A stretch of DNA of 44,578 nucleotides, from the NCBI GenBank assembly GCA_012270795.1, contig JAAXHO010000194.1, forward strand, positions 1-44,578, in the 5' to 3' direction. Every line of letters starts with the position of its first letter. Positions within the stretch are counted from its first letter, which is position 1. The notes beneath the pieces were generated by a model. It saw only the letters and a list, made by a program, of their open reading frames with translations. It did no database searches and was not told the DNA's origin. Positions 1 to 44,578 of the stretch are shown one piece after another. Made by a program: the position numbers and the translations under genes. This DNA comes from Candidatus Poribacteria bacterium. GTDB taxonomy: Bacteria; Poribacteria; WGA-4E; WGA-3G.

Positions 1-161
1 GCTATGGCGATGGCAATGGCTATGGCAATGGCTATGGCTATGGCAATGGCTATGGCAATGGCTATGGCAATGGCAATGGCGATGGCTATGGCAATGGCTA
101 TGGCAATGGCTATGGCAATGGCAATGGCGATGGCGATGGCGATGGCGATGGCGATGGCTAG
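1..161 (+). CDS. Gly-X repeat protein, C-terminal part (continues from 44486-44578)
   Basis: The reading frame enters at base 3 and runs to a TAG at 159-161. It encodes only alternating glycine with Tyr, Asn or Asp, ending in a run of Gly-Asp pairs. The DNA is a pure GGCNAT hexanucleotide array. Its N-terminus is the frame starting at 44486, so the gene is split by the ends of the contig. Simply joining base 44578 to base 1 breaks the frame, but overlapping the last 8 bases with the first 8 (both GCTATGGC) restores it and gives about 81 residues. The true repeat number is unknown. No function is known to me; low-complexity Gly-Tyr/Asn/Asp chains are usually disordered. Confidence 0.8.
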   Translation, partial: YGDGNGYGNGYGYGNGYGNGYGNGNGDGYGNGYGNGYGNGNGDGDGDGDGDG

Positions 162-164
162 CTA

Positions 165-262
165 GTAAAAATTAATCCCCGTCAAATTGCCGCGCAATCT
201 TTCATGAAATAGTCGCTTTACGGCTTTATCCTATCGGGGATTAACAAACCAAGTATTAACCG
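165..262 (-). ncRNA. Candidate small RNA / structured 3' end of the repressor transcript
   Basis: A 10-bp perfect inverted repeat (172-181 with 235-244, CGGGGATTAA type) encloses 53 nt that contain smaller hairpins such as ATTGC/GCAAT. On the minus strand the outer stem is followed by five T residues (171-167), so it can act as the terminator of the repressor mRNA from 570. A GGTATAAT box on the minus strand at 269-276 could also start a separate RNA of roughly 95 nt here. The promoter has no good -35 box, so the independent RNA is a guess; the inverted repeat is certain. Confidence 0.35.
167..244 (-). terminator. Terminator of the repressor gene
   Basis: Arms at 235-244 and 172-181 pair perfectly over 10 bp. 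The minus-strand RNA then runs into a short U tract (171-167). It lies 33 bp downstream of the repressor stop codon. The loop is long and itself structured, so the efficiency is uncertain. Confidence 0.45.
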
Positions 263-276
263 TTGTGAATTATACC

Positions 277-570
277 TTACTTTCTCCTCTTGGTGTAAAA
301 CGTTATCGTATACTCATCATAGCCAATATCATCCAGCATAGCTTCTGTAGGCTTGCTTCGATGGTTCATTACATAACTTACCATTGGGGCGCTTATTCCC
401 CAGTGTTTAGCTGCATTCCGAGTAGCGCCACTATATGATTCACTATCCTTAGTTTTATAATTAGACTCCATAAATTCTTTAAGAACATCTTCTATAAATT
501 CATAATCCATGTGTGAATCTTCGGATTCTTCGATTAACTCACAAATTTTCAGATACATGTCAGCACTCAT
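277..570 (-). CDS. XRE/Cro-like repressor (HTH), 97 aa
   Basis: A small protein whose middle contains a helix-turn-helix-like stretch (AAKHWGISAPMVSYVMNHRS, about residues 53-72), followed by a short acidic helix and a basic tail ending KRRK. It is transcribed divergently from the early gene at 690, the classic arrangement of a phage repressor and its early promoter. A Shine-Dalgarno AAGGAGAG lies at 573-580 and an extended -10 (TGGTATAAT) ends at 589. It probably binds the 25-bp palindromes at 614-638, 40094-40118 and 43961-43985. With no integrase in the window it need not mean lysogeny; it could be a Cro-like timer. HTH assignment is by eye. Confidence 0.65.
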   Translation of the reverse strand: MSADMYLKICELIEESEDSHMDYEFIEDVLKEFMESNYKTKDSESYSGATRNAAKHWGISAPMVSYVMNHRSKPTEAMLDDIGYDEYTITFYTKRRK

Positions 571-588
571 ATTCTCTCCTTTTTGTTA

Positions 589-597
589 ATTATACCA
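589..597 (-). promoter_or_regulatory. Extended -10 promoter for the repressor gene
   Basis: The minus strand reads TGGTATAATTAAC here: a perfect TATAAT with an upstream TG. No clear -35 is seen. The same TGGTATAATT box also precedes 35369 and 43551 on the minus strand, so it may be a shared promoter class of this phage. Confidence 0.6.
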
Positions 598-613
598 TAA
601 TCAATTTAATAAT

Positions 614-658
614 TTCGTTAACTTTTACCATTTACAAATATTATTCAGTGTGTAAAAT
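614..658 (+). promoter_or_regulatory. Early rightward promoter with repressor operator (site A)
   Basis: A -35 TTTACA (631-636) and -10 TAAAAT (653-658) with a 16-bp spacer precede the gene at 690. The -35 is the right arm of an imperfect palindrome: left arm TTCGTTAAC (614-622), 7-bp spacer, right arm ATTTACAAA (630-638). The same layout recurs at 40094-40118 on the minus strand and 43961-43985. A repressor bound here would cover the -35 box. A related half-site GTTAATTATACC lies at 585-596 over the repressor's own -10, which would allow autoregulation. Confidence 0.65.
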
Positions 659-689
659 GGAAGTCACAAATCAAAACCTGGAGAGAAAT

Positions 690-890
690 ATGGCTACTGT
701 AAGAACAAATCCAGAAGATCGAAAACGAGAGATGAACGATCACCACAACAGAGTTCAATCGGTATTTGAAGTGTCAGATGATATACCAGATCTACTCCTT
801 GAACGCTCAAAGCGCCGAAGCTTCGAAGAATACCAAAAACTTTCACCCAGAGAAAAACAACAAATCATGAAGGATGCTTTCAATGACTAA
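690..890 (+). CDS. Small charged early protein, 66 aa
   Basis: First gene of the rightward operon. The start is the ATG at 690 behind a strong CTGGAGAGAAAT ribosome site; the longer frame upstream runs through the promoter and is not credible. The protein is hydrophilic, rich in Arg, Glu and Asp, with a predicted C-terminal helix around SPREKQQIMKDAF. I do not recognise a family. The ribosome site is nearly identical to that of 39717-40046, which shares the same promoter. Being the first gene under a repressor suggests an immediate-early role. Confidence 0.7.
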   Translation: MATVRTNPEDRKREMNDHHNRVQSVFEVSDDIPDLLLERSKRRSFEEYQKLSPREKQQIMKDAFND

Positions 891-1299
891 TCAACTTAAA
901 AAAATAAGCATTGTATTATCAATTGCCGCTATTACTGGATGCATGAGAGACGCTCAAGTTGCATCAAAAAATCTCTCTAAGGCTGCCGATATGTTCGAAA
1001 TACAACGAAGAACTGTATTCTACAACGGCATAACTGGAGAATTTATGCTTACTATGGAAGGAAGATGCTCTATCAAGGATCAAAATAGACAACTTGAGGT
1101 TACTTGCAAGACTGGACCTAATTTATTCAAAAAACACTTTTTAGGTTTATCAGATAATGTAACCTATTTTTCAGAACAAATAGAAAGCCAGAATGTTAGT
1201 GTTTATCACAATCGTATCATTTGGAAACCTCAAAGCATTCTTCCAAATATAGATATTAATGGGTCTATGACTGATCTTCAACAAACAATGACCAAATAA
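883..1299 (+). CDS. Phage beta-sandwich lipoprotein
   Basis: It starts at the ATG at 883, behind AAGGATG, overlapping the previous stop. A type II signal peptide is plain: basic MTNQLKK, a hydrophobic stretch, then the lipobox ITGC, so the mature protein should be lipid-anchored in the cell envelope. The rest (FEIQRRTVFYNGITG, EVTCKTG, KKHFLGLSDNVTYF) matches my memory of the small phage beta-sandwich lipoproteins found in early operons of many phages. Their role is not settled; because they sit in the envelope early in infection, superinfection control is an inference only. Confidence 0.75.
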   Translation: MTNQLKKISIVLSIAAITGCMRDAQVASKNLSKAADMFEIQRRTVFYNGITGEFMLTMEGRCSIKDQNRQLEVTCKTGPNLFKKHFLGLSDNVTYFSEQIESQNVSVYHNRIIWKPQSILPNIDINGSMTDLQQTMTK

Positions 1300-1310
1300 G
1301 GATTATTTCC

Positions 1311-2090
1311 ATGACTGATAATTTACAAATATGGAACCATGCCGAGAAGATCGATCCGGCTTATTGTAAGCCCGATAACAATGGAGGATATAGCTCACTA
1401 TCCCTTAGTGGATATTGGATGATAAAGAAGCTGACAGAACTGTGGGGGCCTATTGGCGATAGATGGGGATATAAGATACTTGAAGAACGCAAAGACGAGG
1501 GACAACCAATATATCATATTCCCTCACTGGCATCTGATAAACCATTCCAATTAACTAACCAGATAACATTAACCATCAAGTTGGAGCTTTACTATCCTGG
1601 TCCTTCAGGAGAGAAAGCAACAGTAGTTAATTATGGACATACAAAATATATTTATCAGCTTAACAATGGGAAAGTTAAGACAGACGAAGAAGCACCTAAA
1701 AAGTCCCTCACAGACGCCCTTAAGAAATGCATGTCAATGCTTGGTGTGGCTGGCGCTGTTTATCTTGGTGAATATGACAATAAAGATTATATGGATGTTG
1801 TTGCCACTGAGTTCGATATTGAAAAGCAAGAAGAGAAAGAAGCAATTATTGATGATAAAGTCAAAGAGGTAAAAAGTCTCGTTACGAGCAATGTTAAAGC
1901 CATCAATGAAGCTCCAAATCCTAATGCATCCTATGTAATTTATCAGTCAATCTTGAAAACATTAAGAATGAAAATGAAAATAACTTCTTTAAATGATGTT
2001 TGTTCGAAAGGAATAGCGAAAATAGAAGATACATACACCAAGAAACAATTACAGTTTAAGGAAGCATCTAATGCCACAACTAATAAATAA
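1311..2090 (+). CDS. Putative ssDNA-annealing/recombination protein
   Basis: The N-terminal 165 residues carry blocks that I associate with phage Rad52-superfamily-like annealing proteins: WGPIGDRWGYKILEER (about 46-61), an aromatic beta-rich middle, and KKSLTDALKKCMSMLGVAG (about 130-148) followed by VYLGEYDN. The C-terminal third is a charged helical tail. It sits just before a Gp157-like gene and upstream of nuclease genes, in agreement with a recombination/replication module. The family is assigned from memory of these motifs; an alternative is an uncharacterised DUF of the same genomic context. Confidence 0.6.
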   Translation: MTDNLQIWNHAEKIDPAYCKPDNNGGYSSLSLSGYWMIKKLTELWGPIGDRWGYKILEERKDEGQPIYHIPSLASDKPFQLTNQITLTIKLELYYPGPSGEKATVVNYGHTKYIYQLNNGKVKTDEEAPKKSLTDALKKCMSMLGVAGAVYLGEYDNKDYMDVVATEFDIEKQEEKEAIIDDKVKEVKSLVTSNVKAINEAPNPNASYVIYQSILKTLRMKMKITSLNDVCSKGIAKIEDTYTKKQLQFKEASNATTNK

Positions 2091-2622
2091 ACATCTATAT
2101 GAGATTGCTGATTCCTTCAAAGACATCTATCAGATGATTGATGACAATGAGTTATCAGAGGAAGATGTAGCTGACCATATCGAAGCATTAGATATTGAAT
2201 TTAAGCTCAAGGCTGAACAGGTAGCTTTAGTTATAAAAAATCTTACTCCTATGCAAGATTATGCAAAGCAAGAATCTGACAGGCTTAAAGAACGTTCTGC
2301 CTCTCTTAAGGCAAAGCAAGAATGGCTAAAAATATATCTTGTTAATTGCATGGCTAAAGTTGGAGAAACAAAAATAAAAGGTGACTTATTGACGATTACT
2401 TCGTGTCAAGGAAAGGAATACCCTAAGATAGATAACGAAGAAGAATTGCCTGATGAACATGTTAAATATGAAGTGGTTAGTAAGATTGACAAAAAAGGGT
2501 TACTAAAATCTCTTCAAGAGGAAAGAGCAGCTATCGAGGAAAATCCAGACTATGATGCTGATAATGAATTGATAAAAGGGGCTCATATTGAAAGAGCTGA
2601 TAATTACTTGAGGATATCATAA
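2071..2622 (+). CDS. Siphovirus Gp157-like protein
   Basis: 183 residues, starting 20 bp inside the end of the previous gene. The pattern fits the Gp157 family: an N-terminal helix with MIDDNELSEEDVADHIEAL, a coiled-coil centre (about 35-95), then the beta-rich C-terminus (KIKGDLLTIT, DEHVKYEV, DKKGLLKSLQE). The family is common beside phage recombination genes. The original Gp157 was linked to resistance of its host to phage; the molecular role is not known to me. Confidence 0.75.
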   Translation: MPQLINKHLYEIADSFKDIYQMIDDNELSEEDVADHIEALDIEFKLKAEQVALVIKNLTPMQDYAKQESDRLKERSASLKAKQEWLKIYLVNCMAKVGETKIKGDLLTITSCQGKEYPKIDNEEELPDEHVKYEVVSKIDKKGLLKSLQEERAAIEENPDYDADNELIKGAHIERADNYLRIS

Positions 2623-2897
2623 TGGAAGACGGTAAAATATGCACTAAATGCAATAAATGGAAGCCTTATAGTGAATTCAATAAAAAAGAGGAGAGATCGA
2701 AGGATGGCTATAGAAGTGATTGTAAATCATGCCAAAGTGAATGGTTTAGGACAGTGTATTGGCCTAAGCATAGAGAAGAATATAACCGAACAAGAAATTC
2801 CAAAAGGTCAAGAAAACCTTTAACTGAAGGTCAAGAATTGATTAATAGAAAAATAACAACCAAAGCTGAAAAAATCATTAACGGGTCCTGGAGATAA
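2622..2897 (+). CDS. Zinc-ribbon protein, HNH-nuclease N-terminal type
   Basis: Starts on the A of the previous TAA stop (TAATG). It has two CxxC pairs: CTKC (7-10) and CKSC (34-37), with WKPYSEF between them, a zinc finger usually seen in front of HNH nuclease domains. The rest is a basic tail with no HNH residues. It is therefore either a stand-alone DNA-binding finger or the remnant of an HNH gene that lost its catalytic half. Confidence 0.6.
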   Translation: MEDGKICTKCNKWKPYSEFNKKEERSKDGYRSDCKSCQSEWFRTVYWPKHREEYNRTRNSKRSRKPLTEGQELINRKITTKAEKIINGSWR

Positions 2898-2902
2898 TAT
2901 GA

Positions 2903-3067
2903 ATGACTAATCTAATAGGAGGAATAATATCAGGTGTGATGCTTGGGTTTATAATAGTTGAGGAAGTATATGACATAACTAATTTGATCTCTCTTAGGGA
3001 TCAATGCGAACAAAGTATTACAAGAAGCCAACAATGCAAAATGGTATTTATACCAGAAACCGAATAG
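2903..3067 (+). CDS. Small membrane protein, 54 aa
   Basis: ATG at 2903 behind GGAG with 9-bp spacing, stop TAG at 3065. One hydrophobic segment near the N-terminus (IGGIISGVMLGFIIV) is followed by a hydrophilic tail with two Cys. It fills the gap between two neighbours exactly as in a tightly packed operon. Function unknown. Confidence 0.5.
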   Translation: MTNLIGGIISGVMLGFIIVEEVYDITNLISLRDQCEQSITRSQQCKMVFIPETE

Positions 3068-3077
3068 GATAATTAAT

Positions 3078-3290
3078 ATGAAAGACATATCAAAAGCTGG
3101 TGTAAGGCAATGTGACTTGGCACCTTATTCTAATACTACTTTGTCGTCATTGGTTGATAGGCCAACTATCGGTATTGATTGGGCATCTCCAGAAGGAGAT
3201 AAAAGTTGTGAGATTGAAATAAAACCGGAACCTGAATTTCTTGAAAAAAAGATTGAAGAAACTTTCAGGATATTAGGAATAGAGGAGTAA
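3078..3290 (+). CDS. Hypothetical acidic protein, 70 aa
   Basis: Small soluble acidic protein with no family I recognise; the C-terminal half has a Glu/Lys-rich helix (PEFLEKKIEETFRIL). Ribosome site AGGAT upstream. It lies between two tiny membrane peptides in the rightward operon. Confidence 0.55.
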   Translation: MKDISKAGVRQCDLAPYSNTTLSSLVDRPTIGIDWASPEGDKSCEIEIKPEPEFLEKKIEETFRILGIEE

Positions 3291-3294
3291 GTTA

Positions 3295-3384
3295 ATGGAA
3301 TGCGTAGACTTAGATATGTTCGGGGTTTGTATATTTCTATCAGCTTTTTCATGGGCTATGGCATATGTCATAGTAAATAGATAA
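3295..3384 (+). CDS. Tiny membrane peptide, 29 aa
   Basis: ATG at 3295 preceded by GAGGAG; TAA at 3382-3384 overlaps the next start (TAATG). After an acidic MECVDLD it is almost entirely one hydrophobic segment (VCIFLSAFSWAMAYVIV). Coupled stop-start and the good ribosome site are the support; function unknown. Confidence 0.45.
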   Translation: MECVDLDMFGVCIFLSAFSWAMAYVIVNR

Positions 3385-3851
3385 TGACTAAAGCAAAAAA
3401 ACAACCAAAACAAAAGGTACTGTTAGCCGCAGTACCTAATACATACGAGGGTCTTCAATGTTGGTGCCCGGTCGATGTCCAAGATGAGAATATATTACGA
3501 GATAGGAGGGTAATAGAGGGTTTTGTCAGTGTAGATAGTCGAAGTCTTGAGCAGAATGCATTATGGGCTGTTTGGTACTCTCAAATAGCAAAGCATATGG
3601 GGCAGACTGTCATAGAAGCAAAGTCATTTTGTAAGCTTCACTTTGGAATTCCTTTGCTGCGTGAACAAGATGCAGAGTTTAAGTTACTTTATGACGGCCA
3701 GATAAAGAAAAATATCACTTATGAGGCAAAGCTTAAATTGATGGAATTAATCAAAGTAAGCAGTCTTTTAAGCAAGCACAATGGAAAGAAATATCAATCA
3801 GCCATTCAACAGCACTTTTCTGAGAATGGGTTAATTTTGGAGGTTTTGTAA
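3384..3851 (+). CDS. NinB-like recombination protein (putative)
   Basis: 155 residues. The block SRSLEQNALWAVWYSQIAKHMG (about 52-73) resembles the 'SLDQN...W' motif of phage NinB/Orf-type recombination mediators, although the total sequence is divergent and the N-terminus is different. Its place among annealing protein, Ref-like and VRR-type nucleases supports a DNA-metabolism role. It could also be an unrelated DUF with a similar motif. Confidence 0.5.
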   Translation: MTKAKKQPKQKVLLAAVPNTYEGLQCWCPVDVQDENILRDRRVIEGFVSVDSRSLEQNALWAVWYSQIAKHMGQTVIEAKSFCKLHFGIPLLREQDAEFKLLYDGQIKKNITYEAKLKLMELIKVSSLLSKHNGKKYQSAIQQHFSENGLILEVL

Positions 3852-3852
3852 C

Positions 3853-3948
3853 TTGGAACAATTAAAGACTTTGATAGTAATAGTAGCGGGAACCGTTATC
3901 GGTTTCTTAATCGTAGTAGGTGTAACAATAGGGTTATTAATACAATGA
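3853..3948 (+). CDS. Tiny membrane peptide with TTG start, 31 aa
   Basis: TTG at 3853 lies 9 bp after GGAGG (3838-3842), and the TGA at 3946-3948 overlaps the next ATG at 3945. The peptide is a single transmembrane segment (VIVAGTVIGFLIVVGVTIGL). Translation from TTG is inferred from the strong ribosome site and the exact fit into an otherwise empty gap. Confidence 0.4.
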   Translation: MEQLKTLIVIVAGTVIGFLIVVGVTIGLLIQ

Positions 3949-4133
3949 AATCTTATGAAAAATTCAGCGAAGAAGTAAGGCAGTTAATTCATAGAAGTGT
4001 AGTTGGTGAGGATTTTCCAAACAAGAGACTTAGCTTCATTAAAGACAGGGAGGAAAAAGTAACTAGAATTTTTATTGACGGCGAATTTACAAAAGATCAA
4101 CTTATGATGATATTAGGAGGTTTTGATAGATGA
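3945..4133 (+). CDS. Hypothetical protein, 62 aa
   Basis: Soluble charged protein beginning MKSYEKFSEEVRQLIHRS. It overlaps the preceding tiny peptide (ATGA) and the next gene by 4 bp, so it is likely translated by coupling. Not recognised. Confidence 0.6.
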   Translation: MKSYEKFSEEVRQLIHRSVVGEDFPNKRLSFIKDREEKVTRIFIDGEFTKDQLMMILGGFDR

Positions 4134-5644
4134 AATCAATATTATTTACAGCATTAATACTAATCAGCTCGCTTTCACATTCGAAAGCATATTTGGAGGC
4201 CAGCAGGACCGAGTGTTTCAGCCCCTGTCCGGTAGTTTTCAGCGGCGTAAAGACAGAAGGTCCAGAGCATATCAAATTCAAGGAGTATGGCTACTTTTTT
4301 GACTTTGGAGATGACTCACTGGCCGTTCATAGTGTAACTGGGTTACCTAGCAATGAGCAAGCTGGAGGCCCTGTAGCATCCCATACTTTCATCTGCGAGG
4401 AGGGTATTTGTAAGTTTAATGTTCTTCTTAAAGTATTCTTCCAGGATGATACTGAGTCGGCCGATACTTTAGAAGTTACCGTATACTCACCTCAAGCTTA
4501 TTTTAGCGCTTCTGATACTATCTGCGTCTCAACCTCTGGAAACTTCGAAGGGTGCCCAAATGGCGCCTCTGAGAGCACTACTATGCCTCCTCTAAATGGA
4601 TATAACAGAAAGCGTGTCCTCCTTAAGCGCGGGGACAAATTCCCAAAGAGCTGCATACAGTACGGTCAGCACAATGTATTGATCGAGCCTTTTGGTGATC
4701 CGTCATTGCCACGGCCTGAATTCCTGGAGGCTGTTAGTATTGGCGTTAGCAGTCATTGCGGCAAGAAAGACCCAAATTCAGATGCAGAGATAGCCAGATA
4801 TGGAAATCCCTGGATATCTAATATCACTGTTACTGGAATCAGAACTCCATTTATCAATTATGGCATGTCGTTTGCTCATTTGTCAGCGCATGATATCGAT
4901 ATGGACTATTATAACCAGGATTTTGGCGGTCAGTTTACTATTACCAGTATTGGAAACTGGTGCGAAAAAACTGAGAAGATATCTTGTTCTAAAGTTCCTT
5001 ATCCTCTAGGAGCATATCTCAGTAATGTGAAAATTATTGGATCAGAGAATAGTTATCCTGGACTTAATATAAATGGCTTGAATTGTCCTCTCACAAGCTG
5101 GGTTGGGATTCAAAATGTGAAAGCATTCAATTCATGGTCTCATAACTTTAGAATGGAGGGATTTAGGTTTATGTCAATAAGTCATAGCGACTTTAGAGGC
5201 CATCACCACAATAAAGGCAATAAAGTAGCTATTACTGCGCGTACCTGTGGGTATTCGATGGACGATCCTCTAGAACTAGAGTACCGAAAAGATAAAGAAG
5301 ACAATGATCCGGCATCTAGGTACATTGTTGTCGCCGATACTCATATGGGCAGTTCTGATTCCACTCATTCCACATGGCGTTTACATTTAGGGCCAACCAA
5401 TTCTGAGGTTGCTGAGACCGTTATCGATGGTATTGTAGAAAGGGTTACATTCACCAAACCTGCCGCATCAGATGCGCCACATATGGGCCTCAATGGATTA
5501 TGGCTTACCGCTAGAGATAATAAATATGATGAAGGTGTTCAGCAATGCATTGTTATGAATCCGGGTGCTAATCCAGTCCATGGAGAGATAGACTGCAATG
5601 GTAATATTCCCGTTATTGAAGCTAGAAATGGGTGTGAGAGGTAA
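4130..5644 (+). CDS. Secreted PKD-like plus beta-helix protein, 504 aa
   Basis: A clear signal peptide (MKSILFTALILISSLSHSKA) is followed by a PKD-like Ig fold (about 20-115, with YFFDFGDD and ASHTF) and then roughly 390 residues in the style of a right-handed parallel beta helix (NITVTGIRT, LSNVKIIGSENS, ISHSDFRGHHHNKGNKV). About 20 Cys suggest disulfides in the periplasm or outside the cell. It is by far the largest gene in the early block, and differs from its neighbours by being exported. Polysaccharide binding or cleavage is the usual job of such folds, but no catalytic residues are identified. Confidence 0.7.
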   Translation: MKSILFTALILISSLSHSKAYLEASRTECFSPCPVVFSGVKTEGPEHIKFKEYGYFFDFGDDSLAVHSVTGLPSNEQAGGPVASHTFICEEGICKFNVLLKVFFQDDTESADTLEVTVYSPQAYFSASDTICVSTSGNFEGCPNGASESTTMPPLNGYNRKRVLLKRGDKFPKSCIQYGQHNVLIEPFGDPSLPRPEFLEAVSIGVSSHCGKKDPNSDAEIARYGNPWISNITVTGIRTPFINYGMSFAHLSAHDIDMDYYNQDFGGQFTITSIGNWCEKTEKISCSKVPYPLGAYLSNVKIIGSENSYPGLNINGLNCPLTSWVGIQNVKAFNSWSHNFRMEGFRFMSISHSDFRGHHHNKGNKVAITARTCGYSMDDPLELEYRKDKEDNDPASRYIVVADTHMGSSDSTHSTWRLHLGPTNSEVAETVIDGIVERVTFTKPAASDAPHMGLNGLWLTARDNKYDEGVQQCIVMNPGANPVHGEIDCNGNIPVIEARNGCER

Positions 5645-5648
5645 TAAA

Positions 5649-5840
5649 ATGACAGAAGAACAATATATATGCGCCTCTAATAGAGTAAAGGTTACTCATG
5701 CTAAAAACCTAATAAAAGATGTGTTGCCGGGAGAAAATTATGGAATAAGCGAAAATGTCCATAAAACTTTATTAAAAGCATTATCAACTTGTGAAAGGGT
5801 GCTGTTTGACTCATATGAGATCACCAACGAAGAAAGATAA
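5649..5840 (+). CDS. Hypothetical protein, 63 aa
   Basis: ATG at 5649 after GAGAGG; the longer upstream frame overlaps the end of the secreted protein and lacks a ribosome site. Helical, mildly basic, with KVTHAKNLIKDVLPG. Not recognised. Its 3' end overlaps the Ref-like nuclease. Confidence 0.55.
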   Translation: MTEEQYICASNRVKVTHAKNLIKDVLPGENYGISENVHKTLLKALSTCERVLFDSYEITNEER

Positions 5841-6120
5841 AGAGAGATTCAACAAACTGTACGACTTAGGATGTATAGTTTGTCTTCATCACTTCGATAC
5901 GTTTACACCTTGTGCAGTACACCATATGGAGGGACAAACGAAACCAGGATGTCATCAATTAACTATCCCTCTATGCGGCCCACATCACCAAATACCAAGC
6001 AATAACGGCGAATGGGTATCTAGGCATGGAGATGGACGAAAAGCTTTTGAGAGAGAATATGGAAGCGAACAGGAGCTTCTGGAAATAACTAATAGGATGA
6101 TTGGATATGAAACAATTTGA
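5815..6120 (+). CDS. Ref-like RecA-dependent HNH nuclease (putative)
   Basis: 101 residues from the ATG at 5815; a GTG 24 bp earlier is possible. The zinc/HNH pattern fits the P1 Ref family: CIVC (20-23), CAVHHMEG (33-40), the KPGCHQLTIPLC run (43-54), then GPHH (55-58), and the C-terminal FEREYGSEQELL. In P1, Ref is a nuclease that needs RecA filaments; here it sits in the recombination operon. Catalytic His residues of the HNH core appear to be present. Confidence 0.75.
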   Translation: MRSPTKKDKERFNKLYDLGCIVCLHHFDTFTPCAVHHMEGQTKPGCHQLTIPLCGPHHQIPSNNGEWVSRHGDGRKAFEREYGSEQELLEITNRMIGYETI

Positions 6121-6208
6121 GAGAAATATTGCCAAAGCTAATTACCACTTTAAAGAAGCATTGGAAGCTATTAGATATCTTCGACTACTGAGGTTGCAAA
6201 ATGCCTAA
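6107..6208 (+). CDS. Tiny basic protein, 33 aa
   Basis: ATG at 6107 overlaps the end of the Ref-like gene and its TAA (6206-6208) overlaps the next start at 6201. One amphipathic basic helix (KANYHFKEALEAIRYLRLLR). It is supported only by its fit between genes. Confidence 0.35.
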   Translation: MKQFERNIAKANYHFKEALEAIRYLRLLRLQNA

Positions 6209-6395
6209 AAAAATACAAGACCAACTTATGAAATTTGACCCTCAAACTGGTGAAGAAAAACCTTATCCCTCTCATGCACAGCAATATAGAGAATATCATG
6301 GACTGACCGCTTGGATATTTAACCCATGGACAGGTAATCCAAGAGATCCACGTGATATAGGATCAGATGTTCAATTTGTTGGAACTAAAAAATAG
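6201..6395 (+). CDS. Hypothetical protein, 64 aa
   Basis: Small Pro/Trp-containing protein (TAWIFNPWTGNPRDPRDIG). Start ATG at 6201; stop TAG overlaps the GTG start of the nuclease downstream, suggesting coupling. Not recognised. Confidence 0.55.
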   Translation: MPKKIQDQLMKFDPQTGEEKPYPSHAQQYREYHGLTAWIFNPWTGNPRDPRDIGSDVQFVGTKK

Positions 6396-6655
6396 TGCCT
6401 AGACGCCGAAAGGACCGCGTAGATTCCAACCAGGCTGAGATAGTCAAGGATCTTCGGAAACTTGGCTATTCAGTAATTCCTGGCCATGATGACATTCTGG
6501 TAGGAAAGAATGGAAGAACTTATTGGTTCGAGCTAAAAGAAAATAGTAAATCAAAGCTACAGCCATCTCAAGAAGAACTATTAGAAGAATATCAAGGCCA
6601 CTACAAAATAGTCTGGAGCCTGGATATGATTCTGGAAGATATAAAGAATAATTGA
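6395..6655 (+). CDS. VRR-NUC-like nuclease, 86 aa
   Basis: A compact restriction-endonuclease fold: N-terminal helix SNQAEIVKDLRKLGY, then DDILVGKNGRTYWFELKEN (32-50), in which an Asp and the ExK (E46, K48) are the expected metal-binding residues of VRR/Holliday-junction-resolvase-type nucleases. Translation from GTG at 6395, overlapping the previous TAG. In phages such proteins process replication or recombination intermediates. Confidence 0.7.
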   Translation: MPRRRKDRVDSNQAEIVKDLRKLGYSVIPGHDDILVGKNGRTYWFELKENSKSKLQPSQEELLEEYQGHYKIVWSLDMILEDIKNN

Positions 6656-6688
6656 AATACGACTTTCATAATAAGCATGTTAGAATAG

Positions 6689-6716
6689 TTCCTTGACATT
6701 AATTATTTTTAAGGAA
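6689..6716 (+). promoter_or_regulatory. Inverted repeat before the secreted protein gene
   Basis: TTCCTT (6689-6694) and AAGGAA (6711-6716) can form a hairpin, and the right arm is also the ribosome site of 6727. Folding would hide the ribosome site. A TTGACA at 6693-6698 has no matching -10 downstream. Confidence 0.3.
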
Positions 6717-6726
6717 ACAACAAAGA

Positions 6727-7299
6727 ATGAAATGTTTATTAACTGCTTTTTTCATTTTGGCAACATCGCTTAGCTTTGGGGAAATTGTTACGGTTTATTT
6801 TAAAGGGACGGTGAATGCTACTGATGAAGAATTAGAAAATCTTGATTTTCCACATAGAGATTTTGAAGGTGAATTGTCTTTTGATTCTTCAATAACACCT
6901 CTTCAAATTACAGAAGATTCTCATCATTGTATATCATCAGGAATTTTTTCTGAATCAGCGGCTATTTATTTTGATGGAGTAAAAGGAAATATATTTAATT
7001 CTGCCGTTTCATTTGATGATGGTCCTATCGATAGTTATTATATAAATTTTATTTTTTTCTTTTCTACAGATGAATCAAATAAATTTAATTCAATAAAATT
7101 TGCCGTAGGATTTCCTATGTTAGATGGGTATGGAAAAAGATGTAATCCGTCTAATTATATAGATTTAACAGATGGCCATACAAATTTTGATCATCATGCT
7201 CGATATCCAATTCCTTTTTATATTGATGGCGTTCAAGTAGGAACTTCATCTGTTGAAGTAGATATTGATATGGAATATATAACTACTGTTAAGCCATAA
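6727..7299 (+). CDS. Secreted protein of unknown function, 190 aa
   Basis: Signal peptide MKCLLTAFFILATSLSFG, then a beta-rich domain opening with TVYFKGTV and EGELSFDSS, like secreted beta-sandwich proteins of Gram-negative bacteria; a few Cys and a His-rich patch (NFDHHARYPIPFY). The gene is visibly more AT-rich than its neighbours, sits alone after a 71-bp gap and is last before the terminator: the position of a moron gene acquired by transfer. Function not known. Confidence 0.65.
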   Translation: MKCLLTAFFILATSLSFGEIVTVYFKGTVNATDEELENLDFPHRDFEGELSFDSSITPLQITEDSHHCISSGIFSESAAIYFDGVKGNIFNSAVSFDDGPIDSYYINFIFFFSTDESNKFNSIKFAVGFPMLDGYGKRCNPSNYIDLTDGHTNFDHHARYPIPFYIDGVQVGTSSVEVDIDMEYITTVKP

Positions 7300-7305
7300 A
7301 TAATA

Positions 7306-7324
7306 AAGCCCCTCTAAGGGGCTT
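7306..7324. terminator. Bidirectional terminator between convergent blocks
   Basis: An 8-bp perfect stem, AAGCCCCT with AGGGGCTT, and a 3-nt loop. It lies 7 bp after the stop of 7299 on the + strand, and its right arm contains the TAA of the opposing tail gene. Flanking A/T residues serve as U tracts both ways, although neither run is long. Confidence 0.7.
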
Positions 7325-8783
7325 ATCTATATTCTGTGATAATTACAATTCCATCTCCGCCATCTCCTCCCAAAGCATTAGAACCTAATGGTCCTCCAAT
7401 TGAGCTTCCTCCAGATCCTCCACAACCTATTCTTTCATTTGCATTATTACCATTTTGAATAGTGGCCGCTTGAAAAGTTTGCGGGCCTGCTGGGCCTCCA
7501 GATAAAGACGAGCCTCCTCCATTCCCTGCTAAAGATACTGTTGGAGTAATAATTATTCCAAATCCGCCATCTCCGCCGGTTATATTGACAGCGGCTCCTG
7601 TAGAGGTGCCTCCATTATTAGTATTAAAGTTTGTTCCTTGAGCGCCAAATAATCCGCCTTGACCTCCATTTCCTGATATATTTACTCCAGTTCCTACAAC
7701 CGTTGTAGCGCCTCCTGCGCTTCCATTAGAATTAATTCCTCCAGCCCCTCCTGATCCAATATCTATTGTTAAAGTAGAAATAGAAGTTACATCAATAACA
7801 TCTCTGAATGATCCTCCTGCTCCTCCTCCTTGGGCGGCTCCTTCCGTTACGGCAGAATTAGAGGCGCCTCCTCCTCCTCCTCCTCCACAACCTTCGATCA
7901 TAATATACTTAACATTAGCAGGCTTAGTCCATGTATGAGGATTAGAAAGAGGATCATCAAATACTTGCTGGGTTACTGGGGCTAAGGATACAGGAATGGT
8001 GTTTGACAGTAGCTCTCCACTTGGAGCATCAAGGTTTATATCTCCTGAGGCCGATGTAAGATTTATATCACCAGCTGTAACAGTATCCAGGTTTATATCG
8101 CCGGCTCCGCCTGAAGTTATAATACTTACAGCTCCTCCTGGACCAGCTTGAATGTCAACTTGGCCTGTTATTGCTGAAATAAGATTTCCATCGATTCTGA
8201 TATTATCAAACATTTTCCAATGTGATCCATCAGTATCTAATGTTGGATCAACATTTGTACTCTCCTGGATAGCTGTATAAAGAATTCCATCGGAACCTCT
8301 AACAGGGTCATTCGTTAAGTATGTTTCATTAGGGTTCCACCGTTTTATTAAATCAAATCTAGTCCATACTTCTGGATTAGCGCCATTTTGTGGAGTCATA
8401 TTACTATTAGTGACAATAGCAATATAAAATGCTCCGTCAGAACCCTCAACAATATCATTTACTTCATAGGTGGTTGTTGAGTTCCAATTGGCAAAGGCTC
8501 CTGTTTCCGACTCAAATACAACCGGATCTCTATCGAACTGCTGAATACCGCTGGAATTTTGAAGAACTATACGATAAGAACCATTCCCAAATATATTAGG
8601 CTCAAATCCACTTCCATCCAGTATTACTGGATTTTCATTTGGAATAGTTGCGGCCTGGTCTGAGAAAGTATCCTTAAATGTAGTGGTTCCAGGCTCATAA
8701 AAGAACATCTGGCCACCGGCAAGAGGAGCTTTTGTTGACCGGTCAAAGTGCTGTTTGGTGGCATTAGGTTTTCTAGTTGCCAT
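7323..8783 (-). CDS. Tail spike/fibre adhesin with glycine-rich tip
   Basis: Domain order by eye: an N-terminal particle-binding region (1-90; PLAGGQMFFYEPGTTT and 'F..NGSYRIVL', like the head-binding part of podophage tailspikes); two carbohydrate-binding-like repeats (WNSTTTYEVNDIVEGSDGAF about 97-116 and WNPNETYLTNDPVRGSDGIL about 149-168); a repetitive GDINL linker; and a long glycine-rich domain (about 285-486, from TWTKPANVKYIMIEGCGGG) like the glycine-rich tips of phage adhesins. It is the last gene of the late operon, the usual place of a receptor-binding protein. Confidence 0.8.
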   Translation of the reverse strand: MATRKPNATKQHFDRSTKAPLAGGQMFFYEPGTTTFKDTFSDQAATIPNENPVILDGSGFEPNIFGNGSYRIVLQNSSGIQQFDRDPVVFESETGAFANWNSTTTYEVNDIVEGSDGAFYIAIVTNSNMTPQNGANPEVWTRFDLIKRWNPNETYLTNDPVRGSDGILYTAIQESTNVDPTLDTDGSHWKMFDNIRIDGNLISAITGQVDIQAGPGGAVSIITSGGAGDINLDTVTAGDINLTSASGDINLDAPSGELLSNTIPVSLAPVTQQVFDDPLSNPHTWTKPANVKYIMIEGCGGGGGGGASNSAVTEGAAQGGGAGGSFRDVIDVTSISTLTIDIGSGGAGGINSNGSAGGATTVVGTGVNISGNGGQGGLFGAQGTNFNTNNGGTSTGAAVNITGGDGGFGIIITPTVSLAGNGGGSSLSGGPAGPQTFQAATIQNGNNANERIGCGGSGGSSIGGPLGSNALGGDGGDGIVIITEYR

Positions 8784-8785
8784 AA

Positions 8786-10885
8786 TTATTCCTGCAAAAA
8801 TTCCTGAATTACTTCGGTGCCAATAGCACTGGCTCTAGGTGCTACTATCTGTTTCTTAGCTTCTCGTTTAAGGGCCGCTTCAAGTTGTTGTTTTGCGCCT
8901 GCTCTCAATAGCCTCTGCAGCTCATTCGGGTCCATTCCTTGAGCTAATAAGATATCTCCAGCTTCTTCAAATGCGCGTAATTTTTGTTCATTGGTTGCCT
9001 GTTTTGAGAACGCAGCAGATATTCTATTCAAAATACTTACAATCTGATTAGGACTGCTAAATGCATCAACAGCATCACTGATAACTTGATTTGCTTCGCT
9101 TATATCAGAAACTTGCTGAGCGGTCATTGAATTTGATTGAGCTGCACGCCGCGTATATACAAAATCAGCCTCTCTTCTCAATACATCATTGAACCTATTG
9201 AATTGTTCTTCTGTGTCAAATAATGACCTCAGTTTTTGAATGCTGCCGTTCTTGCCAAACAATCTCTTAGCTGCATCAGCGGTAGTCTGCATCTTGTCTA
9301 TTTCGTCTATAATGGCTTCCTTAGCTCCAAGCTGATACATCTTTTTCTCACTAGCACCCATGGTTCGAGTGATTTCAGCAATATCTCTAGGCTTCATTTT
9401 AATAAACTGCATCCCAAAGTCAGCTGCATTCTCTAATGCTGCTTTGCCCGCAAAGACATTTCTGGCTTGACCATATTCTGGAACCTGTTCGTCAGCCTCG
9501 CGCACAATATTATTCTTTATCTTTACCAGACTACGAGACTTATTAGCTTCTCCTTTTCGGATAGCTGCTTGTATCTCATCATCAAGGGCACGCTTTGTGG
9601 CATCAATCATATCTATTTGTGTTATAGGTTCTCCTGATAAGGCTTTGGCTCTCATCTCAAGATCAGCTTTTCTCTTCACACCAGTCCCAGCAGCTGGCTG
9701 TCCTTCCAGGATTTTTTGCACAATGGATTTTTCTGGTGGTCGACCAGCCAAAGTCTCCATTGTTGCGGGCCGAATACGACTGAATACCTCTTCTCCTCGA
9801 GTTCTGGCAGCGCTGTATAATTCATCTATGCGTGGCCTAAACAACCGATTTAGACGCTCTATTTCATCATCTACACTCAATGAACTGGTGCCTGTCTGGT
9901 CATCCAGGGCGTTCAGTACGCGTGCACCTTGGCCTTGTTGGCGTGGATTTAACACAGCTTCCTGTTGACCTTGAATACGAGGGATCTTGTTGGATGCGGT
10001 TCTTAATAACCTGGCAAAGGAAGCCCCGGCATCTGCGGGAATAGCCTCCGGGCCCAGTTGCTGTAATCTTTGAACGATCTCATCTGGGCTGACATTATCC
10101 CTTATCATTGCCTCTGCCAGTAAGGTGCTCGCACCATCATCACTAAAGCCAGAAACAGACTGATTTACGCCAGAAACAAGATTCCTTATACCATCCTTTC
10201 CAGCATTAAGAAGTCCCTTAAATAAGGTTCCTGCGCCCACTCCAGCTATGGGAGCCAGTATTGATCCAACTAATGCACCAGTTTCTCCGCCAATCTCTTC
10301 GCCAACAGCTGATCCTGCACCTCCCGTAGCAGCAATTCCAATATCTCCAGCTGCTGTGGTTTGACCAAGCTGTCTAATTAACCCACGACCAACTGTCTCG
10401 CCACTCGTAAAAGCCGGTAATTTACTAGCTGCTGATCTCAATAACCCTCCGGCCCCAGCTGCTGCAGGAATAAACTCACCTGCTGTGGCAATCGCTTCCG
10501 TAACAAGATCAGGCTCTCCAGTGATTGGATCAATTGTTCCAAACGAACCTTTGGGTGCTCCAATATCCTCGAATTTTGGGATACTTACATCACCTCCTAG
10601 AAGATTGATACCACCGGCAATTCCTTGTGGCACGATATCGAGTAAAGATCCTGTTCCTCTTACCACTCCAGATGCAAATTCAGATACTGCTCCTGCACCT
10701 GGAATGCTTTGAAAACCTTCTTCTATGGCACCTCCAAGTCCTTTAGCAGCATCCATTATTCCAGGTTGCTCAACAGGTCCAAGCCTATCGAATATCTCGA
10801 TAAGCTCTTGCTCAGTTGGAGGCGAATCACCTCTTAAGGTAACAGTACGCCCTGTTTCAGGATCTTTTATCTTGAATTCTGGCAT
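8786..10885 (-). CDS. gp16-like ejection protein, 699 aa
   Basis: Large internal virion protein: N-terminal ~40 residues (EFKIKDPETGRTVTLRGDSPP) typical of phage ejection proteins, followed by Gly/Ala-rich hydrophobic stretches (about 45-240) that could enter a membrane, then helical C-terminal half. No lysozyme or transglycosylase motif seen. It is the largest of four ejection-type genes lying after the tail machine, the position of P22 gene 16. Overlaps the next gene upstream by one base. Confidence 0.65.
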   Translation of the reverse strand: MPEFKIKDPETGRTVTLRGDSPPTEQELIEIFDRLGPVEQPGIMDAAKGLGGAIEEGFQSIPGAGAVSEFASGVVRGTGSLLDIVPQGIAGGINLLGGDVSIPKFEDIGAPKGSFGTIDPITGEPDLVTEAIATAGEFIPAAAGAGGLLRSAASKLPAFTSGETVGRGLIRQLGQTTAAGDIGIAATGGAGSAVGEEIGGETGALVGSILAPIAGVGAGTLFKGLLNAGKDGIRNLVSGVNQSVSGFSDDGASTLLAEAMIRDNVSPDEIVQRLQQLGPEAIPADAGASFARLLRTASNKIPRIQGQQEAVLNPRQQGQGARVLNALDDQTGTSSLSVDDEIERLNRLFRPRIDELYSAARTRGEEVFSRIRPATMETLAGRPPEKSIVQKILEGQPAAGTGVKRKADLEMRAKALSGEPITQIDMIDATKRALDDEIQAAIRKGEANKSRSLVKIKNNIVREADEQVPEYGQARNVFAGKAALENAADFGMQFIKMKPRDIAEITRTMGASEKKMYQLGAKEAIIDEIDKMQTTADAAKRLFGKNGSIQKLRSLFDTEEQFNRFNDVLRREADFVYTRRAAQSNSMTAQQVSDISEANQVISDAVDAFSSPNQIVSILNRISAAFSKQATNEQKLRAFEEAGDILLAQGMDPNELQRLLRAGAKQQLEAALKREAKKQIVAPRASAIGTEVIQEFLQE

Positions 10886-12060
10886 TACTCTATAATCTCA
10901 AATCGACCTATTTTCTTAGGTTGTACCGGTGCTGGCGGCTCTACTGGAGTTACAGGTTGTGGAGGAGTTTCAGGAACTTCTGGTATATCGAAGTTTTCAG
11001 GAACTCGTGCCAATAGCCTGTCTCTTGTTTTAGCGCTGATATCATCACTCAAAGGTTCTAAAAATCCTGCTAATTCGTCTCTTGACCCTTCTAAAGCTCC
11101 ATTTGCCACGCGTTTAGCGGTCAAAATCATGTTATTGAATACATCCGGAGGCAATGCACCTTCTCCTCTAATGCGATTCACAAATCCAATGAACTGGTCT
11201 GTGACACCACCGGTACGAGCGGCCTGCTGCTGCTCACCTTCTCTTACTACAGATGCAGGGTCTAATGACTTCATGAAAGTGAATATTGCCGCCAGTTGAT
11301 CAGTAGGACTTTTAGTCTCACCTAATTTTGCGAGAGCATCTGCAGACTTCTTAACAGCAATGGGTTCTTTTACAAGAGTAGTCACATTGTTGTTTAGTGA
11401 CTGTCTATCCTTAAACTCTAATTTAGGTTTATCAGCCAAATTTTGCATTTCTGCTCTGATTTTTTCAGTTTCAGCTATTTTCTTTTGAGTCTCAGCCTCA
11501 ATTCTTCCTATTTCTGCCTGTTGTTTCTCTTGATCTAGACCTTTTCCTTTAAGGAGACCAGCATCACGACTAGCTGTCACAAAATCAGATAATCCAGTCA
11601 TAGCCGATACAGGATCTTGTTGCAGCTGAGTCACGAATTGATCCATAATTGGAGTATTAATACCAAATGCGTGGAGTTTTGTTCTTTCATTTTGAACAAA
11701 TCCAAGAGCTGCTTCTGGTCCTACTGATTTAGCAATCGTTTCAGCCATCAATGCTGTACCCACTAGATTATCGATTCGACCAGGTTGATCCAAGGGAACA
11801 CCAAGGCCTTGTGCAATTTTCAAAGCCTCTTGGGGTGCAGTCTGAGCCAGTTGTTGGAATCCGCCACCAGCAAGCTTCCCACCCAAGGTATTACCCAGAA
11901 TCTGACCTGCTAGCTGTCTTACTTGCGCCTGTTGTGCAAGCTGAGCTTGTTGTTGCTCGAACAACTGACGCTGCATACCAAGCTGCTGGCCCTGTTGGAC
12001 AGCTCCTACAATGTTTGCTATTTGAGGATTGGCGATAGCGCCTAAAAGTCCGTTAGCCAT
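10885..12060 (-). CDS. gp20-like ejection protein, 391 aa
   Basis: Gln-rich, helical N-terminus (QQGQQLGMQRQLFEQQQAQ), a coiled coil with repeated EIGRIEAETQKKIAETEKI (about 180-205), and a proline-rich C-terminus (PETPPQPVTPVEPPAP). Length and position resemble P22 gp20, one of the proteins ejected ahead of the DNA. The assignment rests mainly on order and composition. Confidence 0.6.
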   Translation of the reverse strand: MANGLLGAIANPQIANIVGAVQQGQQLGMQRQLFEQQQAQLAQQAQVRQLAGQILGNTLGGKLAGGGFQQLAQTAPQEALKIAQGLGVPLDQPGRIDNLVGTALMAETIAKSVGPEAALGFVQNERTKLHAFGINTPIMDQFVTQLQQDPVSAMTGLSDFVTASRDAGLLKGKGLDQEKQQAEIGRIEAETQKKIAETEKIRAEMQNLADKPKLEFKDRQSLNNNVTTLVKEPIAVKKSADALAKLGETKSPTDQLAAIFTFMKSLDPASVVREGEQQQAARTGGVTDQFIGFVNRIRGEGALPPDVFNNMILTAKRVANGALEGSRDELAGFLEPLSDDISAKTRDRLLARVPENFDIPEVPETPPQPVTPVEPPAPVQPKKIGRFEIIE

Positions 12061-12064
12061 ATGA

Positions 12065-12874
12065 TTAACCTATCGCGTTCAATAATGCCAGTTGTTGGAG
12101 TGCGTTTTGTACTGATGCGCCTTGTCCGGCTATACCAGCAGCATCGAACTGGCCTGCAAGAGACTGTAGATTTGCTATATTAGAACCTGCTCCAGTTCCA
12201 ATATTAGCCAATAATGTAGCAAGTTGCTGTTGCAACTGAGCACTTCCAGTCCCAGTGCCGCTTACCAAGTTCGCTAAATTAGTTCCTGTCTGACCAGTTA
12301 CGCCTGCAAGCCCGGTACCAAGTTGTTGCTGTAATTGAGCCTGTAGATTCGCCTGTTGTTGTGCTTGTTGAGCTAGCTGCTGCCCTGCTTGAAATCTTTG
12401 TCCCCCGATAAGATTTGCTCCCCCTTGGAATACATTTGCTCCTTGCAATCCACCTTGAGCAGCAATATTAGCCAAATTAGATGCCTGTTGTTGCTGACTA
12501 CCTAATACTTGCTGTCCTCGTTGGAATTGATTTGCAAAATCTTGCTGTGCTAAGCCAATAGCCTGTTGCTGAAGATCCCTAAGAACGTTACCACCACCAA
12601 GGCCACCGGTTCGCGCTGCATTTCTGGTCAATGCTCGTTCAGCTTCTTGTTGCAAGAATTGTTGACCGGGAGATGCCTGGAAATTCTGAAAAGCAGCCGC
12701 CTGGGCCTCATTACCTCTAAGACCCGCAAGCGCAGCCTGATTCTCTAATCCTTGACCGCCAGCCATAATATCGGATCTGGCAAGATCTACACCAGCACCA
12801 AGTAAATTCAAGGCACCTTGAGTTCCCGATGTTATGGCCTGTTCAGATCCTAGTAATCCTGCTGGAGAAACCAT
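12065..12874 (-). CDS. Gln/Ala/Gly-rich ejection-type protein, 269 aa
   Basis: Almost wholly composed of Gln, Ala, Gly, Leu and Asn in long helical repeats (FQAGQQLAQQAQQQANLQAQ; recurring GTGLAGVTG and GTNLANL motifs). Such proteins lie between gp7- and gp20-like genes in many marine P22-like phages. P22 has three ejection genes, so this may be a fourth or a split part. Function inferred from position. Confidence 0.55.
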   Translation of the reverse strand: MVSPAGLLGSEQAITSGTQGALNLLGAGVDLARSDIMAGGQGLENQAALAGLRGNEAQAAAFQNFQASPGQQFLQQEAERALTRNAARTGGLGGGNVLRDLQQQAIGLAQQDFANQFQRGQQVLGSQQQQASNLANIAAQGGLQGANVFQGGANLIGGQRFQAGQQLAQQAQQQANLQAQLQQQLGTGLAGVTGQTGTNLANLVSGTGTGSAQLQQQLATLLANIGTGAGSNIANLQSLAGQFDAAGIAGQGASVQNALQQLALLNAIG

Positions 12875-12883
12875 ATTCCACCT

Positions 12884-13414
12884 TTAAAATGGCTGTGTTC
12901 TGTTACGTAAAGTATTGCCTAGCAAACCAAATCCATGAGATAAAGGGTTAAATGCGGTATTCCTTGCATTTGCTACAAAGCTAGTTCCTGGCTTTCCTAT
13001 TGCGGGAGCAGGATTGATATTCCCTAATAACTGTCTAGTGTTTGAAAAGGGATCTCCTTCAGAAGGCACATCAATAGGAATAAATGGATCAATAGGTAAT
13101 CCTAACAAAGCTTGTTGAGCCTGGCTAAATCCTCTACCTACTGTTTGTTGAGCTCCTAAATTTCCTATCCTTAGTTCTTTTTGTTGCTGATTCATCGCTC
13201 TACGAAATATATCAGAAGCTCCGGCGGCACCTGCTACTAACTGTTGCTGAGCCTGAGGGAAAAGCCTTAATACGTCTTGCCGCGCCTGTGCAGCTGCCTG
13301 AGCGGTCGTTTCTGCTGCACGCTCTTGGCTTTGGGCTGCTCTCTTTGATGCCTTATCGCTAGTATAAGCACCGATTAATGCGCTTCCACCTACTACGGCT
13401 GCTGCTGTTGCCAT
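12884..13414 (-). CDS. gp7-like ejection protein, 176 aa
   Basis: Start at 13414 (TAATG overlap with the previous gene) gives MATAAAVVGGSALIGAYTS, a short hydrophobic N-terminal segment typical of gp7-type ejection proteins, followed by a Gln/Ala-rich helix. The 18 residues upstream in the same frame lie inside the preceding gene and are unlikely. Assigned by composition and order. Confidence 0.6.
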   Translation of the reverse strand: MATAAAVVGGSALIGAYTSDKASKRAAQSQERAAETTAQAAAQARQDVLRLFPQAQQQLVAGAAGASDIFRRAMNQQQKELRIGNLGAQQTVGRGFSQAQQALLGLPIDPFIPIDVPSEGDPFSNTRQLLGNINPAPAIGKPGTSFVANARNTAFNPLSHGFGLLGNTLRNRTQPF

Positions 13415-14409
13415 TACAATAATTCCTCTATTTCTTCGCGTGTCAAGCCATATTGTACCACATCCCACAATTTCCCGCGTTTTGTGTAGCTTTGGCGGTT
13501 TACTCCTTCTGTATGGAATCCGATGCCTTCCAGGAATTTCATCACATTCTCATACATCATAGGTACAGTTGCGATAAGCTTCTGACAATCAGTATTATCC
13601 AGCAACCATTGTAAAGTTTTTCGACACCCGAGTTTTGAGTATTCTTTTCTGTATCCTTTTAACATGAAGGCATGCCCTTGCCAGGTAGCAAGATTTATCT
13701 GGTGTAACCTATAGCATCCAATCAGCTCATCTTCATTTATGTACATTCCGACCCAATATTCCTTAACAATATCAGGCATGTAATAAGTCGCTCCGTCTTC
13801 GGATATTTCATCCCAGCACTCATTGATAAGAAATTGAACTACTGCATAATCAGTTATTCTATGGATTTCTATCTTACTGTCATAAAGAGATGATAGATTC
13901 TCTATGCTGCCAAAAGTCTCTATCAAGCTTGATTCCAAATCTCTATTTTCTGTTTTAATGATTCGCTCCTTTCTTGCAGATAAATATTTCTCATCATAAG
14001 GAACGTCAGGCAACAGAAACTTCCATATCTCTATTAATCGATTGTTGATATCTTCAAACTTAATTCTTAAGCAGTTTTTTGGTCTTATTTTTGATAATTC
14101 ATCCTTATAAACTCTCATGTATCCTTTAATGCAGCGTTTCCAGTCGGTAATAGCACGAGGCTTATCAAATGCATTGAAGATAGAATCGCAAACTTGATCA
14201 AAGTCTCTCTCAATAATAAGAACCGGATAATCCCCATAATCTGGCGAAGTTAATGGATTAGTATCTGAATATCCATAGACTCCAGGAATTAAATTTGTCT
14301 CTTTATGCCTACTAAAATGCTCATGAATACAAGGAAATCCATCATCAGTGAATAACTTTGAGAACCATAATGTTCGGCTTCTTGGCATTCCGAGTATAAA
14401 AAATGTCAT
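13414..14409 (-). CDS. Sulfotransferase-like / GNAT fusion at the gp14 position
   Basis: 331 residues from the ATG at 14409 (ATGA overlap); 14421 is possible. The N-terminal half has the P-loop-like FFILGMPRSRTLWFSKLF (about 3-20) and LIIERDFDQVCDSIFNAF, as in sulfotransferases, where the first motif binds PAPS phosphate. The C-terminal half (about 195-325) is GNAT-like: WVGMYINEDELIGCYRLHQ, then FMLKGYRKEYSKLG, NCD-CQKLIATVP and GFHTEG, like P22 gp14 (DUF2824). P22 gp14 is a small tail-region protein lying between genes 26 and 7. The fusion suggests modification of a small molecule or surface group; substrates are unknown. Confidence 0.6.
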   Translation of the reverse strand: MTFFILGMPRSRTLWFSKLFTDDGFPCIHEHFSRHKETNLIPGVYGYSDTNPLTSPDYGDYPVLIIERDFDQVCDSIFNAFDKPRAITDWKRCIKGYMRVYKDELSKIRPKNCLRIKFEDINNRLIEIWKFLLPDVPYDEKYLSARKERIIKTENRDLESSLIETFGSIENLSSLYDSKIEIHRITDYAVVQFLINECWDEISEDGATYYMPDIVKEYWVGMYINEDELIGCYRLHQINLATWQGHAFMLKGYRKEYSKLGCRKTLQWLLDNTDCQKLIATVPMMYENVMKFLEGIGFHTEGVNRQSYTKRGKLWDVVQYGLTREEIEELL

Positions 14410-14657
14410 ACTAAAATCCATCCTTGAGTCCGGTCGCCATTAATATTGTCATCTCTCTTGATATATAAAATAGACCCTGATATTCCAGTAGTATCCATAT
14501 ATAGCTGTGTTGTAAGTGCCTCAACTACACCTTCTGGGCTTCCAGACCCTTCAATAATTGCGAGTCTACTCACATTATCAGTCCAATTACGAAACCTGAT
14601 ATCCATTATTCCGTTATCTTCAACAATAGGCTGAGCTTTATTCAATGGGTTAATCAA
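14406..14657 (-). CDS. Small structural-type protein, 83 aa
   Basis: Lies between gp10-like and gp14-like genes, the slot that holds the tail needle gene in P22, but it is far shorter than a needle and has no coiled coil. Contains FRNWTDNVSRLAI and a beta-rich C-terminus. Overlaps both neighbours. Not recognised. Confidence 0.6.
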   Translation of the reverse strand: MINPLNKAQPIVEDNGIMDIRFRNWTDNVSRLAIIEGSGSPEGVVEALTTQLYMDTTGISGSILYIKRDDNINGDRTQGWILV

Positions 14658-16377
14658 TGTTAGCCTCCACTTTATAAAATGCCCATTTTACAGGATCTGA
14701 ACAATCAAACCGATACATTCTTGAACGCGGAACACGCCCTAGCTCATCCCATATTACTCTCAAATCATATTCGCCTTTCTTACCAAAACTACGTGATAAG
14801 CTGTCTCCAAAAGTACGGCCCCCATCATCCGACCACGAAAGTCTAACTTGAGGATCATCCCCTGGAGCTATAGTATTTCCAACACCAGTCTCACCAACGA
14901 GTTCGACAGAACTGTTAAAAAATGGATTCCCATTATTATCGAGAGGAGGCAATACAAAACGTCTTCTTATAACTTGGCCGTATTCGGTATAAACATCTTT
15001 GTCTATTATTCCAAACACATTGCTCAATGCGTCCGATACTATTAATTCCCCGTATGCTTCTACAATATTTGATACTCTCCAGGTTGTCTGAACATCATTG
15101 ATTGTGCTTTCTCGAGTATGCCATAGTCCACTAACTACCTCATATACAAAGGTATTTTCTCCAGGAAATGTGAATACTGCAAACAACGCTCCAGATTGTG
15201 AATAGGTAGCGGAAAATGCTGATGATATAACCGTATCGCTATATTTTCGTATCTCATTATCTATGGCCGTGGTGCTTATCTTTTGTGGCTTTCCACCATT
15301 AGATAGCCATATTGCCGCCTGTTCCCGATCCGCACTGCCTATCCAAGCCATATTGCCATCAAGTTCAATTAGACTGAATGGCGCATTTAATCCCTTGGGC
15401 TTTACTCCTCCTTCTACTCTAAGAAAAGGGAATCCAGACCCTCCTACATTTTGGAATGGCTCGAAAGTCTGAGAACCAAATATATAAACTTCATTATTAA
15501 GTACAAAAGGAGCACGAATAGGATCAGGATCAGCCTCAGCATTGGCAAAGTCAGTGCCAATATAGCTGAAACCATTATTGATATTCGATATAAAAAACTT
15601 CTTTCCATCTGTTTTAGAGAATAAGAAATATCCGTCAACATATACAACGCTAGAGACTGGACCATCAAATCCTGGATCTGAAATCTGGTTTAATCCATCG
15701 GCCTCTGTATAAATGAAAGCATTAAATACTTGTTCGCTTTCTGGTATTACAATGCATATCTGTCCAGCTCCTCCTGGAATAGTTCCCTCAAATGACCCCA
15801 CAGCTTCATTAGAACCAAAGGCTACACCTGTCTCAAAAAATGTAGAACTGTCGGAAATAGTAACAAGATAAGTCCCATTATATGCAGTGTTTACCACAAA
15901 TCCTGTAATGATGACTTGAGTTCCAGGCGTAATTGTTACACCAATATCTGCGAAGTTAAATCTAGCCAATCCATCGCTATCGGATACGCTATCAATTGAT
16001 GTAGAGGGAATAGTAATAGGATCAGAATTTAGAGGTCCATTATCAGCCATTACTACTCGAGCATTCCCAAATAGACCTGAGCCTACATTTACAGCTGTAT
16101 AATTAGGATCACCAAATGCATCAAATTGTCTATCTATACGGTAAAGATTACCATTGTTAACTGCGTAGGGGATGCCATCAAATACATGCAATCCTCGGCT
16201 AAACTCATTATCACCGGCAGCGGCGATCTGAGTAAGACCTGGCGTCCCAAATAAAGATTGTTCAGTAATAGTATTAGTTTGTGGCAAATTCGGATAAAAG
16301 TTAACACATTCCTGATTGCTTATTGGCAAACTCTCAGAAACATAAAATCCTTGTGCAAACGGTAAAGGCTGACCCAT
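14650..16377 (-). CDS. gp10-like tail hub / packaged-DNA stabilisation protein
   Basis: 575 residues. The N-terminus (SNQECVNFYPNLP, SLFGTPGLTQIA) is typical of the P22 gp10-like family, followed by repeated beta-blade sequence (GIPYAVNNGNLYRID, GYFLFSKTDGKKFFIS, GNMAWIGSADREQAAIWLSN). Gp10 plugs the portal-gp4 channel and carries the needle and tailspikes. P22 gp10 is about 470 residues, so this one has extra material, including an insert around 105-185. Confidence 0.8.
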   Translation of the reverse strand: MGQPLPFAQGFYVSESLPISNQECVNFYPNLPQTNTITEQSLFGTPGLTQIAAAGDNEFSRGLHVFDGIPYAVNNGNLYRIDRQFDAFGDPNYTAVNVGSGLFGNARVVMADNGPLNSDPITIPSTSIDSVSDSDGLARFNFADIGVTITPGTQVIITGFVVNTAYNGTYLVTISDSSTFFETGVAFGSNEAVGSFEGTIPGGAGQICIVIPESEQVFNAFIYTEADGLNQISDPGFDGPVSSVVYVDGYFLFSKTDGKKFFISNINNGFSYIGTDFANAEADPDPIRAPFVLNNEVYIFGSQTFEPFQNVGGSGFPFLRVEGGVKPKGLNAPFSLIELDGNMAWIGSADREQAAIWLSNGGKPQKISTTAIDNEIRKYSDTVISSAFSATYSQSGALFAVFTFPGENTFVYEVVSGLWHTRESTINDVQTTWRVSNIVEAYGELIVSDALSNVFGIIDKDVYTEYGQVIRRRFVLPPLDNNGNPFFNSSVELVGETGVGNTIAPGDDPQVRLSWSDDGGRTFGDSLSRSFGKKGEYDLRVIWDELGRVPRSRMYRFDCSDPVKWAFYKVEANID

Positions 16378-17738
16378 CAGTTAAAATCCGGCTGTAAGGA
16401 CATGTTATCTCGCTCTACATCGAATCCTAATACATCATCTAGTGATTTAGCTGCTTTAGTTTCTAGGATGACTTGGCGGTTATCAGATACACCGCGGCTT
16501 GGTCCTAATTCCGCTGCCACAGCCCATTTTAGAGGCATATACCATTCAGATGGAAATTCAAGAGAATCATCAGTAGTTGTAGGAATCTCTATCGAATCTA
16601 CATATGTAAAACGTAGAACATTATTTATACTGCTAGCCACCTGCCATACATAGAGCTCACCTTGTGTTAAAGTAGGGGTGTAATACCAGTTAACTACGGT
16701 TCCAACACTATCCTTATCCGGCTGATCAAAATAATCATCTCTTGACCATTGTCGCGTGGGTATCTCAGAGGCTGTAAGTGATGATGCATATCTCGTCTGC
16801 AGTACTCTCATTGGGCGATTAATAGATTCTGCATAGGTATATACAGTGTTATCTAGATTCGCAGCACTAGGTAGTCCATTGTTAATATCAACCGTAAAAA
16901 AAACCAATCCCTCTGTTATTGAAACAACATCATCCCAATGAATTGTTCCATCATCCATAAAAATACCGATGCGGTCGCCAGTGGACTTATCTCTATAGTT
17001 TAGAGAATCAAGGATGCTTGTTGCTCCCAGCACAGCATCATTATTCTGGAATCGGAAAGTAGTGGTTGTATCTCTGGCTGTAAAATCTAAAGTTCCTGAT
17101 CCTGTCGATGCCAGTGTAGAGGCGGTTAATATACCTGTCTGATCTTCGGCAAAAAAACTACAAGTAGAAGAAGTTCCTTGTGTATAGCCAAAGTCTATTC
17201 GGTATCTCTCGCCAGGAACTGTAGCAAGATTATAGCTGGCACTTCCTAAAGATGTTGATCCATTTTCAAGCTGCAGTGTATTACCCCCCACTACAGTTAG
17301 AATTCCGTCATTAGATGTAGTCCAATCTTGAGTACTCACTAAAGGGCTACTCTCTAAAATATCAGGAGCGCCACTCATGGTCAGTGATTCCCCATCACTA
17401 TTGGTGCCAGTATCAGAGTTTATCCCAATGGAGGTATCTCCCTGAGATCCTATTAGCCTTAAAAATGTAGTAAAGAATGTATCGGCTACTGCAATATCAT
17501 CGCCATTCGGACCAAGGATATACTTTCTTCTGGATGGTATTAAAGGCAAGAGAGCTTCTTTCTCGCTCCACAGATGAATCCCCTGAGCCTGCCAGTGCTT
17601 TATGATGATATTTATAGCTTGTAGCCCATTAACTAAGTCTTTTGGCTGAATAGGCTGTTCAGCTGGAATTATTCTGGCATCTCTCAGAGCATTTTCTATG
17701 ATCTGTCCAGCTGTTAAGGAGAAAGTTTCACTAGTCAT
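16377..17738 (-). CDS. gp4-like head-to-tail adaptor with inserted beta-sandwich
   Basis: N-terminal helical adaptor part (1-98: QIIENALRDARII, GLQAINIIIKHWQAQGI) and C-terminal part (253-453: DRIGIFMDDGTIHW, EWYMPLKWAVAAELGP) belong to the family of adaptors that sit below the portal in P22-like and other tails. Between them, residues about 100-252 form a beta-sandwich that looks like a carbohydrate-binding module (VPGERYRIDFGYTQGT, FTARDTTTTFRFQNND). Its position in the adaptor would display it at the collar. The start overlaps the previous gene by 4 bp. Confidence 0.7.
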   Translation of the reverse strand: MTSETFSLTAGQIIENALRDARIIPAEQPIQPKDLVNGLQAINIIIKHWQAQGIHLWSEKEALLPLIPSRRKYILGPNGDDIAVADTFFTTFLRLIGSQGDTSIGINSDTGTNSDGESLTMSGAPDILESSPLVSTQDWTTSNDGILTVVGGNTLQLENGSTSLGSASYNLATVPGERYRIDFGYTQGTSSTCSFFAEDQTGILTASTLASTGSGTLDFTARDTTTTFRFQNNDAVLGATSILDSLNYRDKSTGDRIGIFMDDGTIHWDDVVSITEGLVFFTVDINNGLPSAANLDNTVYTYAESINRPMRVLQTRYASSLTASEIPTRQWSRDDYFDQPDKDSVGTVVNWYYTPTLTQGELYVWQVASSINNVLRFTYVDSIEIPTTTDDSLEFPSEWYMPLKWAVAAELGPSRGVSDNRQVILETKAAKSLDDVLGFDVERDNMSLQPDFN

Positions 17739-17998
17739 ATGGCCTGTGTCGCTGGGTTAAACGGTGGATCGAGTAAGGTTTCGTCGATGTTTTGGGTTCT
17801 TGCCACAGATACCGCTATCTTTTCTTGGCGTCCGTAGATCTGGAGCTGCTTTTCTTTGGGAGACCATTGGGCACGCTCCTGCCATAATCCCCGCCAATCG
17901 ACCCGTGCATCCTGGATTCGGATCTTTTGACCTGTGATATCACTAATAATATGATGATTTCCAGGGATATATCTTTCATGTCTACCAGTTTTTGGCAT
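17735..17998 (-). CDS. Hypothetical protein, 87 aa
   Basis: Small protein with HERYIPGNHHIISDITGQKI and WRGLWQERAQWSPKEKQLQ. It lies just upstream of the gp4-like gene and overlaps its start, and its own start is overlapped by the homing endonuclease. Similar small genes occur beside adaptors in related phages; no function known to me. Confidence 0.6.
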   Translation of the reverse strand: MPKTGRHERYIPGNHHIISDITGQKIRIQDARVDWRGLWQERAQWSPKEKQLQIYGRQEKIAVSVARTQNIDETLLDPPFNPATQAI

Positions 17999-18635
17999 AT
18001 TTCGCCTCCCATGATTTTCTCGCGCAAACAGCTTCGAAAAAGTCTTTATATTCTCCGAGTCTTTTCCTTTTCTTGTTTAATTGTCCGACTGCTCGGTATT
18101 TATCTTTATTTTTAAGATAATTAACTCCTACTATACCACTTTTGCCTGGACGTCTATTAATAGCTTGTTCTAAATTGGTTACCCATCGACAATTTGAGGG
18201 CTCATAATGGCCATTTACATCTATTCTATCTATAGAATGCTGATTCGATGGCCGAGGACCCATATCATTTAAAAAATCTGAAAAGCTTTTACGCCATCTA
18301 TCACAAACTCTTATTCCTCGTGCTCCCCATCCCGAATATCGAGAAGAATTAGGGTTATGGCATCTTTGTTTCATGGTAAGCCATACTTTATATTCTGGAT
18401 TGTCAGCTGCTCTTGACTCTTTCTTTAGCTTCTTTATACATCCGCAGCTTTTTGTTGGCCTGCTTCTAAGAGTGCCTTGAGTAACCACCTTTACGGTTCC
18501 ACAATCACATTCACAAAGCCAATATCTGTCCTCTGCTTCCTTTAGGTGATCCGGTTTCTTGGTCTCCAATATAACTGTCCATAGATATATCCGTTGCCCA
18601 GTCAAATCAATCCTGCTACGCTTGCTATTAGTCAT
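17982..18635 (-). CDS. HNH homing endonuclease with AP2-like DNA-binding tail
   Basis: 217 residues. N-terminal zinc-finger-like CECDCG (41-46) with SCGC (63-66); an HNH core (HSIDRIDVNGHYEP about 133-146, NCRWV 148-152); and an AP2-like C-terminal domain (GIVGVNYLKNKDKYRA about 166-181). It is a free-standing homing endonuclease inserted between structural genes, overlapping the next gene by 17 bp. Its upstream flank (18636-18703) has no gene. Confidence 0.85.
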   Translation of the reverse strand: MTNSKRSRIDLTGQRIYLWTVILETKKPDHLKEAEDRYWLCECDCGTVKVVTQGTLRSRPTKSCGCIKKLKKESRAADNPEYKVWLTMKQRCHNPNSSRYSGWGARGIRVCDRWRKSFSDFLNDMGPRPSNQHSIDRIDVNGHYEPSNCRWVTNLEQAINRRPGKSGIVGVNYLKNKDKYRAVGQLNKKRKRLGEYKDFFEAVCARKSWEAKYAKNW

Positions 18636-18703
18636 CTCAATTACCCATATTAGTTGATTTGGTTAGGAATAAATCTAAGTTCTCAGCTTATTTTTATTCC
18701 GAT

Positions 18704-18844
18704 TTACTTGCCTCTATAAGACTTTCCTGACATTTTACCACATTTTGACTTTGGCAGCGATTTGCCGGCTTGAGCGCCTTTTCGTTCGGTCTGTGGGATC
18801 TGCCGTCCGCGAATTTGCTGGGTGCTTTGAATTGTTCTAGCCAT
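18704..18844 (-). CDS. Small basic virion-type protein, 46 aa
   Basis: ATG at 18844 overlaps the previous TAA (TAATG). Highly basic (RGRQIPQTERKGAQAGKSLP, KCGKMSGKSYRGK). Third of three consecutive small Lys/Arg-rich proteins; such proteins may neutralise DNA or bind capsid. Reading is direct; function inferred. Confidence 0.55.
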   Translation of the reverse strand: MARTIQSTQQIRGRQIPQTERKGAQAGKSLPKSKCGKMSGKSYRGK

Positions 18845-19095
18845 TACTTTTTAGCTCCTTTTTTGCCTTTTTTGAGTATTTTATTAGCCTTAGCGTCAAT
18901 TTTAGCCTTTTGTGAGGAGCTAAGTGTCCCTTTCTTTACTCCTTGAGCTGCTCTGGCCTTCGCATTGGCAGCATGAGCACGATCAGGCATTGGGAAGTTT
19001 CCCCGTGGTGCGCCCCCTCGTGGACCTTTAGCCTTAAGGAGACCTTGTTTCGACTTTGGTACTGCTTTGCGTTGTTTAGCGGTTAATTTAGCCAT
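18844..19095 (-). CDS. Lys/Ala-rich basic protein, 83 aa
   Basis: Very basic, low complexity, ending AKANKILKKGKKGAKK, with an internal GPRGGAPRGNFPMPD loop. Overlaps neighbours on both sides by one base or so, thus one operon. Resembles small basic phage proteins of unknown role. Confidence 0.65.
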   Translation of the reverse strand: MAKLTAKQRKAVPKSKQGLLKAKGPRGGAPRGNFPMPDRAHAANAKARAAQGVKKGTLSSSQKAKIDAKANKILKKGKKGAKK

Positions 19096-19280
19096 TATTT
19101 ACGCCTCTTTTTGCTTTGACCAGATTCTGATAGCGCAATCGCGACTGCTTGACGCCGATTAGTGACTTTTGGCCCTTTTTTAGAACCACTTCGAAGAGTT
19201 CCTGACTTGAATTCCTTCATAACCTTATCGACTTTTCGCTTCTTGCCAGCTTTAGTAGTTGGTTTCTTTCGTGCAGCCAT
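19095..19280 (-). CDS. DUF6496-like basic protein, 61 aa
   Basis: Pattern KVMKEFKSGTLRSGSKKGPK then NRRQAVAIALSESGQ matches small phage/bacterial proteins of the DUF6496 type, as I remember them. Strongly basic; function unknown. First gene after the terminator at 19296-19318. Confidence 0.65.
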   Translation of the reverse strand: MAARKKPTTKAGKKRKVDKVMKEFKSGTLRSGSKKGPKVTNRRQAVAIALSESGQSKKRRK

Positions 19281-19295
19281 ATCATTCCCTCTTAG

Positions 19296-19318
19296 AAAAG
19301 GGAGGGATTAACCCTCCC
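19296..19318 (-). terminator. Intrinsic terminator after the 119-aa gene
   Basis: Minus strand: a 7-bp perfect stem GGGAGGG/CCCTCCC (19318-19312 with 19306-19300), 5-nt loop, followed by TTTTCT. It separates the fibre genes from the basic-protein and tail-machine genes, so may lower expression of the latter. Confidence 0.7.
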
Positions 19319-19326
19319 AGGCTTAA

Positions 19327-19686
19327 TTACTCACAAGGAACCAGGCGAACAGGCAGCTCAAAGCAAGTAGAAGTAGATGTCTTGCAGCATGATTCTTCTA
19401 GAATCTCTACAAATAGTTCAGTAGTAGCAATATCCGGAGTTAATACAGTGAATCGATAAGTTTCTCCCATGCTTACGCAAGGAATACACCAATCCACATT
19501 ACTTCCTCCACCTAAAAATTCAGTAAATGTCTTTTGTGAAGGATCGCTTGAGCTAAATGCCTCAACTTGTACTTGAGTTGTGCCCCACGCATTCGCACGA
19601 AATAGAATTTGATTTTCACAACCAGTGATTACATGATCAACTACACCCGCAGTATTAGCTTGAATGTTGTTATAAATAACAGTCAT
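19327..19686 (-). CDS. Small Cys-containing structural protein, 119 aa
   Basis: Beta-rich protein with a Cys-rich C-terminus (EESCCKTSTSTCFELP) and CIPC. Follows the giant fibre gene, so a fibre accessory or decoration is plausible. Not recognised. Confidence 0.55.
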   Translation of the reverse strand: MTVIYNNIQANTAGVVDHVITGCENQILFRANAWGTTQVQVEAFSSSDPSQKTFTEFLGGGSNVDWCIPCVSMGETYRFTVLTPDIATTELFVEILEESCCKTSTSTCFELPVRLVPCE

Positions 19687-19757
19687 CTTAATATCCTCTT
19701 AAATCTGCCCGATATTGAGCGCGTGCATTATATTCCTCTTGCATTAAGATTAAATGA

Positions 19758-22700
19758 TCAATTTGTAGGAACAGAGCCCTGGAATATTTTCCCGTAGACT
19801 GCTTTAACCACATATGAAATGGTTGTTCCGCCACTTATGTTTCCTGAGAAGTGAAATTCCCAAGTCCCATCGGCTCTTAAGCGAGGAAAGTCAACAAATG
19901 TATTATCATCCATCAAAGCCCCGAAAGGTACAAAAGTTCCTTGTTGATCAGCGGGGACTGCTTCTGTGAAATCAAATATTCCACCGGTTACAAAAGCTCC
20001 TACTCCATCATCACCTATAATATTAAATGCTCCTACCCCTTCATTAGGAACAGCCACATCAAATGTGTCAGTAGGACCTCCTAAGGTAATGGAGCCAGAA
20101 AAATGCTGTATATATTGGGGATCTCCTGTATATTCGTCTACTGTTTCATAGACTTCCCCATTTACGAAACCAGAATCAGCCAACTGGACAGGTAAGGGAG
20201 CAATCCTATTCCTGACTTGAGTACCTGTTTTATAGATATTTCTTACTGTTACTATACCGTCTGTCTCACCATCATTCATTTGGACATTCAACACATCCTG
20301 ATCGATAGTAGGAACACGATAAGTCACATCTGACCAAATCAATGCACCATTGGTGAGACCTGCAGCTACTTCCAGAGTCACTTTGACTACGACTCCTGCA
20401 GGACTGGTTACATCGCCAGTCAATGTGATCTGTAAATCATCCCCATCCAGAATACTAAAATTGAAATTTTCAGTATCAATGAACACAGTAGAGCTGGCCG
20501 CAATCGTACCTAATGCAACCGTACCGGTTTGTATTTCTGCAGCTGCCCGGAATAAGGCGACTTTGGCAACTACATTATCTGCACTCGTAGAGGAATAAAG
20601 TGCATACATACTGGCATTAGTTTGAATAGCTACCTGTGTGACACGCGTATTAGTCGTAAACGCCACATTATCCAGGTTAATCACAGCATCACTAGCTACA
20701 AGATTTGTTGCCGCATCCACGCCACCGTTGGCATTAAAGACTGCCAATGTTCCTCGATTCAAATTAATTGCTAAATCATTATTAACTGCAGGATCTGCAG
20801 AAATAGTGTAATCAAGATTGGTTCCATTAAATGCCAGGCGATCACTGACGACACCGACATTAATATCAGCTTGATTAATATCTAATGATTCATTAGTAAC
20901 GGCATGTCCATTTAATACGGTTTCTCCAGATGCCTGGACCCCTCCTGTTGGTAGCAATACATCGCCATGGACACCACTTAGCGTGTAATCTCCATTATCA
21001 TTCCATTCCCATTGCCAGGATGAGTTTTCTACCTCGTGATTAGAATACTCAATAGCTAAATATCCTTCTGCAGGATCAGTAACACCTGGACGAACTTGTA
21101 ATAATGTTCCATCTAAGCTGCGAATACTGACATTCAGACTATCTGAGACCTGGTCAATATTACTTGCGTTGGCAGTTGTATAATTAACGGTGACTAAAAC
21201 GTCTACAGCTGTGCTATTGGCTGGGACAAAATATCGATTAACTACCGTAGGATCGAGCTGTCGAACTTCAACATAAAAATCATTGAGTGCCGAAGAAGGG
21301 TAAAACTGAATGCTGAGAATGTGATTAGATGTGCTAGTTAATACCGTTGGAGATACAAACCAGTTAGCATCTACAGGAGTTCCTACTAAATTTACAGCGC
21401 CATTGTATTCTTCTGTTACCTCAATCCCATTAAATAGTCGCATCTGAGGGACATTTTGCCGAATTCGCATTAAAGAGCGATTAGGCCCACCAAACTGATT
21501 AGAAGTAGTACTCGTGACAGCTCCTAGAAAATTACGTCCCATCAATGACATAGAGCCATCAATAATAACTTGAGTACCTAAATCATCTGAATCTGTAGAA
21601 TCTCCATATAACAATGCATTATCTTCGGCCCGTAAGAATGAACGACTATCATCAGCCACTATTTCGCTGGCATCAACAGGATTATCTTGGTACTGAGATC
21701 CCAATATAGTGACTGTCTGACCCCTATTCTCAGTTCCTCGAATAACGAGTACCTGATTAGATAAAAGGTCATGAGAGGAACCGTATGTAACTCCATTCCA
21801 ATTATAATTTATGGTGATAGTGTCATACGTAGCAGGAGGGAAAAAGAAGAATGCATCACCATCGGCAATTTCATTGTCCTGGAAATTAAATGTATAAACA
21901 TCCGTTGGCAATGTTCCGGTGAATATATAGTCAATATGATTCTTACCAAAGTTTGTTTCGGTGGTAGAACCAGGAGCTATCCCAGTGGCTCGTGTTTTCT
22001 CTTGAGCATCAGCACATTTCTGCCAGAATGTTGATCCATCACTCTGGAATCTGACAGAACTTTGACCCTCTTGATCCAGGCGTACTGTCTCAGTTTCAGA
22101 CCCATTAATATCATAGATAACATTGCCTCGATCTGTTCCCTGTCCTAATAACACCAATAAATCCTGCACATTATCAGCTGCAGGTTGATCTAGGGTTAAG
22201 TTGATATCATTTGCTGTAATCACCAATCTTGGAAGATTAGTAGCTAACGTGCTTGGATCGAATGTTTGTCCTACTCCAATATTCTGGATGACAGGATCAT
22301 TCGGCCTAAATGAGAGTTGTTGTGGAGAAAATCCCGCACCTACACGTACAAACAGCCAGCTTGTATTGGTTTCTATAATCTGACTTTGTGGAGTCCCAGC
22401 AGTATCATCATAATCAATTGTTTTTACACCTGAGCCAGTAGGTGCACCAATAATGTATACCTCTTTACCCAAATTGAGATCAGTTTCTATAAGGGTAACA
22501 GTGATAGTTGAACCACCATCTAACTGAATGATATTGATATCATTTGAAGGAGTGATATTAGAGGTAATACTAATTACTGTACGATTATATGTCGCGCTAT
22601 CTTTAGTACGTGATGTCTGCCAGTTAGCAGATCCATCTGACATAAATGTGAGGGATTCACCAGCCTGTAGAGGAATTACAGAGCCACCAGTAAAGAAAAA

Positions 22701-24605
22701 ACTTACATTGCTTACGCCATCGCGTAATATGAATTTTAAGACAGTTCCTGCAAATATTTCATCTTCAAGGGTAATGAAAATATCGGAAGCTGAAACATCA
22801 AAATAGTTCCAGTTGAATGAGCGCATGTCTGACTGAGTAATAGTCGTATTTGCGCCAATTGTGAAATTAGTAGCTGGAGGGCCATAGAATACATTAGAGG
22901 CATTAACAGGTGCATAATCCTGGAATATCCAACCATCCACACCATTGTAAGTAAAGAGGCGCTTTGACTGGAATGCTACAGTTTCAGTTGTTGGGCCCCC
23001 GCCTCCAGCCTCATTGTAGGTAATCTCTTGGCCAGTAGCATTAACATTATTTGATCCTGTAACCCAGATAATATCGCCTTCTAGTGAGCTTGTATCATCA
23101 ATAGTGATCGTATACGCAGGAGAAGAGGTATATTGTAAATAATTCCGTCGAGCAGTTAGAACTAGAGTTTGAGTTGAATTAACCGTAAATGATTCAATGG
23201 AGCGTGCATCATCACCGCTGCCAACATCTGTATAAACTATAGGAGTTTTAGATCCCTGTCCTGTCTCCCAGATACCATCCGATCCAGCTCTCATTAATGA
23301 GACGTTCACTTTAGTCAGGATGGCCGAATCATTAGGATCAGTGACAAAATTATCTTTTGTAAAATCCTCTACTTTTGGGGTTAATCCAACACCTTTAACC
23401 GTTAGTAGTGTTCCGACATGACTAAGAACTTCATAGAAACCATCATTTACAGCATTGCTAGTATCTTCAATATTTACAATATCATCCGCTGAAAATGTAG
23501 CGCTTCCATCAGTAACAGCTGTTGGATTGGAAACTGCTGCAACACCCGCTGTGAATGGTCCATCTGTGACAGTATCATTTTCAGGTTCAGCGTTAATAAC
23601 GACAGGGAATCCAACACTTACTGGTGTAGGATCTCTATATCTTTTATTTATGACTGGGTATCGAGCAGCCATGAATAGATCAGATGAGCGATGTTCAGAG
23701 GTCGAATAATCTACATCACCTATCTTCCCTTGAATAGTACCATTATTGGTCACATCCCCTATAAACTCACTGATATCGCATATCATAGTAGCGCCAGATG
23801 CCACAGTGATATTACCGACTACTGAATTACAGTCGATTAAAAGAGTGCCTGCTTGTAGGTCAATTGCAAGATCAGCCATTATTTCACCAAATCTGGCGAT
23901 AAATGTACCACCCATTATTTGGACACCAATAGTATTGGAGACGGCCTCGATCTTATCTATCTGATTACAGCTTATAGCACCTCGCGCATCTGGATCAGTC
24001 GGATTGTATATAATCCCTGTGCAACCACTTGTTCTCAAAGCAATAGCAGATACGTCAAATAGCTCTGGCGTACCATTATCGTTCTGATGATCAATACCAA
24101 CAGCACCCGTATCATCAACCTCAATGAGTCCAACACGGATCACTATTTCATCACTAGTACCATTGAGCAAAATGCCACGAGCATTTGTACCACCAACAAA
24201 TATAGCTGCAGCAGTGATAAGGACAGTATCGGCATCGGCTATCTCTATCGCCACGCAATCCGGTGAGAAGGTAGTGATGGTCTGGAATTCATAGGTTGCA
24301 AATCCGCCTACAGAATATCCAGTGCCAGAAAATATCCGGCTCTGGCTGGATATCATCTGGAAGCTAACAGCCTCCGGGATGGAAACATTCTCACTAAATA
24401 TGCCAGCTCCAGAAACAATAATGGCTGCTGGATTGACAGATGTAGGAGGTGGAGCAAGAAGATTTATCTCATCAATAGAACCTTGAATAGTTGCTTTAGC
24501 CGTCTCTAAGGACAATCCATCCTCAGTGTCACTGCCACCTACTTTCGTGTAAAACGTTCTCGCATCTGTACCAATGCTACCCTTAAAAGTCATCCTATTA
24601 ACCAT
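19758..24605 (-). CDS. Giant fibre/appendage protein, 1615 aa
   Basis: Largest gene of the window. N-terminus DARTFYTKVGGSDTEDG followed by a parallel-beta-helix-like region (about 60-300). From about 460 to 960 there are degenerate repeats of roughly 80-110 residues, each with a 'I..D......G..V.I' start and ending 'G..W' (DGWIFQD, SANWQTS, SWLFVRV, STFWQKC). The rest is varied beta-rich sequence. Placed next to capsid genes rather than the tail spike, so it may be a head fibre or a tail appendage. It overlaps the start-side neighbour, which looks like one of its repeats. Confidence 0.7.
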   Translation of the reverse strand: MVNRMTFKGSIGTDARTFYTKVGGSDTEDGLSLETAKATIQGSIDEINLLAPPPTSVNPAAIIVSGAGIFSENVSIPEAVSFQMISSQSRIFSGTGYSVGGFATYEFQTITTFSPDCVAIEIADADTVLITAAAIFVGGTNARGILLNGTSDEIVIRVGLIEVDDTGAVGIDHQNDNGTPELFDVSAIALRTSGCTGIIYNPTDPDARGAISCNQIDKIEAVSNTIGVQIMGGTFIARFGEIMADLAIDLQAGTLLIDCNSVVGNITVASGATMICDISEFIGDVTNNGTIQGKIGDVDYSTSEHRSSDLFMAARYPVINKRYRDPTPVSVGFPVVINAEPENDTVTDGPFTAGVAAVSNPTAVTDGSATFSADDIVNIEDTSNAVNDGFYEVLSHVGTLLTVKGVGLTPKVEDFTKDNFVTDPNDSAILTKVNVSLMRAGSDGIWETGQGSKTPIVYTDVGSGDDARSIESFTVNSTQTLVLTARRNYLQYTSSPAYTITIDDTSSLEGDIIWVTGSNNVNATGQEITYNEAGGGGPTTETVAFQSKRLFTYNGVDGWIFQDYAPVNASNVFYGPPATNFTIGANTTITQSDMRSFNWNYFDVSASDIFITLEDEIFAGTVLKFILRDGVSNVSFFFTGGSVIPLQAGESLTFMSDGSANWQTSRTKDSATYNRTVISITSNITPSNDINIIQLDGGSTITVTLIETDLNLGKEVYIIGAPTGSGVKTIDYDDTAGTPQSQIIETNTSWLFVRVGAGFSPQQLSFRPNDPVIQNIGVGQTFDPSTLATNLPRLVITANDINLTLDQPAADNVQDLLVLLGQGTDRGNVIYDINGSETETVRLDQEGQSSVRFQSDGSTFWQKCADAQEKTRATGIAPGSTTETNFGKNHIDYIFTGTLPTDVYTFNFQDNEIADGDAFFFFPPATYDTITINYNWNGVTYGSSHDLLSNQVLVIRGTENRGQTVTILGSQYQDNPVDASEIVADDSRSFLRAEDNALLYGDSTDSDDLGTQVIIDGSMSLMGRNFLGAVTSTTSNQFGGPNRSLMRIRQNVPQMRLFNGIEVTEEYNGAVNLVGTPVDANWFVSPTVLTSTSNHILSIQFYPSSALNDFYVEVRQLDPTVVNRYFVPANSTAVDVLVTVNYTTANASNIDQVSDSLNVSIRSLDGTLLQVRPGVTDPAEGYLAIEYSNHEVENSSWQWEWNDNGDYTLSGVHGDVLLPTGGVQASGETVLNGHAVTNESLDINQADINVGVVSDRLAFNGTNLDYTISADPAVNNDLAINLNRGTLAVFNANGGVDAATNLVASDAVINLDNVAFTTNTRVTQVAIQTNASMYALYSSTSADNVVAKVALFRAAAEIQTGTVALGTIAASSTVFIDTENFNFSILDGDDLQITLTGDVTSPAGVVVKVTLEVAAGLTNGALIWSDVTYRVPTIDQDVLNVQMNDGETDGIVTVRNIYKTGTQVRNRIAPLPVQLADSGFVNGEVYETVDEYTGDPQYIQHFSGSITLGGPTDTFDVAVPNEGVGAFNIIGDDGVGAFVTGGIFDFTEAVPADQQGTFVPFGALMDDNTFVDFPRLRADGTWEFHFSGNISGGTTISYVVKAVYGKIFQGSVPTN

Positions 24606-24964
24606 CCTCCCGAGACAGGAAATATTGTGAAGCTTTGACCTGGAGATACAATTCTAGTCGCTTGAAGTTCTATGGTGTCAGCACCGTCTGGTGTGATAGT
24701 GACATTGGCTGTACTGGAAGGATGATTCTTTATTCTAACTTGTTTTCCAGCAGAAGCCGCCGATATTAATGTAGCAAGAGAATCAGAGGCTACCGTAAAT
24801 GCGACAATATCATCTGATGAAGTAACATTGTAGTTACCAGTAGGCTCCTGAATGACCTGAGTAGGAGATCCTCCAGGAGTGATTAAAACGCCTTGAACCC
24901 GCAGTTCATCTAAAACGTTTAAGTTGAGGAACTGCGTGAAAGGCTTTCCCGCAATTATGGTCAT
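24590..24964 (-). CDS. Single-repeat relative of the fibre, 124 aa
   Basis: The C-terminal part (NYNVTSSDDIVAFTVASDS, NVTITPDGADTIELQATRI, then SFTIFPVSGGWLIG) has the same layout as the repeats inside the giant fibre. It could be the fibre's attachment partner or a repeat split off as a separate gene. Overlaps the fibre start by 16 bp. Confidence 0.6.
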   Translation of the reverse strand: MTIIAGKPFTQFLNLNVLDELRVQGVLITPGGSPTQVIQEPTGNYNVTSSDDIVAFTVASDSLATLISAASAGKQVRIKNHPSSTANVTITPDGADTIELQATRIVSPGQSFTIFPVSGGWLIG

Positions 24965-25392
24965 TAAAACCGTCCATCATCCGTCATATGATAGTAGAAG
25001 ATTCCTCTAACCAAAGTGCCGTTTGTAGCAGCTACAGATTGCCGAATATAAATCTGCGTTTCTTCTGTTAAAGCTGTTCCTATTTGCTGTCCTGTTACTT
25101 GCCAGCCTGTGCTTCCAACTGTAATTGCTATCGGGTCACCAAATATTGCACCTTGAGATTCTGACCCTATATCGACAGTCGCCCCAACTGGAGTGGTAAC
25201 ATCTGTTTGCGTGATCTGAATACCCAGAGGAATAGCACCAGCTGGCAATATATTAGAAGTGGCAGTTGCTACAAGAGGATTCCATTCTATTGGTAGAGAA
25301 CATAATAAAGTGGTTGGGGTTGAAATTCCTTTTTTATCTGATCCCGTCTGCCTTAAATATCCTACAAAAGTGGTGCGCTTACCTTGTGCCAT
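24964..25392 (-). CDS. Hypothetical structural protein, 142 aa
   Basis: Beta-rich, no charged low-complexity parts; contains PAGAIPLGIQITQTDVTTPV and GSTGWQVTGQQIGT. Directly downstream of the capsid terminator and before the fibre genes. Probably capsid decoration or fibre base by position; not recognised. Confidence 0.6.
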   Translation of the reverse strand: MAQGKRTTFVGYLRQTGSDKKGISTPTTLLCSLPIEWNPLVATATSNILPAGAIPLGIQITQTDVTTPVGATVDIGSESQGAIFGDPIAITVGSTGWQVTGQQIGTALTEETQIYIRQSVAATNGTLVRGIFYYHMTDDGRF

Positions 25393-25412
25393 AATAAGTC
25401 TCCATAATTTTT

Positions 25413-25435
25413 AAAAAGGGGGCCGATTAAGCCCC
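25413..25435 (-). terminator. Intrinsic terminator after the major capsid gene
   Basis: Minus strand: GGGGC (25435-25431), 7-nt loop, GCCCC (25423-25419), C, then TTTTT (25417-25413). Located 20-40 bp after the capsid stop. It would make capsid mRNA more abundant than the fibre mRNA downstream. Confidence 0.7.
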
Positions 25436-25454
25436 AACATCCAGAGAGAAACTA

Positions 25455-26399
25455 TTAAGCGCCTGGCGAACCAAAAGCACCACGAGGATCTGTCCAACCG
25501 AACGAATAACGCTCATCTGCCTTGAATCGTGCATTAGAGCTCGTGAAAGCGTTATCCTGTCCAAATTCTACCGGCATACGGGTGAAATATTTCAGGCCGT
25601 CTGGAGCGTCAGTCTTCAAGAACCATGCGTCTGGATCTGTCAGAAATGGCGTATACATATATCCATCACGTACGCTATTCATATCGCGAATGGCGTTGGT
25701 GGCGTTATTGGCCGTATCATTCTGAAGGACTGAACCCAGAATTCTTTGGGCATTGAACGACGATTGGCCAGCAGCCACAATCAGCTTCTCAGCCATCAGT
25801 GCAGCAGGCAATCCACGCGCATCCTGAACATTCTGTATCAGGCTAAGCATATCTTCCAGGGAAGCCTCAGAAAGGTCAGCATCGACCGTTAAGCGGTTCT
25901 GAAATGTACCACCCGATGGACCATTAGGATGAGTCAGTGAGAACAAGGGTTCACCATCACCGTCGATCATGGTGAAGTTAGCATCAAAGCCGTTGTTGTA
26001 GATGTTGTGCCCTTCGATCTCTTTGGTGATGTTCATCACGCGCGCAAGAGCACGTGCACCTTGATCGAGCTGTCCATAGAGTTCATCCTGGAGGGCCTCC
26101 TTAGTCACGATATAGCCCTTTGCAAACGTCGTATGGACATATTTTGGCGTGAAGCCCGTTCGCCTACTATCGAAGCTGATATCATCGCCTTCTGACTTAG
26201 CAAACGCTCTCGTGAAACCTTCTAATTGAACATCAACTTCGAATGCTTTGTTAGAAGTGTTGCTATCGAACATCATTGACCATTTGGGATCATGCTCACG
26301 CAGAGCATTACCAAAGACCGTATTGACGCCATCTTGTAGTAATCGGGAGACGCTACCTGTAGAGATAGTCCCCGCTTGGTTGTTAGTTCCAAAAGTCAT
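25455..26399 (-). CDS. Major capsid protein (HK97 fold, Mu gpT-like)
   Basis: 314 residues. Hallmarks: N-arm then FEVDVQLEGFTRAFAKSEGD (about 53-72), the TFAKGYIVTKEALQDELYGQ stretch (91-110), a P-domain with long helix, and a C-terminus RYSFGWTDPRGAFGSPGA typical of Mu gpT/marine podophage capsid proteins. Neighbours are a cement protein upstream and a terminator downstream. Strong ribosome site GGAGAT. Confidence 0.85.
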   Translation of the reverse strand: MTFGTNNQAGTISTGSVSRLLQDGVNTVFGNALREHDPKWSMMFDSNTSNKAFEVDVQLEGFTRAFAKSEGDDISFDSRRTGFTPKYVHTTFAKGYIVTKEALQDELYGQLDQGARALARVMNITKEIEGHNIYNNGFDANFTMIDGDGEPLFSLTHPNGPSGGTFQNRLTVDADLSEASLEDMLSLIQNVQDARGLPAALMAEKLIVAAGQSSFNAQRILGSVLQNDTANNATNAIRDMNSVRDGYMYTPFLTDPDAWFLKTDAPDGLKYFTRMPVEFGQDNAFTSSNARFKADERYSFGWTDPRGAFGSPGA

Positions 26400-26410
26400 G
26401 GGTTATCTCC

Positions 26411-26968
26411 TTAGATTCCAGTAGTACCAGTGTTAAGCGTAGAGTTGTTAACTCGAACCAATGCGCGATTACCAAGCACTTGATTATCATCCTCTAAAAG
26501 CTGGACGATTCGGAATGGCAGTGTATTGGTAGTCGCTACGCCTGTAGCATTCAATGTCATGTTGGACACAGTCAAGCCACCGCTAAGAGTTGCAGGATCA
26601 GGAACGATAGGAGCGTTCAGACCTACGTTTGCAGTGACTAATGGCCCATTGGCAACATCAACCTCATACAAAGCGAAAGGATCTACATTAACCTTAACAA
26701 AGGAATTAACAGAAGGAGTTCTGCCCGTATTTGATAGAGCTTCACCTTCAAAAGTTGGATCGACGGAGAAGATAACACCAGTGACCCCACCAGTTGAAGC
26801 AGCCGCCGCCGCTACTTGTGGAACGCCATCAGGGTCAGCATCACCAGTGATAACAACGACATCGCCTGGTGAATAACGAACTGCATCAGATGCAGGAATA
26901 TTGTAAGTAAATTGCTTGCCAGTCACATCCCCTTGGGAATGTGTTCGACTTAGACCGAAACCAGCCAT
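26411..26968 (-). CDS. Capsid cement/decoration protein (Gp24-like)
   Basis: 185 residues, beta-rich: RYSPGDVVVITGDADPDGVP (31-50), VTGVIFSVDPTFEG, VKVNVDPFALYEVDV. This matches my recollection of the 'structural cement protein Gp24' family, which usually lies just before a Mu gpT-like capsid gene. It would stabilise the expanded head. Confidence 0.7.
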   Translation of the reverse strand: MAGFGLSRTHSQGDVTGKQFTYNIPASDAVRYSPGDVVVITGDADPDGVPQVAAAAASTGGVTGVIFSVDPTFEGEALSNTGRTPSVNSFVKVNVDPFALYEVDVANGPLVTANVGLNAPIVPDPATLSGGLTVSNMTLNATGVATTNTLPFRIVQLLEDDNQVLGNRALVRVNNSTLNTGTTGI

Positions 26969-26989
26969 CAGTAAACCCTCAATTCAAAT

Positions 26990-27107
26990 TAATAGAAAAG
27001 TGTCGAATGCTCGCTAAGCCTGTTTAGCTGTCGCTCGCTAAATTTCAGTCAATCTAAGGCGGTTTACCTGATGGCTGTTGTATCTATCTAGTGCACAATG
27101 GCGAAAT
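26990..27107 (-). promoter_or_regulatory. Non-coding leader before cement and capsid genes
   Basis: The only sizeable gap in the head genes (139 bp). Contains a 9-bp direct repeat GCTCGCTAA at about 27012 and 27036, and on the minus strand a hairpin TTTAGC/GCTAAA that competes with a second pairing across the repeat. No clear -10 box. Possibly mRNA processing or stability element for the most abundant transcripts. Confidence 0.35.
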
Positions 27108-27581
27108 CTATCGGCGGGTAATCGCTGTCGTTCCGCCTTCTGCTTTGCCGCCTGGTTCAGGGGCATATTCTCCTTCACCTATAGCAGCTTCTTTCTCCAT
27201 TGTAGCACGCACGCGTTGACGCTTCAATTCTTGGTCTTCTTCCCACGATTCCATGTCAAGCTTCATTAGATACATCGTATCTGTACCGCTAACTCGAGTA
27301 TGGTTTTTACCCTGATCATCAGTGACATGCTCCCACCAGGCAGCATGTGCAGCAGCAACGCGTCCGCCTTTAATATTACTCTCAGCAAACCATCGATACT
27401 TAAAGTCTGGATCATTAATATACTGCCGAGGCACATCCAGGTTCTTACCAGCATTCATTGGAACACGTGGTGGACGCTTAGGACCTTTCGGCTTATCGGG
27501 ACGAGATCCAGAAGCACCAAGCGTAGTAGACATATCATTGCTAACTTGCGCTGAGGTATGAGTCTTTGAATTTTTAGCCAT
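27108..27581 (-). CDS. Hypothetical head-assembly protein, 157 aa
   Basis: Basic, Pro-rich start (GSRPDKPKGPKRPPRVP), then a conserved-looking core DVPRQYINDPDFKYRWFAES (about 49-68) and RVAAAHAAWWEHV, then a charged coil (EEDQELKRQRVRATMEKEA). Lies between scaffold and cement genes, so head assembly is the likely setting. Family not recognised by name. Confidence 0.6.
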   Translation of the reverse strand: MAKNSKTHTSAQVSNDMSTTLGASGSRPDKPKGPKRPPRVPMNAGKNLDVPRQYINDPDFKYRWFAESNIKGGRVAAAHAAWWEHVTDDQGKNHTRVSGTDTMYLMKLDMESWEEDQELKRQRVRATMEKEAAIGEGEYAPEPGGKAEGGTTAITRR

Positions 27582-28384
27582 TATCCTTCACTCCTGGAAT
27601 CTTTAACTGCTTGTAAGAATTTCTTTTCATCACCACCCCACATGCTGGAGCTGTTTTTCCAGATGCTGCGCTCTTCTGCCGTAAGGTCATTCATTGTTAG
27701 GTTGCGTGATGGTGCTTTTGTGTTTCCTGGAGGACTTCCACCTTCTGGAATAGGCGCTTTTCGAGCAGTCGGGTTAACATCTGCAAACTCTCTAGAGATA
27801 TCTTGATCCACCATGCGTAATGCATCCTCTTGAGTGTAATTCTGGCTCAAATAATGACTGAATTGAGCATTGGCATAGGCTGTTTTTGGACCTGGTTGCT
27901 GCACCCATGGGTTTTTTGCTTCCCATTCAGCAATTGCAGTGCTTTTAGTAGGTGCTGGCTCCTCCATTTGAGTAGGCATATTATCAATTTGCTGCTGATA
28001 GTGCTGCGCCTGCTGGACGTCCGAGTTAACAATGGCTGCATCTCGATCAGCCATCAGCTTTTCGCGTTGGAGCTTGAGTTGCTCGTTGTGGAAATCACGT
28101 TGAGACTTCAAGCGCTCATCAAATTCACGCTCTTTACGCTCAAGCTCCTTGGTCTTCTGCCGAATAGTCTTCAACGGCTCCTTGAGGGCCATGAATACTT
28201 CTGGTGATTGGTACATTTCAGGCTTTCCGCCTGCTGCAACATATTCCTCATAGGATTTATATCCCTGTTTGGCAGCAGCTTCACTTATATTCGGCTTATC
28301 TTGTATATTATCAGGCTTTGATTCGGTACTTTCACTAGGAGAATTACCCAATCCTTCTTGTATATTATCTTGGTTATCGCTCAT
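27581..28384 (-). CDS. Scaffolding protein
   Basis: 267 residues, acidic disordered N-terminus, long coiled coil in the middle (about 90-155: KELERKEREFDERLKSQRDF and following), and a short C-terminal domain with GNTKAPSRNLTMNDLTAEER. Placed between portal and capsid genes like P22 gene 8. It would guide procapsid assembly and leave before packaging. No protease gene is seen nearby. Confidence 0.7.
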   Translation of the reverse strand: MSDNQDNIQEGLGNSPSESTESKPDNIQDKPNISEAAAKQGYKSYEEYVAAGGKPEMYQSPEVFMALKEPLKTIRQKTKELERKEREFDERLKSQRDFHNEQLKLQREKLMADRDAAIVNSDVQQAQHYQQQIDNMPTQMEEPAPTKSTAIAEWEAKNPWVQQPGPKTAYANAQFSHYLSQNYTQEDALRMVDQDISREFADVNPTARKAPIPEGGSPPGNTKAPSRNLTMNDLTAEERSIWKNSSSMWGGDEKKFLQAVKDSRSEG

Positions 28385-28782
28385 TATGATTCCTCTCTGT
28401 TAACAACACCAACAATGTGAGAATCCGGTATGTATCTCCAGCGCTCATAGCCTGGAACAATGCACTTCTTGCCTTCGTAAGCACGGAATTCCACCATATC
28501 TCCTATTTCTAGGCCCCATTTTTGATAGGGATGGCGCGGTTCTATAGTCAATGCAGGGTCTTTTTCACAACCCTCCCAGCCATTGTAAGCAGTAGACCCC
28601 ACAGCACGTAGATAACCCACCTCTTCTGCTGATTGCTCTCGCCCCTGGTCTCCTAGATAAATTCCTCCAGCACTCTCAGACTCAACCTCTACTACTTCTA
28701 CAAGCACGTAAAACCCCAGTGGCTTAGCAGGCATATCAGAATTAACTTTGATCTTGGCTAGTGTTTCGCTATGACTTGGCAT
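28384..28782 (-). CDS. GroES-like co-chaperonin
   Basis: 132 residues. Residues 19-45 (AKPLGFYVLVEVVEVESESA then GGIYLG) fit the opening strand and the mobile loop of GroES, where a hydrophobic tripeptide (here IYL) docks on GroEL. Later strands GYLRAVGSTAYN and GDMVEFRAYEGKKCIVPG also fit; the acidic insert around 68-90 is longer than in GroES. No GroEL is present, so it should work with host GroEL, like T4 gp31, probably for folding this phage's capsid protein. Confidence 0.75.
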   Translation of the reverse strand: MPSHSETLAKIKVNSDMPAKPLGFYVLVEVVEVESESAGGIYLGDQGREQSAEEVGYLRAVGSTAYNGWEGCEKDPALTIEPRHPYQKWGLEIGDMVEFRAYEGKKCIVPGYERWRYIPDSHIVGVVNREES

Positions 28783-29038
28783 TTTGTGTCTCTCTGTGTT
28801 GTTTAAGTAATTCTTCTAAGTTATAGGAAGGAATATTTGGGTGTTGTGAGCATATCTCATCAAATAAAGGACATTTTCCATAAAATTCATGATTAAAACT
28901 TACATGATTAAATTCACGAAATGACCCTTCAAATCCAATTTTTTGGAAATATCCTGATAATACAAATCCATGATCTCTATGACTTTTCATAAATTGATCA
29001 CTAACTAATATTTTACCTATTCTAGCTTTCTTGACCAT
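28769..29038 (-). CDS. Hypothetical protein, 89 aa
   Basis: Start at 29038 (or 29041) after GAGGG; the longer frame overlaps the neighbour too far. Contains HRDHGFVLSGYFQKIGFEGS and a helical C-terminus (LEELLKQHRETQ). Fills the gap exactly between its neighbours. More AT-rich than the portal. Not recognised. Confidence 0.5.
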   Translation of the reverse strand: MVKKARIGKILVSDQFMKSHRDHGFVLSGYFQKIGFEGSFREFNHVSFNHEFYGKCPLFDEICSQHPNIPSYNLEELLKQHRETQNAKS

Positions 29039-29282
29039 CATCAACGCCCTCTGGTGTCCATGTAAGAATCTGATCCACAAACTCACGATAGGCCTCTCGT
29101 TTGATAGCCATAATCGATAGCTTTTCCATAGAATCCGTAGGCAATGGATCAATCATGCAATCCATGTACGTGCGTTCAAGGTCTTTCAGTAGATGCTGTG
29201 TGACAGTGTGTGCATACCAGTCTTGAAACTGGTCCTTATCCACCGCCGGTAGGTATAACTTGGGTTGGTCGTTGTTGAACAT
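29022..29282 (-). CDS. Hypothetical protein, 86 aa
   Basis: Preceded by a strong AAGGAG inside the 3' end of the portal gene. Mostly helical (QFQDWYAHTVTQHLLKDLER), acidic. Similar short helical proteins often follow portals. Not recognised. Confidence 0.6.
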   Translation of the reverse strand: MFNNDQPKLYLPAVDKDQFQDWYAHTVTQHLLKDLERTYMDCMIDPLPTDSMEKLSIMAIKREAYREFVDQILTWTPEGVDDGQES

Positions 29283-31419
29283 TTTGGGCTCCTTGTGCCT
29301 CGAGTAAATCTCTTATCTTCATAGTCTGATCAGTTAAGGTTCCGATCATTGAAGTGTACATCTGTATGCCGTTCTTGACGTCTTCGGTCTCTGCTTTCTC
29401 AAGGTTCAGGATAATCGTTGACTCAATCTCTGCGATTTGAGCCTGTGTCTTATCTGCCTCTGCGAATAGCTTCTGGACCTCTGCGTCAGTGCGGAAGTTC
29501 AATCTATCTAGCTCACCTTTGGCTAACGCAACCTGCGCTGCAGTGAGTTCTATCTGTTGCTGCTGTTGCTGTGCAAGTAATTCTTGCTGTTGCTGCAGCT
29601 GTTGTATCTGTTCCTGCTCTTCTGGAGTCATGGTAGACTCATCGAAGATTCTATCTATGTCTTGCGACCCGATGGCATCGAAATAGTTCCTTAGGATAAG
29701 TTTGGCATTGCCACCAACCTGAACCACGCGATCAAACTGCTCCATCTCAACTGTAGCCAGCTGGATGCGCTGCATCTTGCTAGCCATCTCAGCACTGGCA
29801 ACAGGTTGGATATCCATATTCTCAGTATTGAAATCAGCAAATGAACTGGCCTGCGGCTCGTCCAGAATTTCTCGGTATAACTCAGGGTCAAAGAAATTCT
29901 TATTGAGCCTAAACATTACCTGGAATTCTTTGGCTTGAGAGTCCAGCATGGAAGACATCAGGGCTGAAGTAGGTATTAGATTCTCCTGCACAATGGCAAG
30001 CGCTGTCGTAGGAGCCGTATTTGGCTGGATTATTCCACCCGTATCGATTGCGCCTGCGAAGTTCTGTCCCTGTGCTTCTAGCTTCTCATTAAGAGCAAAT
30101 AGGGTCTGTGAAGGCTCTGGTTGAGGATTAGGGAAAAAACCTCTTGCCAAGTTCTCCGGTGACAACTCTGTGCTTATCCACTCCCCAATACGCATACGTA
30201 GAGGACCCATCTTCTTGCGTACATTGCGGGCCATGAAACCACCCCCAACATTACGTAATGTTCCAGAATCGGTCAGCTGGTTAGTACTAGAGTTAATGCC
30301 CTGTGTAATGGCTCCTAATAGATGCGAGTATCCAAGACCTAGGAATGTTCCATCCGGAGAAGGAATGAACTCATACTTGGTGATATTTACCATAGGATCT
30401 ACACGAATGATCTCCATACCACTAAGATCTGGTTCCTTTGGCATCGATTCTTGGCGTTGAGCCTTGTCCTGGACATCAGCTATGATCATCTTCTTAAGAT
30501 TGGAAATACGCTGATTACGCTGTACTACAATCGATTCCATATCAAAACGTGCAGTTATTCTTACAACTTGAGAGCTATTCTCATGGATTGTGACAGTATA
30601 TGGCTCTTCTATGCCATCACCGTCCAGGTCATACCAAGTCTGCTGAACGAGGAATCTATTAGAGTTCTCTTCAGCCTGGTCAACACCATCTTCTTCATTC
30701 GATCCCTTATCACCTTGTGAATCTACAGGATATATCTCAACATCTCGCCACATGCCACTACGCTGCTTCTGAATAACCTCGTCGAAGCTAAAATCCTTAA
30801 GTATCGTAAAGGACCGGCACTTACGCATGCTGGTGGTAGCTTGGTTTACAGCGAAGTTAGGATACTGTATCAGACAACTCTCATTCTTTTGCTCAAGAGG
30901 ATTAAACTCTGTGATCTTGAAGATAGTGCCGGTATTGGCCACAGAGTAATACAGGCGCTTCTGGTCATCACGATAGTCTGGCATCTCGTAGTTGACCTGG
31001 TAGTTCATGACCTCCTGGATACGATCAGCACGCTCTTTTTTCATGCCATCTGGATCACGGCCTATGATAGCCACCTTGACTAGCTTGTCACCACGCAACA
31101 ACTCGAGCTTAGCCCTGTTACCGAAGTTGATAGATGCCTGAGACAGCAATGGGCTCTTGAAGTTACTCGCGCCCTCCCATGGAATAGACTTGGTCTTGAA
31201 CTCCTGCTTCATCAGCTTCAAGCCTTCTTTGACGCTCTCCATCCACTCATGCATGGACTGGAGATCCTCGTCAAATTGGCGTTTAACACGCTCAGCAAGA
31301 TCATCGAGGGTATCCTTATCGATATCCTCAGCGATATTGTCTCGGTTAATATATCCCGTAAGAGTCTTGATTCCTGACTTTGGGCTTATATCTTCTACTT
31401 TGCGTGCTGCTTCTGCCAT
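29236..31419 (-). CDS. Portal protein (P22-like)
   Basis: 727 residues, nearly the length of P22 gp1 (725). N-terminal helical stem and wing (WEGASNFKSPLLSQASINFG, WYDLDGDGIEEPYTVTI), crown region (FLGLGYSHLLGAITQGIN), and a Gln-rich coiled coil at about 600-645 (EEQEQIQQLQQQQELLAQQQ), matching the alpha-helical barrel of P22 portal. Forms the dodecameric DNA gate. Its 3' end overlaps the next gene by 47 bp. Confidence 0.85.
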   Translation of the reverse strand: MAEAARKVEDISPKSGIKTLTGYINRDNIAEDIDKDTLDDLAERVKRQFDEDLQSMHEWMESVKEGLKLMKQEFKTKSIPWEGASNFKSPLLSQASINFGNRAKLELLRGDKLVKVAIIGRDPDGMKKERADRIQEVMNYQVNYEMPDYRDDQKRLYYSVANTGTIFKITEFNPLEQKNESCLIQYPNFAVNQATTSMRKCRSFTILKDFSFDEVIQKQRSGMWRDVEIYPVDSQGDKGSNEEDGVDQAEENSNRFLVQQTWYDLDGDGIEEPYTVTIHENSSQVVRITARFDMESIVVQRNQRISNLKKMIIADVQDKAQRQESMPKEPDLSGMEIIRVDPMVNITKYEFIPSPDGTFLGLGYSHLLGAITQGINSSTNQLTDSGTLRNVGGGFMARNVRKKMGPLRMRIGEWISTELSPENLARGFFPNPQPEPSQTLFALNEKLEAQGQNFAGAIDTGGIIQPNTAPTTALAIVQENLIPTSALMSSMLDSQAKEFQVMFRLNKNFFDPELYREILDEPQASSFADFNTENMDIQPVASAEMASKMQRIQLATVEMEQFDRVVQVGGNAKLILRNYFDAIGSQDIDRIFDESTMTPEEQEQIQQLQQQQELLAQQQQQQIELTAAQVALAKGELDRLNFRTDAEVQKLFAEADKTQAQIAEIESTIILNLEKAETEDVKNGIQMYTSMIGTLTDQTMKIRDLLEAQGAQNVQQRPTQVIPTGGG

Positions 31420-31435
31420 GATTTACCCTAATATA

Positions 31436-31558
31436 TCAGTTCAAAAATACTTGAATATGATTCCAGCCATAAAGCATCATCGCTGCTACGAAATAAGTCC
31501 ATAATTTAGCATCTAGTACTACATCAGTTGGTGGTTTTTTTGGGTCGAATTTTTTCAT
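31436..31558 (-). CDS. Small membrane peptide between terminase and portal, 40 aa
   Basis: ATG at 31558 behind GAGGAAAAC; stop TGA at 31436-31438. Basic N-terminus MKKFDPKKPP then a hydrophobic stretch (WTYFVAAMMLYGW). It fills the gap exactly between the large terminase and the portal. Similar one-TM peptides at this place exist in some marine podophages. Function unknown. Confidence 0.5.
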   Translation of the reverse strand: MKKFDPKKPPTDVVLDAKLWTYFVAAMMLYGWNHIQVFLN

Positions 31559-31572
31559 TGTTTTCCTCTCTG

Positions 31573-33033
31573 TTAGTATCCCATAGCACTAGCATCATCA
31601 CGATAATAATCGTCCTCATAGTCATCATCAGCTATGAGATCCTGCTTATAGATAGCCTCTCTTTTCATCATAATGGCGTATCTGATGGCGTCTATTATAT
31701 CATCTTTTATTTTAACAATCTTTGCGCTCCCGTCAGGCATTGTTTTTGTGTGATATTGCCTAAGTTCTTCGAATGCTTCGTGCAGGTCTGAGAAGATACG
31801 CAATTGGCCGTTCTTAAACATCGCATTCATCTTGACGATGCCTAGGTTTACACTAACGCCTCCAGCCTCCCAGGTGGCGTGCTCATCCAAGAGGTAGAAT
31901 CCTTCCTCAATGTAGGTATCTCGCTTCTCCTTCCCTGTTTCCCTGGTTTGCAGTCCGTCTGAGGGCCATGCTACAGGCACTCCTTCTGCCCAATTTTTAG
32001 TAGCCCTCCAGGCTCTGTGCGGCTCCAGCTTGCTTTTCTTGAATGCATGAGTTACATAGATAACATCGTTATCTTCATCAATAGCCAGCTGGATCATGGC
32101 CCATGGGTGATCCCATCCAAAATCCATGCCGTTAATGATCTTGAAGTGGAGTGGTATTTCGAACCGATCGCATTTAACCCAATCCTCATCCATCTCAAAG
32201 ATAAGGCCGGCACCCATCAAAGGCACACCTTTACTACGCATATCTCGCTGATAAGGAGGGTAATTGGCCAAGATAATGACTTTCTTCTCTTCCGTGATAT
32301 GAGGAGCATCATCCCATGTGGCAGTCATCATGGCTTGTCCAGGGTTATCCTCATCCATGAAGTTACATACTAACTCCGTCTTGCCGTTCTCTGGCGTAAA
32401 GGTGAGTATGCCACGACCACCTTTGCCCATATCTCCGTTGATAGTCCTGGTGACAACCTGTGGATAAATCTCTGGGTCCTCTGGTTCTTCATCAATGTGA
32501 TACCAATCCACAACGTCACCCATGAGAGCGTGCTGTCCTTGGGAATAGGACCAGAACTGACAACGGGCTATGCCGCGCACGTGTTGCACCTGGACTTCCC
32601 TCATAGCTCGAGGAGTACCAGTCATTGGTATCTTACCTAGTATCTTCTCTTTGGGAATATAACCACCAGTGAACTCACCCTCTACCAGATCACCAAACAG
32701 TTTCTTCTGTAGTAAGTCTCGAGTCTTCTCTCCTGAGTATCCCAGTAGCCAGCATAGAGGAGGAAAGTCAAACTTATGACCCTCCCAATCCTCTGGGTAT
32801 TCCCCTAAAAGGTGATAGGCATCAATGGAGCAACCAGTGCGAGATTTCCCGACCTGGTTAGCTGCCATTAATAGTGCAGATAGGTTGTCTTTGGTAAGAG
32901 CATTGAAACGATGCTGCCAGTCATACCAGCTACGGGCAATGAGTGTGAGCTTGTTCTTACGATTCCACTCCAGCTTGGCTTGCTGGAGCTTCACTTTCTC
33001 AATCTTTAGTGCCAGCTGCGATTTCGCGCTCAT
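31573..33033 (-). CDS. Terminase large subunit
   Basis: 486 residues. ATPase: Walker A AANQVGKSRTG (57-67), Walker B and catalytic Glu in WYHIDEE (177-183). RNase H-like nuclease: MDFGWDHP (303-310), a mid Asp in WPSDG, and DDIIDAIRYA near the C-terminus. An acidic tail (DDDYEDDYYRDD) closes it. It lies directly after the P22 gp3-like small subunit, so headful packaging is likely, matching the circular map. Confidence 0.9.
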   Translation of the reverse strand: MSAKSQLALKIEKVKLQQAKLEWNRKNKLTLIARSWYDWQHRFNALTKDNLSALLMAANQVGKSRTGCSIDAYHLLGEYPEDWEGHKFDFPPLCWLLGYSGEKTRDLLQKKLFGDLVEGEFTGGYIPKEKILGKIPMTGTPRAMREVQVQHVRGIARCQFWSYSQGQHALMGDVVDWYHIDEEPEDPEIYPQVVTRTINGDMGKGGRGILTFTPENGKTELVCNFMDEDNPGQAMMTATWDDAPHITEEKKVIILANYPPYQRDMRSKGVPLMGAGLIFEMDEDWVKCDRFEIPLHFKIINGMDFGWDHPWAMIQLAIDEDNDVIYVTHAFKKSKLEPHRAWRATKNWAEGVPVAWPSDGLQTRETGKEKRDTYIEEGFYLLDEHATWEAGGVSVNLGIVKMNAMFKNGQLRIFSDLHEAFEELRQYHTKTMPDGSAKIVKIKDDIIDAIRYAIMMKREAIYKQDLIADDDYEDDYYRDDASAMGY

Positions 33034-33535
33034 TATCCTCTATCATCCTATCTAGCTCTGCCTCTGAGAGGTCGTGTAAGCCCATTTTGCCCTCTATTTT
33101 CGTCTCCTGCTTATCAGCTAGGCCTAGCTCTCTGGAGATGATATTCGAGTTCAGGAGGTCTGCTGCGGCACCTGAGAGCTTCTGTTCAAAGATAACACTT
33201 TCTATTTGCTCAGCGATGTTCGAATATTCGGCATCATGCTTATATTTTGACCAAGTCGCAGAGCCTATACCCATATGCACAAACATCCCTCTAAGTGTCA
33301 TGGCTCTCATCTTGCCAATCTGAGCTCTGGTTATATCTCCTTGGTTATTAAACACCTTTTCCTCAATAAGAGGTCGACTATCTACCCACTCGAAATAAGC
33401 TACCGCTCTTTCCCACATTTCTGCTGGGCTTGCGAAGGATCGCGGTCTTCCCTGATTACTAGCGAGTCTCCACAGCTGATTACCAGGCTTGAACTGGCTA
33501 GCTATATCACCTCTCTCTGGCTTATCTTCGCTCAT
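32999..33535 (-). CDS. Terminase small subunit (P22 gp3-like)
   Basis: 178 residues. Begins with a polar tail and FKPGNQLWRLASNQGRPRSF, then WERAVAYFEW and the helical core (GMFVHMGIGSATWSKYKHD), typical of the gp3 family that recognises pac and recruits the large subunit. Overlaps the large subunit by 35 bp. Confidence 0.8.
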   Translation of the reverse strand: MSEDKPERGDIASQFKPGNQLWRLASNQGRPRSFASPAEMWERAVAYFEWVDSRPLIEEKVFNNQGDITRAQIGKMRAMTLRGMFVHMGIGSATWSKYKHDAEYSNIAEQIESVIFEQKLSGAAADLLNSNIISRELGLADKQETKIEGKMGLHDLSEAELDRMIEDNEREIAAGTKD

Positions 33536-33548
33536 TAGTCCTCCTGGG

Positions 33549-33923
33549 TTATTTGCTGTAAAACTTCTCTACACGACCATCTGAAAAAGGACTTGCCTCT
33601 TCAGGGAGATGATACTTGGTTGTATCATCAACCTTAAATAATCCTCTTTTACGGTCCCTCCTATTGATAGCTTCCATTTGTAATTTCTGATATTCCAAGT
33701 TAGCCTTCAGGAAAGCCTCCTGTGTTTCCCTCTCAAAGTCAAAAACGTTGATAATTTTAAGACTACTTAGATCCGATCGATACACATTCCCACTATTGAT
33801 ATCCACCACAATGGCCTCAGCTCCTACTTGAGCATGAATGTATTGTGAGATATAGACTTCACGCTCTTGATCGATAGCATCTGTGTATATAGCTTTCTCT
33901 TTACCCTCTGGTACAGTTACCAT
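33549..33923 (-). CDS. Hypothetical protein, 124 aa (paralogue of the next upstream gene)
   Basis: N-terminal domain begins VTVPEGKEKAIY and has AIVVDINSGNVYRSDLSSLK; C-terminus is charged (INRRDRKRGLFKVDD). The first 65 residues share layout with the 146-aa protein at 33917-34357 (VPEGK, then A(L)IV-I, then L..V..F..E), so the two are probably duplicates. Not recognised otherwise. Confidence 0.55.
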   Translation of the reverse strand: MVTVPEGKEKAIYTDAIDQEREVYISQYIHAQVGAEAIVVDINSGNVYRSDLSSLKIINVFDFERETQEAFLKANLEYQKLQMEAINRRDRKRGLFKVDDTTKYHLPEEASPFSDGRVEKFYSK

Positions 33924-34357
33924 CCCTTTTCCTCCATAAATTTAACAAATTCTTCATTCTTTTTTGCATCACTTAAATTACTAAATGCAGGGTGCTCATC
34001 AATAGCTCGTAATGTTCCTCCAAAATGCATTTTATCAAGATTTCCTGAAAGGATAGAATTGGCACCTTTTTTCAGCCTATCATTAAGCTCTGGAGGATTC
34101 TCTATTCCTTCCATTACACGATCAGCTCCATTCTTTGATAGATTGATAGGGGGCACTCTAGGGAATGGAGGTTCAACCTCAAACTGATCAACAACCTCTA
34201 ACAAATCAATATGAAGCTCATAAATAATTGAATCATGGATCCCTACAATTAATGCATGGTGTCCATTGAATTCTAAAATATAGCCTCTATGCTTAGCCGA
34301 TGAATGCTCATTTAAACGAAAAAGCACTCTTGTCTTACCCTCTGGAACATTAAGCAT
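33917..34357 (-). CDS. Hypothetical protein, 146 aa (paralogue of 33549-33923)
   Basis: Starts LNVPEGKTRVLFRLNEHSS, a small beta domain with HHALIVGIHDSIIYELHIDL, then a helical C-terminus with EFVKFMEEKGW. The N-terminal domain matches the neighbour downstream. Lies just before the terminase genes; role unknown. Confidence 0.55.
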   Translation of the reverse strand: MLNVPEGKTRVLFRLNEHSSAKHRGYILEFNGHHALIVGIHDSIIYELHIDLLEVVDQFEVEPPFPRVPPINLSKNGADRVMEGIENPPELNDRLKKGANSILSGNLDKMHFGGTLRAIDEHPAFSNLSDAKKNEEFVKFMEEKGW

Positions 34358-34662
34358 TACTCACCCCCTCCACATGATCCGCTATCACTAGAAGGTGGGA
34401 TAACTTCGGCTGCTGCGAAACTACCACGAGGATCAGCCCATCCCTCTACAATATGAGTGTTTCCTTTTTTGTCTTTGTATGATCCTCGTGCATATTTAGT
34501 AAATGCTCTTTTTCTATATTCCTTATCTTTGTTAGCAGCCCACTCTTCGAATTCAGCTCTAGCTTTGACTAATTTTTCTTCCTGAAACTCAGCAGCCGAC
34601 TTACGAGGCCTTAAAATACTATACAACCCATTCTGGAGGGCTTTTATTGATTTCTTAAACAT
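34357..34662 (-). CDS. Hypothetical protein with capsid-like GWADPRG motif, 101 aa
   Basis: Basic helical N-terminal half, then the KKGNTHIVEGWADPRGSFAA block and a Ser/Gly/Cys tail (SDSGSCGGGE). GWADPRGSF closely resembles GWTDPRGAF at the C-terminus of this phage's major capsid protein. Not otherwise recognised. Confidence 0.55.
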   Translation of the reverse strand: MFKKSIKALQNGLYSILRPRKSAAEFQEEKLVKARAEFEEWAANKDKEYRKRAFTKYARGSYKDKKGNTHIVEGWADPRGSFAAAEVIPPSSDSGSCGGGE

Positions 34663-34664
34663 AG

Positions 34665-34865
34665 CTATTTACCCTCCTTTCCATGGATTCTATCAAGCAC
34701 AATAGACTCTATTTCCACAGCAAAATCAGTAAGATATTCTTCTATTTGGAAGCATATCTCCTCATTAATGTCATCATCAAATGAATCTATGTCTATACCT
34801 TTTCTTCCATTAAGGTCATAGATTATTAACTCTCGGGTTTTTCTTATAGCATCATCTCGGTTCAT
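34665..34865 (-). CDS. Hypothetical acidic protein, 66 aa
   Basis: Acidic helical protein (IDSFDDDINEEICFQIEEYL). It overlaps the 3' end of the ParD-like gene by 14 bp. A toxin partner is possible by position alone, but nothing in its sequence suggests RelE/ParE or another toxin family. Confidence 0.5.
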   Translation of the reverse strand: MNRDDAIRKTRELIIYDLNGRKGIDIDSFDDDINEEICFQIEEYLTDFAVEIESIVLDRIHGKEGK

Positions 34866-35028
34866 AATATTCTCTCTGGATGTCAGTTAATGAAAGCTTA
34901 GGATTATCCTCCATAAGCTTCCCGATTTGCGCCCAATACTCTATCTGTTTTGGAATGGTCCTTTTGTTCTTATTAGCGTATTGGGACACTGTTTTAATAA
35001 ATTTGTCGCTATGTCTTACACTTTTCAT
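34852..35028 (-). CDS. ParD-like antitoxin, 58 aa, orphan
   Basis: ATG at 35028 (TAATG overlap with the gene before), stop TGA at 34852. SVRHSDKFIKTVSQYANK followed by RTIPKQIEYWAQIGKLMEDNP follows the pattern of ParD-like antitoxins (PF11903 type), whose usual form is 'A..ISRSVPKQIEYWAKIGK..E.NPDL'. These bind DNA and toxin. No ParE/RelE toxin is seen beside it, so it may regulate transcription or neutralise a host toxin. Confidence 0.6.
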   Translation of the reverse strand: MKSVRHSDKFIKTVSQYANKNKRTIPKQIEYWAQIGKLMEDNPKLSLTDIQREYYEPR

Positions 35029-35369
35029 TAGTAAGGTGTTCCCACGAAGTACCAGCGCACAATAATGTCAGTCGTTCCATCAGGTGTTAATGCCGAAAAG
35101 GTAAGGCGCTCCGCCTGTACATTGAAGGCTATTCCTGTCGTAACTTCTGCGCCTGGAATTGGGTTATCAGAAGGGCCCGCACCTGCAGTGCTGTCATCAA
35201 GCTGCAAGATAGACGCATTGTTCACCGGTGTATCGTCATCATGAGTAGGTGATATCCTTACCGTGGCAGTTCCTGGGACACCTGAAACCTCAATGATGCC
35301 AGGCGAACCTACCATATTTATAGAGAAGTCTGTCTGTGTTAGGTTTATCTCTTGATAGTTCTTAGGCAT
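35028..35369 (-). CDS. Hypothetical beta-rich protein, 113 aa
   Basis: Beta-sandwich-like composition (GIIEVSGVPGTATVRISP, ERLTFSALTPDGTTDIIVRW), low charge, resembling decoration proteins, but placed far from the head genes. First gene behind the promoter at 35405-35413. Not recognised. Confidence 0.55.
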   Translation of the reverse strand: MPKNYQEINLTQTDFSINMVGSPGIIEVSGVPGTATVRISPTHDDDTPVNNASILQLDDSTAGAGPSDNPIPGAEVTTGIAFNVQAERLTFSALTPDGTTDIIVRWYFVGTPY

Positions 35370-35404
35370 TTGATTTTACTCCAGAAATTGCCAAAATAAG
35401 GGTA

Positions 35405-35413
35405 ATTATACCA
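35405..35413 (-). promoter_or_regulatory. Extended -10 promoter, candidate late promoter
   Basis: Minus strand TGGTATAATTACC, an intergenic copy of the box also found before the repressor and before the MazG-like gene. It is the best promoter candidate for the packaging and head operon (35369 down to 25455). No good -35. Confidence 0.5.
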
Positions 35414-35594
35414 CAACCCAATCTAATGCTTTTAAATCCTCAGCACTAGGGTTCCAATCTATACGATATCTTTTATTGTCTGTGATGATAAGCTTTTCAG
35501 TATCTGGAATTACGGTGACATACATATCTTCTTCTGGCCATTCCTCTCTTCTTATTCCCTTTTCGACTAATCCCATAGCTCTTAATATATCCAT
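35406..35594 (-). CDS. Short DUF2829/Tad2-like protein, 62 aa
   Basis: Begins with MDILRAMGLVEKGIRREEWPEEDMYV and ends SAEDLKALDWVVV; both ends follow the DUF2829 layout (start 'F.EAL..LK.GK.V.R..W....MY', end 'S.EDLLAEDWEVV'). Tad2 proteins of this family bind gcADPR signals and disarm Thoeris defence. This copy lacks the roughly 25-residue middle found in most members, so it may be a minimal relative without the binding pocket. Family call from memory. Confidence 0.45.
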   Translation of the reverse strand: MDILRAMGLVEKGIRREEWPEEDMYVTVIPDTEKLIITDNKRYRIDWNPSAEDLKALDWVVV

Positions 35595-35911
35595 CAGAAC
35601 TCACTCCTATTGAACCGATACCGCATCTTGACAAATACACCGTTACGCTCGTATTCATGTGCACTCCCATTGCTTCCAAATGGCCATCCCTGGTCGAAAT
35701 TGGATCGATGCTGGAATTCAACCTCTAGATCTACACCGTGCATTAAATCCCAGTGATGACCGATTGATAGGTAAGCGGGAAGCCTTCCATCGTTATATGT
35801 GCAATCACGGAGGCACGGATCGGCAAATGTACCCACCTTAAAATCAACAAAGCTATATTGTTCAGCCTCGACAACTGAACTTAGTAGTAATGGTAATAAT
35901 AGTTTTTTCAT
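35594..35911 (-). CDS. Small outer-membrane beta-barrel-like protein, 105 aa
   Basis: Signal peptide MKKLLLPLLLSSVVEA, then alternating beta strands (AYLSIGHHWDLMHGVDLEVEF, GVFVKMRYRF) with the terminal aromatic of outer-membrane proteins; two Cys in DPCLRDC. The HRSNFDQGWPFGSN stretch recalls PagL/lipid A deacylase-like barrels, but the protein is too short for a full 8-strand barrel. It may alter the host surface or block superinfection. Confidence 0.55.
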   Translation of the reverse strand: MKKLLLPLLLSSVVEAEQYSFVDFKVGTFADPCLRDCTYNDGRLPAYLSIGHHWDLMHGVDLEVEFQHRSNFDQGWPFGSNGSAHEYERNGVFVKMRYRFNRSEF

Positions 35912-35930
35912 CTCTCTGGTTCCTTTTGTT

Positions 35931-36302
35931 TTATTTCCCTAATTTACCAACCACGTGCGACAAGAAATAGAATCCAATCACAATACTGAATGGCTGCATA
36001 ACGACCTCAGACAGTATCTTGAACACATAGTCAGCTTCCAATGTTCGGCCAAACACGCTAAGCCCCGTAACTAAAGCAACCAGGAAACACCATAGAACCG
36101 ATATCATTACGGCTATGTACCGTCTTGACAGGTTCTGAGGACTCGTAGCCTTCTGGTATTCTAACTTCCAGTCTAATAGCTTCTGATTAGCAATCGCCTT
36201 TTCTTCTTCCGTAAATACAAGCATATCTCCTGTATTAACAACAGCATCTGTAGCTGTCTCGAGTATATGTTTCTTGCTGAATAGATCTCTTATGAAACCC
36301 AT
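35931..36302 (-). CDS. 3TM-type holin
   Basis: 123 residues. The acidic/amphipathic part TEEEKAIANQKLLDWKLEYQ (about 31-50) followed by RRYIAVMISVLWCFLVALV (60-78) and a C-terminal membrane segment (SIVIGFYFLSHVVG) is the pattern of the 'holin of 3TMs' family. It would release or activate the lysis enzyme, but no endolysin gene is recognisable in the window. Confidence 0.7.
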   Translation of the reverse strand: MGFIRDLFSKKHILETATDAVVNTGDMLVFTEEEKAIANQKLLDWKLEYQKATSPQNLSRRYIAVMISVLWCFLVALVTGLSVFGRTLEADYVFKILSEVVMQPFSIVIGFYFLSHVVGKLGK

Positions 36303-36303
36303 T

Positions 36304-36798
36304 TTATTCCTCCCCGTGAATGATATGATCCACTAAGGAGGCACTAGGAAATCCTGAATGAACCTGGGTTAGCATTGGATGGTCAGGCTCATAATTCTTA
36401 ACGCCTTCCCCTTCTGATAAGGTGACGGACGCAACAGCCAATACTTTATGATTCATTTTTCGTAAGTCATTGACTGTTCCTTCACAAGCCGTCTTGCTCA
36501 TTTTGGTTGAATGCTGGATACTATTGTCTCTCCAGTGCTGGTATATGATATTAAATACTTCAAATTTTCTGCTGATATTACGAAGATGTATTGTTTCTTT
36601 TTCATCTATTCCATTGTGATCAAAGGAATGACTTATTTCTGTCCCCTCATAATCAACCAATACCAGAATGCAGTAATACTGGCCTTTCATATTTTCATAT
36701 ACTATCCGTGCCTCATATTCAGATGGCATACCTCCTGAACAATCAACCGCAATACACCGACCACCATCATCCATTGCTTTCTCTAAATCAAATGACAT
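36304..36798 (-). CDS. Hypothetical protein, 164 aa (paralogue of 37095-37532)
   Basis: SFDLEKAMDDGGRCIAVDCS, EARIVYENMKGQYYCILVLV and VLAVASVTLSEGEG correspond block for block to the protein at 37095-37532. Clearly a duplicated family with an alpha/beta domain. Preceded by GGAGG. Function unknown. Confidence 0.6.
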   Translation of the reverse strand: MSFDLEKAMDDGGRCIAVDCSGGMPSEYEARIVYENMKGQYYCILVLVDYEGTEISHSFDHNGIDEKETIHLRNISRKFEVFNIIYQHWRDNSIQHSTKMSKTACEGTVNDLRKMNHKVLAVASVTLSEGEGVKNYEPDHPMLTQVHSGFPSASLVDHIIHGEE

Positions 36799-36978
36799 TT
36801 ATTTGCCCTCCAGAAATGATTCTATTTCCTTAATTAGATCTTCTTGATTATCCGACCAATCATCCATACTTGCTACTCCATCAAATTCTTGATGTCCTTC
36901 CTTCATTGATTTAAGCGATCTTATTAACAAAACTCTACATTTTTTATTATATTCATTTCCTAACTGCATACTGTCCAT
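36799..36978 (-). CDS. Hypothetical acidic protein, 59 aa
   Basis: ATG at 36978, stop TAA at 36799-36801 directly before the next start. Basic N-terminal helix (NEYNKKCRVLLIRSLKSM), acidic C-terminus (WSDNQEDLIKEIESFLEG). Fits the gap precisely. The ribosome site is weak (GGTGAT). Not recognised. Confidence 0.45.
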   Translation of the reverse strand: MDSMQLGNEYNKKCRVLLIRSLKSMKEGHQEFDGVASMDDWSDNQEDLIKEIESFLEGK

Positions 36979-36982
36979 ATCA

Positions 36983-37108
36983 TCACCATATATAAGTATT
37001 GTCTGATTTAGCTTTCAATGTCTGCCCACTACTATAAGGAGGCTGACAAGCGAATATTACTGAGGTAATTATTACCGCTAATAAAATCCATTTATCACAG
37101 GGTTTCAA
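36983..37108 (-). CDS. Small lipoprotein with TTG start, possible outer spanin, 41 aa
   Basis: TTG at 37108 lies 5 bp after GGAGAAGG in the 3' end of the previous gene. The product has a basic start, hydrophobic WILLAVIITSVIFA and a lipobox ending in Cys21, followed by QPPYSSGQ. Such tiny lipoproteins near a holin are often outer spanins (Rz1-like). No matching inner spanin is certain. The start codon is inferred from the ribosome site. Confidence 0.45.
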   Translation of the reverse strand: MKPCDKWILLAVIITSVIFACQPPYSSGQTLKAKSDNTYIW

Positions 37109-37532
37109 GACCTTCTCCTTCTTTTAAATCTATTTGAGTCGTGGCTATTACAGTTCCCGCTCCAAGATTTTCTATTTCAGATTCAATCTGGCCAAATGAT
37201 TTGCAGATAGATGTACCTCTTACATACATCCTTCCATCTGTATCTCTAACTAAAACAACAGGAATTTTATAATTTTTTCCTTCATTCTCAAGCCAGCTAC
37301 TCGGAGTATATCCTCGCCCATCAGAATGAAACTCTATTGCCGATTCATAATTAGGATTGAATGAAACTAAAACAACTAATGAACAACTTCCTGCTTTTTT
37401 ATCATATATTATTTTGGCGTCACACTTTTCAATAATTCCGTTTTCTTCTGTAACATAAATACACTTATTGCCGTTTCGTTTCGCTTCTTCTAAGTCGAAA
37501 GGCTTCCTTTGATTTTTTCTCTCTTCGCTCAT
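37095..37532 (-). CDS. Hypothetical protein, 145 aa (paralogue of 36304-36798)
   Basis: PFDLEEAKRNGNKCIYVTEE, DAKIIYDKKAGSCSLVVLVS and TVIATTQIDLKEGEGLE match the 164-aa protein at 36304-36798. The start lies within the end of the upstream membrane-protein gene. Function unknown. Confidence 0.6.
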   Translation of the reverse strand: MSEERKNQRKPFDLEEAKRNGNKCIYVTEENGIIEKCDAKIIYDKKAGSCSLVVLVSFNPNYESAIEFHSDGRGYTPSSWLENEGKNYKIPVVLVRDTDGRMYVRGTSICKSFGQIESEIENLGAGTVIATTQIDLKEGEGLETL

Positions 37533-37776
37533 GGATGAATCCTCTTATCGTTTTGAATGCTTTAATTAGTAGAACAATGATCATCATACAAATGTAAACT
37601 GTACCAATCACTTTCATGATCTCAGCATAACTCAATACGCCTATGCCATGCGTGGTAATATACTCCCCGTAAATTGGTACTTTTTCATAGACTTCATTAT
37701 CTGCTACAACTCCTGCGCCGGCCCCAGTACTCAGCGCTAAATTACTTTTACTCGTTAATATCTCGCTTGCTTTCAT
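37465..37776 (-). CDS. Single-TM membrane protein, 103 aa
   Basis: One strong membrane segment (VIGTVYICMMIIVLLIKAF, about 56-74) followed by a very basic tail (RREKKSKEAFRLRRSE). The shape would suit a holin/antiholin or inner spanin-like anchor, but no coiled coil is seen. Not recognised. Confidence 0.55.
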   Translation of the reverse strand: MKASEILTSKSNLALSTGAGAGVVADNEVYEKVPIYGEYITTHGIGVLSYAEIMKVIGTVYICMMIIVLLIKAFKTIRGFIHERREKKSKEAFRLRRSETKRQ

Positions 37777-37787
37777 TCCACTTTGTC

Positions 37788-38201
37788 CTAAAGCTGTTGA
37801 TCACCTTGAAAATACCTAACAAGGCCTGCAAGCCGATATAAAAGAGCGCTAAATATCCGTGAGACTCCACGATAAACTCCACTCCAAGGCACCCCGTATA
37901 TCAATATTGCTGCTTCAATTGCGTTCAGCACATTCTGAATATACTCGTAATACAAATAGGCCATACCACGAGAATCAGTAACATACTGGTAACATGCAGC
38001 AAAATTAAGGCCGATATGGAGTAATTCGAAGAGGCTGATTATCCTTGTTATTGATGTGCTCTGGATGCTTAGAATTGTTATTATTATGAATAGTGACCAT
38101 AAAGCCTGATTCGCGAAGAACCAGGCTGTGTCAACACCCTTTATCCATTGAGAGATAAAGAACACTGACACGAATATTGTCATGACTGACAGATATCTCA
38201 C
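37788..38201 (-). CDS. Polytopic membrane protein, 137 aa
   Basis: About four hydrophobic segments (YLSVMTIFVSVFFIS, LWSLFIIITILSI, LLHIGLNFAACYQYV, VLNAIEAAILIYGV) and a basic C-terminus. In a cassette of membrane proteins next to the holin; possibly lysis control or superinfection exclusion. Not recognised. Confidence 0.55.
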   Translation of the reverse strand: MRYLSVMTIFVSVFFISQWIKGVDTAWFFANQALWSLFIIITILSIQSTSITRIISLFELLHIGLNFAACYQYVTDSRGMAYLYYEYIQNVLNAIEAAILIYGVPWSGVYRGVSRIFSALLYRLAGLVRYFQGDQQL

Positions 38202-38203
38202 TA

Positions 38204-38365
38204 TTAATCCGGCTTATCGCCGTTTCCGCTGCCGTGAGACTGGATTAGCTCGTCTTCTGGCGGATCGACCGGATTTTTCTCCTCTTGGTTTTGTTGTTGA
38301 TCCAGGCTGTGTTCCTTGTCCAGATCTTGGTTTTTTCCCGGCTTATCGCCATTTCCAGAACCCAT
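38204..38365 (-). CDS. Disordered acidic protein with terminal GSGNGDKP repeats, 53 aa
   Basis: The start at 38365 has AAGGAATTT upstream; the longer frame is hydrophobic and lacks a ribosome site. The octapeptide GSGNGDKP occurs at both ends, separated by a Gln/Glu/Pro-rich linker. The DNA copies differ at several third positions, so the repeat has been kept at protein level. Function unknown. Confidence 0.5.
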   Translation of the reverse strand: MGSGNGDKPGKNQDLDKEHSLDQQQNQEEKNPVDPPEDELIQSHGSGNGDKPD

Positions 38366-38422
38366 AATAAATTCCTTAAATAAGTGAATGATGAAGCTAT
38401 ATGTTAACATAAATAGTTGATT

Positions 38423-38689
38423 TTAGTCTTTATTTGCTGCAATAAATCCTTTAACTCTATTGAATAAACTGTCCCAGTTCTCCTTAATTGGTGTGGGAGC
38501 AATAACCTCTTCATTTATGAATAATGATTCTTCCATAAGCAATATTGCACAATTTAGTAGAAATTTCAGATCCGCTATTTTTATATCCCGATCAATCAAT
38601 TGATCAAGAGCGCTCTGCCTTTGTCCTTCCAGCTTCTCTATTCTCTGTTCCATTAGCTCCAGTTTCATCTGGATTGCCTGATTGTCCAT
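38423..38689 (-). CDS. Coiled-coil protein, 88 aa
   Basis: Heptads in KLELMEQRIEKLEGQRQSAL (about 9-28), then a hydrophobic stretch (LNCAILLMEESLF) and a polar tail. Overlaps the end of the long coiled-coil gene upstream by 86 bp in another frame. Not recognised. Confidence 0.5.
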   Translation of the reverse strand: MDNQAIQMKLELMEQRIEKLEGQRQSALDQLIDRDIKIADLKFLLNCAILLMEESLFINEEVIAPTPIKENWDSLFNRVKGFIAANKD

Positions 38690-39248
38690 TATTTTGATCC
38701 TCTAATTGGGTTTCCAGATCTGATATCTGCGCTTGTAGTTCTTCGATGAGGATATTTTTGGCATCAATAGAATTTTTCTGCGCCGAAATTGTCCAGAGAT
38801 GTTCTTCGATATCTTTTATCTGATTCTGTATAATTTCATCTCGCTCCTGGACACCCAGTTGAAGACTATTTACACCAGTTTGAGCTGCTCTCAGATCTAA
38901 TTCCAAATTATCTACTTTTTCAGATAATATTCTTTTTTGATAGTTGAGAGTCTCTATTTCTGTATCGGATCTTGAAATATCTGAATTTTTCTCTGCAAGC
39001 ACATCTATAAGTCTAGATATCTCTTTCCGGTGATCAAGAAATTGATTTTGCTGCTCAGATATTCTAGATTCTTGATATTCTGCATTCATTTCTAAAAGCT
39101 TTATTTCATCACACAAATTATCATGGACAAGAGCAAGCTTATTCTGAGCCGATCTCACTCTCTCTATGTAATCAGCACTATGGTCAACAGAAGGAATTAA
39201 AAGCTCCTGTTGCATTATCCTGATTACTGGATGTACTTTATCGTTCAT
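38604..39248 (-). CDS. Long coiled-coil protein, 214 aa
   Basis: Nearly continuous heptads from about 45 to 180 (DEIKLLEMNAEYQESRISEQ, EIETLNYQKRILSEKVDNLE, ELQAQISDLETQLEDQNN), then a Gly/Glu-rich tail. No membrane segment. Could be structural, a tether or partner of the membrane proteins. Not recognised. Confidence 0.55.
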   Translation of the reverse strand: MNDKVHPVIRIMQQELLIPSVDHSADYIERVRSAQNKLALVHDNLCDEIKLLEMNAEYQESRISEQQNQFLDHRKEISRLIDVLAEKNSDISRSDTEIETLNYQKRILSEKVDNLELDLRAAQTGVNSLQLGVQERDEIIQNQIKDIEEHLWTISAQKNSIDAKNILIEELQAQISDLETQLEDQNNGQSGNPDETGANGTENREAGRTKAERS

Positions 39249-39501
39249 TGTATTCTCTCTCTTTTTTCCTTGCAGATTCCATTATTTTTTCTCCTTCTGA
39301 ACTTACTATTAATAATACAAAAGATGTTGTTGTTAATAAAAACCACGCAAAAGCAGAAGTAGATAAATCTGTCTGCCAATTAGAATCTGAGTTTATTATC
39401 ATAAATATAAGATATATCAGGCACCCAGGAGTACTTAACAACATCACCCATGTAGATATCCAAGATATTATTATAAATGTTATTTGCATTAAAATTTTCA
39501 T
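39238..39501 (-). CDS. Membrane protein, 87 aa, holin-like
   Basis: Start at 39501 behind AAGGACAAT. Two or three membrane segments (QITFIIISWISTWVMLL, LIYLIFMII, FAWFLLTTTSFVLLIV) and a highly charged tail (RKKEREYNER), a holin-like layout. A second holin candidate besides 35931-36302. Confidence 0.5.
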   Translation of the reverse strand: MKILMQITFIIISWISTWVMLLSTPGCLIYLIFMIINSDSNWQTDLSTSAFAWFLLTTTSFVLLIVSSEGEKIMESARKKEREYNER

Positions 39502-39549
39502 TGTATTGTCCTTAAAAAAGGGCGAACCATTGCGATCCGCCAACCTGGA

Positions 39550-39690
39550 TTAACCTGTAATGTACTTTCTGGTAACTTGTTTCAAGGCCTCAACATCTCG
39601 ACCGATAATCATAATAAACTCATTGATAAAACAGTCTGAAACATTGGTATTTTTTCTTAAAAACTCACAGTATTTGTCAAATTCATTCAT
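39550..39690 (-). CDS. Hypothetical protein, 46 aa
   Basis: Strong AGGAG before the ATG at 39690; stop TAA at 39550-39552. Helical, with NEFDKYCEFLRKNTNVSDCF. Second gene of the transcript starting at about 40067. Not recognised. Confidence 0.5.
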   Translation of the reverse strand: MNEFDKYCEFLRKNTNVSDCFINEFIMIIGRDVEALKQVTRKYITG

Positions 39691-39716
39691 TGTTATTCTC
39701 CTAAAATGTTACATTT

Positions 39717-40046
39717 TTATAAAACTTCTTCTATTGATTCAGGAGAAGGCAGAGCAGTTAATTCAGCCTTCTCTTGTCTGATTAATTCTAATGCTTTTAA
39801 TAATTCAAACTCCCTTTTTTCCAGTGATTTTAATTTACCTTCTGCCAAGTCAATTTCACCTCCTATTTCTACGGTAATATCTAACTCTTTGATAATGACT
39901 GCATATTTATGATACTCGCTGGATGAAATATCATAATCAACACATGAAATAGAATTTGCAAATATCTGCTCTGTACCAATATCCATATATTGAGTATCTA
40001 CATAGAACATAAGCTTTTTGTTAACTGTCTTTGGTAATTTAGCCAT
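39717..40046 (-). CDS. Hypothetical early protein, 109 aa
   Basis: First gene of a leftward transcript under the promoter with operator site B. Beta-rich first half (KLMFYVDTQYMDIG, YAVIIKELDITVEIGG) and a coiled-coil end (LKSLEKREFELLKALELIRQ). Its ribosome site and UTR are near copies of those before 690. Not recognised. Confidence 0.6.
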   Translation of the reverse strand: MAKLPKTVNKKLMFYVDTQYMDIGTEQIFANSISCVDYDISSSEYHKYAVIIKELDITVEIGGEIDLAEGKLKSLEKREFELLKALELIRQEKAELTALPSPESIEEVL

Positions 40047-40073
40047 TTCTCTCTCCAGGTTGTTATGGTTCCC

Positions 40074-40118
40074 ATTGTACGCTTTTTATCTTGTTTGTAA
40101 ACGGTAACAGTTAACAAA
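40074..40118 (-). promoter_or_regulatory. Early leftward promoter with repressor operator (site B)
   Basis: Read on the minus strand: -35 TTTACA (40101-40096), 16-bp spacer, -10 TACAAT (40079-40074). Operator: left arm TTTGTTAAC, 7-bp spacer, right arm GTTTACAAA (40118-40094). The downstream UTR also contains AACCTGGAGAGAAAT as at 675-689. The operator overlaps the stop codon of the primase gene. Confidence 0.7.
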
Positions 40119-40515
40119 TTAGACGTGGGTATTTCTTCTCTAGCCCTTCTATCCTGGATACTGCCACTCGATATCTGCGCTTGTCTTTCAATGAAATATA
40201 CTGATTCTTTTTAACCATGCATTCATAAATCATGGCTACTATCTTATCTAGGTTGTAAGTGTCACGGATCTCATTAGGAACATAGTCTGATTCGAGTTTT
40301 TTGCCACCAAATAGTTCTTCTAGATCCAGGCCGAGGGCTTTGTATACCTCATACCCATTTGCCCCACATCCGAAGCAATGAGCCAATACAGAGCCATCAT
40401 CTGCCATCTTGATATTAAGGGATGGAGTCTTCTCACTGTGAACTGGACAAAGAGCTACGTATTTATCTCTACCTTTACGTTTCACACCATCCAGGGCCGC
40501 TAATAACTGATTCAT
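40111..40515 (-). CDS. Primase CHC2 zinc-finger protein, 134 aa
   Basis: Zinc-finger residues C23, H26, C47 and C50 (ALCPVHSEKTPS, HCFGCGANG) fit the CHC2 domain of DnaG-type primases, which recognises template. There is no TOPRIM catalytic part, so it is either an isolated finger acting with host primase or a partner of the helicase that overlaps it by 4 bp. Confidence 0.75.
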   Translation of the reverse strand: MNQLLAALDGVKRKGRDKYVALCPVHSEKTPSLNIKMADDGSVLAHCFGCGANGYEVYKALGLDLEELFGGKKLESDYVPNEIRDTYNLDKIVAMIYECMVKKNQYISLKDKRRYRVAVSRIEGLEKKYPRLIC

Positions 40516-42008
40516 GAAGCTTTCCTTTGTTGTTGTGATGCTCGATATTTAATGGCCTGATATTTAACCCAGTTTTTCACCAATGAGGTGGTCTCAGAGA
40601 CATCATAGGGTTTTATCTTATTTGGCCATACGTCATACTTAGATCTGTATTGATTTGCCGCCCATCCCTTAGAATAACCTTTCTTTCTGGCATGGCATAA
40701 TAGCTCAGAGTAGAATTGAGTCTTTATCTCTATGCTGTCTTTCTTGTTTGCAGCCTTCCCAGTAGCCTCCACCAGGTCTGTTCCATCATCATAGAATTGA
40801 TCGTTAACTGGCAGCTGATATCCACACGCCTTACATGCCGGCATAATCATGGCTTGTCTACATTGTGGGCATTCCATCGTTTTGGGCTTTTTCTTTTCCT
40901 TAGTAAGGTCACGCTCGTTATGAGTATCGCCTTTCTTTGCCATGCTAAGCTCTTCTGGAACTATCTCCTCAGCCGGGCCAAAACGGCTATAATTGTCGCC
41001 ATGGTCAAGATATATGGCATATTCCTTTCCTTCGGATATGCGAAGTATACGACCCACTCTTTGAACCCAGTCAGTCACTGATTTGATAGGGTAACAATCG
41101 ATAACACACCTGGTAGTAGGAGAATCAAAACCAGTATTCAGAAGCCGGGAGCAGCTCAATATCTTAAACTCGCCCTTATCATGAGCTTCGAATAAATCTC
41201 TTCTTTCATCGGTGTCTAAGTAACAATCGATATGCTCTGCGCTGATCCCTTCGGCCTGGAATTTCTCAACAAGCTTTTTAGACATATTCTGAGTGGGGCT
41301 AAATGCAATCGTCTGTGAATTTTCCCCCAATTTCACCCAGTTTTTAATAATATCACCTGACAGCATTTCACTATCATTGTCAGTTTCCCTGTCTATATCT
41401 CCTGGGTTGAATGCATTGGGTCCTCGAGAGGCTATTTTCTTCATATCTATATGTTTACCTACGTAGTACCTTACTGGGCATAGATAATCTAAATCTAGCA
41501 ATTCAGAGGCCGTAGCGGGCACTAATAGGTTGTTATACATAAGTCCCAATCCACGGCTATAAGGACTGGCAGACATCCCAATAATGATCGTATCATTATA
41601 TTGCTTTATCAGATATTTAATGATTTCGTACTGGGTATGGCACTCATCCACGAAAGCCATATCAATCGGTGGTAACTGCCCATTATGGGCCTCTACTTCC
41701 TTGGCAAACGTTTGTATCGATGCTATTTGTATAGGCTTGTAAGGAGCGGTCATAGGATGATTTGCCTGCTTAACTCCAAAATCTATACCCATCTGATAGA
41801 ATTTATCGATAGATTGCTTTACTAGCTGCACCCGATCACAAAAGAAATAACCCCTCTTCCCCATATCCTGACACTTCTTGAGAACATGGCCAGCAATTAC
41901 TGTTTTTCCATAAGACGTGCAACAACCAAGCACCGGACGTTTTTTCCCTTCTCGAATAGATTGATAGATCATACTTACAGCTTTCTTCTGATGGTCACGT
42001 AATTCCAT
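40512..42008 (-). CDS. SF2 DEAD/DEAH-type helicase
   Basis: 498 residues. Motif I GCCTSYGKTVIAG (28-40), motif II DECH (121-124), motif III SAS (146-148), motif VI QRVGRILR (about 330), then a zinc ribbon (CPQC and CKAC, about 385-400) and a basic C-terminal part. The RecA-like pair is complete. Likely replication or recombination helicase, paired with the primase finger. Confidence 0.85.
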   Translation of the reverse strand: MELRDHQKKAVSMIYQSIREGKKRPVLGCCTSYGKTVIAGHVLKKCQDMGKRGYFFCDRVQLVKQSIDKFYQMGIDFGVKQANHPMTAPYKPIQIASIQTFAKEVEAHNGQLPPIDMAFVDECHTQYEIIKYLIKQYNDTIIIGMSASPYSRGLGLMYNNLLVPATASELLDLDYLCPVRYYVGKHIDMKKIASRGPNAFNPGDIDRETDNDSEMLSGDIIKNWVKLGENSQTIAFSPTQNMSKKLVEKFQAEGISAEHIDCYLDTDERRDLFEAHDKGEFKILSCSRLLNTGFDSPTTRCVIDCYPIKSVTDWVQRVGRILRISEGKEYAIYLDHGDNYSRFGPAEEIVPEELSMAKKGDTHNERDLTKEKKKPKTMECPQCRQAMIMPACKACGYQLPVNDQFYDDGTDLVEATGKAANKKDSIEIKTQFYSELLCHARKKGYSKGWAANQYRSKYDVWPNKIKPYDVSETTSLVKNWVKYQAIKYRASQQQRKAS

Positions 42009-42552
42009 TGGCCCTACTCCAATAATATCCGCTTATAATTTTTTGAACATGCTGTCTGCTGATAGGATAGTCTCTTGCTATATCGACATGATTTTCACCT
42101 GATTGTCCTCGTTTTTGTATTTCTAAAGCTTGCTCTTTTGTTATTTTTGAATGCGGATGACCTTCTCCATAACAATTGTTTAATCCTGTACTGAATGCAT
42201 GATTTAAATTTTCTTTGTGAGTAGCCCATTCTAAGTTAGAGATATGATTGTTTTCTTTATTGCCATCGATATGATTTATAGTTTCTTTTTCTCCATCCAA
42301 AAACGCTTTACCCATTATCCTATGCACAAGCATTTTTATAGGTTTATCATCAATCATAATTGAAACATACGGATATCCATGCGTACCTATAGTTTTCTTC
42401 ATGATTCGACCTTTCCTAACTGTGCTAATAATATCTCCATGATCGCTTACCCAATATCTTGGTGCAATATCAATAACTTTCCATGTTATCCCGTCTTTAG
42501 TAAATTCACCTGTACTATTTCTTGCTAAATCAATCTCATGTTTTCCGATCAA
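41995..42552 (-). CDS. HNH homing endonuclease (NUMOD4-type)
   Basis: 185 residues. NUMOD4-like start (WKVIDIAPRYWVSDHGDI), HNH core LVHR (75-78) and NHIDGNKENN (93-102) with NLEWAT (106-111), then a C-terminal helix-turn-helix repeat (EIQKRGQSGENHVDIARDYP). Free-standing, overlapping the helicase by 14 bp; the helicase looks intact, so no intron is implied. Confidence 0.85.
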   Translation of the reverse strand: MIGKHEIDLARNSTGEFTKDGITWKVIDIAPRYWVSDHGDIISTVRKGRIMKKTIGTHGYPYVSIMIDDKPIKMLVHRIMGKAFLDGEKETINHIDGNKENNHISNLEWATHKENLNHAFSTGLNNCYGEGHPHSKITKEQALEIQKRGQSGENHVDIARDYPISRQHVQKIISGYYWSRANGIT

Positions 42553-42591
42553 AATTCATACTCCAATCTCATTCAGACAATAGAACCCCTA

Positions 42592-42690
42592 CTATCCACA
42601 CCCTGATAGACCCAACTGGCCAAGGCTTTACTGAATAGGTGATCCACACCCTCTCCGAAGAGAACTTTCACCAGTTCCCGTTACTTTCGT
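42592..42690 (-). ncRNA. Candidate structured RNA upstream of the homing endonuclease
   Basis: On the minus strand there are several stems: TCTC(TTCG)GAGA at 42663-42652 with the very stable UUCG tetraloop; AACTGG/CCAGTT pairing 42676-42671 with 42619-42614 around it; CTATC/GATAG at 42609-42592. The 11-bp ATCCACACCCT (plus strand) is repeated at 42594 and 42642. The UUCG loop points to the minus strand as the RNA. Could be a leader of the endonuclease-helicase transcript. Confidence 0.4.
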
Positions 42691-43033
42691 AGGAGAACCA
42701 ATCAGCAAAAGTCGATCGGCATAAAATACCGTCAATAAGTGCCCAGGTTAACAAGGGGTAGGTTAGAGCCTGGTGTTTCTTCCTGATGACTTCTCAGGGA
42801 CCTATGGCTTTGTCAGGGTAGCGTCCTGGTTCTTAGGTCGCGCTAATCAGGGAGCGCACTGCATCACAAACCCGACTATGAATTTGCATTGAAGAGAGTG
42901 CAGGTACTGATTTCCTGCATGGCGTTAATTTGAAGATATGTCCAGGACTAAGCCTGTTTTCTGCCTTAACTAATTAGCGTATCAGCTTACGCATTACTCT
43001 CATCAATACAAACTCAAAATCTAATCGTGATAG

Positions 43034-43063
43034 GTGACATCAAAGGAAAGGAATGTGTATAAT
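43034..43063 (+). promoter_or_regulatory. Promoter of the candidate small RNA
   Basis: -35 GTGACA (43034-43039) and a perfect -10 TATAAT (43058-43063), spacer 18 bp. Predicted start near 43070, directly at the first hairpin. No open reading frame follows. Confidence 0.65.
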
Positions 43064-43069
43064 TGACTC

Positions 43070-43180
43070 ATGTCGTGTTCGACGTTGAATCTTTCATTGC
43101 TTTGAATTTGACGTCGTGTTGCACCACGACATGACCTAATACTACGCCCTCTTGTCTGTCACTGCAAGGGGGCGTTTTCA
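43070..43180 (+). ncRNA. Candidate phage small RNA, about 110 nt
   Basis: Between a good promoter and a strong terminator. Arms CATGTCGTG (43069-43077) and CACGACATG (43125-43133) pair perfectly; inside, CGACGT (43080-43085) pairs with ACGTCG (43111-43116). Alternatively GTCGTG (43113-43118) pairs with CACGAC (43125-43130), so two folds compete for the same arm. No start codon with a ribosome site. It is oriented against all surrounding genes and antisense to the leader of the endonuclease-helicase transcript. Confidence 0.6.
43144..43178 (+). terminator. Terminator of the candidate small RNA
   Basis: 11-bp stem (43144-43154 ACGCCCTCTTG with 43165-43175 CAAGGGGGCGT, one G-T pair), 10-nt loop, then TTTT and a T-rich stretch. 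Minus strand lacks a T run, so it acts on the + strand only. Confidence 0.75.
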
Positions 43181-43200
43181 TTTCTTCCTGGTAATATTTC

Positions 43201-43551
43201 CTATAATTTATATTCTAATCCTACTTTTTCAGAAGTTTTATTGAACTTTCCTATGGTAGCGTCTGATAGATCTATTCCTGCAGCATCCGCCACTAAGTCC
43301 AGGCATATTAAAATATCACCTAATTCATCTTTTAGTTGTGATAGCAAATCATTTTTTTGGCTCTCTGTATTTCCAATCGCCCCGGTTTCAATTCTTCTTA
43401 GCTTTTTAATTACATTTGCTGCCTCTCCTACCTCACCGCATAATTCTGTCATTTTGTCGGCTAGAGTCCAGTTTAAATGTCCAGTCCATTCCTGGCATCT
43501 ATTTGAATTATTAAACCTAAGATCATTTAAATTCAATCCATCTTCTCTCAT
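43201..43551 (-). CDS. MazG-like NTP pyrophosphohydrolase
   Basis: 116 residues. Metal-binding motifs ELCGEVGEA (36-44) and KDELGDILI (74-82) fit the MazG family, which splits (d)NTPs or ppGpp-like nucleotides. Phage copies may clean nucleotide pools or lower alarmone levels. Transcribed from the box at 43593-43601. Confidence 0.8.
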   Translation of the reverse strand: MREDGLNLNDLRFNNSNRCQEWTGHLNWTLADKMTELCGEVGEAANVIKKLRRIETGAIGNTESQKNDLLSQLKDELGDILICLDLVADAAGIDLSDATIGKFNKTSEKVGLEYKL

Positions 43552-43592
43552 ATTATAAATCCTTAGTTAGTATCCAATTTCTTCACGTATGA

Positions 43593-43601
43593 ATTATACC
43601 A
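43593..43601 (-). promoter_or_regulatory. Extended -10 promoter of the MazG-like gene
   Basis: Minus strand TGGTATAATTC, like those at 589 and 35405. It lies at the edge of the GTTGC repeat cluster, 42 bp before the gene. Confidence 0.5.
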
Positions 43602-43611
43602 TTTCGGTGCG

Positions 43612-43747
43612 GCAACATCGTTGCGCAAATGTGGCCAGTCGTTGCGCAAATTCGGACACACGATGCCATCAGTGTTGCAAAACACCGAGCGATCATTCAC
43701 TGTTGCGGTTTAGTGTTGCAAAGTTCGTTGCAATTTTTTTGCAACAC
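43612..43747. repeat. GTTGC iteron-like cluster, candidate origin or control region
   Basis: The word GTTGC with following CAAA/AAA recurs: 43620-43629 and 43641-43650 (both GTTGCGCAAA, 21 bp apart, two helix turns), then 43674, 43702, 43715, 43727, with an inverted copy at 43739-43745. GTGTTGCAAA (43713-43722) and TTTGCAACAC (43738-43747) form a 10-bp inverted repeat. The cluster sits between divergent transcripts. Either replication iterons or protein-binding sites. Confidence 0.6.
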
Positions 43748-43757
43748 CGCTGATAAT
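43728..43757 (+). promoter_or_regulatory. Rightward promoter inside the GTTGC cluster
   Basis: -35 TTGCAA (43728-43733) and -10 GATAAT (43752-43757), spacer 18 bp, in front of the small gene at 43769. The -35 overlaps two of the repeats. Confidence 0.45.
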
Positions 43758-43768
43758 AAAGGGGTGTA

Positions 43769-43960
43769 TTGATAGTGGACATTAACAATAAGGGTCGAAA
43801 CGATGCACTGCATGTTATGCCAAACAATGACTTGCGAGATCACATCGATGCGCCACACTGTTGGTGCAAACCTGAATTCGATGCAGATTTTAATATCTAC
43901 ATACATAAATCGATGGATCGGAGAGAGGATTTTGAGGAGGGTAAAAGGAAATTATCTTAA
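43769..43960 (+). CDS. Conserved small phage protein, 63 aa
   Basis: The run HVMPNNDLRDHIDAPHCWCK and then NIYIHKSMDRREDFEEGKR is a pattern I remember from small proteins widespread in phages of Gram-negative hosts ('MPINDLREH...CWC'). Start is TTG at 43769 or GTG at 43775, after AAAGGGG. The Cys-x-Cys may bind metal. Function unknown. Confidence 0.65.
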   Translation: MIVDINNKGRNDALHVMPNNDLRDHIDAPHCWCKPEFDADFNIYIHKSMDRREDFEEGKRKLS

Positions 43961-44006
43961 TATGTAAATATTAGCAGTTTACAAATCATTTTTAAATATA
44001 CATAAT
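43961..44006 (+). promoter_or_regulatory. Early promoter with repressor operator (site C)
   Basis: -35 TTTACA (43978-43983), 17-bp spacer, -10 CATAAT (44001-44006). Operator arms TATGTAAAT (43961-43969) and GTTTACAAA (43977-43985) with 7-bp spacer, like sites A and B. Predicted start near 44013. Confidence 0.6.
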
Positions 44007-44011
44007 AATCT

Positions 44012-44112
44012 CGTCTTTGGTCGGACACACCACAAGTTAACAAAGCTCTGCTGATTATTCTTATGTCTACTTGTGGACCGACCAAGTTTGAATAGTCAGC
44101 AGAGCTTTTTTA
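44012..44112 (+). promoter_or_regulatory. Two-state leader RNA (attenuator) before the DUF6948-like gene
   Basis: Stem A: GGTCGG (44019-44024) with CCGACC (44078-44083) and CCACAAGT (44030-44037) with ACTTGTGG (44069-44076), 14 bp. Stem B: 44042-44060 with 44090-44108, 19 bp with one G-T pair, followed by T residues, an intrinsic terminator. Arms are interleaved (A5, B5, A3, B3). The linkers (4, 8 and 6 nt) are too short for both full stems to form as a pseudoknot, so they should exclude each other: A allows read-through, B stops. Confidence 0.65.
44042..44111 (+). terminator. Leader terminator hairpin
   Basis: 19-bp stem (44042-44060/44090-44108) followed by T at 44106-44111. It stands before, not after, a gene, only 3 bp from the ribosome site of 44125. 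Confidence 0.75.
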
Positions 44113-44124
44113 TTGGAGAAAATA

Positions 44125-44502
44125 ATGGATATTAATGATTTAACAATCGGACAAGCAAAAGAGCTTATTTCTATTTTTGGGACAAATAATAAATATGATT
44201 CACTAAATTCAATGATTGGCGAAAAAGTCATAATCAGAACTTATAGTGCCGGTGTATGGTTTGGTATTTTATCTGAAAAATCAGGTAATGAGGTAATTAT
44301 AAATTCTGCCCGAAGAATGTATAAATGGTGGTGCAAACAATCTATTTCATTAAGTGCCGTAGCAAATCATGGAATCAATCAAGATAAAAGTAAGATCATC
44401 GAAGCCATTCCATCTGTTTGGTTGGAGGCGATAGAGATAATTCCTTGTTCAGATATTTGCATAAAATCATTAGAAGGAGCACCTCATGTCAAAGCTGAAT
44501 AA
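44125..44502 (+). CDS. DUF6948-like protein, 125 aa
   Basis: Start ATG at 44125 after GGAGAA; a TTG at 44113 in frame is unlikely. Blocks KVIIRTYSAGVWFGILSEK, VIINSARRMYKWW, SLSAVANHGI and LEAIEIIPCS fit what I remember as the DUF6948 family of phage proteins. Function unknown. Its 3' end overlaps the Gly-X repeat gene by 17 bp, so both are expressed together behind the attenuator. Confidence 0.7.
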   Translation: MDINDLTIGQAKELISIFGTNNKYDSLNSMIGEKVIIRTYSAGVWFGILSEKSGNEVIINSARRMYKWWCKQSISLSAVANHGINQDKSKIIEAIPSVWLEAIEIIPCSDICIKSLEGAPHVKAE

Positions 44503-44578
44503 ACCTATTAAAAATGGCAATGGCTATGGCGATGGCTATGGCAATGGCTATGGCTATGGCAATGGCAATGGCTATGGC
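44486..44578 (+). CDS. Gly-X repeat protein, N-terminal part (continues at 1-161)
   Basis: ATG at 44486, AAGGAG six bases upstream, inside the end of the DUF6948-like gene. A short basic start MSKLNKPIKN leads into alternating Gly with Asn, Tyr and Asp, without end in the window. It continues at base 3 of the window, so the gene spans the contig joint. The GGCNAT array is prone to slippage in units of 6 bp, which keep frame. Confidence 0.8.
   Translation, partial: MSKLNKPIKNGNGYGDGYGNGYGYGNGNGYG

Follow-up and report, generated by a model that had tools for sequence, protein, structure and literature searches.

The window analysed here, a complete contig of 44,578 nt (IMG/VR 2681813478_000001) carrying phage genes, contains a leader in which two long stems have interleaved arms, the second stem resembling an intrinsic terminator (Table 1). 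It is proposed that this region acts as a phage-specific transcription-attenuation leader for the operon formed by a DUF6948 gene and a Gly-X dipeptide-repeat gene, a proposal that deserves about as much belief as doubt. If the leader is an attenuator, it would work by topology rather than through a shared arm. The gene pair behind it, however, seems to matter more than the leader itself, in that a protein of predicted Sm-like fold and an overlapping, pure Gly-X gene occur together across the phages of very different bacteria.

Table 1. Features of the leader and of the neighbouring genes (positions in the window)
Feature	Position	Strand	Remarks
Gly-X repeat gene, last part	1-161	+	stop TAG 159-161; across the presumed circular junction
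phrog_2864 gene	43769-43960		upstream of the leader
Operator-like inverted repeat TGTAAA-N9-TTTACA	43963-43983	+	overlaps the -35 box; putative function
Sigma70-like promoter TTTACA-17-CATAAT	43978-44006	+	10/12 consensus matches
Leader RNA (predicted)	~44013-44112	+	between the phrog_2864 and DUF6948 genes
Stem A 5' arm	44016-44037 (44016-44024 + 44030-44037)	+	folding
Stem B 5' arm	44042-44060	+	folding; within the stem A loop
Stem A 3' arm	44069-44086 (44069-44076 + 44078-44086)	+	folding; within the 29-nt stem B loop
Stem B 3' arm (terminator hairpin)	44090-44108	+	folding
U-tract TTTTTT	44106-44111	+	sequence; after the terminator-like hairpin
Shine-Dalgarno-like GGAG	44115-44118	+	sequence; outside stems A and B
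DUF6948 gene, 125 aa	44125-44502	+	PF22253, E 2.5e-28; predicted Sm/LSm-like fold
Gly-X dipeptide-repeat gene, first part	44486-44578	+	overlaps DUF6948 by 17 nt; continues at position 1

Architecture and folding of the leader

The four arms of the leader follow one another in the order A5'-B5'-A3'-B3', are disjoint, with no base in common, and are separated by linkers of 4 nt (44038-44041), 8 nt (44061-44068) and 3 nt (44087-44089), so that nearly all bases of the leader fall within stems. Stem A comprises 17 bp (44016-44024 with 44078-44086, plus 44030-44037 with 44069-44076), contains a 5x1 internal loop and has a folding energy of -21.2 kcal/mol; stem B comprises 19 bp (44042-44060 with 44090-44108), reaches -28.3 kcal/mol, encloses a loop of 29 nt and is followed by U6. 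The preliminary description had given the stems as 14 and 19 bp, which is correct for the second and too short for the first. It had also placed a terminator-like stem directly before the first gene, the 5' arm of this terminator inside the loop of the first stem, and the whole leader ahead of the DUF6948/Gly-X operon, and in all three respects the folding, the gene order and the PF22253 match bear it out.

Stem B is a stable, GC-containing hairpin with a U-tract directly after it, as expected of an intrinsic terminator. A loop of 29 nt is long for an intrinsic terminator, and stem B was not listed by a terminator scan confined to loops of 3-8 nt. Judging from the sequence, the U-tract is likely the 3' end of an RNA of about 100 nt.

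The minimum free energy of the leader is -36.3 kcal/mol (z = -5.1), none of 200 shuffles being as good, and among the 1780 windows scanned over the two strands its z-score shares first place. Moreover, with stem B held fixed, stem A was equalled in only 4 of 5000 dinucleotide shuffles, and a gapless search for interleaved pairs along both strands of the window ranked the leader site first. The structure is, therefore, real and beyond chance, even though the leader was picked out for looking unusual.

Folding of the growing chain gives the order in which the stems arise, with stem A complete by 44088 and the fold with stem B prevailing only from about 44103, in agreement with the earlier claim that the first stem forms earlier during transcription. 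Stem B is the more stable of the two by about 7 kcal/mol. When only nested structures are allowed, the path from A to B climbs from -21.2 to +5.1 kcal/mol (the bound of the search), that is, about 26 kcal/mol uphill.

A promoter-like sequence lies immediately upstream, from which transcription would start at about 44013; sites scoring 10/12 occur in this AT-rich stretch at a chance-level number, and upstream of DUF6948 relatives promoter conservation is only marginally above that of shuffles. The promoter had been called repressible, and an operator-like inverted repeat that could serve such control is indeed found at it, with one match against 0.04 expected and a chance occurrence in 4 of 100 shuffles.

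A possible attenuation mechanism

The sequence, the stems, their thermodynamics, the folding order and the gene order make up the observed part of the attenuation reading, from which transcription, termination efficiency, regulation and action in trans are inferred. In this mechanism, RNA polymerase would initiate at about 44013, its promoter probably being under the control of a repressor, and stem A would form first in the nascent RNA, keeping the 5' arm of the terminator in its loop. Formation of the full stem B would then stop transcription at the U-tract and release an RNA of about 100 nt, while a stem B delayed or blocked by the topology of A would permit read-through into DUF6948 and Gly-X, the ratio between termination and read-through depending on the persistence of stem A. 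Neither stem covers the Shine-Dalgarno-like site, and this speaks for regulation at the level of transcription, not of translation.

The topology admits two outcomes. With nested structures only, the steep path from A to B means that stem A would lock the polymerase into read-through. Since the arms of A and B are disjoint, however, a pseudoknot with both stems is possible, and stem A then need not prevent termination. Side-by-side helices A and B may just be possible in such a pseudoknot, as judged by rough geometry rather than by a computed model. Depending on which of these holds, the leader could be an antiterminator acting through topology or a terminator combined with a pseudoknot, and the earlier term "mutually exclusive" overstates the relation of the stems, which exclude each other only if the pseudoknot cannot form.

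In the released RNA, the 5' arm of stem A would be free and its 3' arm would lie within the loop of stem B, so that the RNA could pair with the next leader being transcribed. Such pairing could favour termination and would amount to autoregulation of the P4 CI type, so that action of the RNA of about 100 nt in trans is possible by analogy.

Distribution of the leader

The loci of DUF6948 relatives (79 viral, 13 genome and 4 phage) were examined in their upstream regions where the sequence sufficed. Upstream of about 90 of these relatives the leader is absent, and no comparable interleaved pair of long stems with a U-tract at the gene was found there. The exact arm patterns were found among viral contigs only in the present one, and blastn of the leader against phages and plasmids gave no relative, the plasmid hits being at chance level (E 0.5). 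Likewise, no relative was found in 73 genomes of the host order, a search of the closest DUF6948 records gave chance-level hits, and Rfam gave no match. Lack of conservation of stem A in related phages had been set beforehand as the result that would speak against a switch, and no such conservation was found in the DUF6948 loci or the collections searched. The leader, having no relatives in these collections, is thus specific to the present phage or to a very narrow group, and it is neither a conserved riboswitch class nor a general feature of DUF6948 operons. Its parts are ordinary, but the way they are arranged is unusual and not conserved.

Alternative explanations

This lack of conservation also favours a plain terminator with an incidental or structural upstream hairpin and no switch, and DUF6948 genes elsewhere manage without such a leader. 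Stem B would then keep the DUF6948 operon insulated from the preceding gene (43769-43960) or just bring a transcript to its end, and stem A would merely stabilise the RNA, through a pseudoknot or by protecting the 5' end. The disjoint arms, which permit A and B together, and the greater stability of B fit this explanation, but a stem A as good as that observed is improbable by chance once B is given, and the promoter-like sequence immediately upstream makes the leader look like a unit of its own. A plain terminator is on balance unlikely, although it retains an appreciable share of the probability.

The same promoter-like sequence, together with the terminator and the compact fold, could instead belong to an independent trans-acting phage sRNA of about 100 nt, similar to OOP or IsrK, with another transcript as its main target and read-through into DUF6948 as a side effect. 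A second candidate sRNA 0.9 kb upstream (43068-43180, z -6.5) suggests that the phage may use sRNAs. Nevertheless, the strongest duplexes that the free segments can form with other parts of the phage are not clear of background, and no near-exact copies of the arms were found in the host genome. An sRNA of this kind is held to be quite improbable. The upstream candidate (43034-43180, + strand) has a promoter GTGACA-18-TATAAT (11/12), nested stems and a classical terminator, and it sits in a stretch of about 650 nt (42553-43200) that has no clear gene.

Autogenous control, in which the Sm-like DUF6948 protein would bind its own U-tailed leader and shift termination or stability, has a low probability. 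Sm, LSm and Hfq proteins bind U-rich RNA, the leader ends in U6 just ahead of the gene, and complexes with poly-U and a U-heptamer are among the PDB fold matches of DUF6948, whose Sm/LSm fold is predicted by modelling. However, RNA binding by the protein is hypothetical, the sequence-level match to SM-ATX (E 0.019) lies below the cut-off, and the relatives retain the protein but not the leader, so this cannot be a general role of DUF6948.

A ligand-sensing riboswitch or a leader-peptide attenuator, suggested by two alternative structures ahead of a gene of which the second is a terminator, is very improbable and was rejected: almost all bases are in stems, leaving no unpaired region large enough for an aptamer, there is neither an Rfam match nor a homologue in the collections searched, and a Shine-Dalgarno site is missing from the sole ATG reading frame of the leader (44063-44095, 10 codons). 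Of the earlier "attenuator or riboswitch", attenuation stays plausible, and the riboswitch is not supported. A type III toxin-antitoxin system was also rejected, as no tandem repeats were found in the leader and the downstream DUF6948 protein is Sm-like rather than a ToxN-like endoribonuclease.

Comparison with known RNA systems

The attenuation leader proposed here can be compared with three known designs. In trp-type attenuators, an early stem likewise lies ahead of a terminator before the first gene, but the classical antiterminator and terminator share an arm, whereas here stem A uses neither arm of the terminator, the four arms being disjoint, and the leader has no leader peptide with a ribosome site.

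IsrK of Gifsy-1 is a terminated prophage sRNA that acts in trans and whose read-through form is an mRNA (PMC4825925). Both have their own promoter (here promoter-like), an intrinsic terminator (here predicted) and complementary segments for pairing in cis and in trans, and in both part of the transcripts reads into downstream genes (PMC4825925 for IsrK), which for the present leader would follow from the mechanism above. IsrK, however, acts on the translation of orf45/anrP and feeds the antiterminator gene antQ (PMC4825925). Its downstream genes carry other names and belong to other families, and the likeness drawn here is one of architecture.

As regards P4-type CI RNA, whether transcription ends prematurely is decided by complementary segments of a single leader, on which a short RNA made from that transcript can also act (PMC4825925). 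Such a complement is present here (A5' with A3'), and its action in trans would follow by analogy. P4 CI, in contrast, arises by processing of the transcript and has seqA and seqC as its pairing partners (PMC4825925), whereas here termination would generate the short RNA, and one interleaved pair makes up the complement. The present phage showed no P4-like genes.

The DUF6948 protein and its Gly-X partner

The DUF6948 protein is predicted, from a structure model with pLDDT 90, to adopt the Sm/LSm fold (Sm beta-barrel). In a fold search of the PDB, the top 50 matches were all Sm/LSm proteins or complexes containing them (E about 2e-3 to 8e-3, probability about 1, target TM-scores up to 0.75). 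The model shares this fold with Sm, LSm and Hfq proteins but differs from them in extra N-terminal helices and a C-terminal helix, the identity being 8-19%. At the sequence level, the SM-ATX match falls below the curated cut-off, and a sequence search of the PDB gave no match. No paper in the literature collection searched mentions DUF6948.

A Gly-X ORF lies directly 3' of the DUF6948 gene at 84 of 93 loci by one criterion and at 82 of 96 by a stricter one, and the two genes usually overlap, the shared stretch ranging from a few bases to some tens. At several of the exceptions, either such a repeat is present in a different frame or a stretch of the sequence is masked. Further Gly-X arrays are rare, with only 7 in 756 kb of DUF6948 loci (one being an antisense artefact of poly-GT), and control loci gave none in 201 kb. 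At the X positions Ser, Tyr, Asp and Asn predominate, and over the loci as a whole each of the four Gly codons is in use. Among the hosts or sources given for the loci are Sulfurovum, Nitrosomonas, Bacteroidaceae, Rickettsiales, Chlorobiaceae, Iodobacter, Vibrio and Pectobacterium. DUF6948 and Gly-X form a conserved and apparently undescribed pair in many unrelated phages.

The composition of the Gly-X protein recalls low-complexity, prion-like segments and, by analogy with these, suggests RNA-protein assembly. The hypothesis that arises from the pair is that of a phage RNA chaperone with a low-complexity partner. A fuller and rather speculative version, to which only a small probability is given, is that of an undescribed, widespread phage module in which an Sm-like RNA-binding protein would be co-translated with a prion-like protein of Gly with Ser, Tyr, Asp or Asn, perhaps forming RNA-protein condensates in infection and, in the present phage, placed also under a terminator leader of pseudoknot topology.

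As to the arrangement of the repeats, one locus (L044, 3213-4982) has four Gly-X ORFs upstream of the DUF6948 gene and none downstream, and extra Gly-X copies occur also in L023, L041, L061, L064, L071 and L120.

The phage contig and its other regulatory sites

The terminase and portal genes of the contig are P22/podovirus-like. Each end of the contig falls within one and the same Gly-X repeat gene, so the phage contig is most likely a circle that the assembler broke at this repeat. No integrase was seen among the genes examined, and because of this and of the apparent circularity the phage could exist as a plasmid-like, extrachromosomal prophage or else be a lytic phage from the culture. A search of the assembly for a 16S gene gave none. 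In the closest phages by terminase, DUF6948 is absent from the stretches examined, and a search for relatives of the phrog_2864 gene returned only the present contig.

A site related to the operator-like repeat of the leader promoter, TTTACA-N14-TGTAAA (631-656), lies in the region 277-656, between a - strand gene of 97 aa that has no family match (277-570) and the + strand early genes; this - strand gene is a possible repressor of both early promoters. In addition, GTTGCAA/TTGCAAC half-sites are repeated at 43570-43760, together with inverted copies, ahead of the + strand early genes, and are likely repressor operators.
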